Below, in pieces: positions 1 to 64,000 of a DNA stretch of 64,000 bases. The notes under the pieces were generated by a model, which worked only from the letters and a program-made list of their open reading frames with translations, had not been told where the DNA came from and did not search any database. Origin of the DNA: Pontibacter roseus DSM 17521. Its GTDB lineage: Bacteria; Bacteroidota; Bacteroidia; Cytophagales; Hymenobacteraceae. A program made the position numbers and the translations under genes. The stretch spans positions 1 to 64,000 of the forward strand of contig NZ_KB890761.1 of assembly GCF_000373265.1 (NCBI RefSeq). The letters are read 5' to 3'. Within the stretch, counting starts at the first letter, position 1. Each line of letters opens with the position of its first letter.

Positions 1-24
1 CTTTCTATCTTCTATCTCACAGTC

Positions 25-35
25 TCTCAAAGAAC
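25..35 (-). promoter_or_regulatory. boxA-like antitermination site
   Basis: The minus strand reads GTTCTTTGAGA here, close to the GTTCTTTGACA element that precedes 16S rRNA genes in many Bacteroidota and resembles the E. coli rrn boxA. It lies downstream of the last of four tandem promoters and near the window edge. Together these suggest the leader of an rRNA operon transcribed leftwards. The assignment rests on motif likeness only. Confidence 0.5.
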
Positions 36-149
36 TTTCCGGAAGACTACCTCTCCCAGTTGCGCCCTGCTCTTCTGCAGGGCCGGCCCGCAGGCCACTC
101 ACTCGTGTTGTCGTTGTCTCCGAACCGGGCTGCCCTCGTTTGCGGAGTG

Positions 150-569
150 CAAAGGTAGGAAACATTTTCCTCTTTGCAACAAAAACACTGACTTTTTTTT
201 CTCTTTCTCCCCGGCCCGTCTGGCTGGGAGGCCCCTTCGAAACCTTCGTTTCAGAGCGGGTTGCAAAGGTAAGCAACCTTTTTGAACCTGCAAACAGCCA
301 GGCGAAACTTTTTCTCTCTTTTTTCTCCGGCCGCCCCTGTCAGGAAGAGGCCTCCGAACGCCTCCTGCTGAAGCGGGCTGCAAAGGTAGGCAGAAGTTTC
401 GTTTCCGCAAGCACCCGGCCAAAGTTTTTTTTCAGTAATCGTTCAGATGCCTTCGGTCTCGCTTTCATCCTCTGACGGCCGCCCTGCCGGCCGCCGCTTC
501 GCTCCCTTCCCCCCGCCCCGTTGGACCGGGTTGGGAGTGCAAAGGTAGGAAACGTTTCCTCAACCGCAA
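150..569 (-). promoter_or_regulatory. Array of four tandem Bacteroidota-type promoters (probable rRNA operon promoters)
   Basis: Four copies of the -7 box TACCTTTG lie on the minus strand at 547-540, 388-381, 271-264 and 157-150. Each has a TTG (-33 box) exactly 19 bp upstream, starting at 569, 410, 293 and 179. This is the known Bacteroidota primary-sigma promoter pattern (TTTG, about 19 bp, TAnnTTTG). The -7 boxes are 114-159 bp apart, and GC-rich spacers separate them. All point left, out of the window. Such stacking is typical of very strong stable-RNA promoters, and the boxA-like site at 25-35 agrees. No protein is credible in the 1-600 region. The rRNA genes themselves are not in the window, so the target is inferred. 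Confidence 0.75.
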
Positions 570-759
570 GCGCCTGGGACGAACTCTCGCTGTTGTTGCT
601 AATCAGTTTCCTTCAACTTCTTGAGTTGCAACATCAAATTCTTTAAAAATACTTTAGAGTTTATTCTCAGTTATTATATCGGCTTTCACAATGGCTCCTG
701 CAGCTCGCATTATCCTTGGAAGTCTCTCCTCTATTAATCTAAAAGAGTTATTAAATCAC

Positions 760-792
760 AAAAGGTATAGCCATTACCTGACTATACCTTTT
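760..792 (-). terminator. Hairpin terminator made of inverted CTATACCT octamers
   Basis: An 11-bp perfect stem (AAAAGGTATAG at 760-770 against CTATACCTTTT at 782-792) with an 11-nt loop sits 50 nt beyond the stop of the minus-strand dehydrogenase gene. The minus-strand copy ends in a short T run. Each arm contains one copy of the octamer that is over-represented across the window. Between this hairpin and position 600 I see nothing but AT-rich spacer. Confidence 0.6.
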
Positions 793-842
793 ATATGAGG
801 CTTATATTTCTACTGGCTCTTCTTTCTATATATAATAGCAGC

Positions 843-2063
843 TTATACTACAGAAGCCGCAGCGTATCCCTGCAGATACCTATACTTCTCAGTAAGTTCA
901 CCGCCTCTAGCTATTGTAGCTCTCTCTAGCATACCTCCCTTGTCGTTGTTAAAAATTTGTGGGAACACATAGTCTATTATATTACGGCCGAAATCGCGGG
1001 AGGCGTTGCGCGGAAGTTCGCATGGAAGATTATCGACGGCCATCACAGTGATATTCTCTTTCCTACTGAAGGCTGGCTCCAGCTCCCCTGTCTCCGGGTT
1101 GTAATCGTAGGCTGGGTCTATTATAGTAGTAGAGCGCTTGGTGGTAGGTATAGAGCCATCCACATCGCAGGTGATATCAGCAATGGTGTCTATTTTGAAG
1201 TCGGGTTGCCGGGTATCCTCCTCCGTGAAGAGCTTGGGTGCATTGGGGTCCCAATAGGCACATGCCATCAGGAGGTCGGTTACTTTGGTGAACTTGCGGA
1301 ACGTGGACTGGTATAGCTCTGGGTGCGCGTAGAAATCAGGCGAGTCCCATACCTCCACATCGGGGCGGTTGTTGTAGTCGCCGGAGTGCAATTGGGCGTA
1401 TACCGGCTCATTGAACTGCTTGTATAGGTAATCAAACACGCTCACCTTTCTTATCTCCATTTTGTCGAGCACCTCCATGGCGCCGCCTGCCACACGGCCT
1501 CCACCAGTCACGGCTATCTTGATGGGGGGCAGTTTCACCTTGAAGTACTCCTCCTGCATGTCCTCCATCTCGTGGCACTGGTAGGCTGGCTTCAGGTCAA
1601 ACAGCTTCCACTTTCTGCCATAGGTAAGAATGCCATTGTAGGCCCCCACTATACCGGCATACCTGCCGAAGGCTACCACCCGCTGCCCTTTATCATTGGT
1701 GAGCAGCTCGTAATCTATAAGTGTAATGTTCTTGTCAAGGATGGCGCGCAGCAGCTTGGCGTTGTGCGGCTGCTTCTTGATGGTGTGCGAAAAGAAGAAG
1801 TAGGTTTTGTTCGGAATCAGTTGGTCAATTGGAACCTCCTTCACGCCCATCAGCACCTGGCAGTCGCTCAGGTCCTGCTGCATGGAGATTCCCAGCTCCT
1901 CGTATTCCTGATCGGTAAAGCACCTCACCTCGCTTGGCTGTACCACCAATTCGGCATACGGAAACTCCTGCATGGCCTCTACGCACTTTTTAGGAGTGAG
2001 CGGCACCCGCTTGTCAACCGGTATTTTTCCTTCTTTGATGATACCTATCTTATGTTTCTGCAT
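843..2063 (-). CDS. Saccharopine dehydrogenase-like / alanine dehydrogenase-PNT family protein
   Basis: An NAD(P)-dependent dehydrogenase of the alanine dehydrogenase/transhydrogenase N-terminal superfamily, closest in pattern to NAD-dependent, lysine-forming saccharopine dehydrogenase. The N-terminus (IGIIKEGKIPVDKRVPLTP) is the typical substrate-domain opening. A Rossmann glycine motif, VTGGGRVAGG, follows at roughly residues 185-194, and the C-terminal half (ITCDVDGSIP, DNLPCELP) fits the same family. The open frame continues upstream to 2132, but those 23 extra residues are proline/arginine-rich and unlike the family. I therefore chose the ATG at 2063, giving 406 residues. The gene is divergent from gcvP and ends before a hairpin at 760-792. 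Substrate (saccharopine, alanine or another amino acid) cannot be settled from sequence alone. Confidence 0.75.
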   Translation of the reverse strand: MQKHKIGIIKEGKIPVDKRVPLTPKKCVEAMQEFPYAELVVQPSEVRCFTDQEYEELGISMQQDLSDCQVLMGVKEVPIDQLIPNKTYFFFSHTIKKQPHNAKLLRAILDKNITLIDYELLTNDKGQRVVAFGRYAGIVGAYNGILTYGRKWKLFDLKPAYQCHEMEDMQEEYFKVKLPPIKIAVTGGGRVAGGAMEVLDKMEIRKVSVFDYLYKQFNEPVYAQLHSGDYNNRPDVEVWDSPDFYAHPELYQSTFRKFTKVTDLLMACAYWDPNAPKLFTEEDTRQPDFKIDTIADITCDVDGSIPTTKRSTTIIDPAYDYNPETGELEPAFSRKENITVMAVDNLPCELPRNASRDFGRNIIDYVFPQIFNNDKGGMLERATIARGGELTEKYRYLQGYAAASVV

Positions 2064-2248
2064 ATGCACGTCTTTCTGAATTCTTCTTTGATGTTTAATG
2101 TTTGGCAGGGGGAGGCGGGGTATACCCACCACCCTAATGGCAGCTGCTCTTTTTATGTGCTATACCTTACCGTGTTATACTTGAAAAGGCACCTGCCACA
2201 CCCAGAACTATTTAGCTTTCATGCTTCAATATAATAAACAATAACTAT

Positions 2249-2256
2249 TACTTTTG
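2249..2256 (+). promoter_or_regulatory. Candidate -7 box for gcvP
   Basis: TACTTTTG matches the Bacteroidota -7 consensus TAnnTTTG and lies about 80 nt before the gcvP start. No clear TTG is found 19 bp upstream, so this is a weak candidate. I saw no tandem glycine-riboswitch-like structure in the leader. Confidence 0.35.
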
Positions 2257-2337
2257 TAGAAATTACTGAAAGAGGGCCTTTGGCTTGTCTTCCTCAGCAA
2301 AATTGAAACCCAAATTCCCAATCAATACTTCATCATT

Positions 2338-5256
2338 ATGATACTTAAAACAAAACCTGCTGACACCTTCAAGGAGCGTCACAACGGCCCTGATAAGGAA
2401 CAGATGCAGGATATGCTTAAAACCATTGGGGTAGACTCATTGGACCAGCTGATTGAGGAGACCGTACCGGCCGCCATTCGACTGAAGAAGCCACTTAACC
2501 TGCCAAAGGCACTTTCTGAGAGGGATTTCCTGAAGAAGTTCGGGGAGATTGCCAGACAGAACAAGGTATATAAGTCTTACATCGGCCTGGGTTATAACGA
2601 CACCATCATGCCTCCTGTCATTCTCCGCAACATCATGGAGAACCCAGGCTGGTATACCGCCTATACGCCATACCAGGCTGAGATAGCACAAGGCCGACTG
2701 GAGGCCCTGATTAACTACCAGACCATGGTGATGGACCTGACAGGTATGGAGATTGCCAACGCCTCGTTGCTGGATGAAGGCACTGCAGCCGCCGAGGCCA
2801 TGGGCATGTTCTACGCCCAGCGCAAAGGCGCCCGCAAGAATGCCAACCGCTTCTTCGTGTCAGAGCAGGTGCTGCCGCAGACGCTGGATGTTTTGGCTTC
2901 CCGTGCCACGCCAATCGGAATTGAACTGGTGATTAGCGACCACCGCGAGGTGGATTTTTCTGACGACACACTGTTCGGTGCCCTGGTGCAGTACCCTGCC
3001 GCCGACGGTGAAGTGTTCGACTATACTGATTTTATCGCGAAGGCGCACGAGCAGGAGATGTTCGTAGCCGTTTCGGCTGATATCCTTTCGCTTACATTGC
3101 TGACGCCTCCAGGTGAGATGGGTGCCGATGCGGTAGTGGGCACGACCCAACGCTTTGGCGTGCCGATGGGCTTTGGTGGCCCGCATGCGGGTTACTTTGC
3201 TACGAAGGATGCCTTCAAGCGTGTGATTCCAGGCCGTATCATTGGTCTTTCTGTGGATGCAGAGGGGAACAGAGCTTATCGCATGGCCCTGCAGACACGT
3301 GAGCAGCACATCCGCCGAGAGAAAGCGACCTCCAACATCTGTACCGCCCAGGTACTGCTGGCAGTTATCGCCGGTATGTATGCGGTATACCACGGTCCGC
3401 GTCGCCTGAAGTACATCGGCCTGAACACCCACGCGCTGGCACAGCAACTGGAAAAAGGTTTGCAAGCATTGGGCTTTGAGCAACTGAACCAACACTACTT
3501 CGATACCCTGAAAATAGCCGTTGAAAACGCTGACCTGAAAAACGCTATCCGCACGGAGGCTGAGGCAGCGGGTATCAACTTCCGTTATTTTGAAGAGAAC
3601 CAGATTGGTATTTCGCTTCACCAGAACACTGATTTGGAAGACGTGAAGGCTGTGCTCGCGGTATTCGCGAAAGTGGCCGGCAAGTCTGGTGACGTACTAG
3701 GTATAGACGAGCTTCCGGAAGAGACGGAAATCACCTGGTCTGACAGCCTGATTCGCAAGAGCGAGTACCTCACGCACGAGGTGTTCAACAAGCACCATTC
3801 TGAACACGAGATGCTGCGCTACATGAAGCACCTCGAGAACAAAGACATCTCGCTGGTACACTCCATGATTCCGCTCGGCTCTTGTACCATGAAGCTGAAC
3901 GCGACTTCAGAGATGATTCCGGTGACCTGGCCTGAGATTGGACAGTTGCACCCATTCGCTCCCGCTGACCAGACACTGGGTTACAAGCAGATTTTTGCTG
4001 ACCTGGAGGCCTGGCTGTGCGAAATCACCCGTTTTGATGCGGTATCGCTGCAGCCGAACTCTGGTGCGCAGGGCGAGTATGCGGGTCTGATGGTAATCCG
4101 TGCCTACCACGAGTCACGTGGCGACCACCACCGGAACATCGCTCTTATCCCATCTTCTGCACACGGCACCAACCCAGCTTCTGCGGTGATGGCCGGCATG
4201 AAAGTGGTGATTGTGAAGTGCGACGAGCGCGGCAACATTGATGTGGCCGACCTGCGCGCAAAGGCAGAGCAGTATAAAAATGAATTATCTTGCCTCATGG
4301 TGACGTACCCATCCACACATGGTGTGTATGAAGAGAGCATCATCGAGATTTGCAAAGCCATCCATGAGAACGGTGGCCGTGTGTACATGGACGGTGCCAA
4401 CATGAACGCTCAGGTAGGTTTGACCTCACCAGCCCACATCGGCGCTGACGTTTGCCACCTGAACCTGCACAAGACCTTCTGTATACCTCACGGTGGCGGT
4501 GGTCCTGGCATGGGCCCTATCGGTGTGGTGAAAGACCTGGCTCCATTCCTGCCTGGCCACGCTGTTGTGGATTTAGGCCGTTCTGAGGCTATACATGCTG
4601 TTTCGGCTGCACCTTGGGGCTCTGCTTCTATCCTACCTATCTCTTATGCCTACATCGCGATGATGGGCGGTGAGGGGCTGACGGAGGCGACCAAAGTGGC
4701 TATCCTGAACGCCAACTACATCAAGGCGCGTCTGGAGCAGCACTACCCGGTATTGTATGTGGGTGCCAACGGCCGTTGCGCGCACGAGATGATTCTGGAT
4801 TGCCGCCAGTTCAAGAAAGTGGGCGTTGAGGTAGAGGACATCGCCAAGCGCTTGATGGACTATGGCTTCCATGCACCAACTGTGTCGTTCCCGGTTGCGG
4901 GCACGCTGATGGTGGAGCCTACGGAGTCAGAGGCTCAGGAAGAACTGGACAGATTCTGCGACGTGATGATTTCCATCCGTGAGGAGATTCGTGAGATTGA
5001 GGAAGGCAAAGCAGACCAGAAGGAGAACGTGCTGAAGCATGCGCCGCATACCTTGAAAGTGGTGATGACCGAAGAGTGGAGCAGACCTTACTCCCGTGAG
5101 AAGGCTGTGTTCCCGATGGCCTACCTGCGCGATAACAAGGTATGGCCAACCGTTAGCCGCATCGACAGCGCCTACGGCGACCGTAACCTGGTTTGCTCCT
5201 GCGCTCCGATAGAATCCTATAATGAGAATGGCGGTGAGATGGTAGCCATCGGCTAA
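2338..5256 (+). CDS. gcvP: Glycine dehydrogenase (decarboxylating), P protein of the glycine cleavage system
   Basis: This PLP enzyme decarboxylates glycine and passes the aminomethyl group to the lipoyl arm of GcvH. At 972 residues it is the single-chain form, with both halves (GcvPA-like and GcvPB-like) fused. The N-terminal half carries [14 protein letters not shown] and [12 protein letters not shown]. The C-terminal half has the PLP-lysine motif [15 protein letters not shown], with Lys at about residue 712, followed by GPGMGPIGV. Codon use is even and the reading frame is complete. It is monocistronic here, with a strong terminator 24 nt after the stop; gcvT and gcvH are not in the window. 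It functionally links to lipA (about 13 kb away, lipoate synthesis) and to sdaAA (serine breakdown). Confidence 0.97.
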
Positions 5257-5279
5257 CCGAATCATTGCATACATTCTAA

Positions 5280-5310
5280 AAGCCTGGCCACCCGTTGGTC
5301 AGGCTTTTTT
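5280..5310 (+). terminator. Rho-independent terminator after gcvP
   Basis: An 11-bp stem (AAGCCTGGCCA against TGGTCAGGCTT, one G-T type mismatch) with a 5-nt loop is followed directly by a T run. It starts 24 nt past the gcvP stop codon. Confidence 0.9.
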
Positions 5311-5424
5311 GTTGCTGTCAGTCTCTTGCAGTTAAATAGCCTGAGTCAAGCATACCCATGTATACAACCCTCTGTTTCTTTCAAAGCGTATACCTTAGGG
5401 TCATCCTCACAACCACGCGCAGCT

Positions 5425-6003
5425 ATGAACCATAGGTATACTCCTCCGCCTACCGCCTTAGGTATCTTATTGCTCTTCCTGATACTGTTCGGGCTTAGTA
5501 GTTGCCTTCCTTCCATCATGGCCACCAGTGACTTTGACAGAGGAGCTAATTTCCAGACCTACCGGACATTTTCCATCATTGAACCGGAGGCGGCAGGAAC
5601 CAATGCCAACCCCACAGCCTACGAACCGCTGCTGGACAGGCGCGTGCGGGACGCCGTAGCGGCTGAACTGGTGAAGAAGGGCCTGTCTCCCGATGCAGAA
5701 AGCCCAGACTTGCTAGTGGCCTACGATGTGGCTGTCGCGCCGGCGCCTAACTCGCCTGATACTGGTAGTTACAGCGCCTGGTACGGCTACCGCTATACCT
5801 ACCGCTCCACCGCGTTCCCTTCTATCAGGACGATTGATGCCTATCCGGTAGGAACTTTGGTGATTGATTTAATAGACCCAGGCACCAACGAACTGGTGTG
5901 GCGGGGGGCTGCGGAAGGGGAAATCGACGCAGGGCTGACCGAGGAAAGCAAAATCAGACGGTCCATTGCGGCTATCCTGGCGCAGTACCCACCCGGCAGG
6001 TAG
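5425..6003 (+). CDS. DUF4136-type lipoprotein
   Basis: A predicted lipoprotein of 192 residues. The start at 5425 is preferred over the first in-frame ATG at 5326, because only then does an N-terminal hydrophobic stretch (LGILLLFLILFGLSSC) read as a lipoprotein signal, with the lipobox ending LSSC. The mature part has the DUF4136 pattern: DFDRGANFQTYRTF near the start, then TAYEPLLDRRVRDAVAAEL, SPDLLVAYDV, and a final GTLVIDLIDPGTNELVWRG segment. DUF4136 proteins are envelope lipoproteins of unknown function, common in Bacteroidota. The gene ends 11 nt before the convergent TonB receptor gene, with no room for a separate terminator. Confidence 0.8.
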   Translation: MNHRYTPPPTALGILLLFLILFGLSSCLPSIMATSDFDRGANFQTYRTFSIIEPEAAGTNANPTAYEPLLDRRVRDAVAAELVKKGLSPDAESPDLLVAYDVAVAPAPNSPDTGSYSAWYGYRYTYRSTAFPSIRTIDAYPVGTLVIDLIDPGTNELVWRGAAEGEIDAGLTEESKIRRSIAAILAQYPPGR

Positions 6004-6014
6004 CCTATTCCAGC

Positions 6015-8309
6015 CTACAGTTTGTAGGACAGCGACAGTCCTCCGTAGAAATTTCGTGGAGCGGCAGGTTGAAAATAGCGTGCCCCGAAGGCGTTGAGGT
6101 CATTGCCCAGACTGTATTTCTCGTCTGTCAGGTTCTCAGCTCCGCCAAACACATTTAATTGGAACTGCTGCCCGAGCTCCCTTTTGAATCCCAGTCGGGC
6201 TCCGGCTACGACATAGGCATCGGCATAGACAGTGTTTTCATCGTTGAGCGGTATGGCATCTGCATAGTTGGCCGTCAGGTACAGGTATAGCCCAAAGCGT
6301 GTAGCCAGGTCCAGCCCGGCGGTGGCCGTGTGGGGCGCTACGCCTGTGAGTCTGTTGCCGTTCAAATCCGTGCCATCCCGCTGGTAGTCTTTAAAACGGA
6401 AGTGGCTGTAGGTATAGCTCCCCCATACCTTGAACAGACTTACGGGAAGCGCTTCATCTTGCAAGAAGGTATAGCCTACCGCAGTCTCGAGCCCACTTTG
6501 CTCCGTCGCCCCCACATTCCGGAACACAGCAATGCTGGACAGGTCCTGCCGGCTCACGATAGTTTCCCGCAGCCGGAAATGGAAAGCCACTACATCGAAG
6601 TGGAGTTTCTCATGCAGGGTATAGCCGCGTATACCTGCCTCGTAGTTAATACCCTTTTCCGCCTCCAGTTCCTGATTCAGCACACCATCCGAGGTGAGCA
6701 ACTCCTCGTCGCTCGGCGGCGAGAAGCCGGAACTGACACTGCCATGCACCGACAGCCGCTCCGACAGCCGCTTCAGCAACGCCACTCGCGGCGAAAGCAC
6801 CGCTTTGAAATCACGACTATACTGGTACGCCCCTCCACTTGCCGCCTGTCGCAGCCTAGTGATTTCATAGCGGGTGTCGTTGAGGCTCAGGGCCGCAGTG
6901 GCTATCCAGTTACTAGGCAATGTAAACTCAGCCTGCGAAAACAACAGGCCCGTTTTAGCGAGAACTTCATCGTCGGTGCGCAGGCTGTCGGGTCGGCCCA
7001 GGTTATTGTCGTAGGTGCGAGCTGCTTCGAAGCCGCGCTGGTATTCCCCTCCGAAAGTCACCGTCGTGCCCACTGCGCCCATATTGGAGGTATAGACAAA
7101 TCGGCTTCGACCGCCATACTCCTGGTTTGCATTTCGTTCGTAATCGGTGTTGAAGGGGTGGTCCCGAAACCGGAACAGGCCGTAAAGGGCGGTGGTGTTC
7201 TTCCAACTGTCACTGAACCGGTACTCCTGCGACAGTCCCATGTTCACTCCTTTTTGATTCATAGAGGCATTCTGCACCACACTGCCAAACATACCGCCGC
7301 GCGCCTGCCGTGGGTCCTGTTCGTATTGCTCCCGTGTCAGGCCTCCTGGCAGCTCGTAGTATAGGTCCGAATAAATGATGTTGGCGTTGATGGTGCTCTT
7401 GGCAGATGGGTAGAAGGAGGAGGTCAGCAGCAAAGTCTCGCGGTCCATGGCCGATTGCTCGCGGTAGCCGCCATACCTTTGCCGGGTATACTGCACCAGC
7501 AGGCTGCTTTTCTCGCTCCCCATACTGGCACTGGCCGTATAGCGTTGCAGCCCGAAGGAGCCAAAGGTGGTTCCTGCTTGCAGCACGCGCTCGCCGGGAG
7601 TCGCCCGGCGCGGTTCCAGCAGAATCGTTCCGCCTGTGCCTGCCCCATAGATGCTGCCCGTAGGCCCTTTGATGATTTCGATGCGATTGAAGTTAGCGGC
7701 ATCCAGCAGGTTCAGGTTCGTGATGCCATTGGCCTCCGTCAGGGGAATCTCGCCCAGGTATACCTTGACATTTCGGATGCCATAAGGTGAGCGCAGGCTG
7801 CTGCCTCGTATGGAGAGTCGGTAGCTGGCCGTGGCTCTTTCCTCCATGCGTACGCCAGGCACCGTGTTTACGGCACGAACCAAAGAGCTTTCATCAAAGC
7901 GCTGCAGCACCTCCGGCTCCACCACACTCAAGGCACCGGCCGTCTGCAGCAGCGGGCGGTTGCTCTCATAGCCTGTCACCACCACCTCAGCCAAATTCGC
8001 CGCTGTGGGCTGGAGTAGTACCTGCAGCTCTTCTGTTGAATTAGCTGCTGTTAAGGTTTGTGTGCTATACCCTAGATAACTGAAAGTCAATGCTACACCC
8101 TGTTGCCGTACTGTCAGCGCGAACCGGCCGCTTTCGTTTGTAATTGCCTGTTCTCCTGTGCTCGCCGTCACCGTCACTCCTTCTAATGGCAAGCGACTGC
8201 GTGCATCCAGCGTGCGGCCTTGCAGCAGTTGCTGTGCCAGCAGCTGGTAAGGCAACAGGTAGCACAGCAATGCAAGTGCTAAGAATCGAAATCGGAATGG
8301 GTTCTTCAT
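6015..8309 (-). CDS. TonB-dependent outer-membrane receptor with carboxypeptidase-regulatory-like domain
   Basis: An outer-membrane receptor, 764 residues from the ATG at 8309. Eight further in-frame residues exist upstream but weaken the signal peptide. Order of parts: signal peptide 1-26; a CarboxypepD_reg-like beta domain (about 27-105, LQGRTLDARSRLPLEGVTVT); a plug with the usual signature (VNTVPGVRMEERATASYRLS, then RIEIIKGPTGSIYGAGTGG) to about 225; and a long beta-barrel ending in GLSLSYKL. The plug form resembles siderophore or metal-complex receptors rather than SusC, being shorter than SusC and lacking an adjacent SusD. Substrate is unknown. The neighbour is a divergent PQQ-type sugar dehydrogenase, but nothing shows a functional tie. 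Confidence 0.92.
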   Translation of the reverse strand: MKNPFRFRFLALALLCYLLPYQLLAQQLLQGRTLDARSRLPLEGVTVTASTGEQAITNESGRFALTVRQQGVALTFSYLGYSTQTLTAANSTEELQVLLQPTAANLAEVVVTGYESNRPLLQTAGALSVVEPEVLQRFDESSLVRAVNTVPGVRMEERATASYRLSIRGSSLRSPYGIRNVKVYLGEIPLTEANGITNLNLLDAANFNRIEIIKGPTGSIYGAGTGGTILLEPRRATPGERVLQAGTTFGSFGLQRYTASASMGSEKSSLLVQYTRQRYGGYREQSAMDRETLLLTSSFYPSAKSTINANIIYSDLYYELPGGLTREQYEQDPRQARGGMFGSVVQNASMNQKGVNMGLSQEYRFSDSWKNTTALYGLFRFRDHPFNTDYERNANQEYGGRSRFVYTSNMGAVGTTVTFGGEYQRGFEAARTYDNNLGRPDSLRTDDEVLAKTGLLFSQAEFTLPSNWIATAALSLNDTRYEITRLRQAASGGAYQYSRDFKAVLSPRVALLKRLSERLSVHGSVSSGFSPPSDEELLTSDGVLNQELEAEKGINYEAGIRGYTLHEKLHFDVVAFHFRLRETIVSRQDLSSIAVFRNVGATEQSGLETAVGYTFLQDEALPVSLFKVWGSYTYSHFRFKDYQRDGTDLNGNRLTGVAPHTATAGLDLATRFGLYLYLTANYADAIPLNDENTVYADAYVVAGARLGFKRELGQQFQLNVFGGAENLTDEKYSLGNDLNAFGARYFQPAAPRNFYGGLSLSYKL

Positions 8310-8517
8310 AATTTGATAGGTAGCTTTTCCCAACGGTGCCGGGCACAGTAAAGTTAAGGATTAGGTCGCTATACCTTGACCGCTCAGCTCCAAGCGAAGC
8401 GCCTCCACCTGCCGTTCTGCAACAAATTGCACCATTACCTTGTAATACTTCAAACCAAGGTATAGGCTATTGGTTTGAGAACCGACAGCTGGCACACTGT
8501 ATCCTGAGAAAAAAGCT

Positions 8518-9726
8518 ATGAAAAAAAATACTCCTACCTTCCTGCTGTCTATGGCTTTGGCTGCCTGCACGGCGCCATCTCCACTTTTCGCCCAGCAAAA
8601 TCAAAAGCCTATCTCCGCTTCTGTCGAAGGCCATATTTTTAAACCGGCACAAGTGGATGCCACTGATGCCCGCGTTAAACAATTGAAAGTTCCAGCCGGC
8701 TTCCAAATCACCAAGTTCGCCGAGAACCTCAACAAGCCCCGCATGATAGCCGTCAGCAACGAGGGCGTGGTATATGTGACGGACCGTGATAAGGGCACCG
8801 TGACCATGTTGCGCGATACCAACAAAGACGGCAAAGCTGATGAACAGAAAGTAGTCGCCACCAAAGAGCACATGCACGGCATCGCGCTCCGCGACAACAA
8901 GGTATGGCTCGCCACCATCAAAGAGGTCTATACAGCCAACATCAACAAGGACGGAACGCTGTCAGAGCTGCAGATGATAATCAATGACCTCCCTGATGGC
9001 GGACAGCACCCCAATCGAACCCTCCGCATTGGCAACGACAACAAACTCTACATCTCCATTGGCAGCACCTGCAACTCCTGCGAGGAGCCTAACAAGGAGC
9101 ACGGCGCTATTCTGCAAGCTGACCTTGACGGCAAAAACCGAAAGGTATACGCAAAAGGCCTCCGCAACACGCTTGGTTTTGATTGGCACCCGCAGACCAA
9201 AGAAATGTTTGGTATGGACCACGGCATCGATTGGCTGGGTGATGACGAGCAGCGCGAAGAGCTGAATAAGATTGAAGAAGGCGCCGACTATGGCTGGCCT
9301 TACATCTACGGCGAAGGAAAGGAAAACCCCGGCGACCAGCCAAAGGACATGAGCTACGAAGCATACAAGAAGAAAACCAAGTACCCCCTCCTCACTTACG
9401 ATGCCCACAGTTCCGGTCTTGACATGAAGTTCTACAGCGGGAAGCAGTTTCCGCAAGAATACCAGGGTGATGCCTTTGTGGCCTTTCATGGGTCCTGGAA
9501 CCGGTCCAAGCCTGTTGGCTACAAAGTGGTGCGCGTCCGGTTCGAGAAGGGGCAGCCCAAGGAGTTTCAGGATTTCGTGACCGGCTTTCTGGTGGACGGC
9601 GGCAAGGCGCAGTTTGGACGCGTAGTAGGTTTGGCTACGCACACAGATGGCTCGCTGCTGGTTACCGATGACGCCAATGGTGTGGTATACCGTGTGTCGC
9701 ATACTGGCGGACAGCAGAAGAAGTAA
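8518..9726 (+). CDS. PQQ-dependent sugar dehydrogenase (sorbosone/soluble aldose dehydrogenase family)
   Basis: A secreted beta-propeller oxidoreductase of 402 residues. The first 25 residues form a signal peptide (MKKNTPTFLLSMALAACTAP...FAQ). The alternative is a lipoprotein with Cys17, but no convincing lipobox is seen. Propeller motifs include PRMIAVSNEGVVYVTDRDKGTV, HMHGIALRDNKVWLAT, GGQHPNRTLRIGNDNKLYISIGSTCNSCEE, KGLRNTLGFDWHP, and HGSWNRSKPVGYKVVRVRF. These match sorbosone dehydrogenase-type PQQ enzymes, which oxidise sugars or their aldehydes in the periplasm. PQQ synthesis genes are not in the window. The real substrate is unknown. Confidence 0.88.
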   Translation: MKKNTPTFLLSMALAACTAPSPLFAQQNQKPISASVEGHIFKPAQVDATDARVKQLKVPAGFQITKFAENLNKPRMIAVSNEGVVYVTDRDKGTVTMLRDTNKDGKADEQKVVATKEHMHGIALRDNKVWLATIKEVYTANINKDGTLSELQMIINDLPDGGQHPNRTLRIGNDNKLYISIGSTCNSCEEPNKEHGAILQADLDGKNRKVYAKGLRNTLGFDWHPQTKEMFGMDHGIDWLGDDEQREELNKIEEGADYGWPYIYGEGKENPGDQPKDMSYEAYKKKTKYPLLTYDAHSSGLDMKFYSGKQFPQEYQGDAFVAFHGSWNRSKPVGYKVVRVRFEKGQPKEFQDFVTGFLVDGGKAQFGRVVGLATHTDGSLLVTDDANGVVYRVSHTGGQQKK

Positions 9727-9754
9727 GCCCCCGCTATACCTAAAAAGTAAAAAA

Positions 9755-9776
9755 GCTCCGACAGAATCTGCGGAGC
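9755..9776. terminator. Bidirectional terminator between convergent genes
   Basis: The stem GCTCCG/CGGAGC has a 10-nt loop, an A run on the left (9746-9754) and a CTTTCC tail on the right. It lies between the plus-strand sugar dehydrogenase and the minus-strand OmpA gene and can serve both. Confidence 0.65.
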
Positions 9777-9830
9777 CTTTCCAAACTATGAAAGCTAATA
9801 AAAATCTTGAGTCTTTTTCGGTCAGAGCCC

Positions 9831-11810
9831 TTACTTGATTCGGAACTCTGTTCTTCTGTTCTGCTGGTGCAGCTCCTCAGGACACTGCACACCGTCGATA
9901 CAATCATTCACTAGCCTGGTTTTGCCGTAGCCTTTGGCCGTGAGCCTGTCACTGGCTATACCTTTGGTTATCAGATAATCCACGGCTGCCTGGGCTCTGC
10001 GCTCCGAAAGCAGCTGGTTGTATTTCAGGCTCTCGCGGCTGTCGGTGTGGGAGCTCAACTCGATTTTGACGTTCGGGTTGGCCTCCAGTATCGCCGCCAG
10101 CTTGTCCAGTTCTGTGGCGGCATCCGGGCGGATATCCCATTTGTCCAGGTCGTAGTAGATGTTCTCCAGCACGATGGCCTTGTCTTTCTCGTCCCTGTCG
10201 AACAGCAGCGCCACCTGCACGGTGTCTCCCGCTGTGGTTGGCACGTTCACAGTCGTGTTCTGGTTCAGGTAGCCTTGCTTGGTACCAAGGAAGGTATAGG
10301 AATTTCCTTTGCGGCCATCCATGAAATACTGCCCCCTCCTATTTGTCATAACCGTAGACGTGTCGTTTAGGTTCTTTTGGGATATAACTAACTGCACCTG
10401 CGGCAGAATTACCTGTACGTTTTTCTTCTGCTCATTCTGCTTGCGCTCCAATGTCGTCACGGCCAAAACCACTGGTTTCTGCAGCATTTTGAAGCTATAG
10501 ATGTCGTCTGTCCCATCGTTCGCGTCACGGTTAGAGGACAGAAGACCAGTCTCTCCTTCCCCATCGAACATGATGCCGTAGTCATTCTTAGGGGAATTGA
10601 TAGGATAGCCCATATTCTTCACAGCCGTCCAGGCGGCGTGCTTGCCCTCGGTTGTGAAAATGTCCAGGCCACCCATACCGCTGTGTCCGTCAGAAGCGAA
10701 ATGCAGTTTGCCAGCATTGTCGATGTAGGGGAAGCTCTCACGACCAGTGGTGTTGATGAGGATTCCGGCATTGACAGGCTCTCCCCAGCTGCCATCCTGC
10801 TGGCGCAACGAGTAGTAGATATCCGTCTCGCCTATACCTCCTGGCATATCCGATGCAAAATACATGATTTTGCCATCCGGTGACAGGGCGGGGTGCCCTA
10901 CTGAGTACTCTTCCACGTTATTATAGGCGAAAGGCTTAATATCAGACCAAGTGGCGCCTCGCTTCTGAGCCGTGTAAATCTCCAGTCGGTTGATGTATTC
11001 TGTAGCCTGATTCGGGTTTGCTATCCAACTGGTGGGGTCGGTGTTTCCGGTGTTGCGCTTCTGCACCAGTTTAGTTCTGGTGAAGTAGAGCGCCTGACCG
11101 TCTTCCGTAGCAGAAGCCGTCGCGTTGTGGTACTCCCCGTTAATCATCTCGTGCATGGCGGTTGGCGCGCCCCAGTTGCCCTTGCTGTCGCGGCTGGCCG
11201 TGAACAGCTGCAGGTATGGCCGGCCTGTCCAACCGTAGGTGCCGGCTGCTTTGCCGCCTGCGTTGGTGCCACGGTCTGACGTGAAGATGATGCCCTGCCC
11301 GTAGTTCATGGGGCTGAAGTCAGAAAATCCTTTGGCACTCAGGCCACTTAGGTGCTCTACCTCCGCCACGGGCAGCTGTTTCATCCAGCTCACGGCCTTG
11401 TCACAGGCTTCCATCAGCATCTGCGCACGTTCTTCCATCTCCGGCATCTCCTCGCCCCACTTCATGTACTGCTCCTTAGCCGGTTCATACTTTCCGTTGC
11501 TGCGCAATGCCTCAGCGAAGTGGTATACATTCATCGGGTCACGGCCTGGCATCGCAACTACCTGTCCGTACCACTTCTCCGCCTCGGCAGAGCGCCTGGT
11601 CAGACGGTAAGAAGTGGCGATACGCTCCGTGGTCACCACATCGGGCATGCGTTTCTCGGAGGCTTTCTGGTATTGCTCCAGCGCCAGCGAGAACTCATAT
11701 TTCTCGAAATGTTTGTTCGCTTTGCGAAGCTCCTGCTGCGCCTGGGCGGCAGGGGCTACACCTAGCATGAAGCTTACTACAAGGTATAAGGGTATGTATT
11801 TATAGTTCAT
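9831..11810 (-). CDS. OmpA-family protein with TPR-like and PD40 repeats (PorE-like, T9SS partner)
   Basis: An outer-membrane/periplasmic protein of 659 residues. In order: signal peptide (1-24); TPR-like helices (about 25-135, KANKHFEKYEFSLALEQYQKA); a PD40/WD40-like beta-propeller (about 155-430, with GHPALSPDGKIMYFASDMPGG and KLHFASDGHSGMGGLDIF); a carboxypeptidase-regulatory-like domain (about 455-535); and a C-terminal OmpA peptidoglycan-binding domain (about 545-659, NIYYDLDKWDIRPDAA, SHTDSRES, NRRTEFRIK). This domain order equals that of the PorE-type proteins found next to porP/sprF. Here it is the last gene of a three-gene set with a PorP-like protein and a giant CHU_C protein. It probably anchors the surface complex to peptidoglycan (inferred from context). 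Confidence 0.88.
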   Translation of the reverse strand: MNYKYIPLYLVVSFMLGVAPAAQAQQELRKANKHFEKYEFSLALEQYQKASEKRMPDVVTTERIATSYRLTRRSAEAEKWYGQVVAMPGRDPMNVYHFAEALRSNGKYEPAKEQYMKWGEEMPEMEERAQMLMEACDKAVSWMKQLPVAEVEHLSGLSAKGFSDFSPMNYGQGIIFTSDRGTNAGGKAAGTYGWTGRPYLQLFTASRDSKGNWGAPTAMHEMINGEYHNATASATEDGQALYFTRTKLVQKRNTGNTDPTSWIANPNQATEYINRLEIYTAQKRGATWSDIKPFAYNNVEEYSVGHPALSPDGKIMYFASDMPGGIGETDIYYSLRQQDGSWGEPVNAGILINTTGRESFPYIDNAGKLHFASDGHSGMGGLDIFTTEGKHAAWTAVKNMGYPINSPKNDYGIMFDGEGETGLLSSNRDANDGTDDIYSFKMLQKPVVLAVTTLERKQNEQKKNVQVILPQVQLVISQKNLNDTSTVMTNRRGQYFMDGRKGNSYTFLGTKQGYLNQNTTVNVPTTAGDTVQVALLFDRDEKDKAIVLENIYYDLDKWDIRPDAATELDKLAAILEANPNVKIELSSHTDSRESLKYNQLLSERRAQAAVDYLITKGIASDRLTAKGYGKTRLVNDCIDGVQCPEELHQQNRRTEFRIK

Positions 11811-11829
11811 ATGCGGTAAAAGCTAAGGA

Positions 11830-12765
11830 TTAAAAGTATTGAGGCGTCAACATTTTCGTATCCTGCTTCTTGAAGAAGTAGTAACCCACTGAAATCTCGT
11901 GCGAATGGAAGCCGTTCAGGTCGTTCAGCATCTTGTCGTAAGAATAACCCAGGCGCAGTGCGTTGGTCACCTGCAGTTGTGCAATCAACGCCAGGGCCGT
12001 GCGCTTGTTCACTTCCAGCTCCTCCTGGTTTTTGTTGAAGATGGGGGCACTGGTACGGTAGGAGGTTCCTAGCCACAGCTTGTCGCCCAGTAGCACAAAG
12101 CCGTTCAGGTCAATGTTGGCTGGCGCATGGAAGTCTTCTTTTACCAGGATGCTCGGCTTGAGCTTCACAAAGCTGCTCACGTCGAACACATAGCCGGTTG
12201 TGAAATAGTAATGGCGCTTGGGTTCTATCTGCAGAATATCCTTGTACTGTATCAGGTCAGAGGCGGAGAGACCAGCGTAGAAGCGTGGCGTGTGGAAGTA
12301 CATGCCCAGCTTCACGTCCGGGCGGTAAGTCACTTCTTTGCCGCTCGGTATGCTCGGGTCATCCGGCACGCCCAGTTCGGTTCCATCCATCACGTTCTGC
12401 ACGATACCGGCAGCCACACCCAGGCTCAGCACGCCATGCTCGCTCACCGAAATCCGGGTGGCTGCATTGGCATAGGCCGACAGCGTGGAGTAGGCACCGA
12501 TTTTGTCGCGGGTGATGTTCAGACCCAGTCCCAGCCTATCGTGTGCGGGAATCCCATCCACGCTCAGCGCCTGTGTGGTAGGGGCTCCTTCCAGGCCCGT
12601 CCACTGGGAACGGTGGAACGCGTTGATGTTAAGCACACCTTTGGTACCGGTATAAGCCGGGTTGATGGCCATACTGTTGAAGATGTACTGTGAGTACTGC
12701 GGGTTTTGCTGGGCACTAGCCGCAAATGTGAGCAATAGGGCCAGCAGGGTATAAAGTATTCTCAT
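11830..12765 (-). CDS. PorP/SprF family type IX secretion system membrane protein
   Basis: An outer-membrane beta-barrel of the PorP/SprF family, 311 residues from the ATG at 12765. The frame runs 11 codons further up, but only this start gives a clean signal peptide (MRILYTLLALLLTFAASAQ). The hallmark N-terminus, QNPQYSQYIFNSMAINPAYTGTKGVLNINAFHRSQWTG, is present; the family is shaped like this throughout. PorP/SprF proteins work with the T9SS, and paralogues next to giant CHU_C-tailed proteins are thought to be dedicated partners for export or surface attachment. It sits 19 nt upstream of the OmpA gene and 35 nt downstream of the giant gene, so the three are probably one operon. Confidence 0.93.
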   Translation of the reverse strand: MRILYTLLALLLTFAASAQQNPQYSQYIFNSMAINPAYTGTKGVLNINAFHRSQWTGLEGAPTTQALSVDGIPAHDRLGLGLNITRDKIGAYSTLSAYANAATRISVSEHGVLSLGVAAGIVQNVMDGTELGVPDDPSIPSGKEVTYRPDVKLGMYFHTPRFYAGLSASDLIQYKDILQIEPKRHYYFTTGYVFDVSSFVKLKPSILVKEDFHAPANIDLNGFVLLGDKLWLGTSYRTSAPIFNKNQEELEVNKRTALALIAQLQVTNALRLGYSYDKMLNDLNGFHSHEISVGYYFFKKQDTKMLTPQYF

Positions 12766-12800
12766 TGTAAAAAAGTTATTCAGATATTTTGCTGTCACTC

Positions 12801-15800
12801 TTAGCGGAAGATGGCCACGTATCCGGAGTATTCCTTGTACACACCATCACACAGTTTCACCCTTACCTTATAGAAGTAAGTACCCTGCTCCAGGCCTCTG
12901 CCCATCCAGTCATTCTTGTAAGCGCGCTGCTTGTACACCTCAGAGCCCCAGCGGTTGAATATCACCACCTCGTTGTCCGGAAACTTGAGCAGATTCGGAA
13001 TAGTCCAGTTGTCGTTCTTGCCGTCGCCGTTCGGGCTGAAGGCTTTCGGGAATTCAAGCTGGCCGTCTGCCAGAGTAGCGTCTATTGGGGCGCTTGCTTC
13101 TACTGAGCTGGCGCAGTCGCCGTTGTTGGCGGTTACGGTCACCTGCCCGGTTGCCTTCGGAGAGTCAGCCTTCACAGTGACAGTGGCAGTACCCTGACCT
13201 GCCACAATGGTGAAGCCAGGCGACACAGACCAGGTATAGGAGGTGGCGCCTTCCACAGCGTCTGCCGTGAATACAAGTCCGTCGCACACGTTGCTTCTGT
13301 CGGTTATGCGGCCTACCGCTGCCGGAGGTATCGTGATGTCGATGTTGCGGGTAGAGGCTGGGCTGGTACCGCAGTCATTCGAGGCTGTCACACTCACGGC
13401 ACCGCCTGTTGCAGTGGCGGTCACTGTGATGTTGTTAGTGCCTTGTCCGCCTGTAATGACCCAACCTGCAGGCACTGTCCAGGTATAAGATGTGGCGCCT
13501 GGCACAGCTGCTACGCTCAACACGTTGCCTGCACTGCTGATACAAACATCCGATACATTGGTGATAGCACCTGGTGTTTCCGGAGCAAGCGTAGGCGCTA
13601 CCGCCAGAACAGCTTCAGAGCCTGCACCACATCGGTTGTTCACGGCTGCTCTGATTTCACCTGCTCCCGCACCCACTCGTACGCGGATGCTGGTGCCTGT
13701 CGCGCTGCCTATCAGGGTCCAGGTGGCCGGCACCTTCCAGGTATAGCCTGCCGCACCGGCTACTGCATCAATGCTGTAGGTCAGTTCTGTGCCGATACAG
13801 GCCGTAGTGTTTCCTGTGATGGCTACTGGCGCATCCAGCGTGTTGGTCACGGCTACGGCACGGCTGGCTTTGCTGCTGGCGCCGCAAGCATTAGAAGCAG
13901 ATACTTCCACGCTTCCAGAGGTCGTTCCGATTTTAACACGGACCTGCGCTGTACCTTGGCCGCTCAGGATTTCCCATCCCCCTGTAGCAGGAACTGTCCA
14001 GTTGTAAGTCACGCCTGAAACTGCTGTCACGGAGTAAGTTGCTTCCACACCGGCGCACAGGTCATTGTTACCAGAGATGGCCACAGGCACGGCAGGTATG
14101 GTAGAGACATTGATAGTCGTTGTTCTCTCTTCGCTAGTTCCGCACTCATTAGAGGCCTTCACTTTTACAGTACCGCCTGTTGCGTTGCTTGATACGGTGA
14201 TGCTTGTTGTGCCCTGGCCCGCTGTGATTTCCCATCCGGTAGGCACCGTCCAGGTATAGCTGGTGGCACCTGGCACGGCTGTTATGCTGAATACGTTGCC
14301 CTGGCTCATGGAGCAGACTGCTTCCGGGCTGTTGATGGCGCCTGGCCGTGCTGGTATCGTGGCAGGCGTGATAGCCAGGCTTGCCTGAGCACTCGCGCCA
14401 CAGGCATTTGCGGCTGCTACTTTCAATGTTCCCGGGGTGCTGCCTACCACTATAGTAATGGTGTTGGTGGTACGGCTTCCTTTCACGGCCCATCCTGTCG
14501 GTATGTCCCAGGTATAGCCGGTGGCTCCTTCTATTGCGTTGGTAGTGTAGGTCACTTCTGTGCCCGCACATGGTGTGGTCAGGCCACTGATAGCGGCTGG
14601 CGCGGCTGGCACATCTGATACACTCACTGCACGGCTAGCCTTGCTGCTGATGCCACAGGCGTTACCCGCTACTACCTCCACGTTACCTGAACCCGTCCCA
14701 AATCTCACTCGAACCTGCGCAGTGCCTTGGCCACTTACTATCTCCCATCCGGCCGGAACCGTCCAGGTATAGGTTATGCCTGCAGTTGCTGCCACGGAGT
14801 AGGTCGTTTCTGTTCCTGCACACACAGCGGCACTGCCCGAGATGCTGACAGGCGCTGCCGGAATAGTAACTACGGTCGCAGTAAAGGTTCTTGGTGCGCT
14901 GTTGCCACAGGCATTGGAGGCTATTACACTCACAGTACCGCCCGTTGTTCCGGCTGTCACTACAATGCGGGTCGTGCCCTGTCCTTCTGTTATGGTCCAG
15001 CCTGCCGGCACATCCCAGGTATAGCCAGTGGTACCCGGTACCGCATCAATGGAGTAGACATTGCCCGTGCTTGTACCACATACGCCTGCTGTTGGACCAG
15101 TGATGGCTCCGGGAGTTTCTGGCTTCTTGTTTGGATTGATTTCCAAGGTCGCCTGTTCGCCTGTGAAGCATTTGTTTTTCACGGCGGCTTTGATGGTCAC
15201 GGTGCTGGTGCTCGTACCTACTTTCACACGAATGGTGTTACCGGTGTTGTCACCGATAAAGGACCAGCTGGAAGGCAGTGTCCATACATAGCCTGTCGCA
15301 CCTTCTACTGCTGCTACAGAGTATTCCTGCTCTGAGCCGATACAAGGGGTTGTCTCTCCTGATATCGCTGCAGGGGCAGCCGGTGCGTTGGTCACCGTCA
15401 CAGCCAAGGATGCAGCTGCACTGCTGGTGCAGGCGTTGTTCGCCGTCACACTTATAGTACCACCGGTTGTTCCGGCTACTACCGTCACCTGGTTCGTGTT
15501 AGTGGCTGTGTTCTGCGCGAATTCCCATCCGGCAGGAAGTGTCCAGGTATAGCTGGTGGCTCCCGTGATGGCAGCGGTCCTGAAGGTCATCTGCTTGCCT
15601 GCACATACTTCTATGTCACCTATAATAGACACTGGAGCAACAGGCGCTGGTGTCACAACTATCACTTTGGTGGCGATGCTCTCGAGACCACAGTTGTTCG
15701 TCACTTTCAACGATACTATGCCCCCTGACAGGCTTCCGCCTTTTGCTTTCACTACCACACTGGCTCCTGTGTTTCCACCTACAATTTCCAGGTTCTCGTC

Positions 15801-17699
15801 AACTGACCAGGTATAGGCAAGGCCTTCGGCTACGCCTGTCGCTGTGAAGGTCACGCCTTCGGTGTTGAAGCAGAGGGACGCACCGCCCGTAATCACAGGC
15901 ACAACCGGCAATCCAGTCACCTGCACATTCAACTCAGCGGTTACTTTGTTCTTGCATTGGTCAGTCACTGTTACCTTAATGACTTTGGCTCCTCCTGCAG
16001 GGCCTACGTTCACTTTGATAGTATTGCCCGCTTGCGGCTCAGCCAGCGTCCAACCCAATGGCAGTGTAAAGGCATAGGTAGCTCCTATGACTGGCGTCAC
16101 GGTGAAAGTCTGCTGCGTATTAGCACAGATTGTTGTTTCACCCGTGATGGCCGCTGTCAAAGTAGGGCATTTCACATCAGGAATCACCACGACATCCTTG
16201 TCGTTGTCAGGGTCCGCGTCTGTGTACCCCCCATCGCCTGGGTCAGTCGGGTTATTCGGGTCCTCTGGGTTGTTTGGATTATCCGGGTTATTTGGGTCAT
16301 CCGGGTTATTCGGATTGTCAGGATTATTCGGGTTGTCTGGATTTTTATCGCGGTCGATGAGGAAGGCGATGTTCTCTATTCTTCCTGCTTTCACCAGCTT
16401 AGCAGTGATAGTTAGAGTCGCAGATGATTTGCCTGCAATAGACGGGATGTAGAAAAGGCCTGTTTCAGGATTATAAGTGGCACCTGCACTAGCCTCATAG
16501 CTCACAAATTCCAATCCCTGTGGCAGTTTTTCCCTTACTTTCACATTTCTCTCAGTTCCTTCGCCCTTGTTGTTAACTGTGACGCTATACTGCACGTTCT
16601 GACCCACAACGTAAGTAGGTCCGCCGTTCACTGTTTTGTCTATAGCTAAATCAGGCAGTTTGATAGTTACCTCGTCCTCGTCCTCGTCCGGAGACGGGTC
16701 CGGATTTTCACCAATGATGACGACTCTGTTGCGGATGTTCCCGGTACTTATGATGCGGAAGGTCAATCTGAGTGTCTCAACCTCTCCTACTGCCAGGTTT
16801 CCTACCAGCCACTGGTTCGTGTTGGTGTTGTACGTGCCCTTGGTTGCAGACTCCACTCTTACAAACTGCAGCCCTGCCGGAATGTCCTCCTTCACGACAA
16901 CACCCGTTGCGTTGTCTGGCCCTAGGTTGGTCGCTCTGATGGTATAGGTAACGAATGAGCCCAGGTTATACTCCTTCTCCTCGGCTTCCTTCTGCACACT
17001 TAGGTTCGCGATGACGATATTGGGCATGAAAACCAAGTTCGCTTCCAGGTTCACCTCACCTGCAAGCGATATGGCACGACCAATCATCACGCCGCCGCCG
17101 CCAATCTTAATGGAATTCTGTGCGATGACAGTACCTTGGAAAAGACTGGTCTTGCCTGTATCCACGCTGCCCCTCACTATCCAGTACACATTTTTGGGCT
17201 GTGCACCATTAATCAGGTTGATGTAGGTCTTGTCTGTATTGGAATTCAGGTTGCCATCAATGATGATGACAAAGGTAGCGTCCGGATTACCTTGCCCGTC
17301 CAGTGTCAGGCCTTCTCGCAGCGTAGCATTGCCGCTGATTTTGTACACCCCGGCGAACAGTTTCTGGTAGTTACCAAGAATGGAGGAAAACAGGGGGGTA
17401 GGATTCGGGTAATTGAGCAGACTGTTATATAGGCTTTGTGCATCCTCAAGCGCCTGGGCAGCAATAGGAGTACCGATTTCCTTGTCACCGTCGACTTTCA
17501 ACACGCCTGTGTCTACAACAGGGGTCCCTGATACAACGCCCAGGTCTCCGTACACGTCCGTGGCTCCTTGGTTCGTGACACGCGAAGCCGCCAAGATGGC
17601 GTAGTCCTCTGCGCTGTTCAGGTTCAGGTCTGGCTGTCCGTAGGTAAGGGTGGTGCTGACAGTCAGGAAGAGAAAGACTAGCAGTAAAATTCTACTCAT
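12801..17699 (-). CDS. Giant T9SS-exported protein with DUF3494 ice-binding-like head, DUF11 and 12 PKD-like repeats, CHU_C tail
   Basis: A secreted multidomain protein of 1632 residues. Signal peptide 1-22. Residues about 24-228 match the DUF3494/ice-binding protein family (SAEDYAILAASRVTNQG, DVYGDLGV, GVYKISGNATL, ATFVIIIDGNL, NVYWIVRGSVD, GTVIAQNSIKIGGG, MIGRAISLAGEVNL). DUF11 domains lie at about 232-346 and 350-450. A Pro/Asn/Asp-rich linker spans about 453-500. Twelve PKD/Ig-like repeats of 84-89 residues follow, about 510-1544, each with a YTW core. Residues 1547-1632 form a CHU_C (type B T9SS sorting) domain: FPKAFSPNGDGKNDNW, FNRWGSEVY, GTYFYKV. Known ice-binding members of DUF3494 are beta-solenoids, but many members are untested. 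I infer a surface-displayed stalk and head, exported with the downstream PorP-like partner. Confidence 0.9.
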   Translation of the reverse strand: MSRILLLVFLFLTVSTTLTYGQPDLNLNSAEDYAILAASRVTNQGATDVYGDLGVVSGTPVVDTGVLKVDGDKEIGTPIAAQALEDAQSLYNSLLNYPNPTPLFSSILGNYQKLFAGVYKISGNATLREGLTLDGQGNPDATFVIIIDGNLNSNTDKTYINLINGAQPKNVYWIVRGSVDTGKTSLFQGTVIAQNSIKIGGGGVMIGRAISLAGEVNLEANLVFMPNIVIANLSVQKEAEEKEYNLGSFVTYTIRATNLGPDNATGVVVKEDIPAGLQFVRVESATKGTYNTNTNQWLVGNLAVGEVETLRLTFRIISTGNIRNRVVIIGENPDPSPDEDEDEVTIKLPDLAIDKTVNGGPTYVVGQNVQYSVTVNNKGEGTERNVKVREKLPQGLEFVSYEASAGATYNPETGLFYIPSIAGKSSATLTITAKLVKAGRIENIAFLIDRDKNPDNPNNPDNPNNPDDPNNPDNPNNPEDPNNPTDPGDGGYTDADPDNDKDVVVIPDVKCPTLTAAITGETTICANTQQTFTVTPVIGATYAFTLPLGWTLAEPQAGNTIKVNVGPAGGAKVIKVTVTDQCKNKVTAELNVQVTGLPVVPVITGGASLCFNTEGVTFTATGVAEGLAYTWSVDENLEIVGGNTGASVVVKAKGGSLSGGIVSLKVTNNCGLESIATKVIVVTPAPVAPVSIIGDIEVCAGKQMTFRTAAITGATSYTWTLPAGWEFAQNTATNTNQVTVVAGTTGGTISVTANNACTSSAAASLAVTVTNAPAAPAAISGETTPCIGSEQEYSVAAVEGATGYVWTLPSSWSFIGDNTGNTIRVKVGTSTSTVTIKAAVKNKCFTGEQATLEINPNKKPETPGAITGPTAGVCGTSTGNVYSIDAVPGTTGYTWDVPAGWTITEGQGTTRIVVTAGTTGGTVSVIASNACGNSAPRTFTATVVTIPAAPVSISGSAAVCAGTETTYSVAATAGITYTWTVPAGWEIVSGQGTAQVRVRFGTGSGNVEVVAGNACGISSKASRAVSVSDVPAAPAAISGLTTPCAGTEVTYTTNAIEGATGYTWDIPTGWAVKGSRTTNTITIVVGSTPGTLKVAAANACGASAQASLAITPATIPARPGAINSPEAVCSMSQGNVFSITAVPGATSYTWTVPTGWEITAGQGTTSITVSSNATGGTVKVKASNECGTSEERTTTINVSTIPAVPVAISGNNDLCAGVEATYSVTAVSGVTYNWTVPATGGWEILSGQGTAQVRVKIGTTSGSVEVSASNACGASSKASRAVAVTNTLDAPVAITGNTTACIGTELTYSIDAVAGAAGYTWKVPATWTLIGSATGTSIRVRVGAGAGEIRAAVNNRCGAGSEAVLAVAPTLAPETPGAITNVSDVCISSAGNVLSVAAVPGATSYTWTVPAGWVITGGQGTNNITVTATATGGAVSVTASNDCGTSPASTRNIDITIPPAAVGRITDRSNVCDGLVFTADAVEGATSYTWSVSPGFTIVAGQGTATVTVKADSPKATGQVTVTANNGDCASSVEASAPIDATLADGQLEFPKAFSPNGDGKNDNWTIPNLLKFPDNEVVIFNRWGSEVYKQRAYKNDWMGRGLEQGTYFYKVRVKLCDGVYKEYSGYVAIFR
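13326..15383 (-). repeat. Three-domain higher-order repeat within the PKD array
   Basis: PKD-like repeats 4-11 (residues 773-1458) follow an A-B-C, A-B-C, A-B order. A repeats (4, 7, 10) open like PAAISGETTPC. B repeats (5, 8, 11) open PGAI and contain GNV. C repeats (6, 9) open PVSISG or PVAISG with TYTW or TYNW. The unit is about 257 residues (about 770 bp). This points to growth by duplication of a three-domain block, not of single domains. Confidence 0.75.
16239..16343 (-). repeat. Short repeats coding a Pro/Asn/Asp linker
   Basis: A low-complexity stretch codes for repeated NPDNPNN-like units between the DUF11 domains and the PKD array (residues about 453-487). It probably acts as a flexible, acidic spacer. 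The tandem DNA units could vary in number between strains by slippage. Confidence 0.8.
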
Positions 17700-18091
17700 A
17701 TAGATAATTTGAAATAAAATATTATAATGGTCATAAATATAGACATATTATCATATACTTTTTATATCTGCTGTTACTAATTTTTTTTAGCTTAGTTTAA
17801 TCCGATATAAAAAATGCAATATAAAATCAAGAATAGGATGTTATAACGCCGATAGAGTTATACTATTCCTACACACCTGCTCCTAAACTTTTTTTTATTC
17901 TCCCTAAAGTTCAGTCCAAGAGAGTAGCAGACACACTTAAATCAAAATTCACATTAGTATATTTGAATATGTTAATCTATTTATATAGTTATTGCGTTTC
18001 AGTGCTTTCTCTTCAGCTAATGTTATATTTGATAAGTCAATATTAACGGGCTGCAAAGGTAGAATTTAAAAGCAGAGTATTTGAAACCAGT
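17700..18091. other. AT-rich intergenic region upstream of the giant T9SS gene
   Basis: About 390 bp of AT-rich DNA without a credible gene separates the giant gene from the lipA terminator. At 18061-18054 the minus strand has TACCTTTG, a good -7 box. No TTG lies at the usual 19-bp distance, but a TTTG lies further up. If used, it would give a leader of about 350 nt for the giant gene. I see no other clear element here. Confidence 0.5.
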
Positions 18092-18139
18092 GCAAAAAAA
18101 AAGTGGGTCATTGCTATAGTTTTGATAGCAATGACCCAC
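18092..18139 (-). terminator. Rho-independent terminator after lipA
   Basis: A perfect 15-bp stem (GTGGGTCATTGCTAT at 18103-18117 with its complement at 18125-18139) and a 7-nt loop are followed on the minus strand by nine T residues. It begins 40 nt after the lipA stop. Confidence 0.95.
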
Positions 18140-18178
18140 AAACCTTCCAAAACAAAATTCAGAAAGTTCTAAGAAAGT

Positions 18179-19090
18179 TTATACATGCACATGTCGTTCA
18201 GCATGGTAGGAGGAGCGGACTAATGGACCTGACTCTACATACTTGATACCTCGTCTCAAACCCTCTTCACGGTAGTGGTCAAACAGGTCGGGGTGAATGA
18301 ACTCCGCCACCTCGATGTGCAGCTTGGTCGGCTGCAGGTACTGCCCCAGCGTTAGGATGTCGCAGCCGTTGGCCGCCAGGTCATCCATCGCCTGGTATAC
18401 CTGCTCCCTTGTCTCGCCCAGCCCCAGCATGATACCGGTCTTGGTGCGCTTGCCATACTCCTTGGTGCGGCGAATCTGCTCTAGGCTGCGCTCGTACTTG
18501 GCCTGCGGGCGCACGCGGCGGTATAACTCCTTCACGGTCTCCATGTTGTGTGACACCACCTCTTGGCCTGCCGAAATCATGGTAATCAAGGCATCCCAGT
18601 TGGCTTTCACGTCAGGTATGAGCGTTTCGATGGTGGTAGCAGGAGAAAGTTGTTTTACCAGGGCCACTGTCTCATGCCAGATGGCGGCACCCCGGTCCTT
18701 CAGCTCATCGCGGTTCACGGAGGTGATAACGGCATGCTTTACGCCCATCAGTTGAATGGCCTCTGCCACACGGCGGGGCTCATCGGTATCATACTCGTTG
18801 GGGCGGCCCGTGGCTACTGCACAGAACGAGCAGCTGCGGGTGCACACGTTTCCCAATATCATGAAAGTAGCCGTACCAGCTCCCCAGCACTCGCCCATGT
18901 TCGGGCAGTTTCCACTCTCACAGATGGTATGCAGCTTATATTCGTCTACTATGCTTCTTACCTTCGCGTACTCTTTCCCCACCGGTAGCTTCACGCGCAG
19001 CCAGTTTGGCTTGCGAGGCTGTCCCAGCGCGTTCAGCCCCTCGGGCGTCGCATTGGGTTGTATAACCGGAAGTGTCAATAGTTCATCCAT
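18179..19090 (-). CDS. lipA: Lipoyl synthase
   Basis: A radical-SAM enzyme that inserts two sulfurs into protein-bound octanoyl groups, making the lipoyl cofactor of GcvH and the 2-oxoacid dehydrogenase E2 proteins. The 303-residue length is normal. The auxiliary cluster cysteines are C57, C62 and C68 ([12 protein letters not shown]), the radical-SAM cysteines C83, C87 and C90 (CTRSCSFC), and the C-terminal RSSYHAE holds the conserved serine ligand. The start is the only ATG near the family N-terminus. A TATCTTTG -7-like box lies at 19102-19095, only a few bases before the ATG, so a very short leader is possible. Clients encoded nearby are gcvP's partner system and the fused E1 at 21453-23432. 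Confidence 0.97.
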
Positions 19091-19215
19091 GGTACAAAGA
19101 TAGGAACTTATAGGTTAAGAGGTTGGCAAAACCGACAAGAAAAGTACAGGTATCCTGCTGATGAGCAGAATGCCTACTTAGGAAACAGCGAAAGGAAGAA
19201 ATGGTTTGGCGGGAG

Positions 19216-19953
19216 TTACTTTCTTCGGCCGTAGTAGATGTTCAGGTATACCGAAGCGAAGGTGCTGTTGTTCTTGGTCTGGGGTATGATAATCATGTCT
19301 TTGAAGTACTGCTCCACCAGAAAGCCCACCTCTATACCTGTGATGCTCTCCTTGTACCGTCCGTACTCAAAGCTGAGGCCTGCCTTGGCGTGTATACCCA
19401 TGTTCAGGTTAGCTTCTCCCAACCCGGTGAACACGTTGGCGTTGCCATGTATGCTGTCAAAATTGCGATGCCGCTCCGGGTCGTACTGCTCCGTGCGGAT
19501 ATCCTGCCCACCCAGGCCGGTGCCGTAGTTGTAGCGGATGTAGTATGGCACCAGCAGCCCAAGCGACGGACCTGCGGCCCCCACGGCATTCACCTGCACC
19601 CCCGATTCGGCAGCCTTTCGGAACAGCACGTACTCCGCCCCGTAGTGCGGGCGCACCACGAACATGTAGTTCTGCTTGCCGGCTATGAAATGGTCACCGG
19701 TCTCGAGGCTGTAATAGCGGTTCTCCTTAGGATGCTTCACCTCCACTATCTCCAGACCCCCGAACTGGTACAGACGCTCTTTCACAAAGTAGGAACTGCG
19801 GACAAAAGCCCCACCCAACAGCCCGCCGTTGGAGTTCAGGTTGATGCCATAGCTCAACTCGTTGCTGAAGTCGTCATCAGACTGCGCTGCGGCGGGCCAT
19901 GCTGCCACCAGGGCAATGACGAGAGTGAATACCAGGTTCCTTACCACCTTCAA
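19216..19953 (-). CDS. Putative outer-membrane beta-barrel protein of unknown function
   Basis: A predicted outer-membrane protein without a recognised family. I prefer the TTG start at 19953 (245 residues): it puts a good signal peptide at the N-terminus (KVVRNLVFTLVIALVAAWPAAAQ). The longer frame from 20034 would overlap the divergent osmC start by 20 bp. The body is rich in alternating hydrophobic/polar strands with Tyr and Gly (FVVRPHYGAEYVLFRKAAE, MGIHAKAGLSFEYGRY, TFASVYLNIYYGRRK), as in small porin-like barrels. It shares a 60-bp promoter region with osmC. Confidence 0.7.
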   Translation of the reverse strand: MKVVRNLVFTLVIALVAAWPAAAQSDDDFSNELSYGINLNSNGGLLGGAFVRSSYFVKERLYQFGGLEIVEVKHPKENRYYSLETGDHFIAGKQNYMFVVRPHYGAEYVLFRKAAESGVQVNAVGAAGPSLGLLVPYYIRYNYGTGLGGQDIRTEQYDPERHRNFDSIHGNANVFTGLGEANLNMGIHAKAGLSFEYGRYKESITGIEVGFLVEQYFKDMIIIPQTKNNSTFASVYLNIYYGRRK

Positions 19954-20014
19954 TACCGTTAGAGTTTGATGAAAACTGACTAATTTTACGCGTACACTTT
20001 TCTTTTCAACGCAT

Positions 20015-20422
20015 ATGGCGACCATCCACAACACCTATACCGGCGAACTGCGCACCACCGCAAGCCACCTTGCCTCTGGCAACACCATCATCACTGACGC
20101 TCCCATTGACAACAACGGCCGTGGCGAGGCTTTCTCTCCTACCGACCTGGTCTGCGCCGCACTGGGCAGCTGCATGATGACCATCATGGGCATTGTGGCG
20201 AACCGCAACGGCATCCAGCTGGAGGGAATGCGAATTGAGACCACCAAAATCATGTCAGCAGAGCCGCGCCGCATTGCGGAGGTTGTGCTGAACATCCAGA
20301 TGCCTGCCAACGGGTATACTGACAAGGAGAAGGCGATGCTGGAGAATGCCGCCCGCACCTGCCCTGTTGCCCTCAGCCTGCATCCTGACGTGAAGCAGAC
20401 AGTAACGTTTCTCTATCAATAA
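20015..20422 (+). CDS. OsmC/Ohr family peroxiredoxin-like protein
   Basis: A 135-residue OsmC-family protein; these reduce organic or fatty-acid hydroperoxides with two cysteines. Both are present: Cys53 in GSCMMTIM and Cys116 in RTCPVALSLHP. The N-terminal part with FSPTDLVCAALG matches the family. It belongs to the general OsmC group, not clearly Ohr. A hairpin follows directly. It stands divergently to a small outer-membrane protein and close to a bacilliredoxin gene, so a redox theme is possible. Confidence 0.9.
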   Translation: MATIHNTYTGELRTTASHLASGNTIITDAPIDNNGRGEAFSPTDLVCAALGSCMMTIMGIVANRNGIQLEGMRIETTKIMSAEPRRIAEVVLNIQMPANGYTDKEKAMLENAARTCPVALSLHPDVKQTVTFLYQ

Positions 20423-20430
20423 CTAACAAC

Positions 20431-20460
20431 AGCGTAGCCTTGTTGTCACGAAGCTACGCT
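20431..20460. terminator. Shared hairpin terminator
   Basis: An 8-bp stem AGCGTAGC/GCTACGCT with a 14-nt loop lies between convergent genes; a T run follows on the plus strand (20465-20470). Its right arm overlaps the stop codon of the minus-strand bacilliredoxin gene. Confidence 0.7.
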
Positions 20461-20795
20461 GTAACTTTTTTCTTCACCGAGTCCAGGTTGATGCCCAAGT
20501 GTGAGGCGTCATAGGTACACATGCCGTCCTGTATCAGCAGCAGTTGCGGTGACTGGTGCTGTACCTGGAAAACGTCGGCTATCTCGTTGGAGACAGGCCT
20601 ATACCGGAGCAGGTCCAGGTAGTAGGGCTTCACATGGTCTAACCCAGCCCCGTCCCACTGTCGCTCCAACCTGCTCTTGGCAGTCGAGCTGATGGCACAG
20701 GACGTACTATGTTTGAATATCACCACCGGGGTGCTCTTAGACTCTTCTTTTACGACTTCTAGCTGCTCTGCACTCGTGAGTGGATGCCAGTTCAT
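20454..20795 (-). CDS. Monothiol bacilliredoxin (BrxC/YtxJ family)
   Basis: A small thioredoxin-fold protein of 113 residues that would remove bacillithiol from mixed disulfides. The active site is STSCAISSTAKSR with a single Cys33 (CAIS), the monothiol pattern of YtxJ. SPQLLLIQDG supplies the cis-Pro loop. The frame extends up to 20894, but the ATG at 20795 has a clear AGGAG ribosome site 6 nt before it and starts the family domain. This implies that the host makes bacillithiol; synthesis genes are not in view. The upstream small secreted protein gene ends only 10 nt away, so the two may be co-transcribed. Confidence 0.85.
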   Translation of the reverse strand: MNWHPLTSAEQLEVVKEESKSTPVVIFKHSTSCAISSTAKSRLERQWDGAGLDHVKPYYLDLLRYRPVSNEIADVFQVQHQSPQLLLIQDGMCTYDASHLGINLDSVKKKVTA

Positions 20796-20805
20796 AGATT
20801 CTCCT

Positions 20806-21162
20806 TTAGTTTGTTTTATTCTTTTTGCGGAACAGCCTGAACTTCCTTTCCCCTTTGGCGGCCTTGCGCTGTACCGTTTCCTTGTCAGGCGCATCGGTGG
20901 GGCGGAGTAGAGATAGGGCAGGTCTGTTGTCAGCCTTTGCAGCCGCTCCTTTCTTGAAGGTATAGGCGTCCATGTTCAGGTGCGTATCTTTGTAGCTGGC
21001 GTCTGCCTTACTGGCCTCCTTCAGCGATTTCCGCTTCAGCTGCTCATGCTTGTCCACTGTTTTGAAGCTGATTTGCCCCATGGCGGGACTGGCTATCGCC
21101 AACAGCAGTCCGAGCACGCACAGGCCGCGCTTCAGTCGCTTTTCCGATTCTCGCTTTTCCAT
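20806..21162 (-). CDS. Small secreted protein of unknown function
   Basis: A 118-residue protein with a Lys/Arg-rich N-terminus and a hydrophobic stretch (GLCVLGLLLAIASPAMGQ) that reads as a signal peptide. The mature part is short, very basic at its end (RKFRLFRKKNKTN) and probably disordered. The ATG at 21162 has AGAGGTGGG upstream; a GTG three codons earlier is an alternative. I know no family for it. It precedes the bacilliredoxin gene by 10 nt and follows a tiny lipoprotein gene on the same strand, so these may form a small operon. Confidence 0.6.
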   Translation of the reverse strand: MEKRESEKRLKRGLCVLGLLLAIASPAMGQISFKTVDKHEQLKRKSLKEASKADASYKDTHLNMDAYTFKKGAAAKADNRPALSLLRPTDAPDKETVQRKAAKGERKFRLFRKKNKTN

Positions 21163-21216
21163 AACACCCACCTCTTATATAGTTGTTATACTGAATTCAT
21201 GGACTCTAGTTACTCT

Positions 21217-21417
21217 CTAGAAGATTCCTCTGCGCTTCTTCACGCGGCCGTTTTTATCCATGCTGACCTTAACAGCCTCTAGGCCTCCCGAGTTCTTGCC
21301 TTGTATTTTGGAAGTTTTGCCTGGTTTAGGGCAGGGTATACCTTTGCGCTGGCAGCCAGAGCCAAACAGCAGCGCCACGCAAAGCAGTGGCAAAATCAAT
21401 AATCTACTTTTCTGCAT
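21217..21417 (-). CDS. Small basic lipoprotein of unknown function
   Basis: A 66-residue predicted lipoprotein: signal MQKSRLLILPLLCVALLFGSGC with lipobox FGSGC, then a short Lys/Gly-rich tail ending KKRRGIF. The frame is open upstream to 21591, but that part overlaps the E1 gene and is not credible as protein. It lies 35 nt after the E1 gene on the same strand. No family is recognised; confidence rests on the clear lipobox and the matching start codon. Confidence 0.55.
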   Translation of the reverse strand: MQKSRLLILPLLCVALLFGSGCQRKGIPCPKPGKTSKIQGKNSGGLEAVKVSMDKNGRVKKRRGIF

Positions 21418-21452
21418 AACGCTGCAAGTTAGGATTCTCTGTGTGAAATGCC

Positions 21453-23432
21453 TTAGAACGCCAGTATACTCTCCACTTTTTCGCGCAGGCGCTGCTTGGG
21501 CAGGAACTCCTGCTCCAGCGGCGGCGCGAACGGCACCGCCGTGTCCAGGCTGGCTACCCGCGATACCGGACCATCCAGCAGTTCGAAGCAATGTTCGCCA
21601 ATCCAGGCTGCTATCTCACCGCCAATGCCGCCAGTCATAGTGTCTTCGTGCAGCACTATAACGCGTCCGGTACGGGCCACGGTATCGCGCACGGCTTCTT
21701 TATCCCAAGGCAGCAGGGAGCGCAGGTCCAGGATGTCAATGCTGATTTCCGGCATATCCTGCTGCAGCTGCTTGGCCCAATGCACACCCATACCATAGGT
21801 GATGATGGAGAGGTCGGTGCCCTCGGCCACACGCTTGGCCTTGCCAATCTCAACGGTATAGTAATCGTCTGGAATCTCCTGGGAGATGGAGCGGTAGAGC
21901 AGCTTGTGCTCAAAGTACATCACCGGGTTCGGGTCCTCGATGGCCGCATTCAGCAAGCCTTTGGCATCGTAAGGCGAGGACGGGTATACAATCTTCAGGC
22001 CAGGGGTGTGGAAGAACCAAGCCTCGTTGCTCTGGGAGTGGAAAGGACCGGCGGCCGTGCCCGCGCCCGTTGGCATGCGCACCACCACGTCGGCGTTCTG
22101 GCCCCAGCGGTAGTGGCTCTTGGCCAGGTTGTTCACAATCTGGCTGAAGCCTGCACTCACGAAGTCTGCGAACTGCATCTCCACCATGCTCTTCTTGCCT
22201 TTCACCGACATACCCAGTCCTATACCTAAAATAGCTGATTCGCAGAGCGGGGTGTTGCGCACGCGGTCTTTCCCAAAAGCATCCACAAAGCCCTCGGTTA
22301 TTTTGAAAACGCCACCATACTCAGCGATGTCCTGGCCCATGAGCACCAAGTCTGGGAAGCGCTCCATGCTCTGGCGCAATCCATCTGATATGGCATCCAC
22401 ATAGCGTTTCTCGGTTTTGGCATCAGATGCTGGTTTTATGACTTCCTGCTCGAAGGGCAGGTACATGTCGTTGATTTCCTCCTCGCGGTTCGCCTCTGGC
22501 ATTGGGGTGGCGAAGGCGGTCTGCAGGCCTTCTTCAATCTCTGCCTTTATTTCCTCGCGTATACCTTCCATGGCTTTTTGCGTGAGAACGAGCTCTTCCA
22601 GCAGGTAGCGTTCGAAGGTCTCTACTGGGTCTTTTTTGGCCCACTTCTCAAACAGCTCCTGCGGTACGTACTTGGTCCCGCTGGCCTCTTCGTGGCCGCG
22701 CATCCTGAAGGTGATGGCCTCGATGAGCATCGGGCGCGGGTTTTTGCGCATGCTGTAGGCGGCCTGACGTACCGTGTCGTATACCTCCAGGATGTTGTTG
22801 CCGTCTATCTGCAGCGCGTCTATACCGTAGGCCGGGCCTTTGTCGATGAAGTGCTTGAATTTGAACTGCTCGTTGCTGGGTGTGGAAAGACCGTAGCCGT
22901 TGTTCTCTATCATGAAAATCACGGGCAGGTTCCAGACCGCTGCTACGTTGAGCGCCTCATGGAAGTCGCCTTCGCTGGCGCCGCCGTCGCCGCTGAACAC
23001 CAGCGATACCTTCTCCCGCTTGTCCAGCAGGTCGGCCAGCGCAATGCCATCGGCCACAGCCAACTGCGGACCCAGGTGCGAAATCATGCCCACGATGTGG
23101 TGCTCGTTGGAGCCGAAGTGGAAGGAGCGGTCACGGCCTTTGGTGAAGCCGGTCTTTTTGCCCTGAAACTGCGCGAATAGCCTGTCCAAGGGCACGTTGC
23201 GGCTGGTGAACACGCCCAGGTTGCGGTGCAGGGGCAGTATGTATTCATCGTCTTCCAGCGCCATGGCTGAGCCTACCGAGATGGCTTCTTGGCCAATGCC
23301 GGAGAACCATTTGCTCACCCTGCCCTGGCGCAGCAGCACCAGCATGCGCTCTTCAATCATGCGGGGCTTCAGGATGCCTTTGTAAAGGGCTATCAGTTCG
23401 TCGTCAGAGTATTCTTTGCGGTTAAAGTTCAT
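21453..23432 (-). CDS. 2-oxoacid dehydrogenase E1, fused alpha and beta subunits
   Basis: A thiamine-diphosphate enzyme that decarboxylates a 2-oxoacid and acylates lipoyl-E2. The 659 residues join an alpha domain (1-330; TPP motif GDGGASEGDFHEAL at 148 to IENN at 175-178) to a beta domain (about 340-659; YVDAISDGLRQSMERFPDLVLMGQDIAEYGG, PLCESAILGIGLGMSVKG, LRSLLPWDKEAV, HEDTMTGGIGGEIAAWI). The fused form is widespread in Bacteroidota and is usually annotated as branched-chain 2-oxoacid (2-oxoisovalerate) dehydrogenase. Sequence alone does not exclude pyruvate. E2 and E3 genes are not nearby. It depends on lipoate made with LipA. Confidence 0.93.
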   Translation of the reverse strand: MNFNRKEYSDDELIALYKGILKPRMIEERMLVLLRQGRVSKWFSGIGQEAISVGSAMALEDDEYILPLHRNLGVFTSRNVPLDRLFAQFQGKKTGFTKGRDRSFHFGSNEHHIVGMISHLGPQLAVADGIALADLLDKREKVSLVFSGDGGASEGDFHEALNVAAVWNLPVIFMIENNGYGLSTPSNEQFKFKHFIDKGPAYGIDALQIDGNNILEVYDTVRQAAYSMRKNPRPMLIEAITFRMRGHEEASGTKYVPQELFEKWAKKDPVETFERYLLEELVLTQKAMEGIREEIKAEIEEGLQTAFATPMPEANREEEINDMYLPFEQEVIKPASDAKTEKRYVDAISDGLRQSMERFPDLVLMGQDIAEYGGVFKITEGFVDAFGKDRVRNTPLCESAILGIGLGMSVKGKKSMVEMQFADFVSAGFSQIVNNLAKSHYRWGQNADVVVRMPTGAGTAAGPFHSQSNEAWFFHTPGLKIVYPSSPYDAKGLLNAAIEDPNPVMYFEHKLLYRSISQEIPDDYYTVEIGKAKRVAEGTDLSIITYGMGVHWAKQLQQDMPEISIDILDLRSLLPWDKEAVRDTVARTGRVIVLHEDTMTGGIGGEIAAWIGEHCFELLDGPVSRVASLDTAVPFAPPLEQEFLPKQRLREKVESILAF

Positions 23433-23505
23433 CTTGAGAAAAGGAAGTTCGTTGTCGTATGGAAGGTTAAAGCGCGCTTTATCCTCTTATTATGGTGCTA
23501 ATTTA

Positions 23506-23513
23506 TACATTTG
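23506..23513 (+). promoter_or_regulatory. Candidate -7 box for the M16 peptidase
   Basis: TACATTTG fits TAnnTTTG. It lies in the region between the divergent E1 and M16 genes, about 170 nt before the M16 start. No TTG is seen at the 19-bp position. Confidence 0.35.
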
Positions 23514-23686
23514 TTCTGTACTTCAGGAGGCACAGGTATACAGGAGGCGCAACACGGCGCAACCTAAGCCTCGTAAAGAGAGCAAAAGCTACAGAAAACC
23601 AGCAAAGCCTGCAAGTTATTGCCGGATTTGATTTAATACAGGCAGCACGGTGGCTATACCTGGGCCGCCTTTCAAGAAAGAAGATT

Positions 23687-24952
23687 ATGATACAGTTCAA
23701 AGAATTTACCCTCGACAACGGGCTGCGTGTGATTGTGCACGAGGACCACACCTCTCCTATGGCCGTGCTCAACGTGCTATACGACGTGGGCTCCCGCGAC
23801 GAGGAAGAGGCGCACACCGGTTTTGCACACCTATTCGAACACCTGATGTTCAGTGGCTCCAAGCACATACCTGTATACGACGAGCCCCTGCAGCGCGTGG
23901 GCGGCGAGAACAACGCCTTCACCAGTCCCGACATTACCAATTACTACCTTTCCCTGCCGGCGCAGAACATCGAAACCGGGTTCTGGCTAGAGTCAGACCG
24001 CATGCTGGACCTGGCTTTCAGCGAGCAGGGGCTGGAGGTGCAGCGCAAGGTGGTGGTAGAGGAGTTCAAGCAGAACTACCTGAACCAGCCCTACGGCGAT
24101 GTATGGCTCAAGCTGCGCCCGCTGGCCTACGAGCAGCACCCCTACAAATGGGCGACCATCGGCAAAGAGATTTCCCACATCGAGGAGGCGACCATGGACA
24201 TTGTGAAAGCGTTCCACAGGAAACATTACTCGCCCAGCAACGCCATACTGGTGGTGGCAGGCAACGTGACGTTTGAGAAGGCGAAGGAACTGACCGAAAA
24301 ATGGTTCGGACCTATACCTGCCGGCGAGAAATACACCCGTGCCATACCTGCCGAACCAAAGCAGCCTGGCCCACGGGTGCTCGAAACCACGGCGGATGTC
24401 CCGCTCAGCGCCATCTACAAGGCTTATCACATGCCTCACCGCACCCATGAAGACTACTACGCCATTGACCTCATCAGCGACATCCTGGGCCGTGGAAAAT
24501 CCTCGCGCCTATACGAGAATCTGGTGAAGGAGCAGAAGCTGTTCAACTCCATCGCCGCCTCCGTGACGGGGTCCATTGAGCCGGGTTTGCTGATTATACA
24601 GGGCAAGCTGAACGAAGGCGTGGACCTGCACGAGGCGAACCGAGCCATTGAGGCCATCAACCAGGAACTGATGGAGCAGCTGGTGGAGGAAGAGGAGCTG
24701 AATAAGGTGAAGAACCAGGCCGAGACCTCGCTTGTGTTCTCTGAGATTGAGCTCCTGAACCGTGCCATGAACCTGGCCTATGGCAAACTGCTCGGCGACG
24801 CTAACTTCGTGAACACCGAGGGCGAGAAGATTCAGGCTGTCACGCCGCAGGACATCCAGCGCTGCGCCAAACAGGTTTTGGACCCAAACAACTGCTCTAC
24901 ACTATTATATAAAGCGGAAAAGAAAGAGAAGCCTGTAGAGCAAGAGGCATAA
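23687..24952 (+). CDS. M16 family zinc metallopeptidase
   Basis: A pitrilysin/mitochondrial-processing-peptidase-like zinc protease of 421 residues. The inverted zinc motif HxxEH is H48-L-F-E51-H52, with the third ligand glutamate downstream in VVVEEFKQNYL. The C-terminal half (residues about 180-400) is the usual second M16 domain. The open frame runs from 23492, but the first 65 residues are Arg-rich and unlike the family; ATG 23687 (MIQFKEFTLDNGLRVIVHED) is the right start. No signal peptide is seen, so it is probably cytoplasmic or peripheral. Bacteroidota often encode two adjacent M16 proteins; only this one is here. Confidence 0.93.
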   Translation: MIQFKEFTLDNGLRVIVHEDHTSPMAVLNVLYDVGSRDEEEAHTGFAHLFEHLMFSGSKHIPVYDEPLQRVGGENNAFTSPDITNYYLSLPAQNIETGFWLESDRMLDLAFSEQGLEVQRKVVVEEFKQNYLNQPYGDVWLKLRPLAYEQHPYKWATIGKEISHIEEATMDIVKAFHRKHYSPSNAILVVAGNVTFEKAKELTEKWFGPIPAGEKYTRAIPAEPKQPGPRVLETTADVPLSAIYKAYHMPHRTHEDYYAIDLISDILGRGKSSRLYENLVKEQKLFNSIAASVTGSIEPGLLIIQGKLNEGVDLHEANRAIEAINQELMEQLVEEEELNKVKNQAETSLVFSEIELLNRAMNLAYGKLLGDANFVNTEGEKIQAVTPQDIQRCAKQVLDPNNCSTLLYKAEKKEKPVEQEA

Positions 24953-24976
24953 ACTAGGTATAGCTGACATAAAAAT

Positions 24977-25007
24977 GCGGCTGCAGCATACACTGTAGCC
25001 GCCTTTT
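24977..25007 (+). terminator. Rho-independent terminator after the M16 gene
   Basis: Stem GCGGCTGCAG against CTGTAGCCGC (one mismatch) with a 6-nt loop and a T run. Confidence 0.9.
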
Positions 25008-25095
25008 TATTTAATTTAGCATGGTTGCTATACCTTTGCAATTCATAACCAGTCAGCTGAGCCAACCCAGAACGCCTCTGCCATACCTAAGCCTT

Positions 25096-25596
25096 ATGAA
25101 AAAATTTCTAGTCCTGTATTTGACTGTAGTTGCCGCACTTTCTGGCTGCAAGAAGGATAACTGTACGCCGGAGCAGAACATTGCCGTCTTTGGCAAGGAC
25201 AGAGCCATTACCACCTATTATTACCAGGCTGATGACTATAGATTCTATAGCGTCCATTCGGGCGAGAACCTTGTGTTCAGGTATAGCCACACCAGGGCTG
25301 AGTGTGAGGACGTACTGGATGATGAGTATGGTTTCAATTTCGATTTTGAGATAGACAAAGCCGCTGATAAGTTTCGGTTTGAAGGCAGTGAACTGGCCTT
25401 AACCAAGGGAGTCGTCCTGGAATTTGGCGCTTGGGTCAGCAACCAGTACCAGAACATTGGAAGCGGCCTCATAGAGGGCTCCAAAATCTCGGCAAACCAG
25501 TGGCGCGTGAAGGCGGACGTCACCACCACACCCCTAAGGCCTGACCAGCAGCCCAAACGAATCACCTTTGACAGGGTGTTTACCCTTGAACAGTAA
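25096..25596 (+). CDS. Lipoprotein of unknown function
   Basis: A 166-residue lipoprotein starting at the ATG at 25096: MKKFLVLYLTVVAALSGCKKD, lipobox ALSGC. The open frame from 25021 adds 25 residues with no role. The mature part is mixed alpha/beta and rich in Tyr and acidic residues (TTYYYQADDYRFYSV, DDEYGFNFDFEID). I recognise no domain. It is followed by the two PepSY-like genes on the same strand but separated from them by 176 nt. Confidence 0.75.
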   Translation: MKKFLVLYLTVVAALSGCKKDNCTPEQNIAVFGKDRAITTYYYQADDYRFYSVHSGENLVFRYSHTRAECEDVLDDEYGFNFDFEIDKAADKFRFEGSELALTKGVVLEFGAWVSNQYQNIGSGLIEGSKISANQWRVKADVTTTPLRPDQQPKRITFDRVFTLEQ

Positions 25597-25711
25597 GCTT
25601 CAACAGCATATCTCTACTCTTTATAGTTGTTCTACTAGGTCAGAGGCATATACTCGCTCTGTCGGGTATGGCCGTTCCTGCTTTCCCGACCCGTTAGGTC
25701 CTACCTTCAAA

Positions 25712-25725
25712 TTTCCTTCAGAATC
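25712..25725 (+). promoter_or_regulatory. Upstream block shared by the two PepSY-like genes, copy 1
   Basis: TTTCCTTCAGAATC lies 61 nt before the ATG of the first PepSY-like gene. The identical 14-mer lies 60 nt before the second. Conservation at the same distance, while the rest of the leader has drifted, suggests a promoter-proximal regulator site kept after duplication. Confidence 0.55.
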
Positions 25726-25772
25726 AGCGCGTACCTTGGCGGTATACATTTTACAACCTAACGCGCTATACC

Positions 25773-26219
25773 ATGAAAAATACCGCATTTGCATTCCTAT
25801 TGATGGCAGGAGCCCTGTTCTCCTGCGACGACAACGATGACGTGAAACCTGATGACGTACCCGCCGCTGTGAAGGAGACTTTGCTGACCAGCTTCCCTAA
25901 CGCGACTGATGTAGATTGGGAAAAGTTGGGAGAAGACTTTGAGGCAGATTTCGACGTGGACACAGTGGACTACAGCGCGCTTATCAATTCGTCTGGCAGT
26001 CTGCTCAAGCAGAAACAGGACATACTTGAGACAGAGCTTCCAGAGGCCGTGAGAACGGCTATTGAAGGAGCTTACGCCGGCTACAAGATAGACGACTCCG
26101 AACTGTTGCTGCAGGGCCAGACCACATTGTATCAGGTGGAGCTCGACGACAACACCCGTGAGGAGAAGCTTGTCTATTCAGCTGACGGACAACTGGTGCA
26201 ACAGGACTATTGGGACTAA
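25773..26219 (+). CDS. PepSY-like (DUF2874-type) lipoprotein, paralogue 1
   Basis: A 148-residue lipoprotein: signal MKNTAFAFLLMAGALFSC, lipobox ALFSC, then an Asp-rich start (DDNDDVKPDDVP). The mature part has the PepSY-like pattern seen in small Bacteroidota periplasmic proteins: VPAAVKETLLTSFPNATDVDWEKLGEDFEADFD, then ETELPEAVRTAIEGAYAGYKIDDSE, and YQVELDD. Such proteins are of uncertain function; related folds are likened to beta-lactamase-inhibitor-like proteins. A paralogue follows at 26441 with the same length and architecture. A strong terminator sits between them, so each is its own unit. Confidence 0.82.
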   Translation: MKNTAFAFLLMAGALFSCDDNDDVKPDDVPAAVKETLLTSFPNATDVDWEKLGEDFEADFDVDTVDYSALINSSGSLLKQKQDILETELPEAVRTAIEGAYAGYKIDDSELLLQGQTTLYQVELDDNTREEKLVYSADGQLVQQDYWD

Positions 26220-26246
26220 CCTCCATACCTGATTAAGCATAAAAAA

Positions 26247-26274
26247 AGCCCGTAGTTAGCAGCTACGGGCTTTT
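26247..26274 (+). terminator. Rho-independent terminator
   Basis: Stem GCCCGTAG/CTACGGGC with a 7-nt loop, flanked by A and T runs, directly after the first PepSY-like gene. Confidence 0.92.
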
Positions 26275-26380
26275 CGCTTTAGGAGGATTTCGCTTAAGAC
26301 GCTCCTCCTATACCTGCTCTGACATATGCAGGCAGCGAAAAAAAACGGCTATACCTGTTCAGGAGCCCTTCTGCTACAAT

Positions 26381-26394
26381 TTTCCTTCAGAATC
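26381..26394 (+). promoter_or_regulatory. Upstream block shared by the two PepSY-like genes, copy 2
   Basis: Same 14-mer (TTTCCTTCAGAATC) as at 25712, 60 nt before the ATG of the second paralogue. Confidence 0.55.
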
Positions 26395-26440
26395 GGGCGT
26401 TAGATTTCCGCTGTAATCAGACAAATCTAAACCACGAACC

Positions 26441-26878
26441 ATGAAAGGACTTGCCTTGGCACTGCTGCTCACCGGCCTGCTGCCCGCCTGTGACGACGAT
26501 GTACAACCCGACGAAGTGCCCGTGGAGGTACGGCAGGCGCTGTTGGACGCCTTCCCCAATTCCTCTTACATTGAGTGGGACAAGAACGGCAAGGACTATG
26601 AAGCAGACTTCCAGCTGGACCGGAGGACGCACACGGCCCTACTGAACCCGACAGGCAGTTTGCTCATGCACAAGCAAGCTATACCTGAGACGGAACTTCC
26701 AGGCGAAGTAACAGCCACTCTGAACCAGAACTTCAAGGGGTATGCGCTGGATGAAGTGGAGAAGCTATTGAAAGATGAAGGCACCTTCTATCAGGTGGAA
26801 CTCGAGAGCGCTACAAGCGAAGAGCAGCTCGTGCTCCAGCCAAACGGACAACCAGCCCAACTGCCTTTCTGGGATTAA
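26441..26878 (+). CDS. PepSY-like (DUF2874-type) lipoprotein, paralogue 2
   Basis: A 145-residue lipoprotein: MKGLALALLLTGLLPAC with lipobox LLPAC, then DDDVQPDEVP. It aligns end to end with the preceding gene: VPVEVRQALLDAFPNSSYIEWDKNGKDYEADFQ matches its first motif, TELPGEVTATLNQNFKGYALDEVEKLL its second, and both end in FWD or YWD after a Gln-rich stretch. The pair arose by tandem duplication and has diverged widely at protein level, yet keeps a 14-bp upstream block. Function is unknown. Confidence 0.82.
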   Translation: MKGLALALLLTGLLPACDDDVQPDEVPVEVRQALLDAFPNSSYIEWDKNGKDYEADFQLDRRTHTALLNPTGSLLMHKQAIPETELPGEVTATLNQNFKGYALDEVEKLLKDEGTFYQVELESATSEEQLVLQPNGQPAQLPFWD

Positions 26879-26886
26879 TCGTCCAT

Positions 26887-26919
26887 ACCTTTGCTCCCGG
26901 ACTTTGCCGGGAGTAAAGG
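26887..26919 (+). terminator. Hairpin after the second PepSY-like gene
   Basis: CCTTTGCTCCCGG pairs with CCGGGAGTAAAGG around a 6-nt loop, one mismatch. There is only a weak T run, so termination is likely but not certain. Confidence 0.6.
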
Positions 26920-26947
26920 CATTTTAGCGAAACTTTTCTGGGCTGAC

Positions 26948-26979
26948 ATTTGTATATACAAATAACTACTTTACATTTG
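26948..26979 (+). promoter_or_regulatory. MarR-type operator over the -33 box of its own promoter
   Basis: A perfect 16-bp palindrome (ATTTGTATATACAAAT, 26948-26963) contains the TTTG -33 box at 26949-26952. The -7 box TACATTTG is at 26972-26979, exactly 19 bp further. A bound regulator would block the promoter, so the marR-like gene is probably autorepressed. A near-identical site lies before the aldo/keto reductase gene at 27468. Confidence 0.8.
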
Positions 26980-26997
26980 TACCCCAACCAGCAGCCC

Positions 26998-27447
26998 ATG
27001 CGCATAGAAGACGAGATACAGCAGAAGGACTTCAAAGACGACCACCGTCGCCTGGTAGTCAACCTGTTGTTCACGAACAACTGGCTGAACCAGCAGTTTA
27101 TCCCCTTCTTCCGGCAGTTTGGGCTCACACTGCAGCAGCACAATGTCCTGAGCATCCTGCGGGGGCAGCACCCACAGCCTGTCTGCTTCGGGGAGTTGCA
27201 GGAACGCATGGTGGACCGCAACTCCAACGTGACCCGTCTTGTGGATAAACTCATTGACAAAGGCTACGCCACCCGTGACATCTGCCAGGCCAACCGCCGC
27301 ATGATAGAGGTGCGCCTGACTCCGGCAGGTATGGACAAGCTCCAGCAGATAGACGAGCAGATGCCTTCTTTTTTCCAGCGTTTCCATAACCTGACGCAGG
27401 AGGAAGCTGTTCTGGCGAGCCAACTGCTCGACAAGCTCCGAGGATAA
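26998..27447 (+). CDS. MarR family transcriptional regulator
   Basis: A 149-residue winged-helix dimeric repressor. The start at 26998 is chosen because the frame upstream (from 26950) runs through the operator and -7 box. Helices typical of MarR: LVVNLLFTNNWLNQQFIPFFRQFGLTLQQHNVLSIL (dimer helix and first DNA-binding helices), recognition region MVDRNSNVTRLVDKLIDKGYATR, wing ICQANRRMIEVRLTPAG. No cysteine-pair redox sensor is evident, so the signal is unknown. It is followed by an aldo/keto reductase and an old yellow enzyme, with matching palindromes before itself and the reductase, which suggests control of an electrophile-detoxifying set. Confidence 0.92.
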   Translation: MRIEDEIQQKDFKDDHRRLVVNLLFTNNWLNQQFIPFFRQFGLTLQQHNVLSILRGQHPQPVCFGELQERMVDRNSNVTRLVDKLIDKGYATRDICQANRRMIEVRLTPAGMDKLQQIDEQMPSFFQRFHNLTQEEAVLASQLLDKLRG

Positions 27448-27467
27448 ACTATTTTTTTACTTCAATG

Positions 27468-27481
27468 TTTGTATACACAAA
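27468..27481 (+). promoter_or_regulatory. Second MarR-type operator
   Basis: TTTGTATACACAAA differs from the core of the first operator (TTTGTATATACAAA) at one base. It sits 25 nt before the aldo/keto reductase ATG. The -7 box here is unclear. Confidence 0.7.
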
Positions 27482-27505
27482 TAAAGTATAAACGAAAATT
27501 AGCAC

Positions 27506-28330
27506 ATGAAGCACATCACCATAAAAGGCGCCACCATACCGGCACTCGGACTTGGTACTTTCCAACTCCCAGATGACACGGCCCGTGAGATAACGGCCGC
27601 CGCGCTCTCAGCAGGTTACCGCCACATCGACACGGCGCAGATTTACCAGAACGAGTCGGGCGTGGGCACGGCCATCAAAAACTCAGGTATAGCACGCGAC
27701 CAGATTTTCCTGACCACGAAGGTGTTCCGCGAGAGCCTCTACACAAAGGATTTCATGCCGTCTGTAGAGGAGAGCCTGCGCAAGCTCAAGACCAATTACG
27801 TGGACCTGCTGCTCATCCACTGGCCCAACCGCAACGTGCCGGTGGCCGAGTACATGGACCAACTCATGGAGGCGCAGCGCAAGGGCTACACGAAGCACAT
27901 CGGGGTGAGCAACCACCCGACCGCCCTGCTCGACGAGGTGCTGGCGACCGGTGCCGACATCATCACCAACCAGGTGGAGTACCACCCGCTCATCAACCAG
28001 ACCAAGCTCTATACCTACCTGCGTGAGCACGGCATTTCCCTGACGGCCTATAGCCCGATTGCGCAAGGCCAGGTGCTTGGCAACGAGACGCTGAAAGGTA
28101 TAGCCGAGAAATATGGCAAGAACGAGGTGCAGGTATCGCTGCGCTGGCTCATCCAGCAGGAAGGTGTTATGGCCATACCTAGAACATCCAAAGCGGAGCG
28201 TCTGAAAGACAACCTGAACATCTTCGACTTTGAATTGACAGCCGAGGAAGTCGCCCAGATTGACCAGTTGAAGCAACAGAACAAGCGCGTGGTGAACCCG
28301 CCTTTCGCCCCGGACTGGGACATTGTTTAA
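27506..28330 (+). CDS. Aldo/keto reductase
   Basis: A cytosolic NADPH-dependent reductase of carbonyls, 274 residues, of the 2,5-diketo-D-gluconate reductase-like group. The catalytic tetrad is intact: D42 and Y47 (DTAQIYQNE), K72 (TTKVF) and H105 (LLLIHWPN). The cofactor site IPRTSKAERLKDNL near the C-terminus shows the usual NADP-binding Arg/Lys pattern. The sequence opens with the family's hairpin strands (ITIKGATIPALGLGTF). It is 58 nt behind the MarR gene with an operator between them, and followed by an old yellow enzyme gene. Substrates may be reactive aldehydes or quinone-derived carbonyls (inferred from context). Confidence 0.95.
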   Translation: MKHITIKGATIPALGLGTFQLPDDTAREITAAALSAGYRHIDTAQIYQNESGVGTAIKNSGIARDQIFLTTKVFRESLYTKDFMPSVEESLRKLKTNYVDLLLIHWPNRNVPVAEYMDQLMEAQRKGYTKHIGVSNHPTALLDEVLATGADIITNQVEYHPLINQTKLYTYLREHGISLTAYSPIAQGQVLGNETLKGIAEKYGKNEVQVSLRWLIQQEGVMAIPRTSKAERLKDNLNIFDFELTAEEVAQIDQLKQQNKRVVNPPFAPDWDIV

Positions 28331-28424
28331 TTAAGAATCACGAATTAAGGATTATAAATGAGTGAAAGGGTATAAGGAACTCAACTCCCAAACTCTCGAA
28401 CTCCCCAACCCATTAAATAAAAAT

Positions 28425-29525
28425 ATGTCACAAGCACTTTTAAGACCCATACAGTTACAAGACCTTGAGCTGAACAACCGCGTCATCATGGCGCCCATGA
28501 CCCGCAGCCGCGCCGACAACCACGGCAACGTTCCCAACGACCTCATGGTGACGTATTATGCCCAGCGCGCGAGTGCAGGCCTCATCATTTCAGAAGGCTC
28601 CCAGATATCCAGACAGGCGGTAGGCTACATCAACACGCCGGGCATCTATACCCAGGAGCAGGTAGCAGGCTGGAAGAAGGTGACGGATGCCGTGCATGCC
28701 GAGGGAGGCAAAATCTTCCTGCAGTTGTGGCACGTGGGCCGCATGTCGCACCCGGACTTCCACAACGGCGAGTTTCCGGTGGCCCCGTCCGCCATCAACC
28801 CCAACGCGCAGGCCTTCACTCCCGAAGGATTCAAAAGCACTGTGACGCCTCGCGCCCTGACTATACCTGAAATCAAGCAGATTGTGCAGGATTTCAAGCA
28901 GGCTGCCAAGAACGCGGTGGAAGCCGGCTTTGATGGTGTGGAAATTCATGCATCTAACGGATACCTGCTGCACCAGTTCTTCAACGCGACTTCCAACATC
29001 CGCACGGACGAGTACGGCGGCTCCAAGGAAAACCGTGCCCGCATCCTGTTTGAGGTGATTGAGGCTATCCAGCAGGTGATGCCGGTAGAGCGAGTAGGCG
29101 TTCGCCTAAACCCGAGTCTGCACGGCGTCTTCGGCATGACCCTGGACGAGGAGACCATCCCGACTTTCGACTACATCATCGAGAAGCTGAACAACTACAA
29201 CCTGGCTTACCTGCACCTGTCGGAGCCGTTCACCGATGTGAGCGCCATACCTTACGCTGAGCAGAACGTTGCCAAGCGCTACCGCCCGGTGTACAAAGGC
29301 AACCTTATCATCAACGCCGGTTTCACACAGGAGAAAGGCAATGCCGTTATTGAGGCCGGAGAGGCGGACATGGTGGCTTTCGGGGTTCCGTTCATCGCCA
29401 ACCCGGACCTGCCCGAGCGTTTCCGCCAGAATGAGGAGCTGCAGACAGCCGATAAGAACACTTTCTATACGCCGGGTGCCCAAGGCTACATCGACTACCC
29501 TACGCTAGAGGAAGCGAAAGCCTAA
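28425..29525 (+). CDS. Old yellow enzyme family alkene reductase (NemA-like)
   Basis: An FMN-dependent ene-reductase, 366 residues from the ATG at 28425; 21 upstream in-frame codons carry no family sequence. Seen motifs: NRVIMAPMTRSRAD, GLIISEGSQIS, FLQLWHVGRMSHP, and the substrate-binding HASNGYLLHQFF, where H175 and N178 form the H-N pair and Y180 follows. GVRLNPSLHGVFGM and LIINAGFTQEKG (FMN phosphate loop) complete the barrel. Such enzymes reduce alpha,beta-unsaturated carbonyls, quinones, nitro-esters and maleimides. Placing behind a MarR regulator and an aldo/keto reductase resembles nem-type electrophile-response loci. Confidence 0.95.
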   Translation: MSQALLRPIQLQDLELNNRVIMAPMTRSRADNHGNVPNDLMVTYYAQRASAGLIISEGSQISRQAVGYINTPGIYTQEQVAGWKKVTDAVHAEGGKIFLQLWHVGRMSHPDFHNGEFPVAPSAINPNAQAFTPEGFKSTVTPRALTIPEIKQIVQDFKQAAKNAVEAGFDGVEIHASNGYLLHQFFNATSNIRTDEYGGSKENRARILFEVIEAIQQVMPVERVGVRLNPSLHGVFGMTLDEETIPTFDYIIEKLNNYNLAYLHLSEPFTDVSAIPYAEQNVAKRYRPVYKGNLIINAGFTQEKGNAVIEAGEADMVAFGVPFIANPDLPERFRQNEELQTADKNTFYTPGAQGYIDYPTLEEAKA

Positions 29526-29554
29526 ACAAGAACTTCTTTTCCGTTCAAATTGCC

Positions 29555-29593
29555 AACAGCCAGCTGCCCATCCGGGTGGTTGGCTGTTACTTT
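29555..29593 (+). terminator. Terminator after the old yellow enzyme gene
   Basis: Stem AACAGCCA/TGGCTGTT, with inner pairing, then ACTTTTT. It lies 30 nt beyond the stop. Confidence 0.75.
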
Positions 29594-29736
29594 TTAAACC
29601 TTGTCGCTTATTTCGAGTCTATACTCCCAAAAAAGCAGGGACCGGTAGCAACTAAAAGTCAAAAGGGACTATATTTACTTTTTAACCCGCCGTATAAGGC
29701 CTGGGCTATACCTGAATTCTGTACCATACCTACACC

Positions 29737-30222
29737 ATGAAGCTTAAAATAAGAACCGGCTTTGGCTACGACGTGCACCAACTGCAGGAGGGGCTGGACT
29801 TTTGGCTGGGCGGCATTAAGGTGCCGCACACGCACGGCGCCCTGGGCCATTCCGATGCTGACGTACTCGTCCATGTGATTTGCGATGCCTTGCTGGGTGC
29901 CGCCAACATGCGTGATATCGGCTTCCACTTCTCTGACAAGGACCCCAAGTACAAGGGCATCGACAGCAAGATTCTGCTGAAAGAGGTAGTGCACCTGCTG
30001 GCTTTAGAGGGCTACGAAATCGGCAACATCGACTCCACCATCTGCCTGCAGGAGCCCAAAGTGAACCCGCACATACCTGCCATGAAAACCTGCCTGGCCA
30101 GCGTGATGGGTATACCTGAGAGCGACATCTCCATCAAAGCCACCACCACCGAGCACCTGGGCTTTGTGGGCAAGAAAGAGGGCGTGGCCGCTTTTGCTAC
30201 TGTATTAATCATCAAACAATAA
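29737..30222 (+). CDS. ispF: 2-C-methyl-D-erythritol 2,4-cyclodiphosphate synthase
   Basis: The MEP-pathway enzyme that cyclises CDP-methylerythritol 2-phosphate, giving isoprenoid precursors. 161 residues is the normal length for the trimeric single-domain form. Zinc ligands are D12 and H14 (GYDVHQL) and H46 (SDADVLVHVICDALLGAA). DIGFHFSDKDPKYKGIDS and KATTTEHLGFVGKKEGVAAFA are the other family signatures. An M28 peptidase gene follows 33 nt later and may be co-transcribed. Confidence 0.97.
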   Translation: MKLKIRTGFGYDVHQLQEGLDFWLGGIKVPHTHGALGHSDADVLVHVICDALLGAANMRDIGFHFSDKDPKYKGIDSKILLKEVVHLLALEGYEIGNIDSTICLQEPKVNPHIPAMKTCLASVMGIPESDISIKATTTEHLGFVGKKEGVAAFATVLIIKQ

Positions 30223-30255
30223 ATCGCTAACCTATTTCCACCACCTTACACCAAT

Positions 30256-31917
30256 ATGAAGTATAACAAGTTCTATGTGTACGCGCTGGCGGCCCTCCTG
30301 ACCACAGGCTGCGCCACTTCGCCTACCTCCACCTCAACTAGCACCACGGCTGAGGCTCCGGCAGCACCGGTAACCGATGCTGCCCGCCTGCGTGAGGCCG
30401 CACCGAAGTATGCGGGTACCATCACCGCCGCCGACTTGTCCAAGCACCTGAACATCATCGCCTCTGACGCGTACGAAGGCCGCGACACAGGCTCCAAAGG
30501 CCTGAAGATGGCTGCTGAGTACATCTCAAAGGAGTTCAAGGAAGACGGGCTGACCGGACCTGTGAAAAACAACAGCAACCCGTATTACCAGCCTGTTGAC
30601 CTGGAGCGCAGCCAGTGGGGCGATGGCTACATCATGGTGGGCAAGCAGAAGTTCATGATGGGCCAGGACTTCTTCGTACTGGGCGCCTCTCCTTACCAGA
30701 CCGAGCAGACCGCTGAGGTGGTGTTCGCCGGCTACGGCATCGACTCCGACACTTATTCTGACTACGCCAACCTGGACGTGACCGGTAAGATGGTTGTGGT
30801 GCTGGGCGGCGAGCCAAAGACAGCCGATGGCAAATACCTGGTGAGCGGTTCTGACAAAGCCTCCGATTGGGGCAACGACTTCCGTACTAAGCGCAATGCT
30901 GCCACCAAGCGCGGAGCCAAAAGCGTGCTCATCGTGACGGGCACCACAGCCGACGAATTCAACAGCCTGACCCAGCGTTACAAGAACTTCCTGACGCGTC
31001 CATCCATCGGGTTGAAGAACAGCAGCACACAGTCAAACGCGGCTTCTCTGTACGTATCGCCACAGGTAGGCGCTGCCTTGCTGGGCACCACACCGGAAAA
31101 AATGCTGGCATACGCTAACTCCGTAGCTAAAGCGGGCAAGCCTACCCCAGGCACCTTCACTGCCGTAAAGGACGTGAAAATCAAGACGGAGCGTGTGAGC
31201 AACGCGCTCCCAAGCGAGAACGTACTAGGCTTCATTGAAGGCACTGACAAGAAGGACGAAGTGATTGTGGTTACTGCGCACTACGACCACGTAGGCGTTG
31301 AGGACGGCGAAATCTTCAATGGCGCTAACGACGACGGTTCCGGTACAGTAGCCGTGGTGGAGTTGGCAGAGGCTTTCGCGCAGGCTAAGAAAGACGGCGT
31401 GGGTCCTCGCCGCAGCGTTCTGTTCATGCTGGTGACGGCCGAGGAGAAAGGCCTGTTGGGTTCTGAGTACTATGCCAACAACCCGATTTTCCCGCTGGAG
31501 AACACAGTAGCCAACGTGAACATTGACATGATTGGCCGCATGGACTTCGACTACGAGAAGAAAAACGACAGCAACTACATCTACGTGATTGGCGCCGACA
31601 AACTCTCCTCAGAGCTGCACCAGATTAACGAGGAGATGAACCAGAAGCACGTGAACCTGAAGCTGGATTACAAGTTCAACGACGAGAACGACCCGAACCG
31701 CTTCTACTACCGCTCTGACCATTACAACTTCGCCAAGCACGGTATTCCAATCGTGTTCTACTTCAACGGCGTGCACGCCGATTACCACAAGCACACCGAC
31801 ACGGTAGACAAAATTATATTTGAAAGCGCTGAGAAGGTAGCCCGCCTGGCGTTCCACGTGACTTGGGAACTAGCCAACCGTGATAATCGCATTGTGGTTG
31901 ACAGCAATAAAAAGTAA
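30256..31917 (+). CDS. M28 family metallopeptidase lipoprotein
   Basis: An exported zinc aminopeptidase-like protein of 553 residues. The signal ends in a lipobox (LTTGC, Cys about 19), followed by a Ser/Thr/Ala-rich tether. A PA-like insert occupies about 140-300. The M28 catalytic core follows: VVTAHYDHVG (first ligand His), NGANDDGSGTVAVVELAEAF (bridging Asp), TAEEKGLLGSEYY (catalytic Glu and ligand), NVNIDMIGRMD (Asp) and a C-terminal HADYHKHTDTVDKI (last His). All metal ligands appear present. It probably acts at the outer or inner membrane facing the periplasm. Likely in one unit with ispF. Confidence 0.93.
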   Translation: MKYNKFYVYALAALLTTGCATSPTSTSTSTTAEAPAAPVTDAARLREAAPKYAGTITAADLSKHLNIIASDAYEGRDTGSKGLKMAAEYISKEFKEDGLTGPVKNNSNPYYQPVDLERSQWGDGYIMVGKQKFMMGQDFFVLGASPYQTEQTAEVVFAGYGIDSDTYSDYANLDVTGKMVVVLGGEPKTADGKYLVSGSDKASDWGNDFRTKRNAATKRGAKSVLIVTGTTADEFNSLTQRYKNFLTRPSIGLKNSSTQSNAASLYVSPQVGAALLGTTPEKMLAYANSVAKAGKPTPGTFTAVKDVKIKTERVSNALPSENVLGFIEGTDKKDEVIVVTAHYDHVGVEDGEIFNGANDDGSGTVAVVELAEAFAQAKKDGVGPRRSVLFMLVTAEEKGLLGSEYYANNPIFPLENTVANVNIDMIGRMDFDYEKKNDSNYIYVIGADKLSSELHQINEEMNQKHVNLKLDYKFNDENDPNRFYYRSDHYNFAKHGIPIVFYFNGVHADYHKHTDTVDKIIFESAEKVARLAFHVTWELANRDNRIVVDSNKK

Positions 31918-31977
31918 CATACTAAACCCGCATGAATGGCCGTTTAACATAAAAACGAGCTGCATTTGCTAGCTTTA

Positions 31978-32015
31978 AGGAAAACACCCTAACTTTAAGG
32001 GTGTTTTCCTTTTTT
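31978..32015 (+). terminator. Rho-independent terminator after the M28 gene
   Basis: A 12-bp stem AGGAAAACACCC/GGGTGTTTTCCT with a 9-nt loop and a T run. Confidence 0.95.
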
Positions 32016-32067
32016 ATAGCACCTTCTGAACACACTCAGGTTCAGGAAAGACCGCAGGGTTTATCTT

Positions 32068-33438
32068 ATGAGTAGACTAAAACAGTTTCTGCAGGATTCA
32101 GAAACGAAAGCATTTGACCTGGGCCACCGCTCGACCATCAAGTTCAACATCGGCAAGTATAACGCCGCTGTCGAGCGTGGCCTCACCCAATACAGCGACC
32201 ATGAACTGGCCCGTGAGCGGGCTTCTTTTATAAAGACCAATGCCATCAACAACCTCGATAAGTACCTGATGGAGTTCGAGGCCAACTTCACCGCACGTGG
32301 CGGCAAGGTTATTTGGGCCCGCAACGCCGAGGAGGCACTGAAGGAGATTGGACAGATTATGAAGCGCCGGCGTGCCAAGTCGGTTGTGAAATCCAAGTCC
32401 ATGACCACGGAGGAAATTCACCTGAACGACTTCCTGGAGAAGAATGGCATTGAGACGGTAGAGACGGACCTGGGCGAGTACATCGTGCAACTGGCCGAGC
32501 AGCGCCCGTACCACATTGTGACACCGGCCATGCACATGTCCAAGAAGGACATAGCCGACCTGTTTGTGCGGAAGCTTAAGATTGCTCCTACGGAGAGCGC
32601 CGAGGAACTGGTGGCCACAGCCCGCCGCCTGCTGCGCGACAAGTATACGGAGGCCGAGGTAGGTATAACCGGCGGCAACTTCCTGCTGGCTGACATTGGC
32701 GGCGTGGCCGTGACCGAGAACGAAGGCAACGGACGCCTATCCACCGCTTTCCCGAAGACGCACATTGCCATTGTAGGTATAGAGAAGATGCTCCCCTCCG
32801 TAATGGACCTAGATTTGTTCTGGCCTCTGCTCAGCACCAGCGGCACCGGGCAGCAAGTTACCATCTACAATACCATTTTCACTGGTCCACGCCAGCCAAG
32901 GGAGAAAGACGGTCCGGAGGAGATGTACGTCATCCTGCTCGACAACGGCCGCACCGATTTGCTGGCCCTACCCGAGAAGCGGGAGGCGCTCAACTGCATC
33001 CGCTGCGGCGCCTGCCTCAACGTGTGCCCGGTGTACAAAAATATCGGCGGCCATACCTACGAGAGCACGTATAGCGGCCCCATCGGCTCGGTGATAACTC
33101 CGCACTACAACGGTATGGCTGAGAACAAACACCTGAGTTTTGCCAGTTCACTTTGTGGCGCCTGCACCTCTGTTTGCCCGGTCAAAATCAACATCCACAA
33201 CCTGCTGCTGCTCAACCGCCGCCAGAGTGTGGAACAGGGCTTCACCGAAAAGAACGAGCGCACCACCTTCAAGCTCTGGCTCAAGGCCATGAAGAGCCGC
33301 AAGCTCCTGAACATGGCCCCGGCCGGCGTAAAGAACTTCGTGCTGAAGCAAGTCCTCAAAGACACCTGGAGCAAACGCCGCGAACCGCTGAAAGTGGCAC
33401 CCAAGTCATTTAACCAGCTTTGGAAGGAAAGGAAGTAA
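32068..33438 (+). CDS. lutB: LutB/YkgF-type iron-sulfur protein of lactate utilisation
   Basis: A 456-residue protein of the LutB/LldF group, the Fe-S subunit of the non-FAD L-lactate dehydrogenase complex LutABC. The N-terminal LUD domain (about 60-290) contains KSVVKSKSMTTEEIHLN and the GVAVTENEGNGRLSTAFPKTHIAI core. Two ferredoxin-like clusters follow: CIRCGACLNVCP (about residue 310) and CGACTSVCPVKINIH (about residue 363). LutA and LutC are not adjacent, so the gene is alone between terminators. It may work with partners elsewhere or have another electron-transfer role. Confidence 0.9.
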   Translation: MSRLKQFLQDSETKAFDLGHRSTIKFNIGKYNAAVERGLTQYSDHELARERASFIKTNAINNLDKYLMEFEANFTARGGKVIWARNAEEALKEIGQIMKRRRAKSVVKSKSMTTEEIHLNDFLEKNGIETVETDLGEYIVQLAEQRPYHIVTPAMHMSKKDIADLFVRKLKIAPTESAEELVATARRLLRDKYTEAEVGITGGNFLLADIGGVAVTENEGNGRLSTAFPKTHIAIVGIEKMLPSVMDLDLFWPLLSTSGTGQQVTIYNTIFTGPRQPREKDGPEEMYVILLDNGRTDLLALPEKREALNCIRCGACLNVCPVYKNIGGHTYESTYSGPIGSVITPHYNGMAENKHLSFASSLCGACTSVCPVKINIHNLLLLNRRQSVEQGFTEKNERTTFKLWLKAMKSRKLLNMAPAGVKNFVLKQVLKDTWSKRREPLKVAPKSFNQLWKERK

Positions 33439-33461
33439 GGTACGTGGCAGCCTGTTTGAAT

Positions 33462-33540
33462 TTAACACACCCCTGCCCCTCTCAAGAGGGGGAATATCTC
33501 CTATGTAATTCCCCTCTTGAAAGGGGCAGGGGTGTGTTAA
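33462..33540. repeat. Long near-perfect palindromic intergenic repeat
   Basis: About 33-nt arms, TTAACACACCCCTGCCCCT... against its complement ending GTGTGTTAA, with one inserted base and one mismatch and a spacer of about 10 nt. The arms themselves contain smaller CCCCTCT...AGAGGGG hairpins. Related CCCCT-rich palindromes occur at 53359-53482. It looks like a REP/MITE-type dispersed element. It may also stop transcription from lutB. Confidence 0.7.
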
Positions 33541-33610
33541 TCATGCCTAAAGGGCCGTAGGCCCAACTATATGAAACACGAACGAGGACGCGTTATACTC
33601 CACTAAAAAC

Positions 33611-33642
33611 AAAAGGCCTGCAATCTCCATTGCAGGCCTTTT
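33611..33642. terminator. Bidirectional terminator
   Basis: A 14-bp stem AAAAGGCCTGCAAT/ATTGCAGGCCTTTT with a 4-nt loop, carrying A and T runs on both sides. It lies between lutB and the convergent asparagine synthetase-like gene. Confidence 0.93.
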
Positions 33643-33707
33643 ACATTCCGGTGTGCTGCGCCTGGTCGCCCAGGCAATTATTGTTATCGTCATCCATACC
33701 TGTAGGT

Positions 33708-34664
33708 TTAGAAAATGGCAGGGGTACAGGGTTTGCGGGAGAAGACAGTGGCTTCGTCCACGTCCTGGAGGCGGCAGATGAAGCGCGTCATACGCTCTAC
33801 CCCGAAGCCACCCCCGGCTGTCTTGGGCAATAAGCCTGCTCGGGCTACTGCCAGGTAATGCCGGAAAGTATCGGTATCGGTGCCTAGTTCCTCCATGCGT
33901 TTCAGTATCTGCTTGTAGTCATGCTCCCGCTCGGCACCGGACAGGCCTTCGCCGAAGCCTTCAGGCCAGATGATGTCGTAATTGAGGTAGGTGCCGCGCT
34001 TGGCCGGGTCTTCCTTATCGTAGAATTCGCGTTTGTGGTTGATGAGCCAAAACGGCTCCTCCGCCTCCTCTGACTTCAGTTTCTCATAGTCCGGACCTAA
34101 GGCTGCCTCCAGCTTCTCGGTGCGGTATACGGGCCATTTCTCGTATTGCGGCAGCAGCTCCCCGCGCAACTCCAGCAGGATTTCGGGTAGCTCCTGGTTG
34201 AGGCGGGCAAAGATGAAGTTCACCAGCTCTTCCATGAATTCCATCACAAAAAAGCGGTCTTTGCCCCGAAACTCGAAATCCACCTGTGTGAATTCAAAGA
34301 GGTGTCGGCCGGTATCGGCGCGGTCAGCGAACTCCAGGCGCACGTTAGGCGACACGATGTAGAGGCTATCCAGCTCCGGGTTCACCAGCGCCAGCTGCTT
34401 GTGGAAAATCATAGACTTGGTGAGGCTCCAGCGTTGGTCGGCATAGCCAATAGAGGCATCCACCACCCCTTGGTTGAGCGGGTCCGTGATTGGCGAGAGC
34501 ATCAGCGGCATGAGCTGTGTCAGTCCTTTTTTGAACATAAAGTCGTGCGTGGCACGGATAATTCCCTGCTGCACTTTCAGCACCTTGGTCAGGGTAGGCC
34601 GCATGAGGTGCTTCATAGTTGTTTCCAGCACCGTCGGCTCTGTGAGCGTCTGCAATTCCATCAT
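33708..34664 (-). CDS. AsnRS-like asparagine synthetase (archaeal AsnA-type), class II aaRS paralogue
   Basis: A 318-residue class II aminoacyl-tRNA-synthetase catalytic core without the N-terminal anticodon-binding domain (real AsnRS is over 430 residues). Motif 2-like DTGRHLFEFTQVDFEFRGKD is at 117-136, and motif 3 GGGFGVERMTRF at about 284-295. The best match in pattern is the AsnRS-derived asparagine synthetase known from archaea such as Pyrococcus (ammonia plus aspartate to asparagine), which differs from E. coli AsnA. The gene is divergent from an AsnC/Lrp regulator, exactly the arrangement of asnA/asnC in E. coli, which supports this role. Otherwise it could be a tRNA-synthetase-like protein of another function. 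Confidence 0.78.
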   Translation of the reverse strand: MMELQTLTEPTVLETTMKHLMRPTLTKVLKVQQGIIRATHDFMFKKGLTQLMPLMLSPITDPLNQGVVDASIGYADQRWSLTKSMIFHKQLALVNPELDSLYIVSPNVRLEFADRADTGRHLFEFTQVDFEFRGKDRFFVMEFMEELVNFIFARLNQELPEILLELRGELLPQYEKWPVYRTEKLEAALGPDYEKLKSEEAEEPFWLINHKREFYDKEDPAKRGTYLNYDIIWPEGFGEGLSGAEREHDYKQILKRMEELGTDTDTFRHYLAVARAGLLPKTAGGGFGVERMTRFICRLQDVDEATVFSRKPCTPAIF

Positions 34665-34697
34665 CAGGATTGTTTAAAATGAGTGATTTGAACTACA

Positions 34698-34705
34698 CAA
34701 AGCTA
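34698..34705 (-). promoter_or_regulatory. Candidate -7 box for the asparagine synthetase-like gene
   Basis: The minus strand reads TAGCTTTG 34 nt before the start codon, matching TAnnTTTG. No TTG lies 19 bp upstream. Confidence 0.4.
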
Positions 34706-34784
34706 AAGAGGAGGGTACTCCATTGAAAATTATTTAACTCTTAATTCTTATATTGGTAAATCATTTAACATATAGCTTACTTCA

Positions 34785-34799
34785 TTAACAATTTGTTAA
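34785..34799. promoter_or_regulatory. Candidate AsnC/Lrp operator
   Basis: A perfect 15-bp palindrome, TTAACAATTTGTTAA, lies 21 nt before the asnC-like ATG in the AT-rich divergent region. Lrp/AsnC proteins favour such AT-centred palindromes. A half-similar TTTAACATATA lies at 34764-34774. Confidence 0.55.
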
Positions 34800-34820
34800 A
34801 TCAACCTTTACAATTCCTTC

Positions 34821-35279
34821 ATGCATTACCAAATTGATAATCTCGACAAACAGTTACTGCGCCTGCTGATGCAGAATGTGAACCGTGCCTATACCGATAT
34901 CGCCAAAGAACTAGGCGTTTCGGGCGGAACCATACACGTGCGACTCAAGAAGTTGACCGAGATGGGCATTGTGCAGGGGGCGCAGCTACAGGTTAATCCG
35001 GCGGCCATCGGGTATGACGTCTGTGCTTTTATTGGGGTGTTTCTGGAGAAGGGCTCGGAATACAAGAAAGCCGTGGAGCAGATGCGCCAGATTCCCGAGA
35101 TTGTGGAGTTGCATTATACTACCGGCTCCTACAGCATGTTCGCCAAAATCATCTGCCGCGACACCAAGCACCTGCGGGAGGTCCTGAACGAAAAAATGCA
35201 GGTGATAGACGGCGTGCAGCGCACCGAAACGTTCATCTCACTGGAAGAGAGCATTTCGCGGCAGATAGCCATAGAATAA
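34821..35279 (+). CDS. Lrp/AsnC family transcriptional regulator
   Basis: A 152-residue regulator. The N-terminal helix-turn-helix (IDNLDKQLLRLLMQNVNRAYTDIAKELGVSGGTIHVRLKKLTEMGIVQG) is followed by the RAM ligand-binding domain (about 65-150: YDVCAFIGVFLEKGSEYKKAVEQM, EIVELHYTTGSYSMFAKIIC, TETFISLEES). GSYSMF marks the effector loop area. Given its divergent partner, asparagine or a related amino acid is the probable effector (inference). A palindrome at 34785 is the likely binding site. Confidence 0.93.
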   Translation: MHYQIDNLDKQLLRLLMQNVNRAYTDIAKELGVSGGTIHVRLKKLTEMGIVQGAQLQVNPAAIGYDVCAFIGVFLEKGSEYKKAVEQMRQIPEIVELHYTTGSYSMFAKIICRDTKHLREVLNEKMQVIDGVQRTETFISLEESISRQIAIE

Positions 35280-35315
35280 ACAGCGCCGCTGAGGTATACC
35301 CCAGCGGCGCTGTTT
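35278..35315. terminator. Terminator between convergent genes
   Basis: A 14-bp stem AAACAGCGCCGCTG/CAGCGGCGCTGTTT overlaps the asnC stop codon. The loop contains GGTATACC. It can serve the asnC-like gene and the convergent aminotransferase gene. Confidence 0.88.
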
Positions 35316-35338
35316 ATTCTTAATATGATTGGAATTGT

Positions 35339-36595
35339 CTAATTCAGTTGCTGCAGTGCCGCACGCAGCCTGCCTAGGGAGGCCTGTATGCTATCGAGGG
35401 AGGCACCGCCTACAGACAGCCGGAACCAGCCCAGGCTGGCATCAGAGCCGAAGGCGGAGAAAGGCACCACGGCCAGTTTGGCTTCTTCCAATATATAAAA
35501 GCTTATGTCTTTGCTCGTCTGCAAGGTATGGCCGCCCGGTGTTGTCTTACCGGCCAGGTCGAGTTTGGCAGACAGGTAGATAGCACCCATCGGCTCGATG
35601 GCATCCACGCTATACCCGTCGTTCTTCAATTCTTTGAAGCCTTCGTACAGCACATCCAGACTTTCGCGCACCTGCGTCTTGAACTCGTCCAGAAACACGT
35701 CCACGGCGTCTACCTGGTGCAGGAAACGGGCTGTCGCGATTTGCTCGGCCTTCGGTGCCCAGGCGCCTACGTGACCCAGTATGGATTTCATCTTGTCCAT
35801 CACCACGGTCGGGCCGAAGGCATAGCCTACACGCACGCCGGTAGCCGCAAAACATTTGGAGATGCCGTCGATGTAGATGACGTAGTCCCGCAGTTCCGGG
35901 CGCAGGTTTACCGGGTCGTAATGCTCCGTGTTGCCAAAAGTCAGCATCCAGTAAATCTGGTCATACAAGATGTAGAGTGGCTTCTCTCCTTCCGCGCGTG
36001 TCTTGTTCTCGGCAATCACCAAGTCACAGATTTCCTCCAGGTCTTTGCGGGAGAACATGGTGCCTGTGGGGTTGAGCGGCGAGCACAGCGCCAGCAGGGT
36101 CGCACCCTCCAGATGCGGCGCCACATCAGCGGCCGTCGGCATGAAGTTGTTGTCCGGGCTGGTCTCAACCATCACCGGCGTAGCGCCCGATAGGTGGCAG
36201 TAGTGGTTGTTGTTCCAGGAAGGCGTCGGGAATACCACTTTGTCGCCTGGGTCTACCAGGGCCAGGTAAGTGGCGTAGATGAGCGGGCGCGAACCGCCGG
36301 CCACCAGTATGTCGTTCTCGGGATAGGTGAGGCCCAGTCTGTCTCGGGTGAAGTCTACAACGGCTTTGCGCAGCACGGCCACACCGTTGGCGGGCGGGTA
36401 GTTAGTATGCCCTTCGGCATAGGCCTCGGTGATGCCCGCGCGCAGTTCGCCAGGTATAGGGTATAGGCTGGGGTCGAAGTCGCCGATGGTCAGGTTGCAG
36501 ATTTGCTCGCCTTTGGCAATCATTGCGTTCACCTCTCCAGCCAGCTTTATAATCTCGGAACCGATGAGGTTCTGAGCCATTTTTGAAACAGTCAT
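35339..36595 (-). CDS. Class I/II pyridoxal-phosphate aminotransferase
   Basis: A PLP-dependent aminotransferase of fold type I, 418 residues from the ATG at 36595 (the frame runs to 36649, but those 18 residues are not family-like). Motifs: CNLTIGDFDPSLYPIP, YPPANGVAVLRKAVVDF, GGSRPLIYATYLALVDPGDKV, SPLNPTGTMFSRKDLEEICDL, ILYDQIYWML, and the PLP lysine in DGISKCFAATGVRVGYAFGP. The C-terminal FRLSVGGAS holds the carboxylate-binding Arg. It resembles aspartate-aminotransferase-like enzymes of Bacteroidota; substrate range is not fixed by sequence. It sits tail to tail with the asnC gene near an asparagine synthetase-like gene. Confidence 0.93.
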   Translation of the reverse strand: MTVSKMAQNLIGSEIIKLAGEVNAMIAKGEQICNLTIGDFDPSLYPIPGELRAGITEAYAEGHTNYPPANGVAVLRKAVVDFTRDRLGLTYPENDILVAGGSRPLIYATYLALVDPGDKVVFPTPSWNNNHYCHLSGATPVMVETSPDNNFMPTAADVAPHLEGATLLALCSPLNPTGTMFSRKDLEEICDLVIAENKTRAEGEKPLYILYDQIYWMLTFGNTEHYDPVNLRPELRDYVIYIDGISKCFAATGVRVGYAFGPTVVMDKMKSILGHVGAWAPKAEQIATARFLHQVDAVDVFLDEFKTQVRESLDVLYEGFKELKNDGYSVDAIEPMGAIYLSAKLDLAGKTTPGGHTLQTSKDISFYILEEAKLAVVPFSAFGSDASLGWFRLSVGGASLDSIQASLGRLRAALQQLN

Positions 36596-36685
36596 GTGCC
36601 TGTGTTTTGGTACGTGGCAAGTTAGCAAAATCCGACATTCTTCTCGCACCCACTGAGCGGCTTAGCCTCCGGGACGGGCAAAAAA

Positions 36686-36717
36686 ATGCCTGTGAGCATT
36701 CTACGACTCACAGGCAT
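36686..36717 (-). terminator. Rho-independent terminator
   Basis: Stem ATGCCTGTGAG/CTCACAGGCAT, loop 10 nt, T run on the minus strand. It ends the lipoprotein gene at 36792. Confidence 0.92.
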
Positions 36718-36791
36718 TTATGAAAACAGGAATTAAACTTAATAACGGCAGGCACGGGCGGAAGGTGCCATCGCCCCGAAAATAGATGCTC

Positions 36792-37523
36792 CTAAAGGCC
36801 AGCCATCTCTGCCTTGCCGTGCAGTTTGTCGTAAAGCAGCAGCGAGGAGGCTGCGCTTGCTAACACCATGCGGGAATCCTCGTCCAGCTCAGAGCCTAGC
36901 CATACCTTGCCGTTGTTGATGACCTGCACCACCGCCACCTGCTCGCCATCCCGCAGGAAGGCATATCCTATGATGTCAGAGGAGGGCAGTTGGGAAGCCT
37001 CAGTCTTATACAGCGGAAGCACCTGGAAAACCTCATCGCCGTTGCTCAGCTCGCCTTTGAATTTCTTGCGCATGAGGTACTGCCCTGGGTCCACGGTAAG
37101 CAGGCGCCATTGGCCGCTCAAAGGGGAGGTGAAGTAGCTGGCGAAGTACTCCAAGTTCTTGCCGACAGCCAAGGCGACTCCGTTGTCGGACTGCAGGTTC
37201 TTCTCCTGCAGCCTGCTGGCCGCAAACACATACCATTGCTGCCCGGCGGCATCCTGCAGGCTGAACTCATACTGCTGGCTCGTCTTGATGTTCTCGTAGC
37301 CCAGCAGGGAGAAGCCGCCGACGCGTGTCCAGCCCCGGTTTACATGGCCTACCTGGTAGTCCCCTACTTGGAAGTCGCCGTTTGGCTTGAAGGCTTTGCG
37401 GCCCTGCACCGAGAGTTCCTGCGCCTGCTGCTGGAAACCGGGTTCCAGAGCCACGTTTGCCACTTGGCAGGATGGCAGCACCAGCGCTCCGGCCAATGCT
37501 ACACTGAGTAATATCTTCTTCAT
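36792..37523 (-). CDS. Lipoprotein of unknown function
   Basis: A 243-residue predicted lipoprotein: MKKILLSVALAGALVLPSC with lipobox VLPSC. The mature part is beta-rich with regular aromatic residues (QQYEFSLQDAAGQQWYVFAASRLQEK, GQWRLLTVDPGQYLMRKKFKGELSNGDEVFQVLPLY, IIGYAFLRDGEQVAVVQVINNGKVWL). I recognise no family. A strong 13-bp palindrome lies 22 nt before the start (37545-37574), and it has its own terminator, so it is a single-gene unit, probably regulated. Confidence 0.75.
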   Translation of the reverse strand: MKKILLSVALAGALVLPSCQVANVALEPGFQQQAQELSVQGRKAFKPNGDFQVGDYQVGHVNRGWTRVGGFSLLGYENIKTSQQYEFSLQDAAGQQWYVFAASRLQEKNLQSDNGVALAVGKNLEYFASYFTSPLSGQWRLLTVDPGQYLMRKKFKGELSNGDEVFQVLPLYKTEASQLPSSDIIGYAFLRDGEQVAVVQVINNGKVWLGSELDEDSRMVLASAASSLLLYDKLHGKAEMAGL

Positions 37524-37544
37524 GGTTCTTAAGGTAAAGCGGTG

Positions 37545-37574
37545 TATATAGGCAACATAGCTGTTGCCTATATA
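37545..37574 (-). promoter_or_regulatory. Perfect palindrome before a lipoprotein gene
   Basis: Arms TATATAGGCAACA and TGTTGCCTATATA (13 bp, 4-nt centre), 22 nt upstream of the ATG. Flanking GGTAA/TTACC pairs could extend it. It may be an operator or an mRNA leader hairpin. No T run follows, so termination is unlikely. Confidence 0.6.
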
Positions 37575-37682
37575 GCCTTACCACATAATATGCCAGGAAG
37601 TGTTGGCGCACCTGCGGTTTCTCAGGATGGCAGGATTTATAGGACGAAGGTATAGGAACAGCAGGTATAGCGGGCAAAAGAA

Positions 37683-37712
37683 AAAGGCAGCGACTTTATA
37701 GCCACTGCCTTT
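37683..37712 (-). terminator. Terminator after sdaAA
   Basis: Outer stem AAAGGCAG/CTGCCTTT with imperfect inner pairing and a minus-strand T run, 28 nt after the sdaAA stop. Confidence 0.8.
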
Positions 37713-37739
37713 CCTCATTTCCTATAGAGTGCTAGCTCC

Positions 37740-38648
37740 TTAGCTTTCTTCGTTTTCATCGGGCAGAATCTCCACGTCCTGCACCAGCACGAACTTCTCT
37801 ATTTCGCGGGCTCTAGGGGTGTTGGCCAGTCCGCCGAGGGCAGTCTCTTTGTACTTGCGCTCCATGCTCTCGCCTACCTCGCCAAGGGCGGCCACACACT
37901 GGTCTACCGGAATGACGGCATTTACGCCGGCAATGGCCAGCTGCGCCGAGGAGAAGGCTATGGCCGCCGCACTGGCGTTGCGCACGATGCAGGGCACTTC
38001 CACGAGACCGGCCACCGGGTCGCATACCAGGCCCAGCATACACTGTATGGTAATGGCCACTGCCGTGAACACCTGGTCCACGTTGCCGCCCAGGCAGTAC
38101 ACGATGGCACCGGCCGCCATGGCTGCGGCGCTGCCCGTCTCGGCTTGGCAACCGCCTACGGCACCTGCCAGCGAGGCGTTCTGCTCGATGATGAGGGCTA
38201 TACCTGCCGCCACCAACAGCCCTTCGTGGATGCTGCGGTCTTCAAGGCCGTGCAGCTCCTGCAGCGTGGTGAGGGTGCCAGGCAGTATACCGGAGGCACC
38301 TGCCGTTGGAGCCGCCACGACACGGCCCATGCAGGAGTTCACCTCCTTGGCTCCCAGCGCCCGCGACACCAGCATCTGGAACTGCGGCGAGAGCACCGTC
38401 ACCGGCGACCTGGCCACTTTCTTTGCGCTGTTGTTCACCATGCCGGAGCGGGAGGTCATGTCCTCGGTGAGGCCGGTGTGTACGGCGTCTTTCATCACCT
38501 CGTAGGCCTTGGCGATGTTCTCCCAGATGAATTCCTCGGTACGGCCCTTCTGCTCTATTTCGTACTCCAGCACCGGCTGGTATAGGGGTTCGCCAGTCTC
38601 AGCGCAATGCTTTTCCCAGCTCTTGAAATCGTTGAATAGTAATGACAT
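37740..38648 (-). CDS. sdaAA: L-serine ammonia-lyase, iron-sulfur-dependent, alpha subunit
   Basis: The alpha subunit of the 4Fe-4S L-serine dehydratase, which turns serine into pyruvate and ammonia. It has 302 residues with the family cysteine motifs: SCMGRVVAAPTAGASGILPG, GGCQAETGSAAAMAAGAIVY, and CMLGLVCDPVAGLVEVPCIVRNA. The regulatory beta (ACT-like) domain is not fused and no sdaAB is adjacent. Either it lies elsewhere, or this is an unusual split. The C-terminal acidic tail (PDENEES) is short. It is monocistronic with its own terminator. Links to gcvP via serine/glycine metabolism. Confidence 0.93.
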   Translation of the reverse strand: MSLLFNDFKSWEKHCAETGEPLYQPVLEYEIEQKGRTEEFIWENIAKAYEVMKDAVHTGLTEDMTSRSGMVNNSAKKVARSPVTVLSPQFQMLVSRALGAKEVNSCMGRVVAAPTAGASGILPGTLTTLQELHGLEDRSIHEGLLVAAGIALIIEQNASLAGAVGGCQAETGSAAAMAAGAIVYCLGGNVDQVFTAVAITIQCMLGLVCDPVAGLVEVPCIVRNASAAAIAFSSAQLAIAGVNAVIPVDQCVAALGEVGESMERKYKETALGGLANTPRAREIEKFVLVQDVEILPDENEES

Positions 38649-39034
38649 ATTATTTTTCTTATACCTGCCCCGCTGCCGTAGCCTGAGAGCTGTTAAAGAT
38701 AAACCAAATTTAAGGAATCAGCTATACCTGCCTTCCCGCTATAACACAGATAGAGGTGATATCGTGCTGCCATACCTAAATTCTACACCTGTACCAGCGC
38801 ATGTGCATCAGGCGCGGCTTTCATAGCTAAAATAACAAAATCAAAGTATAACCAACTGCTATTCAGCAGCTTCGTATTGTCGCCTCACTAATTCATATCG
38901 TCAACCCACAGCAGGCAATGATTCACTCAAATAACGACTTATTTATATCATATATGATTTAATCACCATAGCTTTGCATTGCTTTCCGCTTGATTAGTTG
39001 CAGGGCGATGCGCCATTAGATACAAAACGAAACT
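38649..39034. other. Intergenic region with promoter elements
   Basis: About 385 bp without a credible gene. On the plus strand, TAGCTTTG (38969-38976) fits the -7 box for the secreted-protein gene at 39035. Just upstream, at 38947-38958, is a perfect 12-bp palindrome, ATCATATATGAT, where a -33 box would lie. It could be an operator. The left part (38649-38830) holds two CTATACCT-like octamers and nothing else clear. Confidence 0.5.
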
Positions 39035-39487
39035 ATGAGTAGAGTGAGTTTACTGCTGTTGCTGCTTTTCGGTCTGGTACTCAGTAGCTGGGCACAGGAC
39101 AAGGCGCCTGCCATGGGGCAATCGGATGACCCTCGCTTGGAGGTGCTCACCATTGTGCATCTCCTGAGTCAGAACACCTGCGATACGCGGCTGGAGAACT
39201 ACTACAGAAACGACATCCAGCCCAGGTATGGCAAGTACCGAAGCCACACAGCGGTGAAGTACTGGAAGGTCATCCAAGACAAGTACGACCTGTACCCCTA
39301 TGAGGTGAGCGTGAACCTGACCATCCGGCACGGCCTGTTCAAGGTGCAGCAGCGGGACAAAAATGGCTTCATGTCCAAACTGAGTGAGCGGGAGCGGGCC
39401 GAGTTCGTGCGGCTGCTCAACGACTTCAGCTACAAGAGCGGCCTGATGAGCTACACCAACCGGAGCATGGCTTACTTCCCCGAATAA
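39035..39487 (+). CDS. Small secreted protein of unknown function
   Basis: A 150-residue protein with a signal peptide (MSRVSLLLLLLFGLVLSSWAQ). The mature part contains ARLEVLTIVHLLSQ-like helix DPRLEVLTIVHLLSQNTCDTRLENYYRNDIQP, then KYRSHTAVKYWKVIQDKYDLYPYEVSVNLTIRHG and a C-terminal helix. The spacing of His and Tyr recalls secreted peptidase-like DUFs of Bacteroidota that are longer; this could be a shortened relative, but I cannot name a family. A strong terminator follows. Confidence 0.65.
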   Translation: MSRVSLLLLLLFGLVLSSWAQDKAPAMGQSDDPRLEVLTIVHLLSQNTCDTRLENYYRNDIQPRYGKYRSHTAVKYWKVIQDKYDLYPYEVSVNLTIRHGLFKVQQRDKNGFMSKLSERERAEFVRLLNDFSYKSGLMSYTNRSMAYFPE

Positions 39488-39504
39488 AAAGACACGCTGT
39501 TAGT

Positions 39505-39544
39505 ACCAAAGAGCCACTCCTGCCAGAGTGGCTCTTTGGTTTTA
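39505..39544 (+). terminator. Rho-independent terminator
   Basis: A perfect 15-bp stem ACCAAAGAGCCACTC/GAGTGGCTCTTTGGT, loop 6 nt, T run. Confidence 0.95.
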
Positions 39545-39610
39545 CAAACCTGCTCCTGCGGCATCCGTTTCTGTTGGTAGAATTAACCTCTTATACCTTA
39601 ATCACCGACT

Positions 39611-39895
39611 ATGAGCAACAACAGAAAACACGTCGCCATCCGGGTGCATGGCAAAGTGCAGGGCGTCTTCTTCCGGGCTAGCGCCCAGGAGAAAGCAGAG
39701 GAACTCGGCCTGACCGGCTTTGTACAGAACGAGCCCGACGGCACCGTATACCTGGAGGCAGAAGGAGACGTGGAAGCCCTTCAGGCGCTGGAAGCCTGGC
39801 TGCACATCGGCCCTCGGAGGGCCCGGGTAGAGCACCTGGAGGTAAGGAAGAAGGACGAACTGCAGGGGTTTGAAAAGTTTGAGCAGCGCAGGTGA
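39611..39895 (+). CDS. acyP: Acylphosphatase
   Basis: A small alpha/beta enzyme (94 residues) that hydrolyses acyl phosphates such as carbamoyl- or acetyl-phosphate. Signature HGKVQGVFFR holds the catalytic Arg22, and FVQNEPDGTV the catalytic Asn40. Length and fold pattern are normal. It has its own terminator just after the stop, so it is a single-gene unit. Confidence 0.95.
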   Translation: MSNNRKHVAIRVHGKVQGVFFRASAQEKAEELGLTGFVQNEPDGTVYLEAEGDVEALQALEAWLHIGPRRARVEHLEVRKKDELQGFEKFEQRR

Positions 39896-39904
39896 AATAA
39901 GTAA

Positions 39905-39936
39905 GGGAGCCCTACACACGTAAAGCTCCCTTTTTT
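39905..39936 (+). terminator. Terminator after acyP
   Basis: Stem GGGAGC/GCTCCC, loop 14 nt, then six T residues. Confidence 0.85.
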
Positions 39937-39955
39937 AAGATAATCAACTATAAAA

Positions 39956-40636
39956 TTACAGCGAATTATAATAAGCTACCACCTTCGCTAGGTCGCTGTC
40001 GCTGCGCAGGTTCAGGGCGTTGGACTTGATGTAGGTCTCCAGATAGTCTGATTTTTCGGGCATGGCGGCCAGCAACGAACTTTTGGACTTCTTTACCTTC
40101 ACCAGTTTGTTTCCGGTGGCTACGTAATAGTCCTCGCTTACCTGCACCTCCCGGTTGATGGTGGCCGAGTTGTAACTCTTTCGGTCAAATATTTTCTTGC
40201 CGGTACGCTTGAGCAGCATTGCTTTGCCATCTGCCAGCACCTCCAGGAATGCGTCGGGCGACACACCCTCGCCGCTGAAGCCCTTGCGGAAGGTCTTCTC
40301 GGTTGCCTGGTTGGCTTGGATGAAGTTGATTTTGAATTCCTGCACCGGCTCTATCAGCTCCTTCACCTGCCCATCCTTCGACTTGAAAAGCACCACGTCC
40401 TTCACCTGGTCGTACATCATATTCACGCCCTGGTAGATGGTGCCGTTGCTGAGGGTGATGCTTCCCTTCGCCCAATCCGTGTACAGATAGGGCGAGCCGT
40501 CCATGCTGATGGTGTTGTACTCATGCACGGCACGGCCTTCCATGTCGTTGGTGTGGGTGTACTGCGCGGCGGCATCCAGGCAGAAGAAACCGCAGGCAAG
40601 CACGGTCAAAGCAAATCGTAGTACCGTCTTTCTCAT
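39956..40636 (-). CDS. Secreted protein of unknown function
   Basis: A 226-residue protein with a signal peptide ending near AAAQ (residue 25). The mature part has regular beta strands: GSITLSNGTIYQGVNMMYDQVKDVVLFKSKDGQVKELIEPVQEFKI, followed by FLEVLADGKAMLLKRTGKKIFDRKSY and a C-terminal helix YIKSNALNLRSDSDLAKVVAYYNSL. Similar proteins occur in Bacteroidota as uncharacterised periplasmic proteins. I do not know a function. It is transcribed towards acyP; the acyP terminator separates them. Confidence 0.7.
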   Translation of the reverse strand: MRKTVLRFALTVLACGFFCLDAAAQYTHTNDMEGRAVHEYNTISMDGSPYLYTDWAKGSITLSNGTIYQGVNMMYDQVKDVVLFKSKDGQVKELIEPVQEFKINFIQANQATEKTFRKGFSGEGVSPDAFLEVLADGKAMLLKRTGKKIFDRKSYNSATINREVQVSEDYYVATGNKLVKVKKSKSSLLAAMPEKSDYLETYIKSNALNLRSDSDLAKVVAYYNSL

Positions 40637-40818
40637 ATGCTAGGTATATTTGTCTTCAGAAGCTGAATCTACAAAAAAATCTTAGATTTACCTATAGCTA
40701 TACCTGGCAAACGTATGGGGATGAAGCTGGTAGACGAAGCGAGCCGCCACCTGTGCGCCTGACTCAATTCATCAGCATGACCCATGCCTTTGGCTTTACA
40801 GGATAAAACGGAACCGCC

Positions 40819-41388
40819 ATGCCCAGTACCATAACGCAACTCGCCCAAGCCACCAGCCGCCTGCAACAGATTGTGACAATCGAGTTCTCGGCGCTGGACC
40901 TGCCCCTGCTCAACCACAAGCCTGGCCCCGATAGCTGGAGCATACTGGAGTGCCTGGAACACCTGAACCGCTACAGCCGCTACTACAACCCCGCTTTGGC
41001 CAAAGCCATACATCGCAGTCCGGTCACAACAGACCAGCAGCCCATCCGCTACAGTTGGCTCGGAAAGAAATCGTTGGATGTGGTGCGGCCTGGCAATGGC
41101 AAGAAGAGCAAAACAATAAAACACATGAACCCCCACAACAGCCAGCTGGGCCCCGGGGCAATACAGGAATTCCTGCGCCACCAGTCGGAGTTGCTGCAGT
41201 TGCTCGACAGAGCCCATTCTGTTGACCTTAACCGGAGGGCTATACCTATAGAGTTCTTCCGGCTGCTGAAGCTGCGCATCGGGGAGGCGCTGGAGTTTGT
41301 GGTGTTGCACCAGGAGCGCCACGTGCAGCAGGCCCTACGGGTGAAGCAGCAGCTGCAAGAGCAGGCGAGTGGCTCTATAATCGGGTGA
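40819..41388 (+). CDS. DinB family protein
   Basis: A four-helix-bundle protein of the DinB/YfiT-like superfamily, 189 residues. The putative metal triad is seen as His48 in ILECLEHLN and the two histidines in VVLHQERHVQQA near residues 160-164. Opening helix TITQLAQATSRLQQIVTIEF and LNHKPGPDSWSILECLEHL are typical. DinB-like proteins often serve as thiol transferases or metal-dependent enzymes using bacillithiol or mycothiol. A bacilliredoxin is also in this window, so a bacillithiol transferase role is possible but unproven. Confidence 0.85.
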   Translation: MPSTITQLAQATSRLQQIVTIEFSALDLPLLNHKPGPDSWSILECLEHLNRYSRYYNPALAKAIHRSPVTTDQQPIRYSWLGKKSLDVVRPGNGKKSKTIKHMNPHNSQLGPGAIQEFLRHQSELLQLLDRAHSVDLNRRAIPIEFFRLLKLRIGEALEFVVLHQERHVQQALRVKQQLQEQASGSIIG

Positions 41389-41498
41389 GGTTATCTGCAC
41401 CGTCGCGCTTATTTTCAGGCTTATTAGCCCGGAATTAACTTTCTTGCGCCCCGGTTTGTTCTGAGGGTTGTCCCGCTCTTAAAGGGACCTAATATAGT

Positions 41499-42125
41499 AT
41501 GCGCGAGAAAGTAGTTAGTTATAGTTTTTTCTTTTTGGGCCTGCTGTTGTTCGGCTTTGCCAACGCTCTGGCCGTGAAGGTGCAGTACCTGGGCCTTCAC
41601 CCATGGGAGGTGCTCAACGTGGCTTTGTTTCAGAAACTAGGCTTCACCATCGGCACCTGGAGCGCCATCGTGGGGCTGTTTTTTGTGGCTGTGTCCTGGT
41701 TCGTTAACCGCAAATACATCAACATCGGCACTTTCCTGAACGCCTTGCTGGTAGGCCCGTTCATGGACATGTTCCTGTGGCTCGACATACCTCCCTCGGC
41801 TACCAACACGCCGTTCGACTACATCAACCTGGCCTGCTCGGTCATCATTGCAGGTATAGCCGGTGGCATGTACGTGGCGGGCGGTGTGGGCGCTGGCCCG
41901 CGCGATGGCTTTATGCTGGCTGTGTCGGAGAGGGTAAAGCTCTCTGTGAGCCGCACCCGCATCCTGGTGGAGTGTGTCATACTGGCGATAGGCTATGTGC
42001 TGGGAGGGCCGATTTTCATTGCGACCTTCTTCTATACCTTTATCATGAGCCCGATTTTCCAGGTGACGCTCCGGTTTTTCCAAAGGCTGCGCATGCAGTT
42101 GATTGAGCAGCGGGTGGAGGTATAA
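41499..42125 (+). CDS. YczE/YitT-like integral membrane protein
   Basis: A 208-residue inner-membrane protein with about five membrane segments. It matches the YczE/YyaS family: GLLLFGFANALAVKVQYLGLHPWEVLNVALFQ, GTWSAIVGLFFVAVSW, INIGTFLNALLVGPFMDMFLWL, and GGMYVAGGVGAGPRDGFMLAVSERVKLS (the conserved GxGPRD loop). The family's transport role is unknown. It ends 4 nt before the stop of the convergent thioredoxin-NHL gene, and no terminator fits between them. Confidence 0.88.
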   Translation: MREKVVSYSFFFLGLLLFGFANALAVKVQYLGLHPWEVLNVALFQKLGFTIGTWSAIVGLFFVAVSWFVNRKYINIGTFLNALLVGPFMDMFLWLDIPPSATNTPFDYINLACSVIIAGIAGGMYVAGGVGAGPRDGFMLAVSERVKLSVSRTRILVECVILAIGYVLGGPIFIATFFYTFIMSPIFQVTLRFFQRLRMQLIEQRVEV

Positions 42126-42129
42126 CCTT

Positions 42130-43566
42130 CTAATTCATACCTTTTGGGCTTCCTAACTTCACCACCACCTCCTGCTTTTCTCCTGAATGCAGGTCCACTT
42201 TGAAGAGCTGGTGGCTGTTGGTGCTGGTCACCCAGAGCTGGCCGTTCAGGAAATGCACGTCGTTAGGTTCGCTGAGACCGTCGGTCAGGGTGCGTACGCG
42301 CCGCCGCTCCATGTCCAGCACCTTCACCTTGCCGTTGTAGGTGTCGGCGATGTACACGTCGCTGTCGATGATGGTTAGCCCTACGCAATGCTGCAGCAGC
42401 GCATCGTCTGCGTCGCCGTCTACGTCACCGAAGTCGAAGAGGCCACGGCCGAGTGGCGTGAGCACCATACCGGTTGTCACGTTCACGGTGCGTATGGCAC
42501 TGGCCTCGGCATCAGCCACGTATAGTACATCACCATTGATACCCAATCCGCTGGGCTGGTTGAACGCAGCATCGCGCAGTGGACCGTCCATGAGCGCCTC
42601 ACGTCCGTTGCCGGCAAACCGGTATACCTGCTCCGTCTCCAGGTCCATGCGCAGTAGCTGGTGGTTGCCGGCACTGGCAATAAACAGACTTTGGCCATAA
42701 AGGAGTAGGTCCCAGGGGCTGTTGGGGCTTACGGATTCATCGAGACTGTCTTCATAAAAATAGTAGTCTAACTCTCCGGTGCCGGCGGCCGTGCTGACCA
42801 TCCGGTGCTGGAGGTCCACCTTCCGGATGGCGTTGTTTTTGGCATCGGCTACATAGAGCACACTGTCGTGCAGCGCCAAGCCATGCGGCTCATTGAAAGT
42901 AGCGTCGCCATACCCGCCGTTGCGGAAACCACGTTCCCCGCTGCCAATCACCTCCAGCACCTGCCCCTCCTGGTTAAGTTTGAGGATGCGGTGGTGCCCG
43001 CTGTCAGACAGGTATAGGTTGCCTTCGCCATCGTTGATGAGCTTGGAAGGGAAACTGAGCACTGCCTCCGCTGGCTGCTCCACGTGAAAGTCTAGTGGTT
43101 CCCGGCTCAGTTCTCCCTTGAACTCTTCCCGCATCTTCTGGATGTACGGCCGCACCGTGTCATACACGCCTTCGCCGGCATGCTGCCCTACCACCTTCCC
43201 GTTCGGGTCGATGAGCACTGTGGTGGGCCAGGCTTTTACCCCGTATTGGTCCCATACCTCCATATCCGCATCGTTCACCACAGGGTGCTTTATTCCGAAT
43301 TTCTGCATGGCCTGCAGGATTGTCTCGCTCTGCTTCTCGGCATCGAACTTGGCCGAATGTACACCGATGACCACCAGCACTTCGGAAAATTCCTCTTCCA
43401 GCCGCTCCAGGTCCGGCACTATGTGCTGGCAGTTGATGCAGCCGAGAGTCCAGAAATCCAGCAGCACGATTTTGCCCCTGAAGTCTTTGATGGACCAGGC
43501 ACGGTCGGTGTTGAGCCAGCCGTGGGAAGTATTAATTTCTGGTGCATTGACGCGTCCGGTGAGCAT
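42130..43566 (-). CDS. NHLRC2-like thioredoxin-domain protein with NHL beta-propeller
   Basis: A 478-residue protein: N-terminal thioredoxin/AhpC-like domain (about 1-150) with active site WTLGCINCQH (Cys43, Cys46), and cis-Pro in AWPTTVLID. It is followed by an NHL-repeat propeller (about 165-478; repeats such as GEGNLYLSDSGHHRILKLNQEGQ, HDSVLYVADAKNNAIRKVDL, NGDVLYVADAEASAIRTVNV, DSDVYIADTYNGKVKVLDM). This is the NHLRC2 architecture, conserved from bacteria to mammals. No signal peptide is seen, so it acts in the cytoplasm. The redox partner is unknown. Confidence 0.92.
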   Translation of the reverse strand: MLTGRVNAPEINTSHGWLNTDRAWSIKDFRGKIVLLDFWTLGCINCQHIVPDLERLEEEFSEVLVVIGVHSAKFDAEKQSETILQAMQKFGIKHPVVNDADMEVWDQYGVKAWPTTVLIDPNGKVVGQHAGEGVYDTVRPYIQKMREEFKGELSREPLDFHVEQPAEAVLSFPSKLINDGEGNLYLSDSGHHRILKLNQEGQVLEVIGSGERGFRNGGYGDATFNEPHGLALHDSVLYVADAKNNAIRKVDLQHRMVSTAAGTGELDYYFYEDSLDESVSPNSPWDLLLYGQSLFIASAGNHQLLRMDLETEQVYRFAGNGREALMDGPLRDAAFNQPSGLGINGDVLYVADAEASAIRTVNVTTGMVLTPLGRGLFDFGDVDGDADDALLQHCVGLTIIDSDVYIADTYNGKVKVLDMERRRVRTLTDGLSEPNDVHFLNGQLWVTSTNSHQLFKVDLHSGEKQEVVVKLGSPKGMN

Positions 43567-43765
43567 GGGTATGGGGCTTTATTTGTCTTATGTGTTACAG
43601 GGATGGGTAGGGAAATGTTGCTTTGGTGCCAGCCTAGAGAAGGTTTCTTCTTGGCCGATGCCGATGCTGCTGCGCTATACCCACAGGGGAGTCGGGAACG
43701 GTTGATACCCCTTATCTCTTCGAAGAGGGGCTCCTCCTGCACTAACTGTCATTCTTTATTATTTC

Positions 43766-43969
43766 TGTCATTTCGACGAGAGGAGAAATCTTATACACTT
43801 CCGGCCGCATATCTAGCGCCAGCGCAGATGCGGCCTTTATACAGACGGTGAAAGAGGAAACAGAGGAAAACGCCAGGTGCAGACCGACTCTCATTTTCCA
43901 CCGCCGGTTCCCGCTGCGCTTGACCGGCGGCAATCAGGGTAACAGATTCCTCCTTTCGTCGGAATGACA
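43766..43969. repeat. MITE-like element, copy 1
   Basis: A 204-bp element with 26-bp terminal inverted repeats: TGTCATTTCGACGAGAGGAG at 43766 and its partner ending CGTCGGAATGACA at 43969 (a few mismatches). It contains AGCGCCAGCGCAGATGCGGC (43815-43834) and a CCGCCGGT...ACCGGCGG palindrome. The same arrangement, with better-matched ends, is at 53564-53761. No ORF fits a transposase. No target-site duplication is obvious. The surrounding 43567-44314 region has no gene. Confidence 0.75.
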
Positions 43970-44067
43970 ATATTGGTATAGGTATAGCCGACAGGTATAG
44001 AAAAGCATACTTACAACAGCGGCTACGAAGGTATAGAAACTGCCAGGTGCACCAAACGACGCTCCAC

Positions 44068-44191
44068 TGTTCGAGCGGTCAGCGAGTTTGGAGCGTCTTG
44101 ACTTTTTTGCTTACTTTTTGTGTCAAGACAAAAAGTGAGGCCCCGCCGGCCAGGCGAGGCTATGAAACAACTCAGCTTGCAAGCAGCAATC
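44068..44191. repeat. Second dispersed repeat block, copy 1
   Basis: A block starting TGTTCGAGCGGTCAGCGAGT, with GTCTTGAC/GTCAAGAC arms around a T-rich centre and a GC-rich tail (GGCCAGGCGAGGC). It recurs at 53869-54010, at a similar distance behind the MITE-like element. The two parts may be one composite repeat. Confidence 0.7.
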
Positions 44192-44286
44192 ATAGTAGCT
44201 ACGCAGCAAACCAGCACCAAGCTATCAGGCAATAACCTGATTCGTACCCGTTACATCCACATCAAGTAAATCCCGTGATTTTATCT

Positions 44287-44294
44287 TAAATTTG
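44287..44294 (+). promoter_or_regulatory. Candidate -7 box for nuoABC
   Basis: TAAATTTG fits TAnnTTTG and lies 21 nt before the nuoA ATG. No TTG is at the 19-bp position; the repeat block lies just upstream. Confidence 0.45.
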
Positions 44295-44314
44295 TGTGAA
44301 ACAGCTACAACGCT

Positions 44315-44803
44315 ATGGCGGAAACCTACCTCTCTGACTTCGGAACCATCCTGCTCTTCCTGATAGGCGGCGCTATTTTCGTGGTCATCGGTCTGTTTAC
44401 CGCTAAGCTGATACGCCCCAGCCGCCCGAACCCAGAGAAGCTGACGACCTATGAGTCGGGGGAGGAGCCGATTGGCAACTCTTGGGTGCAGTTCAATCCG
44501 CGCTTTTACGTGGTGGCGCTCATCTTCATCATCTTCGACGTGGAACTGGCGTTCCTGTTTCCGTGGGCTACCGTGTTTGGCCGGCGCGACCTGATAGAGG
44601 CGACCGATGGCGTGTGGGGTTGGTTTGCCCTGATTGAGATGTTCATCTTCATTGGCGTGCTGGTGCTGGGCCTGGCCTATGCCTGGGCGAAAGGCCACCT
44701 CGACTGGATAAAGCCGAAACCCGTGGTGCCGCAGAGCCGCTCCAAAATACCGATGAACGTATACCAACGTGTAAACGAGCGGAAGTACGAAGTGAGGAAA
44801 TAA
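44315..44803 (+). CDS. nuoA: NADH-quinone oxidoreductase subunit A
   Basis: A membrane subunit of respiratory complex I, 162 residues with three helices. The signature loop [39 protein letters not shown] is intact, including the acidic FDVE. The C-terminal extension ([36 protein letters not shown]) is basic and longer than in E. coli. It starts the cluster nuoA-B-C; nuoD is 2.5 kb further on. Confidence 0.97.
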
Positions 44804-44886
44804 GTTCTGATGAAGAACATGGAAGAGAAAAGGGATTAATTTCGCTGCCATTCATAATACATAGTTTCTAACTCATCATTCCACAT

Positions 44887-45468
44887 TTGAACATTACACA
44901 AGACAAAACCGGAGAAGGCGGTGTGATTATCACCAAGCTGGATGACCTGCTCAACTGGGCACGACTGACCTCGCTGTTCCCGATGGGTTTTGGCTTAGCC
45001 TGCTGCGCCATTGAGATGATGGGCGCCTACGCCTCCGGGTATGACTTGGACCGCTTCGGCATCATTCCGCGTGCCTCGCCGCGCCAGTCCGATGTGATGA
45101 TTGTGGCAGGAACCGTCACGTTCAAGATGGCTGACCGCGTGCGCCGCCTCTACGAGCAGATGCCGGAGCCGCGCTATGTGATTTCCATGGGCAGCTGCTC
45201 CAACTGCGGCGGACCCTATTGGGAGCACGGCTACCATGTGGTGAAGGGCGTAGACCGCGTCATACCCGTGGATGTGTACGTACCGGGTTGCCCGCCCAGG
45301 CCGGAGGCGCTGATTGGCGGCTTCCTGCGCCTGCAGGAAATCATCCGCAAAGAGACCATACGCGCACCGCGGGCCGTGCAGCAAATCATGGCGAAACGGG
45401 CGCAACAACAGGAGCAGCCAATCGCCGATGCTGACACATCAGTAGAAGAGCCGACTTCCCATACCTAA
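44887..45468 (+). CDS. nuoB: NADH-quinone oxidoreductase subunit B
   Basis: The complex I subunit that carries cluster N2, the last Fe-S centre before quinone. Ligands are C39 and C40 (GLACCAIEM), C104 (MGSCSNCGG) and C135 ([10 protein letters not shown]). The start is TTG at 44887, since no ATG precedes the family N-terminus in frame. 193 residues; the acidic C-terminal tail ([16 protein letters not shown]) is an extension. It sits 84 nt after nuoA and 25 nt before nuoC. Confidence 0.96.
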
Positions 45469-45492
45469 TTAATAAATCATAATTCAAAAGCC

Positions 45493-46086
45493 GTGTCGTT
45501 TGAGGAGCTAAAGGATTTCATAGTAGCGCAGTTTGGGCAGGAGGCAATCGTCTCCGAAAAGCCTGACAACCTGCAACCCTACCTGGTGCTCCAGACAGAG
45601 CGCCTGGCGGAGGTATGCCTGGAGCTGCACGACAACGAGCGGACCTACTTCGACTTTCTCGCCTGCGTGACAGGTATAGACAACGGCCCGGAGGCCGGCA
45701 CCATGGAGGTGGCCTACAACCTCTATTCTATACCTTACGACCACTCCCTGATGCTCAAGGTCATCGTGCCACGCAACGCGGAAGGAGAACCTATACCTGT
45801 GGTGCCGACCGTAAGCCATATCTGGCGCACCGCCGACTGGCATGAGCGGGAGATTTTCGATTTGGTGGGCATCCTGTTCAAAGACCACCCCGACATGCGC
45901 CGCATCCTCTGCTCCGCCGACTGGGAGGGCCACCCGCTCCGCAAAGATTACAAGCTGCAGGACTACTACCACGGCATCAAGGTTCCCTACGACAACCACA
46001 ACGAGAACAGCGGCTTCCGGGGCGAGCCTGTGCAACTGACAGGTATACCTACCCCGTTTTCAGACAAGCGCGAGAAGCCAAGCTAG
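45493..46086 (+). CDS. nuoC: NADH-quinone oxidoreductase subunit C
   Basis: The 30-kDa-type subunit of complex I, 197 residues, starting with GTG at 45493. Family signatures: ACVTGIDNGPEAGTMEVAYNLYSIPYDHSLMLKVIVP, ANWHEREIFDLVGI-like segment DWHEREIFDLVGILFKDHPDMRRILCSADWEGHPLRKDY, and a proline-ended tail. It is separate from nuoD, not fused. Behind it lies rlmH and then a minus-strand insertion before nuoD. Confidence 0.96.
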   Translation: MSFEELKDFIVAQFGQEAIVSEKPDNLQPYLVLQTERLAEVCLELHDNERTYFDFLACVTGIDNGPEAGTMEVAYNLYSIPYDHSLMLKVIVPRNAEGEPIPVVPTVSHIWRTADWHEREIFDLVGILFKDHPDMRRILCSADWEGHPLRKDYKLQDYYHGIKVPYDNHNENSGFRGEPVQLTGIPTPFSDKREKPS

Positions 46087-46206
46087 GGCAGGCTGCTATA
46101 CCTGTTGTTGGGCTTCCGGCTAGCATTCAACTGTTCCATTTCAGCGGCGCTGTTGCAAAAACTCCTGTATAAGCCGATATTGCCGAAAAAGCAGGTATAG
46201 CATCAG

Positions 46207-46680
46207 ATGAAAATCAAACTCATTGCGATAGGGAAAACTGACGAGAAGTTCCTGGAGGAAGGTATAGAAAAATACCTCAAGAGGCTCAAGCATTACCACC
46301 CTGTCGAGTTCATCATCATTCCTGACATCAAGCAGGGCGGCAAGTTCACAGCGGACAACCTGAAGGAGGCCGAGGGGAAACTGATTCTGCAGAAGGTGCA
46401 GGAGGGCGACCACCTCATCCTGCTCGATGAGAAAGGCAAGACATTTACCTCCTCTGAGTTCGCCAGTTTCCTCCAGAAAAAGCTCAATGCCGTCACTACC
46501 AACCTGGTTTTCGTCATCGGCGGCGCCTTTGGTTTCTCTGCTGCCGTGTACCAGCGGGCCAACGACAAAATCTCCCTTTCTGAGATGACTTTCTCCCACC
46601 AGATGGTCCGTCTCTTCTTCACCGAGCAGCTTTACCGCGGCTTCACCATCCTGAGGGGCGAGAAGTACCACCACGACTAG
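46207..46680 (+). CDS. rlmH: 23S rRNA (pseudouridine-1915 N3)-methyltransferase RlmH
   Basis: A SPOUT-type methyltransferase, 157 residues, that modifies m3-psi1915 in helix 69 of 23S rRNA. Signatures: MKIKLIAIGKTDEKFLEEGIEKYLKRLKHY at the start, LLDEKGKTFTSSEFASFL, the trefoil-knot SAM site VFVIGGAFGFS, and the C-terminal HQMVRLFFTEQLYRGFTILRGEKYHH. The product is complete. It is located between nuoC and the insertion and would be co-transcribed with nuoABC if no terminator intervenes. Confidence 0.97.
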   Translation: MKIKLIAIGKTDEKFLEEGIEKYLKRLKHYHPVEFIIIPDIKQGGKFTADNLKEAEGKLILQKVQEGDHLILLDEKGKTFTSSEFASFLQKKLNAVTTNLVFVIGGAFGFSAAVYQRANDKISLSEMTFSHQMVRLFFTEQLYRGFTILRGEKYHHD

Positions 46681-46735
46681 CTAAAATGTATAGGGCATGA
46701 AAAGGCTCACACAGGCGGGGTAGCGGGAATACAGG

Positions 46736-46900
46736 TTACTGTGGCAGGTCTTGATAGGGCGTACACGTAAGCTTTGCCCAACTCCAAGTTCCTCCTCCTT
46801 CCACACAACCATACATTCTAAGAACCTGGTATAAGGTAAACAGGGCAACCAGACCAAATACCAATACGGCCAACAGTAGGGTTATCACGCGTTTTTTCAT
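46736..46900 (-). CDS. Small membrane protein with CxnC motif, unknown
   Basis: A 54-residue protein from the ATG at 46900: one transmembrane helix (RVITLLLAVLVFGLVALFTLYQVL) and a short outer tail with CVEGGGTWSWAKLTC. The Cys-Gly-Gly-Trp-Cys spacing resembles small Bacteroidota peptides with a disulfide-bonded tail. It is on the minus strand in the insertion between nuoC/rlmH and nuoD. Support is modest. Confidence 0.45.
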   Translation of the reverse strand: MKKRVITLLLAVLVFGLVALFTLYQVLRMYGCVEGGGTWSWAKLTCTPYQDLPQ

Positions 46901-46994
46901 TTCAAGCATTTGGCTCAACGGCCTTGTGTAAGTGGGCCCTGGGCTGGCGTTTGTAGCATGTCAGCAGTTTGGGCTTAGTTTCTCGGCTTGGTGG

Positions 46995-47759
46995 CTAATC
47001 AAAAATACCGTTGTTCTCAGTCAGGATGAGTGGCTCTCCATCGGTTACCACAAGCGTGTGTTCGTGCTGCGCCATGTAGCCTCCATTGTTTCCGACCAGC
47101 GTCCATCCGTCACTCAGTTCTTTGGTATAGGTTGATGTGGTGGAAATGAATGTCTCGATGGCAACCACTGAGTTTTTCCTGAACCGCCTCTGGTCATGTC
47201 TGTTTCTGTAGTTGAGCAGTTCGTCCGGTTGCTCGTGCAGGCTTCTGCCAATGCCGTGGCCGCCCAAGTTCTTTATCACCCGGTAGCCTCTCTTCTTAGC
47301 TTCTGTTTCTATCAGGTTGCCGATGTCTGCTATTCTCACACCTCCTTTGATAGAATGAATGGCTTTCCGGAGTATTTCCTTTGATGCGTCGACCAGTTTC
47401 TGATGCTGGTGGATGTCAGCACCAATGACGAACGAGCCTCCATTATCGGCCCAAAAGCCATTGAGCTCCGCAGAAACATCAATGTTTATCAAATCCCCCT
47501 CCTTCAATATCCGCTTATTTGACGGGATACCGTGGCAGAATTCATTGTCGACACTGATGCAGGTCCAACCCGGGAAACCATACGTCAGGCGGGGTGCTGA
47601 CTGAGCCCCGAATCCAGCAAGTATTTTCCCTCCATACTCATCCAGCTCGTTTGTGGTCATTCCAGGCTGGGCGTACTGCCTCATTTTGTTGAGTGCATAG
47701 GCTACCGCTTCGCTAACCTTTTGCATCCCTTCCAACTCCGACTCGCTTGTTATGGACAT
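46995..47759 (-). CDS. map: Methionine aminopeptidase, type I
   Basis: A metalloprotease of 254 residues that removes N-terminal methionine. Start at ATG 47759: the frame is open further upstream, but those residues translate an attC-like hairpin (47800-47861). All five metal ligands are present: D94 (INIDVSAE), D105 (FWADNGG), H168 (LGGHGIG), E202 (AIETFIS), E233 (QHEHTL). The substrate pocket WTCISVDNEFCHGIP carries the type I sequence, and there is no N-terminal zinc-finger extension. It reads against nuo and may be an additional copy, a housekeeping one being expected elsewhere. Confidence 0.92.
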   Translation of the reverse strand: MSITSESELEGMQKVSEAVAYALNKMRQYAQPGMTTNELDEYGGKILAGFGAQSAPRLTYGFPGWTCISVDNEFCHGIPSNKRILKEGDLINIDVSAELNGFWADNGGSFVIGADIHQHQKLVDASKEILRKAIHSIKGGVRIADIGNLIETEAKKRGYRVIKNLGGHGIGRSLHEQPDELLNYRNRHDQRRFRKNSVVAIETFISTTSTYTKELSDGWTLVGNNGGYMAQHEHTLVVTDGEPLILTENNGIFD

Positions 47760-47799
47760 ATGCTGTGATTTATACCTGGCATTAACTTGCTTCTGATTT

Positions 47800-47861
47800 C
47801 TAACGGCTTGTACATGAGGTGGGCAAGGCGCAGCCGCAGCTTTGCTCATGTACTTGGTTAG
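47800..47861 (-). other. Integron attC-like recombination site
   Basis: A 62-bp imperfect palindrome with attC architecture: outer CTAAC (47800-47804) and GTTAG (47857-47861), unpaired spacers of 5 and 3 nt, inner 9-bp arms GTACATGAG (47810-47818) and CTCATGTAC (47845-47853), and a 26-nt variable loop. It lies after the minus-strand 47875-48336 gene and before map, the position of an attC in a cassette array. Outer boxes deviate by one base from the RYYYAAC/GTTRRRY consensus. No integrase is in the window. Confidence 0.55.
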
Positions 47862-47874
47862 GGGTTTTAATTTT

Positions 47875-48336
47875 TTATATGAAATCACTATCCAGCATGA
47901 CACTCCAATGCTCATTGATTGTCCACACTTCAATAAACCCATTTTTATAATAATCACCTTCTTGAGTTATTACAGTATCAGGGCAAGGGGTATAATCAAC
48001 TTCATATTTCCCATAGATTAATTTGATGTTGACTACGTCACATTCAGGAGCATTTCTAACGGAAATGTAATGTAGGTCTTGATTAATATTTACCTTGTCT
48101 AATTCATTTCTAAGAGTGGCTGGTATTCTTTTATAATCTACCAACTTGCCTGATGGTAACTGGTTTTTATGTTCAAATACAGCCTGAACTATTCTCTGAT
48201 ATTTTTCAGGATTTTTATTAATGTCTTTTCTAAGGCTAACTTCAGGTGTAGGCGCAAAAGCAAAATAAAGAATTGCCACAGCTACAATAATAGAAACTGT
48301 TACAATCAAGAACCTGATGTCTCCTAAAATTTTCAT
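47875..48336 (-). CDS. Hypothetical membrane-anchored protein in AT-rich DNA
   Basis: A 153-residue protein. An N-terminal helix (FLIVTVSIIVAVAILYFAFAP) anchors it; the rest (about 30-153) is probably periplasmic and soluble. It has two Cys (ECDVV and TPCPD) and an aromatic C-terminal part. No family is recognised. Its DNA is clearly more AT-rich than the nuo and rlmH genes, suggesting foreign origin. An attC-like site sits 14 nt beyond its stop, so it looks like a cassette gene. Confidence 0.7.
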   Translation of the reverse strand: MKILGDIRFLIVTVSIIVAVAILYFAFAPTPEVSLRKDINKNPEKYQRIVQAVFEHKNQLPSGKLVDYKRIPATLRNELDKVNINQDLHYISVRNAPECDVVNIKLIYGKYEVDYTPCPDTVITQEGDYYKNGFIEVWTINEHWSVMLDSDFI

Positions 48337-48567
48337 CTATTTGTTATTACCCCTAACTACTGGATAACAGGAATAAACATACGGTTTATTGTCGAAATTG
48401 ACAGATAACCGTAACTGCATTAACGAATATACTATATACTAATTCTTGAATTAAGAATCAGTCTTATCTAAATGTGTTCCTCCTATCCTGCTGACAAACC
48501 GCTGTTTAATTCCCTTAATTTTCCGAACTTTGCTTCACACAGACCTTAACAGCTAGTTCCCAAACCC
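48337..48567. other. AT-rich junction before nuoD
   Basis: On the minus strand, GTTAGGGG (48359-48352) lies about 15 nt before the start of the hypothetical gene, the expected position of a cassette border. A partly matched hairpin, CGGTTTATTGTC against GACAGATAACCG, lies at 48383-48412. The right end leads to the nuoD GTG start; the promoter for nuoD is not clear. Confidence 0.4.
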
Positions 48568-49773
48568 GTGTCCACACTCCACAGAAACTACCTGCTGCAA
48601 TCGGAGCCGAACAAGTTCAGCCTGGACAACCTGCAGGCCGGCGAGATGATTGTGAATATGGGCCCGCAGCACCCCAGTACGCACGGCGTGCTGCGCCTGG
48701 AGGTGGTGACGGATGGGGAAATCATCACTGATGTGGCACCGCACGTGGGCTACCTGCACCGCTGCTTCGAGAAGCACGCCGAGAGCATGGCTTACAACCA
48801 GGCCATCCCCTATGTGGACCGCATGGACTACCTGGCCGCCATGAACTCAGAACATGTGTGGTGTATGGGCGTGGAGAAACTGCTAGGCATCACCGACCAG
48901 ATACCGAAGCGGGTAGAGTACATCCGGGTGCTGGTGACGGAGCTCAACCGCATCGCCTCCCACTTCCTGGCTATTGGCACCTATGCCATCGACATTGGGG
49001 CGTTTACGCCTTTCCTGTGGCTGCTGCGCGACCGCGAGCACATACAGCGCCTGTTGGAGTGGACCAGCGGGGCCCGCATGCTGTACAACTACATCTGGGT
49101 GGGCGGCCTATACTATGATTTGCCCATTGGCTTTGAGGAGCGCTGCCGCGAGTTCATCCACTACCTGCAGCCCAAGCTGGACGAGCTCGACACCATCCTG
49201 CTCACCAACAAGATATTCATTGACCGCACCGCCAACGTAGGCATCCTGCCCCTGGATGTGGCCATCAACTACGGCTGCTCCGGCCCCATGCTACGTGGCT
49301 CCGGCCTGCGCCACGACCTGCGCCGCGTCGATGGCTACAGCGTATACCCGGAGTTGGAGTTTGAGGTACCCATAGGCGAGGGAACTATGGGTACCACCGG
49401 CGATTGTTGGGACCGCAACTACGTGCGGGCGCTGGAGTGCCGTGAGTCGGTGAAGATTATCAGCCAGTGCCTGGACAAGCTGCTGGGCGAGCACAAACGT
49501 ACCCCAGACTTTGACCCACAGGCAGCCTGTCCCAAAAAGATGCGCATGACGGGCACGCAGGAACTTTACTTCCGGGGCGAAACGCCACGTGGCGAACTGG
49601 GCTACTTTTTCCGCACCACCGACCGCAGTGATGTGCCTTTCCGCTGCCACGGCCGCTCCCCTTGTTTCTCCAATCTGTCGGTGCTGCACGAAATCGCCAA
49701 AGGCTGCATGGTGGCCGATTTGATTGCCATTGTGGGCTCTGTAGACATTGTGTTGGGCGAGCTGGACCGATAG
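48568..49773 (+). CDS. nuoD: NADH-quinone oxidoreductase subunit D
   Basis: The 49-kDa-type complex I subunit that forms the quinone pocket with NuoB. 401 residues, GTG start at 48568. Signatures: MIVNMGPQHPSTHGVLRLEVVTDGE, GYLHRCFEKHAE, PYVDRMDYLAAMNSEHVWC, ELNRIASHF, GCSGPMLRGSGLRHDLRRVDGY, and C-terminal ADLIAIVGSVDIVLGELDR. The invariant His and Tyr of the quinone site (PSTHG, PYVDRMDY) are seen. No nuoE-N follows, so the remaining complex I genes are elsewhere. Confidence 0.97.
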   Translation: MSTLHRNYLLQSEPNKFSLDNLQAGEMIVNMGPQHPSTHGVLRLEVVTDGEIITDVAPHVGYLHRCFEKHAESMAYNQAIPYVDRMDYLAAMNSEHVWCMGVEKLLGITDQIPKRVEYIRVLVTELNRIASHFLAIGTYAIDIGAFTPFLWLLRDREHIQRLLEWTSGARMLYNYIWVGGLYYDLPIGFEERCREFIHYLQPKLDELDTILLTNKIFIDRTANVGILPLDVAINYGCSGPMLRGSGLRHDLRRVDGYSVYPELEFEVPIGEGTMGTTGDCWDRNYVRALECRESVKIISQCLDKLLGEHKRTPDFDPQAACPKKMRMTGTQELYFRGETPRGELGYFFRTTDRSDVPFRCHGRSPCFSNLSVLHEIAKGCMVADLIAIVGSVDIVLGELDR

Positions 49774-49861
49774 CGGCAGCAAAAACCTAGGCTGCTACGG
49801 CACGATTTTTATGGTCAGAGGGTTTAGTAAGATATCTTTCATCTAAAGCCTTTCAAACGAC

Positions 49862-50770
49862 TTGAAACTATCGAAAATCCTGACGGTGCACTTGCTGTGG
49901 ATGAGTGTGCTGGCAAGCCCGGTTATGGCCCAGATGCAGGCGCAGTACCTGCCGCAACCCCTTGGCGCTAGTGCCCCCGCTATACCTGACACCACTGATT
50001 TCCTTCCTTCCGGCACACCAGCCGTTGAGCTGCACGACACTGTCCGGACGCTGGTCACCATACCTGCCGACACCATCTATCCTGGCCAGAAAAAGCCATT
50101 CACGAAGTCACAGCTACAGGAAGGCAACAACAAGCGCTACCTTATGCGTGCCGTGCTGCCTGCCGCTGCCCTCATTGGCGCTGGCGTCTATACCATGCAG
50201 GACAATGGCTTCTACAGCAGTCACGATGCCCGCGACCTCCGCCACAGGACCGCCCCCAATTTCAGCACTAAGGTAGATGACTACCTGATGTTCCTGCCGG
50301 TGGCCTACATGTATGGCTTCAACGCCTTCTCGTCCCAGAACCGCCACGAGATGCCGCGCCAGACAGCCCTGTTGTTGGCATCGGGCGCGTTGACCTCGGC
50401 CATTGTGTGGCCCATGAAGAAAATTACGAACATCGACCGCCCCAACGGCGAAGACCACGCATTCCCATCCGGCCACACGGCGTATGCCTTTACCATTGCT
50501 ACGGTAGTGGACAAGGAGTTCCGGCACAAGAGCCCCTGGATAAGTGTAGGCAGCTATACCTTGGCGGGCGCCACTGGCGTGCTGCGCGTCATGAACAACA
50601 AGCATTGGATGGCCGATGTGCTGGCCGGTGCCGGTGTAGGCATTCTGTCTGTGAACACGGTATACTGGCTGCACGACAAGCTTTTCCAGGACAAAGGCTA
50701 CAATACCACAGTAGTGCCGGTGGTGCTTCCGACAGGCCAGCCCGGCTTGGGCATGTCGCTCCGGTTCTAA
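49862..50770 (+). CDS. PAP2-family phosphatase
   Basis: A secreted or outer-envelope phosphatase, 302 residues, starting with TTG at 49862, which gives a signal peptide (KLSKILTVHLLWMSVLASPVMAQ). The PAP2 motifs are complete: KKITNIDRP (K-x6-RP), FPSGHTAYAF (PSGH), and GVLRVMNNKHWMADVLAGAG (R-x5-H-x3-D). Such enzymes dephosphorylate lipids such as undecaprenyl or phosphatidylglycerol phosphate. The C-terminal LGMSLRF is a beta-type tail. No TM array of classical membrane PAP2 is dense; it may be periplasmic. Confidence 0.9.
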   Translation: MKLSKILTVHLLWMSVLASPVMAQMQAQYLPQPLGASAPAIPDTTDFLPSGTPAVELHDTVRTLVTIPADTIYPGQKKPFTKSQLQEGNNKRYLMRAVLPAAALIGAGVYTMQDNGFYSSHDARDLRHRTAPNFSTKVDDYLMFLPVAYMYGFNAFSSQNRHEMPRQTALLLASGALTSAIVWPMKKITNIDRPNGEDHAFPSGHTAYAFTIATVVDKEFRHKSPWISVGSYTLAGATGVLRVMNNKHWMADVLAGAGVGILSVNTVYWLHDKLFQDKGYNTTVVPVVLPTGQPGLGMSLRF

Positions 50771-50795
50771 CCTTACCCCATTCTGTAAAGTAAAC

Positions 50796-50837
50796 ATTGG
50801 CGCCTCTCCAGCAACTGGAGGGGCGCCAATTCTTTTT
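50796..50837 (+). terminator. Terminator after the PAP2 gene
   Basis: Stem ATTGGCGCC...GGCGCCAAT with inner CTCCAG/CTGGAG, 3-nt loop, T run. Confidence 0.92.
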
Positions 50838-50851
50838 TATATATTTACGTT

Positions 50852-53263
50852 ATGTCTCTACCCCGCCTGTTGCTCCTGCTGTGCCTTTTTCTGCCTACTT
50901 TGGCCACCGCCCAGGTATACGCGATGCAAGGCACCGTGCGCGATGGCAACAATCGGGAAAAGCTGCCATTTGTGAGCATCGTGGTAAATGGCGGCGAGGC
51001 CGGCACCACTACCAACCTGGATGGGCAGTACCAGCTCCGGCACAGCAGCCCCATCACCAGCCTGCGCTTCAGTTATGTAGGCTATGCCCCACAAACGCTT
51101 CTACCCGATTCTGTTTCGCAGCTGGATGTGTTGCTATACCCGGCGCCGGCGCAGCTGCGCGAGGTGGTCATCCGCTCGGGCATCAACCCGGCGCACCGCA
51201 TCATCCGACTGGCAAACCAAAACCGGGAGCGCCACCGCTTAGACAACATCCCCGCCTATACCTACCGCACCTACAACAAGTTCATCCTGACCGCCACTGC
51301 CCCCGATGACCTGGATTTGAGTGATACGCTCAGCCTCTCGGAGCAGGATTCCTCTTACCTGAACATGCGCGACCTGCTGGCCAAGCAGCACCTCTTCCTG
51401 ATGGAAAGCATCACTGACTATGCCCACCTCAGCCCTAACTTCTCCAAGGAGACCATACTGGCCACACGTGTTTCCGGGCTGCAGCAACCGAGCTTTGGGG
51501 TGGTCGCCGCTGAGGCCCGGGAGTTTTCGGTGTATGAAGACATGCCTGTGTTTTTCGGCAAGCGCTACCTCAGTCCCCTGAGCAATGGCAGCATTCGGCG
51601 CTATGATTTTGTGCTGCAGGAGACGACTGTGGTAGGCCAGGATACCGTCTTTATCATCTCGTACGCGCCACAGCCTGGCAAGAATTTCGATGGCCTGAAA
51701 GGTCTGCTCTACATCAACAGCGACGGCTGGGCGGTGCAGAACGTGATAGCCGAGTCACCGGCCGATGAGAAGCGCGGGCTGAAGCTGCAACAGCAGTTTG
51801 TGAAGGTTAATGATGCGCAGTGGTTTCCGTCGGAGTTGGATGTGGAGCTCACGGTGCAGCAGATTTACATGCGGGGGCACCAGCCTTACGCGCATATTCG
51901 CACCTATATCACCAACGTGAAACTAAACCCCAATTTGCGGAAGAGCGACTTTGGCATCATTACACTGGAGCAGAGCCCTTTTGCCGGACGGCAGCCCGAG
52001 CAGGTATGGGAGCAGCATCGCCCTGACTCACTCACAGCCAAAGAGCAGATTACGTACCAGCGTCTCGACAGCGTGGGCCGGGAGCAGAAACTAGACCGCA
52101 CCATCCGCACCATGGAATTCCTGGTGGCGAAGCAGCTGCCCATTGGCCTTCTGAGCCTCGATTTGAACCGCCTGTTCCGCGTGAGCCGGTTTGAGGGGCT
52201 GCGCCTGGGTATAGGAGCCCACACCAATGCACTGCTGTCGGAGCACTTTACGGTGGGAGGCTACTGGGGCTACGGCCTGCGCGACAAGGAGCACAAATAC
52301 GGCGCGGACGTAGCGCTGAAACTGCACAAGCCATCGGAGTTGACGCTCTCGGTGCTCTATGCCGAGGATGTGGAAGAGCCGGGAGGCCGCCGGTTGCCCT
52401 TCCTGCAGCGTGGTTTGCTCAGCAACCTGCGTCCGGCCCTCCTCCCATACCTGGACTACACCACCCAGGGCAGTGTCGCGCTTAGTGGCCGTTTGCTCAG
52501 GTATGTGCAACTGCAGGCCGCGCTCCGCCATGAGCAGCGGCGCCCCACATTGCCTTTCTTCTCTCCCGAGCCGGAAGTGCAAAGCCCGGTGTTCAACATC
52601 TCGGAGGCGACGGTGGGGATGCGATTCGCTTATGGCGAACAATACATGCAGCTCTTCAACCAGACCATGCCGCTGGCCACGCCTTTCCCAGTGCTCTGGC
52701 TACAGTATACCCAGGGCATTGACGGACTGGACAGCGATGGTTATACCTATAACAAAGTTGATTTGCGTGCAGAGGGCACCTTCCGGCAGCGCAGCCTCGG
52801 CGAGACGCAGGTCGTATTGGCAGGGGGATGGGTGCACGGCGATGCGCCTTTTGTAAGCCTTTATAACGGTTACGGCAGCTACAGCTCCAACTACATTGTG
52901 TATGCAGGAGAGGGTTTCGAGACGATGCGCCCGTATGAGTTCTTCTCTGACCGCTACGCCGCCCTGTTTCTGCGCCAGAACCTGGGCAAGCGCCTGCTGC
53001 GCACCAAGCTCTTCCATCCAGATATCGTTCTGGCCCAGAACATCGGCATCGGCGACCTGAAGCAACCCGTCCCTGACCTGCTTCCGCTAGAGTACGGCAA
53101 CATGCGCAAAGGCTTCTTCGAGTCGGGCCTGCTGCTCAACAATGTCATCAGCTCTGCCTTCTCCGGTATAGGCATCGGCGCTTTCTACCGCTACGGCCCC
53201 TATGCCCTGCCAAAGGCAAAGGACAACCTCAAAATCAAATTGACGGCGACGCTGGCTTTTTGA
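50852..53263 (+). CDS. DUF5686 protein with carboxypeptidase-regulatory-like domain
   Basis: An outer-membrane protein of 803 residues. Signal peptide 1-20 (LPRLLLLLCLFLPTLATAQ); CarboxypepD_reg-like domain 25-110 (GTVRDGNNREKLPFVSIVVNGGEAGTTTNLDGQYQL, SYVGYAPQTL); then the long DUF5686 body (about 115-803) with AYTYRTYNKFI, a central ALAGRYLSPL-like strand region, and a C-terminal barrel ending KIKLTATLAF. The family is widespread in Bacteroidota with unknown function. No adjacent gene partner is evident. Confidence 0.88.
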   Translation: MSLPRLLLLLCLFLPTLATAQVYAMQGTVRDGNNREKLPFVSIVVNGGEAGTTTNLDGQYQLRHSSPITSLRFSYVGYAPQTLLPDSVSQLDVLLYPAPAQLREVVIRSGINPAHRIIRLANQNRERHRLDNIPAYTYRTYNKFILTATAPDDLDLSDTLSLSEQDSSYLNMRDLLAKQHLFLMESITDYAHLSPNFSKETILATRVSGLQQPSFGVVAAEAREFSVYEDMPVFFGKRYLSPLSNGSIRRYDFVLQETTVVGQDTVFIISYAPQPGKNFDGLKGLLYINSDGWAVQNVIAESPADEKRGLKLQQQFVKVNDAQWFPSELDVELTVQQIYMRGHQPYAHIRTYITNVKLNPNLRKSDFGIITLEQSPFAGRQPEQVWEQHRPDSLTAKEQITYQRLDSVGREQKLDRTIRTMEFLVAKQLPIGLLSLDLNRLFRVSRFEGLRLGIGAHTNALLSEHFTVGGYWGYGLRDKEHKYGADVALKLHKPSELTLSVLYAEDVEEPGGRRLPFLQRGLLSNLRPALLPYLDYTTQGSVALSGRLLRYVQLQAALRHEQRRPTLPFFSPEPEVQSPVFNISEATVGMRFAYGEQYMQLFNQTMPLATPFPVLWLQYTQGIDGLDSDGYTYNKVDLRAEGTFRQRSLGETQVVLAGGWVHGDAPFVSLYNGYGSYSSNYIVYAGEGFETMRPYEFFSDRYAALFLRQNLGKRLLRTKLFHPDIVLAQNIGIGDLKQPVPDLLPLEYGNMRKGFFESGLLLNNVISSAFSGIGIGAFYRYGPYALPKAKDNLKIKLTATLAF

Positions 53264-53358
53264 GTTGAGAAGTTGGTAAGTTTCATATAGCTCCAGACTG
53301 TCTCTACGCAGCTATACCTGATTCCCTACTTGGGAGGAGAGTCCGCAGTCATGAACAT

Positions 53359-53482
53359 CCCCCTGCCCCCTTCGAAGGGGGACTCTTCTGCCGTTACAGT
53401 CGGAAGGTGTAGGTGTTGTAGAGTCAGCCTCTGAATTCTCATGCTCACTTTACCCCCTACCCCCTCTCAAGGGGGGTAGGGG
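53359..53482. repeat. C/G-rich palindromic repeats
   Basis: Two small palindromes: CCCCCTGCCCCCTTCGAAGG at 53359 and CCCCTACCCCCT/GGGGGGTAGGGG at 53453-53482. Both belong to the same style as the long palindrome at 33462-33540, and look like remnants or variants of one REP-like family. Confidence 0.55.
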
Positions 53483-53563
53483 CAGTTCCAAATCCAACCA
53501 CACCTGCCCCTCCGAGGAGGTGAATCTCCTGCATGAGTCTTGGAAGGCATGAGTATCCCATCC

Positions 53564-53761
53564 TGTCATTCCGACGAAAGGAGGAATCTCACGTCCTACG
53601 GGCCGAACATCCAGCGCCAGCGCAGATGCGGCTTTTGTGAGGGGAAGGGAACAGAGGAACAACCAAGGTGCTGAATAGCTCGCATCTTTCACCGCCGGTT
53701 CCCGCTGCGCTCGCACCGGCGGTGGCTGTGGTAACAGATTCCTCCTTTCGTCGGAATGACA
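53564..53761. repeat. MITE-like element, copy 2
   Basis: A 198-bp element with 26-bp perfectly complementary ends (TGTCATTCCGACGAAAGGAG at 53564; CCTTTCGTCGGAATGACA ending at 53761). It shares the AGCGCCAGCGCAGATGCGGC core (53613-53632) and GCCGGT-type palindrome with the copy at 43766. The 53264-54122 region has no gene. Confidence 0.78.
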
Positions 53762-53868
53762 GAGACGGGTGGAATAATAGGAGAACGGAGTGACAGGTAT
53801 AGCAAGTCATACTTACAACCTAGGCCACGCAGCAGCGGCCTGAGCCAGGTGCAATAATGACGATTTTT

Positions 53869-54010
53869 TGTTCGAGCGGTCAGCGAGTTCAAAAGCGTCT
53901 TGATTTTTTTGCCTACTTTGGGGGTAGGGGCCCTCGATTTTCATCAAGGAAAAAAGTAAGGCCCGCCCGGCCAGGGCAAGCTACGAAGCGACTCAGCGGG
54001 CAAGAAGCAA
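53869..54010. repeat. Second dispersed repeat block, copy 2
   Basis: Starts TGTTCGAGCGGTCAGCGAGT, as at 44068, with similar T-rich centre, GC-rich segment (GCCCGCCCGGCCAGGGCAAG) and GACTCAGCGGGCAAG tail. It ends about 110 nt before nnr. Confidence 0.7.
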
Positions 54011-54122
54011 AAGCCACCCCTACAAAGCAAAAACAGATAACATAAAGAAACTCCCTTTATACGAATGTGAGACGGCATCACCGCCTACAACTAACTCTGG
54101 TTTATAAAGTATAAAAATCAAT

Positions 54123-55649
54123 ATGAAAATCTTATCCGCTATACAAACCAGAGAAGCCGATGCACAGACCATACGCGAGGAAGGCATTGCCTCAGTCGAC
54201 CTGATGGAACGGGCAGGAAGGGCGTTCGCGGGCTGGTTTGAGAACAAGTTCACGACACAGCATCCGGTATGGATTTTCTGCGGCCCGGGCAACAACGGCG
54301 GCGACGGGTTGGTAGTGGCTCGCCTGCTGCACCAGCGCCTGTACGATGTGCAGGTATACCTAGTGGGTAGTGATGCCAAAACCTCACCGGACTTTCAAAT
54401 TAACCTAGAGCGGCTTCCGGAGGAGGTAAAGCAGCAATCTATCAAAACAAGCGCTGACCTACCGGCTATACCTGCTGATACTTGTGTGGTGGATGCCTTA
54501 TTCGGAACGGGCTTAGCGCGTCCGGTTGCAGGGCTCTTTGCCGAAGTAATTGCCAGCATCCATGCGAGTGAGGCCTGCGTGGTTGCCATTGATTTACCTT
54601 CCGGCCTCTATTCAGACAAACAGACTCCTGCCGAAGGGGCTATTGTGCAGGCAAATTATACCGTCAGCTTTGAGTTGCCCAAGCTTGCTTTCTTTCTGCC
54701 TCAACATGAGAAATATGTAGGAGAGTGGCACGTGGTGCCGATTGGCCTCAGCCCGGCTTACATCCAGCAAGCGAAGACAAACCACTTCTATACCACACAA
54801 GAAGAGGTGCAGCGGCTGCTGAAGCCTCGCGGAAAGTTCTCCCACAAAGGCACCTACGGACACGCACTTTTGCTTTGCGGCGGGTACGGCAAGATAGGGG
54901 CTGCTGTATTGGCTTCCAGAGCTTGCCTGCGGAGCGGCGTGGGGCTGCTCACGGTGCAGGCACCCAGCATCGGCTACGATGTGCTGCAGACGGCAGTGCC
55001 GGAAGCCATGCTGCTTCCCGACTCTAACCGGAGGCACTTGTCTGCTCTTCCCGAAGAGATGGAACGGTACACTGCTATCGGAGTGGGACCTGGCATTGGG
55101 ACGGAGCGGGTGACGAAGACGCTGCTGGGCCAGTTGCTGGCTACAGCGGAGCATCCCCTGGTGCTGGATGCAGACGCCATCAACCTCATCGCCAGCAGCG
55201 AGAAACTGAAGGCGCAACTCCCTCCGGACAAAGTCATCTTCACGCCACACCCGAAAGAATTTGAACGCCTGGTCGGCAAAACCAAGAATGAGTACGACCG
55301 CCTGGAGGAAATGCGGGAATTCTGTCGGGTATACCGCTGCTATGTCGTGCTGAAAGGAAGCCACTCCGCCATCTGCTGCCCGGAAGGTGATATCTACTTC
55401 AACACAACCGGCAACGCAGGTATGGCGACAGGGGGCACAGGCGATGTATTGACGGGCGTTATCACGGCGCTGGTGGCACAACAGTATACCTTGAAAGAAG
55501 CCTGTCTTTTGGGTGTGTATGTGCACGGTTTGGCCGGAGATTTGGCCAAGGTATCGGTAGGGGAAATCGCCTTGATTGCTTCAGACGTAGTAGACCACCT
55601 GCCGAGGGCATTCCAGCACCTGACCTGCCATCAGGAGGTGGCCAGGTAA
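54123..55649 (+). CDS. nnr: Bifunctional NAD(P)H-hydrate repair enzyme (epimerase and ADP-dependent dehydratase)
   Basis: Repairs hydrated NAD(P)H. 508 residues with an N-terminal epimerase domain (about 1-215; FCGPGNNGGDGLVVARLLHQR, with GPGNNGGDG at 54-62) and a C-terminal dehydratase domain of ribokinase fold (about 225-500; HALLLCGGYGKIGAAVLASRACLRSG, GVGPGIGTE, VLDADAINLIA, FTPHPKEFERL, NAGMATGGTGDVLTGVI). All catalytic motifs are seen. Its last 19 nt overlap the 3' end of the convergent UbiA-like gene. A MITE-like repeat pair precedes it. Confidence 0.96.
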   Translation: MKILSAIQTREADAQTIREEGIASVDLMERAGRAFAGWFENKFTTQHPVWIFCGPGNNGGDGLVVARLLHQRLYDVQVYLVGSDAKTSPDFQINLERLPEEVKQQSIKTSADLPAIPADTCVVDALFGTGLARPVAGLFAEVIASIHASEACVVAIDLPSGLYSDKQTPAEGAIVQANYTVSFELPKLAFFLPQHEKYVGEWHVVPIGLSPAYIQQAKTNHFYTTQEEVQRLLKPRGKFSHKGTYGHALLLCGGYGKIGAAVLASRACLRSGVGLLTVQAPSIGYDVLQTAVPEAMLLPDSNRRHLSALPEEMERYTAIGVGPGIGTERVTKTLLGQLLATAEHPLVLDADAINLIASSEKLKAQLPPDKVIFTPHPKEFERLVGKTKNEYDRLEEMREFCRVYRCYVVLKGSHSAICCPEGDIYFNTTGNAGMATGGTGDVLTGVITALVAQQYTLKEACLLGVYVHGLAGDLAKVSVGEIALIASDVVDHLPRAFQHLTCHQEVAR

Positions 55650-56527
55650 ACGAAGGCGAAATGCACCAGCATGGCGCCATCTGCCAGCAAAGCGTAGTAA
55701 ATCCGGGGTTTGTTCTCAGAGGCGTTCCACACCACCAGGCCTGCCACCACGGCGCTGCTCACCAGGCTCACCAGCACCCCATCCCGCTCCATGGTAATAG
55801 CCAGCAACAGGTAGAACAGCAGCAGCAGCAACGACAGCAGCCGGGTGTAGCCTTCCCCGATAAGTCCGGGGAAAGTAAGGGTACGCGTGTTGCGGTCATA
55901 GGTATAGTCCCGTATATCGAAGAGCAGCGCCAGGGCCAGGATGAACAGCATCCGTCGCAGCCAAAGCAGCAGCACCGACTGTTGCCATACCTCCACGCCG
56001 GCATCCACCAGCGGAAAAAGCACCGTCACCGCCGACCACACAATGGCAATTAGAAACACCTTCAGCAGCGGCACGCTCCGCAGCGGCTTAGCCCGCTTCT
56101 GTTGGTAAAGCAGCGGCACCGTATACCCTACCGATATCAGGGCCAGCAGGAGCACAAACCAGAAGTCTACCCGTAGCCCGTACACAAAATAGAGCACAAC
56201 CGCCCCTACCAGGCTGGTTATACCCAGTAGTGCCAGCGCCTCCCTGTTGCGGAGCGACCACGGCAACGATTGCCTTTCTCTTTTTTTAGTGCTGCGGCGC
56301 AGCACCTGGTATACGCTGCTCAGGTTATAGGTGAAGAGGGTCGCCAGAAAAACGAAAATCGCCATAGGTATGGAGACCTCAGTTCCTGTGAGCAGGTATG
56401 TCTCGATGGTCAGGCAGAAGGCGCAGGCGGAGATGAACACACTGCTGTACAGCAAGGCCTCCACTCCCTGCCTGGTGTAGGTCAGGAGGGTGCTTTTGCT
56501 ACGCGCTATAGTCTGTCTGTTTTCCAT
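55631..56527 (-). CDS. UbiA-like integral membrane protein
   Basis: A 298-residue protein with about eight membrane helices. The start is ATG 56527. The frame reaches to 56626, but that part is a non-membrane leader. Second polyprenyl-diphosphate motif is present in LFDIRDYTYDRNTRT (D-x-R-D-x3-D). The first motif is degenerate: FTYNLSSVYQVLRR instead of NDxxDxxxD. This resembles UbiA-superfamily relatives of Bacteroidota that may not be normal prenyltransferases. The last 19 nt overlap the 3' end of nnr. Function is not clear. Confidence 0.75.
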   Translation of the reverse strand: MENRQTIARSKSTLLTYTRQGVEALLYSSVFISACAFCLTIETYLLTGTEVSIPMAIFVFLATLFTYNLSSVYQVLRRSTKKRERQSLPWSLRNREALALLGITSLVGAVVLYFVYGLRVDFWFVLLLALISVGYTVPLLYQQKRAKPLRSVPLLKVFLIAIVWSAVTVLFPLVDAGVEVWQQSVLLLWLRRMLFILALALLFDIRDYTYDRNTRTLTFPGLIGEGYTRLLSLLLLLFYLLLAITMERDGVLVSLVSSAVVAGLVVWNASENKPRIYYALLADGAMLVHFAFVYLATS

Positions 56528-56590
56528 CTTCCTTTGCAAGTACGGAACTCCTGGAGCCGCATTCAAATCGCTTGGCCTATAAATGAGAAA

Positions 56591-56622
56591 AGCCTGATGC
56601 AGGTATAACGCTACGTCAGGCT
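56591..56622 (-). terminator. Terminator after ppa
   Basis: Stem AGCCTGA/TCAGGCT with imperfect inner pairing and TTTTC tail on the minus strand, 20 nt after the ppa stop. Confidence 0.75.
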
Positions 56623-56641
56623 TCACAGGAAAAGTAATGTG

Positions 56642-57217
56642 TTAAATCAAGTTGTTCTGCTGCGGCACTCCAAAGGTGGCATTGTACAGCTCAATGCTCT
56701 GTCTTATGATTTCATAAGCCGGCTCACGACCCAGGAACTGCTCCACAATCACCTCTTTGTGCTCCAGTTTCTTATAGTCTTCAAAGAAACGGCGCATCTC
56801 CAGCAAGGTATGCGGTGGCAACTCAGAGATGTCATTGATGTGACGCACCGACATGTCGTTGTTCGCCACGGCTATGATTTTGTCGTCCTCTTCGTTGTTG
56901 TCAATCATGCGCATCACGCCAATCACTTTCGCATCAATCAGGCACATAGGCACCACTTCAAGGGAGCATATCACCAGCACGTCAAGCGGGTCTTTATCGT
57001 CGCAGTAGGTTCTAGGTATAAAGCCATAGTTGGCCGGGTAGTTCACCGAAGAGAAAAGCACTCTGTCCAGTTTCAGCATCCCGCTCTCTTTGTCCAACTC
57101 ATACTTCGCCTTAGAACCTTTCGGAATCTCGATTATGGCAGTCACTACCGCAGGGGCCTCTTCACCGAAGCTCACGCTATGCCAAGGGTTATTTTTCTCA
57201 ATGTTCTCCATCATCAT
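56642..57217 (-). CDS. ppa: Inorganic pyrophosphatase
   Basis: The soluble family I pyrophosphatase, 191 residues, that drives biosynthesis by hydrolysing pyrophosphate. Seen: [44 protein letters not shown], and the metal-binding [34 protein letters not shown] with its five acidic residues. The gene opens with three ATG codons, so the start could be any of the first three. It lies 50 nt after the PafA-like gene on the same strand and may be co-transcribed with it, giving a shared phosphate theme. Confidence 0.96.
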
Positions 57218-57267
57218 ATCTCAATATACTTAAACAGGTGCCGGCCAATGCGGTCCGACACGTAAAC

Positions 57268-58971
57268 TTATTTTTTCATCAATTCCTGCAGGGGTCTTCC
57301 CACGCTGCCGTTTGGCTCCTGTATGTAGAGCCAGGAGGCGATGGTAGGCGCTATATCGGCTACCGCCGTCTCCACCGAGCTCTCGCCCGGCTTCACCTGC
57401 CAGCCATACCATACCAGCGGTACATGCGTGTCATAATTGCTGTAAGAGCCGTGGGTGGTTCCTTTGGGCTCTCCGCTGCCGTAGCCTTCAAACCAGCCGG
57501 GCTGCAGCACCACAATTACGTCGCCGGAGCGTTGCGCGTTATAGCCGCTTTCCAATCGCGACATCAGGCCGCCTGTCCAGCCTACACGCTGAATGGCATC
57601 TGCTGTGATGGCTCTGGCCACGCCTTCGAAGCGCAACACATAGTTGGCGACCTTCTCCTGTACCTCTATCCTGTCAATTTTCTTAGCCTCAATCTGATTA
57701 CGGTTCAGGTATACCTGCTGGTTGGTGTAGCGCTCCACCCAGTTGCCATTGCCGTATGTTTTGTCCAGGTACTGCTCCACTGAATCACGCACCACGCCTG
57801 ATTTTGCGACGCCGGCCGGCAGTTTCAAAGACTTCAGGTATGCCGGCACATGGGCTGCGCCATGGTCTGCCGTAAGGAAAATCAGCACATTGTCTTTGCC
57901 TATCTCTTTCTCCAGTACATTTATCAGCTCCTCCAGTTCCTTGTCCAGTCGCAGGTATACGTCCTGCACCTCAATTGAATTTGGCCCAAAGGAATGCCCC
58001 GTGTAGTCCGGTGTAGAGAAGCTCAAAGCCAGAAAATCGGTATAATCGCCCTTACCCAGTTTCTCACCACGTAGTGCCGCTAGTGCGAAGTCTTTCGTGA
58101 TGGTGTTGCCTGCAGGTATAGAGCGAATCAGTTCGTAGTCTTTTCCTTTGAGGGCAGGTATGTTGTGCGGGAACACAGGGCGCTCCTCTCCTTTTAGCGT
58201 CTGCTCCCAGGGCATGTCATCGGCTGTGCTCTCCGTGTATTGCTCAATAGGCAACAGCGTGTTCCATACCTCGCTCATCAGCCTGTCTGGGTGCTTCTGT
58301 CCATTGAATTCCTGCACCCACTTTGGCAGCTCGTTGCTGTAGAACGTGCTCGTAATCCAGTTGCCCGATGGGGAGTCAAACCAGTAGGCGCCGTTGGCGG
58401 TGTGGCCAGCCGGAAGTATCGCTCCTCTGTCTTTAAGGGCAATGCCGATTACCTTGGATTGCATGTTGTTGGAAAGGCGCAGCTCATCAGTAATCGTAGT
58501 GGTCAGCAGGTTCTTCGGCGACATCAGCCCCGCATCAGAAGTACTGCCTACCGTTTTCACGGTTTTGTCCTCTACGCAGTAAACCGTAGAACCTGTGGTT
58601 CTGTCGTACCAGGAGTTGCCAATAATGCCATTGAGAGCTGGAACACTTCCGGTATACACCGAGGCATGGCCAGGACCGGTATAGGTAGGCACGTAGCTAT
58701 AATGGTTGTTCTTGAAATTGAACCCTTGCGTCACCAACTTTTTGATGCCGCCCTCGCCATACTTGTCCCAGTATCGGTACAGGAAGTCATAGCGCATCTG
58801 GTCTACCACTATGCCTACCACTAGCTTTGGTCTGGAAGCCACGCCTGGAATAGCCTGTTGCTCACTCTTCTGTACCGTAGTGGTGCTGTTTGTGCTGACA
58901 CAGGCCTGCACGACAAACAAGATGGCTATGGCCAAAAGTGACCTTGCTCCAGCTATTATTCGGTTGCTCAT
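57268..58971 (-). CDS. PafA-like alkaline phosphatase lipoprotein
   Basis: A phosphate-monoesterase of the alkaline phosphatase superfamily, 567 residues. Lipobox VVQAC with Cys24, then a Ser/Thr tether. Core motifs: VVGIVVDQMRYDFLYRY (metal Asp57), YVPTYTGPGHASVYTGSVP (nucleophile Thr, T98 by alignment with T-G-P-G-H), LALSFSTPDYTGHSFGP (Asp and His), FLTADHGAAHVPAY (Asp-His), and GTTHGSYSNYDTHVPLVWYG. This is the PafA pattern: calcium-independent, phosphate-repression-free phosphatases of Bacteroidota. The surface or periplasmic position fits phosphate scavenging. Confidence 0.93.
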   Translation of the reverse strand: MSNRIIAGARSLLAIAILFVVQACVSTNSTTTVQKSEQQAIPGVASRPKLVVGIVVDQMRYDFLYRYWDKYGEGGIKKLVTQGFNFKNNHYSYVPTYTGPGHASVYTGSVPALNGIIGNSWYDRTTGSTVYCVEDKTVKTVGSTSDAGLMSPKNLLTTTITDELRLSNNMQSKVIGIALKDRGAILPAGHTANGAYWFDSPSGNWITSTFYSNELPKWVQEFNGQKHPDRLMSEVWNTLLPIEQYTESTADDMPWEQTLKGEERPVFPHNIPALKGKDYELIRSIPAGNTITKDFALAALRGEKLGKGDYTDFLALSFSTPDYTGHSFGPNSIEVQDVYLRLDKELEELINVLEKEIGKDNVLIFLTADHGAAHVPAYLKSLKLPAGVAKSGVVRDSVEQYLDKTYGNGNWVERYTNQQVYLNRNQIEAKKIDRIEVQEKVANYVLRFEGVARAITADAIQRVGWTGGLMSRLESGYNAQRSGDVIVVLQPGWFEGYGSGEPKGTTHGSYSNYDTHVPLVWYGWQVKPGESSVETAVADIAPTIASWLYIQEPNGSVGRPLQELMKK

Positions 58972-59086
58972 GTTCTTTTGCTCGTTTCCCCAAAGATAAG
59001 CTGCTTACTCCACTTGCTCTGTCTGATGCCGCAGCTTTTACCGTGATTTAACAGTAGGATAACATCAGGGGTTTGTGCCAAAAAAG

Positions 59087-59111
59087 AACGCCCACCGGAT
59101 TGATGGGCGTT
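59087..59111 (-). terminator. Terminator of the atp operon
   Basis: Stem AACGCCCA/TGGGCGTT with a 9-nt loop; T run on the minus strand. It lies 27 nt after the atpG stop. Confidence 0.9.
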
Positions 59112-59137
59112 GCTTTTATTTATGATAGTCTTTCTTC

Positions 59138-60025
59138 TTATTTTGAAGCCAGAGCTTCGGCGCCACCCACAATCTCGAGAATCTCTTTCGTAATGGCAGC
59201 CTGCCTGGTTCTGTTGTAGGTCAGTTTCAGTTCTTTCAGAAGCTCACCTGCGTTTTCTGTCGCCTTATCCATCGCCGTCATACGGGCACCGTGCTCCGAG
59301 GCATTTGACTCGAGTACCGCCTTGTATACCTGTATCTTCAGCGACTTAGGTATAAGCTCTTCAATGATTTGCTCTTTAGACGGTTCAAAGGTATAGTCTG
59401 GTATAACCGCAGATGCTGTCTCCTCTACAGGCTTCTCTTCAATTGGAAGGAACTGCTCCGTACGCACAATCTGAGTAGCCACGTTTTTGAACTCGTTGTA
59501 TATAAGGTCTACCTGGTCAAACTCTCCCGCCACGAAACCGGCCATGGCTCGTTCAGCTGCCGCACGCACCGTGTCAAACGACAGGTTGAGGAAAGTACCA
59601 GTGAAGTCGCCTATCACTTTATAGCCTCTCTTCGTGAGTGCCTCGTTGCCTTTGCGGCCGATGGTCAGGAACGTAACGTTGCCTGCCTGCATCTGGCTGC
59701 TATACCTGGTGTTGGCCAGTGTGACAGCGGCTTTGATGATGTTAGAGTTAAAAGCACCAGCTAAACCACGGTCAGAAGTCACCACAATAACGAGCACTCT
59801 GTTGGCTTCGCGCTTCTCTGAGTAAACGTTCGTCACAGAGCCTTCAGTCAGCGAAGACAGGTTCGTCAGTATTCCGCCTAAGCGCTGTGCGTAAGGGCGC
59901 ATGCGCAGGATGCTGTCCTGAGCACGTCTTAGCTTGGCAGCCGCCACCATTTTCATAGCTTTGGTAATCTGCTGTGTCGACGATACCGATGTGATGCGGC
60001 TTCTAACCTCTTTTAAACTTGCCAT
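59138..60025 (-). CDS. atpG: ATP synthase F1 gamma subunit
   Basis: The rotor shaft of F1, 295 residues. N-terminal coiled coil MASLKEVRSRITSVSSTQQITKAMKMVAAAKLRRAQ and C-terminal GARMTAMDKATENAGELLKELKLTYNRTRQAAITKEILEIVGGAEAL form the two-helix shaft; the middle is the Rossmann-like domain (SDRGLAGAFNSNIIK). A small insert (about 195-225) is rich in Glu/Pro (EEKPVEETASAV). It is the last gene of the atp operon in this window, 70 nt behind atpA, followed by the terminator. atpD and atpC are not here. Confidence 0.97.
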   Translation of the reverse strand: MASLKEVRSRITSVSSTQQITKAMKMVAAAKLRRAQDSILRMRPYAQRLGGILTNLSSLTEGSVTNVYSEKREANRVLVIVVTSDRGLAGAFNSNIIKAAVTLANTRYSSQMQAGNVTFLTIGRKGNEALTKRGYKVIGDFTGTFLNLSFDTVRAAAERAMAGFVAGEFDQVDLIYNEFKNVATQIVRTEQFLPIEEKPVEETASAVIPDYTFEPSKEQIIEELIPKSLKIQVYKAVLESNASEHGARMTAMDKATENAGELLKELKLTYNRTRQAAITKEILEIVGGAEALASK

Positions 60026-60095
60026 ATTCTGTTTATGAGCATAAAGTCAGAGGCTGCGGATGATGTTCCTGCAACCTCTAACTCATAACTAAATA

Positions 60096-61676
60096 TTACT
60101 TCTTGTATCTAGCAGAAAGCTCTCTGGCTACCTGCTTAATCACACCTGTCGTCTCGTCGTCCAGTTTACCAGCCAGCAGCGCATTCAGGGTGTCCTGGTG
60201 CTGAGCACGCATGGTACGCAGGAAGTCTTTTTCGAAGGCTCTTACTTCGTTCACAGGCACGTTGTCCAGCAGACCGTTTGTAGCGCAGTAAATGATGGCT
60301 ACCTGCTCTGCTACTGACACCGGAGAGAACTGCGGCTGCTTCAGGATTTCCAAGTTACGGCGACCACGCTCAATCGTCAGCTTGGTAGCAGCATCCAGGT
60401 CAGAACCGAACTTGGCAAACGCTTCCAGTTCACGGAACTGCGCCTGATCCAGCTTCAACGTACCAGATACTTTCTTCATCGCTTTAATCTGAGCGTTACC
60501 ACCCACACGCGATACTGATATACCCACGTTAATTGCCGGGCGTATACCTGAGTTGAAGAGGTTCGTCTCCAGGAATATCTGGCCGTCTGTAATAGAGATT
60601 ACGTTGGTTGGGATATACGCCGAAACGTCACCAGCTTGTGTCTCAATAATTGGAAGCGCCGTCAAAGAACCACCACCACGCACTAAGTGACGGATGGACT
60701 CTGGCAGGTCGTTCATGTTGCTGGCAATCACATCAGATGCGTTGATTTTCGCAGCACGCTCTAACAGACGGGAGTGGAGGTAGAATACGTCACCAGGATA
60801 TGCTTCACGCCCTGGAGGTCTTCTTAGCAGAAGAGACACCTCACGGTAAGCTACCGCTTGCTTGGAAAGGTCATCGTAAACCACCAGTGCAGGACGTCCG
60901 GTATCACGGAAGAACTCACCGATAGCAGCACCTGTGAATGGCGCAAAGAACTGCATTGGAGCCGGATCAGAAGCAGAAGCCGCAACTACTACTGTGTAAT
61001 CCATCGCACCACCTTCCGTCAGGGCTTTTACCACCTGCGCTACAGTTGATGCTTTCTGTCCAACGGCAACATATATACAGAACACAGGCTGTCCTTTTTC
61101 GAAGAACTCACGCTGGTTCAGGATTGTATCAATCGCAACGGCAGACTTACCTGTCTGACGGTCACCGATGATAAGTTCACGCTGGCCACGGCCTATTGGA
61201 ATCATGGAGTCAATAGCCTTGATACCTGTCTGCATTGGCTCGTTTACCGGCTGGCGGAATACCACACCTGGCGCTTTACGCTCCAGCGGCATTTCGTACA
61301 GCTCTCCAGCGATAGGGCCTCTACCGTCTATTGGTTGACCCAGTGTGTTCACCACACGTCCAATGATGCCGTCACCTACTCGTACAGAGGCGATGCGGTT
61401 GGTTCTTCTTACAGTGGCTCCTTCTTTGATTTCGCTGTAGTCACCGAGCATTACGGCACCTACGTTGTCTTCTTCCAGGTTCAGCACAAGCGCCTGAAGT
61501 CCGTTTTCAAACTCTAACAGCTCACCGGATTGTGCTTTGGAGAGGCCATAGATACGCGCAACACCGTCACCCACTTGCAGCACTGTACCAACTTCTTCCA
61601 GTTCTGCCTCAGAACGGAAGTTTGATAGCTGCTCTCTTAGTATGGCTGATACTTCGTCAGGTCTTACTTCTGCCAT
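60096..61676 (-). CDS. atpA: ATP synthase F1 alpha subunit
   Basis: The non-catalytic nucleotide-binding subunit of F1, 526 residues. Walker [15 protein letters not shown] is at about 172-185; [47 protein letters not shown] is the family core, and [40 protein letters not shown] the C-terminal signature. It starts 2 nt behind the atpH stop, typical of tight translational coupling. Order atpB-E-F-H-A-G is usual for Bacteroidota, with atpD/atpC at another site. Confidence 0.98.
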
Positions 61677-61678
61677 GA

Positions 61679-62236
61679 TTATAATTTATTGATATAGGGG
61701 TTGTCTTTAAATTTATTTCTCAGCTTGTTCAGGTTGTACTTCACAGAGCTGTCTATCTGCTGATCGCCAACACGGAGCACAAAGCCTCCTATAAGTGACG
61801 GGTCAATTTTCTCTTCTAGTTCAATGGAGTGTCCTGTCTGAACGGCCAGGCGCTGTCCCAGTTCGTTGCGCAGGGCCGGCGTAAGCGGAACGGCAGTGGT
61901 CACACTGGCTTCTTTGATGCCTTTGTACACATTGTACTGCGACTTGAATTCTGTTGCGATGAACTCCAGCAACGACTCACGGTTCTTGCGTGCTACGATA
62001 TTGAAAAAGGCCAGCGTCAGGTCATTCATCTTGCCCTTGAACACTGCGTTGAGCACAGCCATCTTCTTATCTGACTTCACTATCGGGTTACGCAGCAGCA
62101 GGTGCAGGTCCCTATTTTGGGAGGCTACCTTCGTGAAGAGCTTCATATCCTCATTCACCTGCTCCAACACCCCTTTCTCCTGCGCCAGTTCAATCAGTGA
62201 CTTTGCGTATCTGGAAGCAACTCTAATTTCTGACAT
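61679..62236 (-). CDS. atpH: ATP synthase F1 delta subunit (OSCP)
   Basis: The stator subunit linking F1 alpha to the b subunits. 185 residues, N-terminal helical domain ([32 protein letters not shown]) and C-terminal domain with [34 protein letters not shown], the family signature. It is 57 nt after atpF and 2 nt before atpA. Confidence 0.96.
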
Positions 62237-62293
62237 TTTGCTTTTATATAATCAGGACACCACCCTATGGGCAGCACCAGCTATGTTTACTAA

Positions 62294-62788
62294 TTAGTTA
62301 AGCGTTACTTCTCTGATATAATCCTGTGCCAGCTCCTGCTGCGCCTGCGGATTGCTCAGTTCTTTTCTCAGGATGCGCTCTGCAATATCAACTGAAAGGG
62401 CGGCAGCCATGTTTTTCACTTCTGTGATGGCAGCACGCTTCTCATTCTCAATCGCCTCACGCGCCTGTGCTATCATACGGCCCCCTTCTTCATTGGCCTT
62501 GTTTCTAGCACTTTCAATCATGGCGTTGCCTGCATCAGAAGCCTCCTTCAAGATTTTGTCGCGCTCCATGCGAGCTTCTGCTAGCAGCTTCTCATTTTCT
62601 GCTTTCAAACCCTGCATTTCAAGCTTCGCCTTCTCGGCAGCGCTCAGTGCTTTTTCGATTGATGCCTCACGCTCACTCAACGCACTCATGATAGGCTTCC
62701 AAGCGAATTTGGAGAGCAGGAACAGCACGATGATAAAGGTCACCGTCTGCCAGAAAATTAAACCTACACCTGGGGTTACTAATTCCAT
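62294..62788 (-). CDS. atpF: ATP synthase F0 subunit b
   Basis: The peripheral-stalk subunit, 164 residues. One N-terminal membrane helix (PGVGLIFWQTVTFIIVLFLLSKFAW) is followed by a long charged coiled coil (ALSEREASIEKALSAAEKAKLEMQGLKAENEKLLAEARMERDKILKEA...). Length and shape are normal for a homodimeric b. A 137-nt gap with a strong hairpin (62872-62913) separates it from atpE. Confidence 0.97.
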   Translation of the reverse strand: MELVTPGVGLIFWQTVTFIIVLFLLSKFAWKPIMSALSEREASIEKALSAAEKAKLEMQGLKAENEKLLAEARMERDKILKEASDAGNAMIESARNKANEEGGRMIAQAREAIENEKRAAITEVKNMAAALSVDIAERILRKELSNPQAQQELAQDYIREVTLN

Positions 62789-62871
62789 TTTGTATGAATT
62801 TGAATATTAGGTTCTTTTTTTACTAGTACCGGCATTGCTGCCAGTTGTGCTTTAACTATTTAACTATGGGT

Positions 62872-62913
62872 TTAATCTCTCCGTCCGGACCATGCGTCCG
62901 GACGAGAGATTAA
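62872..62913 (-). promoter_or_regulatory. Strong intercistronic hairpin between atpE and atpF
   Basis: A 19-bp stem with one bulged base: TTAATCTCTCCGTCCGGAC (62872-62890) against GTCCGGACGAGAGATTAA (62896-62913), loop CATGC. It begins 13 nt after the atpE stop on the minus strand. No T run follows, so it is more probably an mRNA-stabilising or partial attenuating structure than a terminator. Confidence 0.8.
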
Positions 62914-62925
62914 TCAAAAGCTGGA

Positions 62926-63207
<282 letters not shown>

Positions 63208-63227
63208 TTAAAAAAAAGGAATTCTGA

Positions 63228-64000
63228 TTAATGCGCTCCGTCTCCGTGGCCGTGGTCTCCTACGTGGTCATGCTCCTCTACTGCGCCACCGAAGTACATT
63301 GCTGAAAGCAGCGTGAAGATATAAGCCTGCAGCAGCGCCACGAACAGTTCTAGGAAGAACATGAAGGTGGCGAACGCCACGCTCAATGGACCCACTGCGA
63401 TGCTCTGGAAAATGAAAATCAAGCTGAACAGGGACAAGATGATGATGTGACCCGCCGTGATGTTGGCGAAAAGTCGAACCATCAGGGAGAACGGCTTGGT
63501 GATGATACCAATCAATTCTACCGGAATCATGATAGGAGCCAGCCATACCGGCACACCAGGCGTAGCAAAAATGTGCTTCCAGTAGCTCTTATTGCCACTG
63601 AACACGGTGATAAGCAAGGTCATAGTGGCCAGCACCAGCGTCACCGCGATATTGCCTGTCAGGTTAGCACCACCTGGCATCAAACCGAGCAGGTTGTTGA
63701 ACCAGATGAAGAAGAAGATGGTGAGCAGGTATGGCATGTAGCGCTCATACTTAGGACCAATGTTGGCCTTCGCGATTTCGTCGCGGACAAATATGATGAT
63801 GGGCTCAAAGAAGGACTGTATACCTCTAGGTGCCTTGCCGTGGTTCTTCTTATAGCTGGAGGCGATGGTAAGGAACACCAAAAACAACAGCGCCACACTA
63901 AGGAAGAGAGAGGCCACGTTCTTAGTTATAGAGAAATCCAACAGGCCAGCTTGGTCAGCTGCCGGCTCACCTGAGGCATCGGCACGGTAAATATGCCCGT
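63228..64000 (-). CDS. atpB: ATP synthase F0 subunit a (5' part missing, cut by window edge)
   Basis: The proton-channel subunit. At least 257 codons are visible; the frame is still open at the right edge, so the N-terminal part lies outside. The codon at 63941 is TTG in the middle of the protein, not a start: the frame reads on upstream (GHIYRADASGEPAADQAGLL, then DFSITKN). Bacteroidota AtpB has a long N-terminal extension, consistent with this. Core motifs: FFFIWFNNLLGLMPGGANLTGNIAVTL, ELIGIITKPFSLMVRLFANITAGHIII (the essential Arg), and LLQAYIFTLLSAMYFGGAV. The C-terminus is His/Asp-rich (EEHDHVGDHGHGDGAH). atpE follows 38 nt later. Confidence 0.95.
   Translation of the reverse strand, partial: GHIYRADASGEPAADQAGLLDFSITKNVASLFLSVALLFLVFLTIASSYKKNHGKAPRGIQSFFEPIIIFVRDEIAKANIGPKYERYMPYLLTIFFFIWFNNLLGLMPGGANLTGNIAVTLVLATMTLLITVFSGNKSYWKHIFATPGVPVWLAPIMIPVELIGIITKPFSLMVRLFANITAGHIIILSLFSLIFIFQSIAVGPLSVAFATFMFFLELFVALLQAYIFTLLSAMYFGGAVEEHDHVGDHGHGDGAH

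Follow-up and report, generated by a model that had tools for sequence, protein, structure and literature searches.

The closest described counterparts of the locus studied here are PG1035-PorP-PorE of P. gingivalis and SprB-SprF and Fjoh_3952-Fjoh_3951 of F. johnsoniae, in which the cargo protein carries a CHU_C/TIGR04131 tail and the shuttle is encoded directly downstream (PMC9143113, PMC12618676). According to PMC9143113, a Porphyromonas type B protein forms a complex with PorP and PorE, and non-mobile type B proteins are proposed to be tied to the wall via PorP-PorE-like complexes. The same source gives the layout of PorE as TPR, beta-propeller, carboxypeptidase-regulatory and OmpA domains, and places a porE-like gene next to the shuttle for six porP-like genes of F. 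johnsoniae, the arrangement also found here. Exchange of the cargo head is not described for these systems in the available text of PMC9143113 and PMC12618676. In a survey of fibrillar adhesins (PMC8286594), Ice_binding is listed as an adhesive domain, PF19403-PF19408 as stalk families and CHU_C as an anchor, and Ice_binding is taken to bind ice. The Ice_binding family, DUF3494, is usually treated as an ice-binding domain, and its genes are routinely annotated so. Earlier work has already proposed roles other than ice binding for DUF3494 as well as its transfer, and the domain is described as often passed between taxa (PMC12337378).

In the window (the whole 64,000-nt stretch of Pontibacter roseus DSM 17521 DNA that was analysed), a cargo gene of this general kind is followed by two candidate partner genes. 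Compared with the PG1035, SprB and Fjoh_3952 systems, its product differs in having a DUF3494 head and 12 PKD_6 domains. The features of the locus are as follows.

12801..17699, minus strand: fibrillar adhesin, predicted type IX type B substrate (ORF list, Pfam, NCBIfam)
17634..17699, minus strand: signal peptide region (residues 1-22), assigned by eye from the sequence; conservation extends to the left edge of the exchanged segment
17010..17633, minus strand: DUF3494 head, residues 23-230, a beta-solenoid with the ice-binding-protein fold; the exchanged module (Pfam, predicted structure)
16350..17003, minus strand: two DUF11 domains, residues 233 to ~450 (Pfam)
16239..16343, minus strand: Asn/Pro/Asp-rich linker, residues ~453-487 (sequence)
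13080..16163, minus strand: stalk of 12 PKD_6 (PF19408) domains, approximate bounds (Pfam)
12804..13064, minus strand: CHU_C / TIGR04131 type B sorting and anchoring domain, residues 1546-1632 (Pfam, NCBIfam)
11830..12765, minus strand: PorP/SprF-like protein, putative shuttle and anchor in the outer membrane, 311 aa if started at the ATG, with an alternative GTG start at 12798 (ORF list, Pfam, NCBIfam)
9831..11810, minus strand: PorE-like periplasmic protein, 659 aa, presumed peptidoglycan link (Pfam, NCBIfam)
18179..19090, minus strand: lipoyl synthase gene lipA, a flanking landmark outside the system (TIGR00510, 348.4 bits against 310.25)

The initial annotation of this locus had read the 1632-aa adhesin (ORF 12801-17699 in the window's ORF list) as a DUF3494 domain, a DUF11 pair, an Asn/Pro linker, 12 PKD repeats and a type B CHU_C tail, and the Pfam and NCBIfam searches confirmed this architecture. 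Ice_binding PF11999 matched residues 35-223 (127 bits, cut-off 28.7), CHU_C matched residues 1549-1630, and TIGR04131 scored 48.2 bits against a cut-off of 35. The spacings given in that annotation also held: the likely ATG of the PorP/SprF-like gene, at 12765, lies 35 nt past the adhesin stop (the ORF list instead opens this gene at GTG 12798), and the PorE-like gene begins 19 nt beyond it. The shuttle candidate was well above threshold (TIGR03519, 254.6 bits against 90.55). The label of the third gene proved softer than it had been written. The OmpA and PD40 domains of the 659-aa protein were above the Pfam cut-offs; its TPR-like and carboxypeptidase-regulatory matches were weak (E 0.011 and 0.0033, below cut-offs), and it missed the curated NCBIfam cut-offs of both T9SS_PorE (406 versus 600 bits) and CHU_0125_OmpA (482 versus 620 bits). 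Moreover, in contrast to known PorE, no lipoprotein-signal Cys was seen when its N-terminal 30 residues were read by eye. An inverted repeat followed by a T run, terminator-like by eye, was observed at 18090-18140 (minus strand) between lipA and the adhesin operon; the operon therefore probably has its own promoter.

The genome encodes the SprA translocon (2430 bits) and GldK, together with seven type B tails over the cut-off and seven PorP-family genes. With its TIGR04131 tail, a PorP/SprF gene downstream and SprA in the same genome, the window adhesin is placed among type IX type B substrates, and its Ice_binding, PKD_6 and CHU_C anchor domains fit both the definition and the domain classes of fibrillar adhesins in PMC8286594. 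By analogy with these homologues (PMC9143113, PMC12618676, PMC8286594), the earlier proposal of a type IX-exported protein, anchored to the cell by dedicated partners and displaying its N-terminal head on a stalk, is well supported. The roles assigned to the partners are likewise those of homologues: the long protein would leave the cell by the type IX system, its own PorP/SprF-like shuttle would collect it through the type B CHU_C tail and keep it in the outer membrane, and the PorE-like OmpA protein would brace the assembly to the cell wall. The PKD and DUF11 stalk would then hold the DUF3494 solenoid out from the cell, so that the trio would be a fixed wall-braced adhesin and not a gliding one. 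The locus is best read as encoding a fibrillar adhesin that is braced to the wall, carries exchangeable heads and probably serves on surfaces other than ice. That the three genes form one such device, with heads exchanged as cassettes and a tip that most likely binds something variable and not ice, is given a probability of about 0.68.

The distribution of the trio was examined in relatives. PF11999 was found in 60 of the 99 genomes searched (own genome included): in all 49 same-genus relatives, in 8 of 11 from the same family and in 2 of 38 from the same order. When the stretches around 100 of the 122 PF11999 matches listed (relatives plus the second copy of the own genome) were examined, the same three-gene order was present in 92. 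The order of adhesin, PorP and PorE genes is thus not due to chance. The other eight stretches comprised five short DUF3494 proteins lacking the partner genes and three loci of a single genome (G053). A change of domain order among relatives had been named beforehand as a possible refutation of the initial annotation; the order was conserved, with varying numbers of DUF11 and PKD domains (1 to 27 PKD matches per adhesin over all trio loci). Two adhesins of the second locus, L089 (3193 aa) and L090 (3182 aa), have 27-28 PKD matches.

Class A was defined as the trios in which the PorE-like protein reaches 800 bits or more when scored against that of the window. A class A trio is present, one per genome, in the window and in 48 of the 49 genus relatives. 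The 49th (G002) has a lipA-linked trio, L055, with lipA 353 nt away and a PorE-like protein of 669 bits, below the class A cut. Taken together, all 50 Pontibacter genomes carry the trio, 49 of them beside lipA. A lipA homologue was found upstream on the same strand in 48 of the 49 class A loci (at no more than 500 nt in 43), and none was found in the stretch examined for L194. The lipA-linked trio was also found at five loci in two other genera of the family. All 50 loci in the genus carry DUF3494, and no other type of head was seen there. In the family members G052, G057 and G058, which lack PF11999, and in G053, the best PorE match had 35-36% identity, and neither an adhesin nor a PorP match was present in the stretch examined. 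A tandem second trio was observed in another genus of the family (L226 5156-12044, genome G055); its 1304-aa protein has DUF11, 12 PKD_6 and CHU_C domains and no DUF3494, and its first 64 residues matched no Pfam family.

The genus that carries this core trio is mostly mesophilic. Growth optima of 25-35 C are given in the tables of PMC12281811, and strain 172403-2, which has the trio (L103), is described there as non-motile and as growing from 10 to 37 C, best at 30 C. The non-motility of this one strain fits the model of a fixed adhesin. The survey's assumption that Ice_binding binds ice (PMC8286594) contrasts with a head that is core in such a genus and, as shown below, exchanged.

Conservation of the trio does not extend to the head. 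In class A, 104 of 1176 locus pairs had PorE-like proteins at least 80% identical; head identity in these was below 50% in 33 pairs, 50-70% in 9 and at least 70% in 62, the pairs not being independent and 32 of the 33 low-head pairs involving one of L187, L038, L056 and L188. When L187 was compared with L181, identity was 94% for PorE, 95% for PorP, 95% for CHU_C and 47% for the head. DNA similarity in this pair ran to nt 88 of the ORF (84.5%), was lost, and returned at nt 943 for 10.9 kb (82.1%); protein blocks showed 31-60% identity over residues 21-320 and 65-100% in the later blocks examined. In other pairs, the left border fell within nt 57-93 and the right one in the region of the DUF11 or PKD domains. 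For the window and L067 (PorE 81%, head 33-34%), homology ended at nt 71 of the ORF and resumed at nt 1873 at 66%, which delimits the following segment.

15827..17628, minus strand: segment without DNA similarity to the near relative L067, the exchanged cassette in that comparison (DNA comparison)

The reverse relation was found as well, in that heads were more alike than the PorE-like proteins between the window and L056 (69-70% versus 63%) and between L065 and L189 (81% versus 66%).

Quick trees of the PorE-like proteins and of the heads grouped the loci differently. In the PorE tree, the window, L038 and L067 fell together with nine others, and L056 and L059 with seven others. In the head tree, the window grouped with L038, L056 and L044, and a second group joined L067 and L059 to fifteen others, so that both head groups (window/L038/L056 and L067/L059) are found in both PorE clades. 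Warnings were raised that long branches meet elsewhere in the head tree (L038 and three others with L062 and three others; L053 with L063), and L175 and L198 were flagged there for odd composition. In AU tests, with groups named after the trees had been seen, the head data rejected PorE clades X (dlnL 132, p 7e-7) and Y (dlnL 128, p 7e-43), and the PorE data rejected head clades with dlnL 588, 480, 470 and 36 (p 0.003 for 36). A lipA tree, weak but independent and departing from the PorE tree for some other rows, also placed the window, L038 and L067 together (SH-aLRT 93) and L056 in a set with L059 (85).

These data show a mosaic: the locus stays beside lipA and its tail, shuttle and brace are inherited together, while the head, often with part of the stalk, is swapped as a cassette between relatives. 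The exchanged unit opens just past the signal peptide, so that an incoming head would keep the resident export signal, stalk base and tail, and homologous recombination in the conserved flanks would be the simplest route. Because the locus, tail, shuttle and brace stay constant and the head is replaced, the head is most likely an adhesin tip for a variable target and not for ice: this may be a polysaccharide, a mineral or organic surface, or other cells. Each part of this arrangement is already known. Searches of open-access PMC returned no paper on DUF3494 with T9SS or on Pontibacter with ice binding; among the papers listed by broader searches, none on head exchange of such proteins was seen, nor did any of these searches turn up DUF3494 serving as the swappable head of a type IX adhesin.

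When heads were clustered by single linkage at 50%, the 49 loci fell into 12 families, for which 11 changes are the minimum and 16 were counted on the PorE tree; at 60% linkage there were 19 families, with 20 changes counted and a minimum of 18. The count at 50%, and the pattern of a conserved anchor with a variable exposed tip, would also be expected if heads vary as kin markers or to evade recognition by adsorbing phages or grazing protists, diversity itself being selected and ligand specificity secondary. We regard this explanation as rather unlikely: the DUF3494 family is kept at all these loci, and variability at the outward positions of the face does not exceed that of the head as a whole (entropy 1.84 versus an average of 1.79).

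The initial annotation had also taken the head for an ice-binding domain and had called for structure prediction. The window head is over the PF11999 gathering cut-off and is a predicted beta-solenoid, which places it in DUF3494. AlphaFold2 (77 sequences, a set that included the window and left out L143 and the tblastn matches with a stop L150, L160 and L162; another set had 50 sequences) gave a pLDDT of 96.1 and a pTM of 0.93. When this model was compared with 25 solved DUF3494 entries by Foldseek and VIA-align, Z was 29.3-33.8 with an rmsd of 1.4-1.9 over 198-205 residues. The predicted head thus resembles the ice-binding beta-solenoids. The next structural match was ComZ of Thermus (Z 13.6, rmsd 3.4, 188 residues). 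A head of the other main group, that of L109 (33% identity to the window head), was modelled with a pLDDT of 88.8 and gave Z 27.3-31.5, 13.4 for ComZ and the same leading matches; the predicted fold thus survives head exchange. ComZ is a related solenoid at the tip of the Thermus pilus, and its authors noted the likeness to the ice-binding fold, DNA binding by the protein and the lack of obvious conservation of ice-binding residues (PMC6561018). It thus has a solenoid at the tip of a surface fibre, as the window adhesin would, and a ligand other than ice; unlike the window adhesin, it is a pilin with an inserted solenoid and has neither a PKD stalk nor a type IX tail, and the likeness is one of structure.

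EfcIBP, AnpIBP, FfIBP, IBPv and SfIBP_1 share the fold and the sequence family of the window head, and its face was compared with theirs. Using the AnpIBP B-face segments (PMC7277481) as template, six face strands were read in the window head (SRVTNQ, GNATLR, GNLNSN, GSVDTG, NSIKIG and GEVNLE), with columns 1, 2, 4 and 6 outward. Two checks confirmed the register: residues of the inward-facing column 3 were 98-100% hydrophobic in all sets, and column 2 of EfcIBP read S, S, T, S, S, A, matching its description in PMC12337378. A short separate DUF3494 protein (L004-L014 in genus relatives; L035, L054, L084 and L085), which occurs patchily in 11 of the 49 genus relatives, was included, with one from the order, as a set of twelve. 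In columns 1/2/4, the charged share was 0.22 in the window (R, D, K and E) and 0.25 in the 48 other class A heads, whereas the seven known ice-active domains averaged 0.06 and the twelve short proteins had 0.05. The small-residue share was 0.50 and 0.48 versus 0.75 and 0.78, respectively. Class A differed from the known set in both measures (Mann-Whitney p 1-2e-4, the sequences being related and not independent), and one of the 48 class A heads reached the range of the known set, SfIBP_1 excluded. SfIBP_1 (6bg8), a solved DUF3494 ice-binding protein, equals the window face (charged 0.22, small 0.50). Since class A domains are more charged overall (0.15 versus 0.09 in the known set), part of the charge difference is not face-specific.

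Column 2, which is tied to ice habitats in PMC12337378, differed in the same direction. In class A it was A/S/T/G at 0.18 and charged at 0.50, versus 0.77 and 0.09 in six known domains, and in class A with the window it was D or N in 157 of 294 places. A Shewanella SfIBP is described as having only alanine in column 2 (PMC12337378); under our mapping column 2 of 6bg8 is not all alanine, so the SfIBP meant there could be a different one, or the two column assignments could disagree. For class A heads as a group, the face comparison leans against ice.

The possibility of an ice-binding head that tethers the cell, in the manner of MpIBP in Marinomonas, was weighed against these data. In its favour are the DUF3494 membership and fold (Z 29-34 to 25 solved entries) and the face composition that SfIBP_1 shares with the window head. 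Several Pontibacter strains grow from 4 C (tables of PMC12281811; PMC4511580), P. arcticus is among the records and soils freeze; contact with ice is therefore possible. In addition, DUF3494 proteins that carry adhesion domains have been reported, 85% of which came from interior sea ice, and have been suggested as biofilm anchors to ice (PMC9957290). Against it stand the charged outward columns and polar or charged column 2 of the class A heads, the core status of the trio in a mostly mesophilic genus, and the clean small-residue face that is found instead in the separate, patchy short protein. Moreover, closely related species swap heads of about 30-48% identity, which would not be expected if the target were as constant as ice. 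Ice binding by the head, as initially annotated, is thus not supported and appears improbable; it keeps a small probability, since the face of SfIBP_1 is as charged as that of the window head. In comparison with DUF3494 ice-binding proteins, the window head appears to lack their flat small-residue face, would sit on a stalk with export partners, and is exchanged inside a resident gene. In addition, MpIBP uses type I secretion, a route different from the type IX one predicted for the window adhesin. RTX repeats were absent from the window adhesin among Pfam matches with E of 0.1 or better, its tail being CHU_C. MpIBP resembles it in having a long stalk with a distal domain (ice-binding in MpIBP), and differs in not being DUF3494 and in its C-terminal RTX repeats in place of CHU_C (PMC5014055).

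A reading without exchange, by fast head evolution at the locus or by old alleles sorting differently among lineages, would agree with heads diverging more than PorP or PorE in most close pairs listed, and very fast local evolution could mimic part of this divergence, but it is very improbable given the abrupt stop and return of similarity at sharp borders, the window/L056 and L065/L189 heads that are more alike than their PorE-like proteins, and the mutual rejection of head and PorE groupings in the AU tests.

The wall-braced adhesin with exchangeable heads also bears on the domain itself. We consider it an even bet that DUF3494 here acts as a general variable recognition scaffold, about a dozen head families of which would be traded between species as cassettes at one Pontibacter locus, the anchor, stalk base and export partners staying in place, so that near-identical bacteria would show different tips. 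The Asp/Asn-rich column 2 would suit a mineral, calcium-bridged or polysaccharide surface. If this is true, many ice-binding annotations of DUF3494 proteins would be wrong in function, a natural series of near-isogenic head swaps would be at hand for learning what the fold can bind, and module exchange would be extended to type IX type B adhesins, a class whose ligands are largely unknown.

The own genome carries one paralogous trio ~154 kb away. In this second trio (L032, C1:160000-176500, at 4802-16464), the adhesin has 1397 aa and 11 PKD matches and is accompanied by its own PorP and PorE genes; just upstream on the same strand, a 1004-aa Ig_7/CHU_C protein was observed paired with a PorP gene. 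PF11999 matched only these two trios in the own genome, which thus has neither a short DUF3494 protein nor silent head cassettes detectable with this profile. Gene conversion from the class B paralogue was considered as well and left no sign, the best head identity between class A and class B being 47%, to the lipA-linked L055, which is class B by score cut only. Four of the 11 short DUF3494 proteins of the genus were scanned and had Big_5 domains without CHU_C, at 467-579 aa. The class B set, that of the second locus, consists of 44 loci, including six that are lipA-linked (L055, L071, L073, L075, L080 and L082), or 38 without them. Among its close pairs, head identity was below 50% in 1 of 31 and below 60% in 10 of 31; in L058 and L208, for example, identity was 95% for PorE and 55% for the head. 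Class B heads vary too, less sharply than those of class A.
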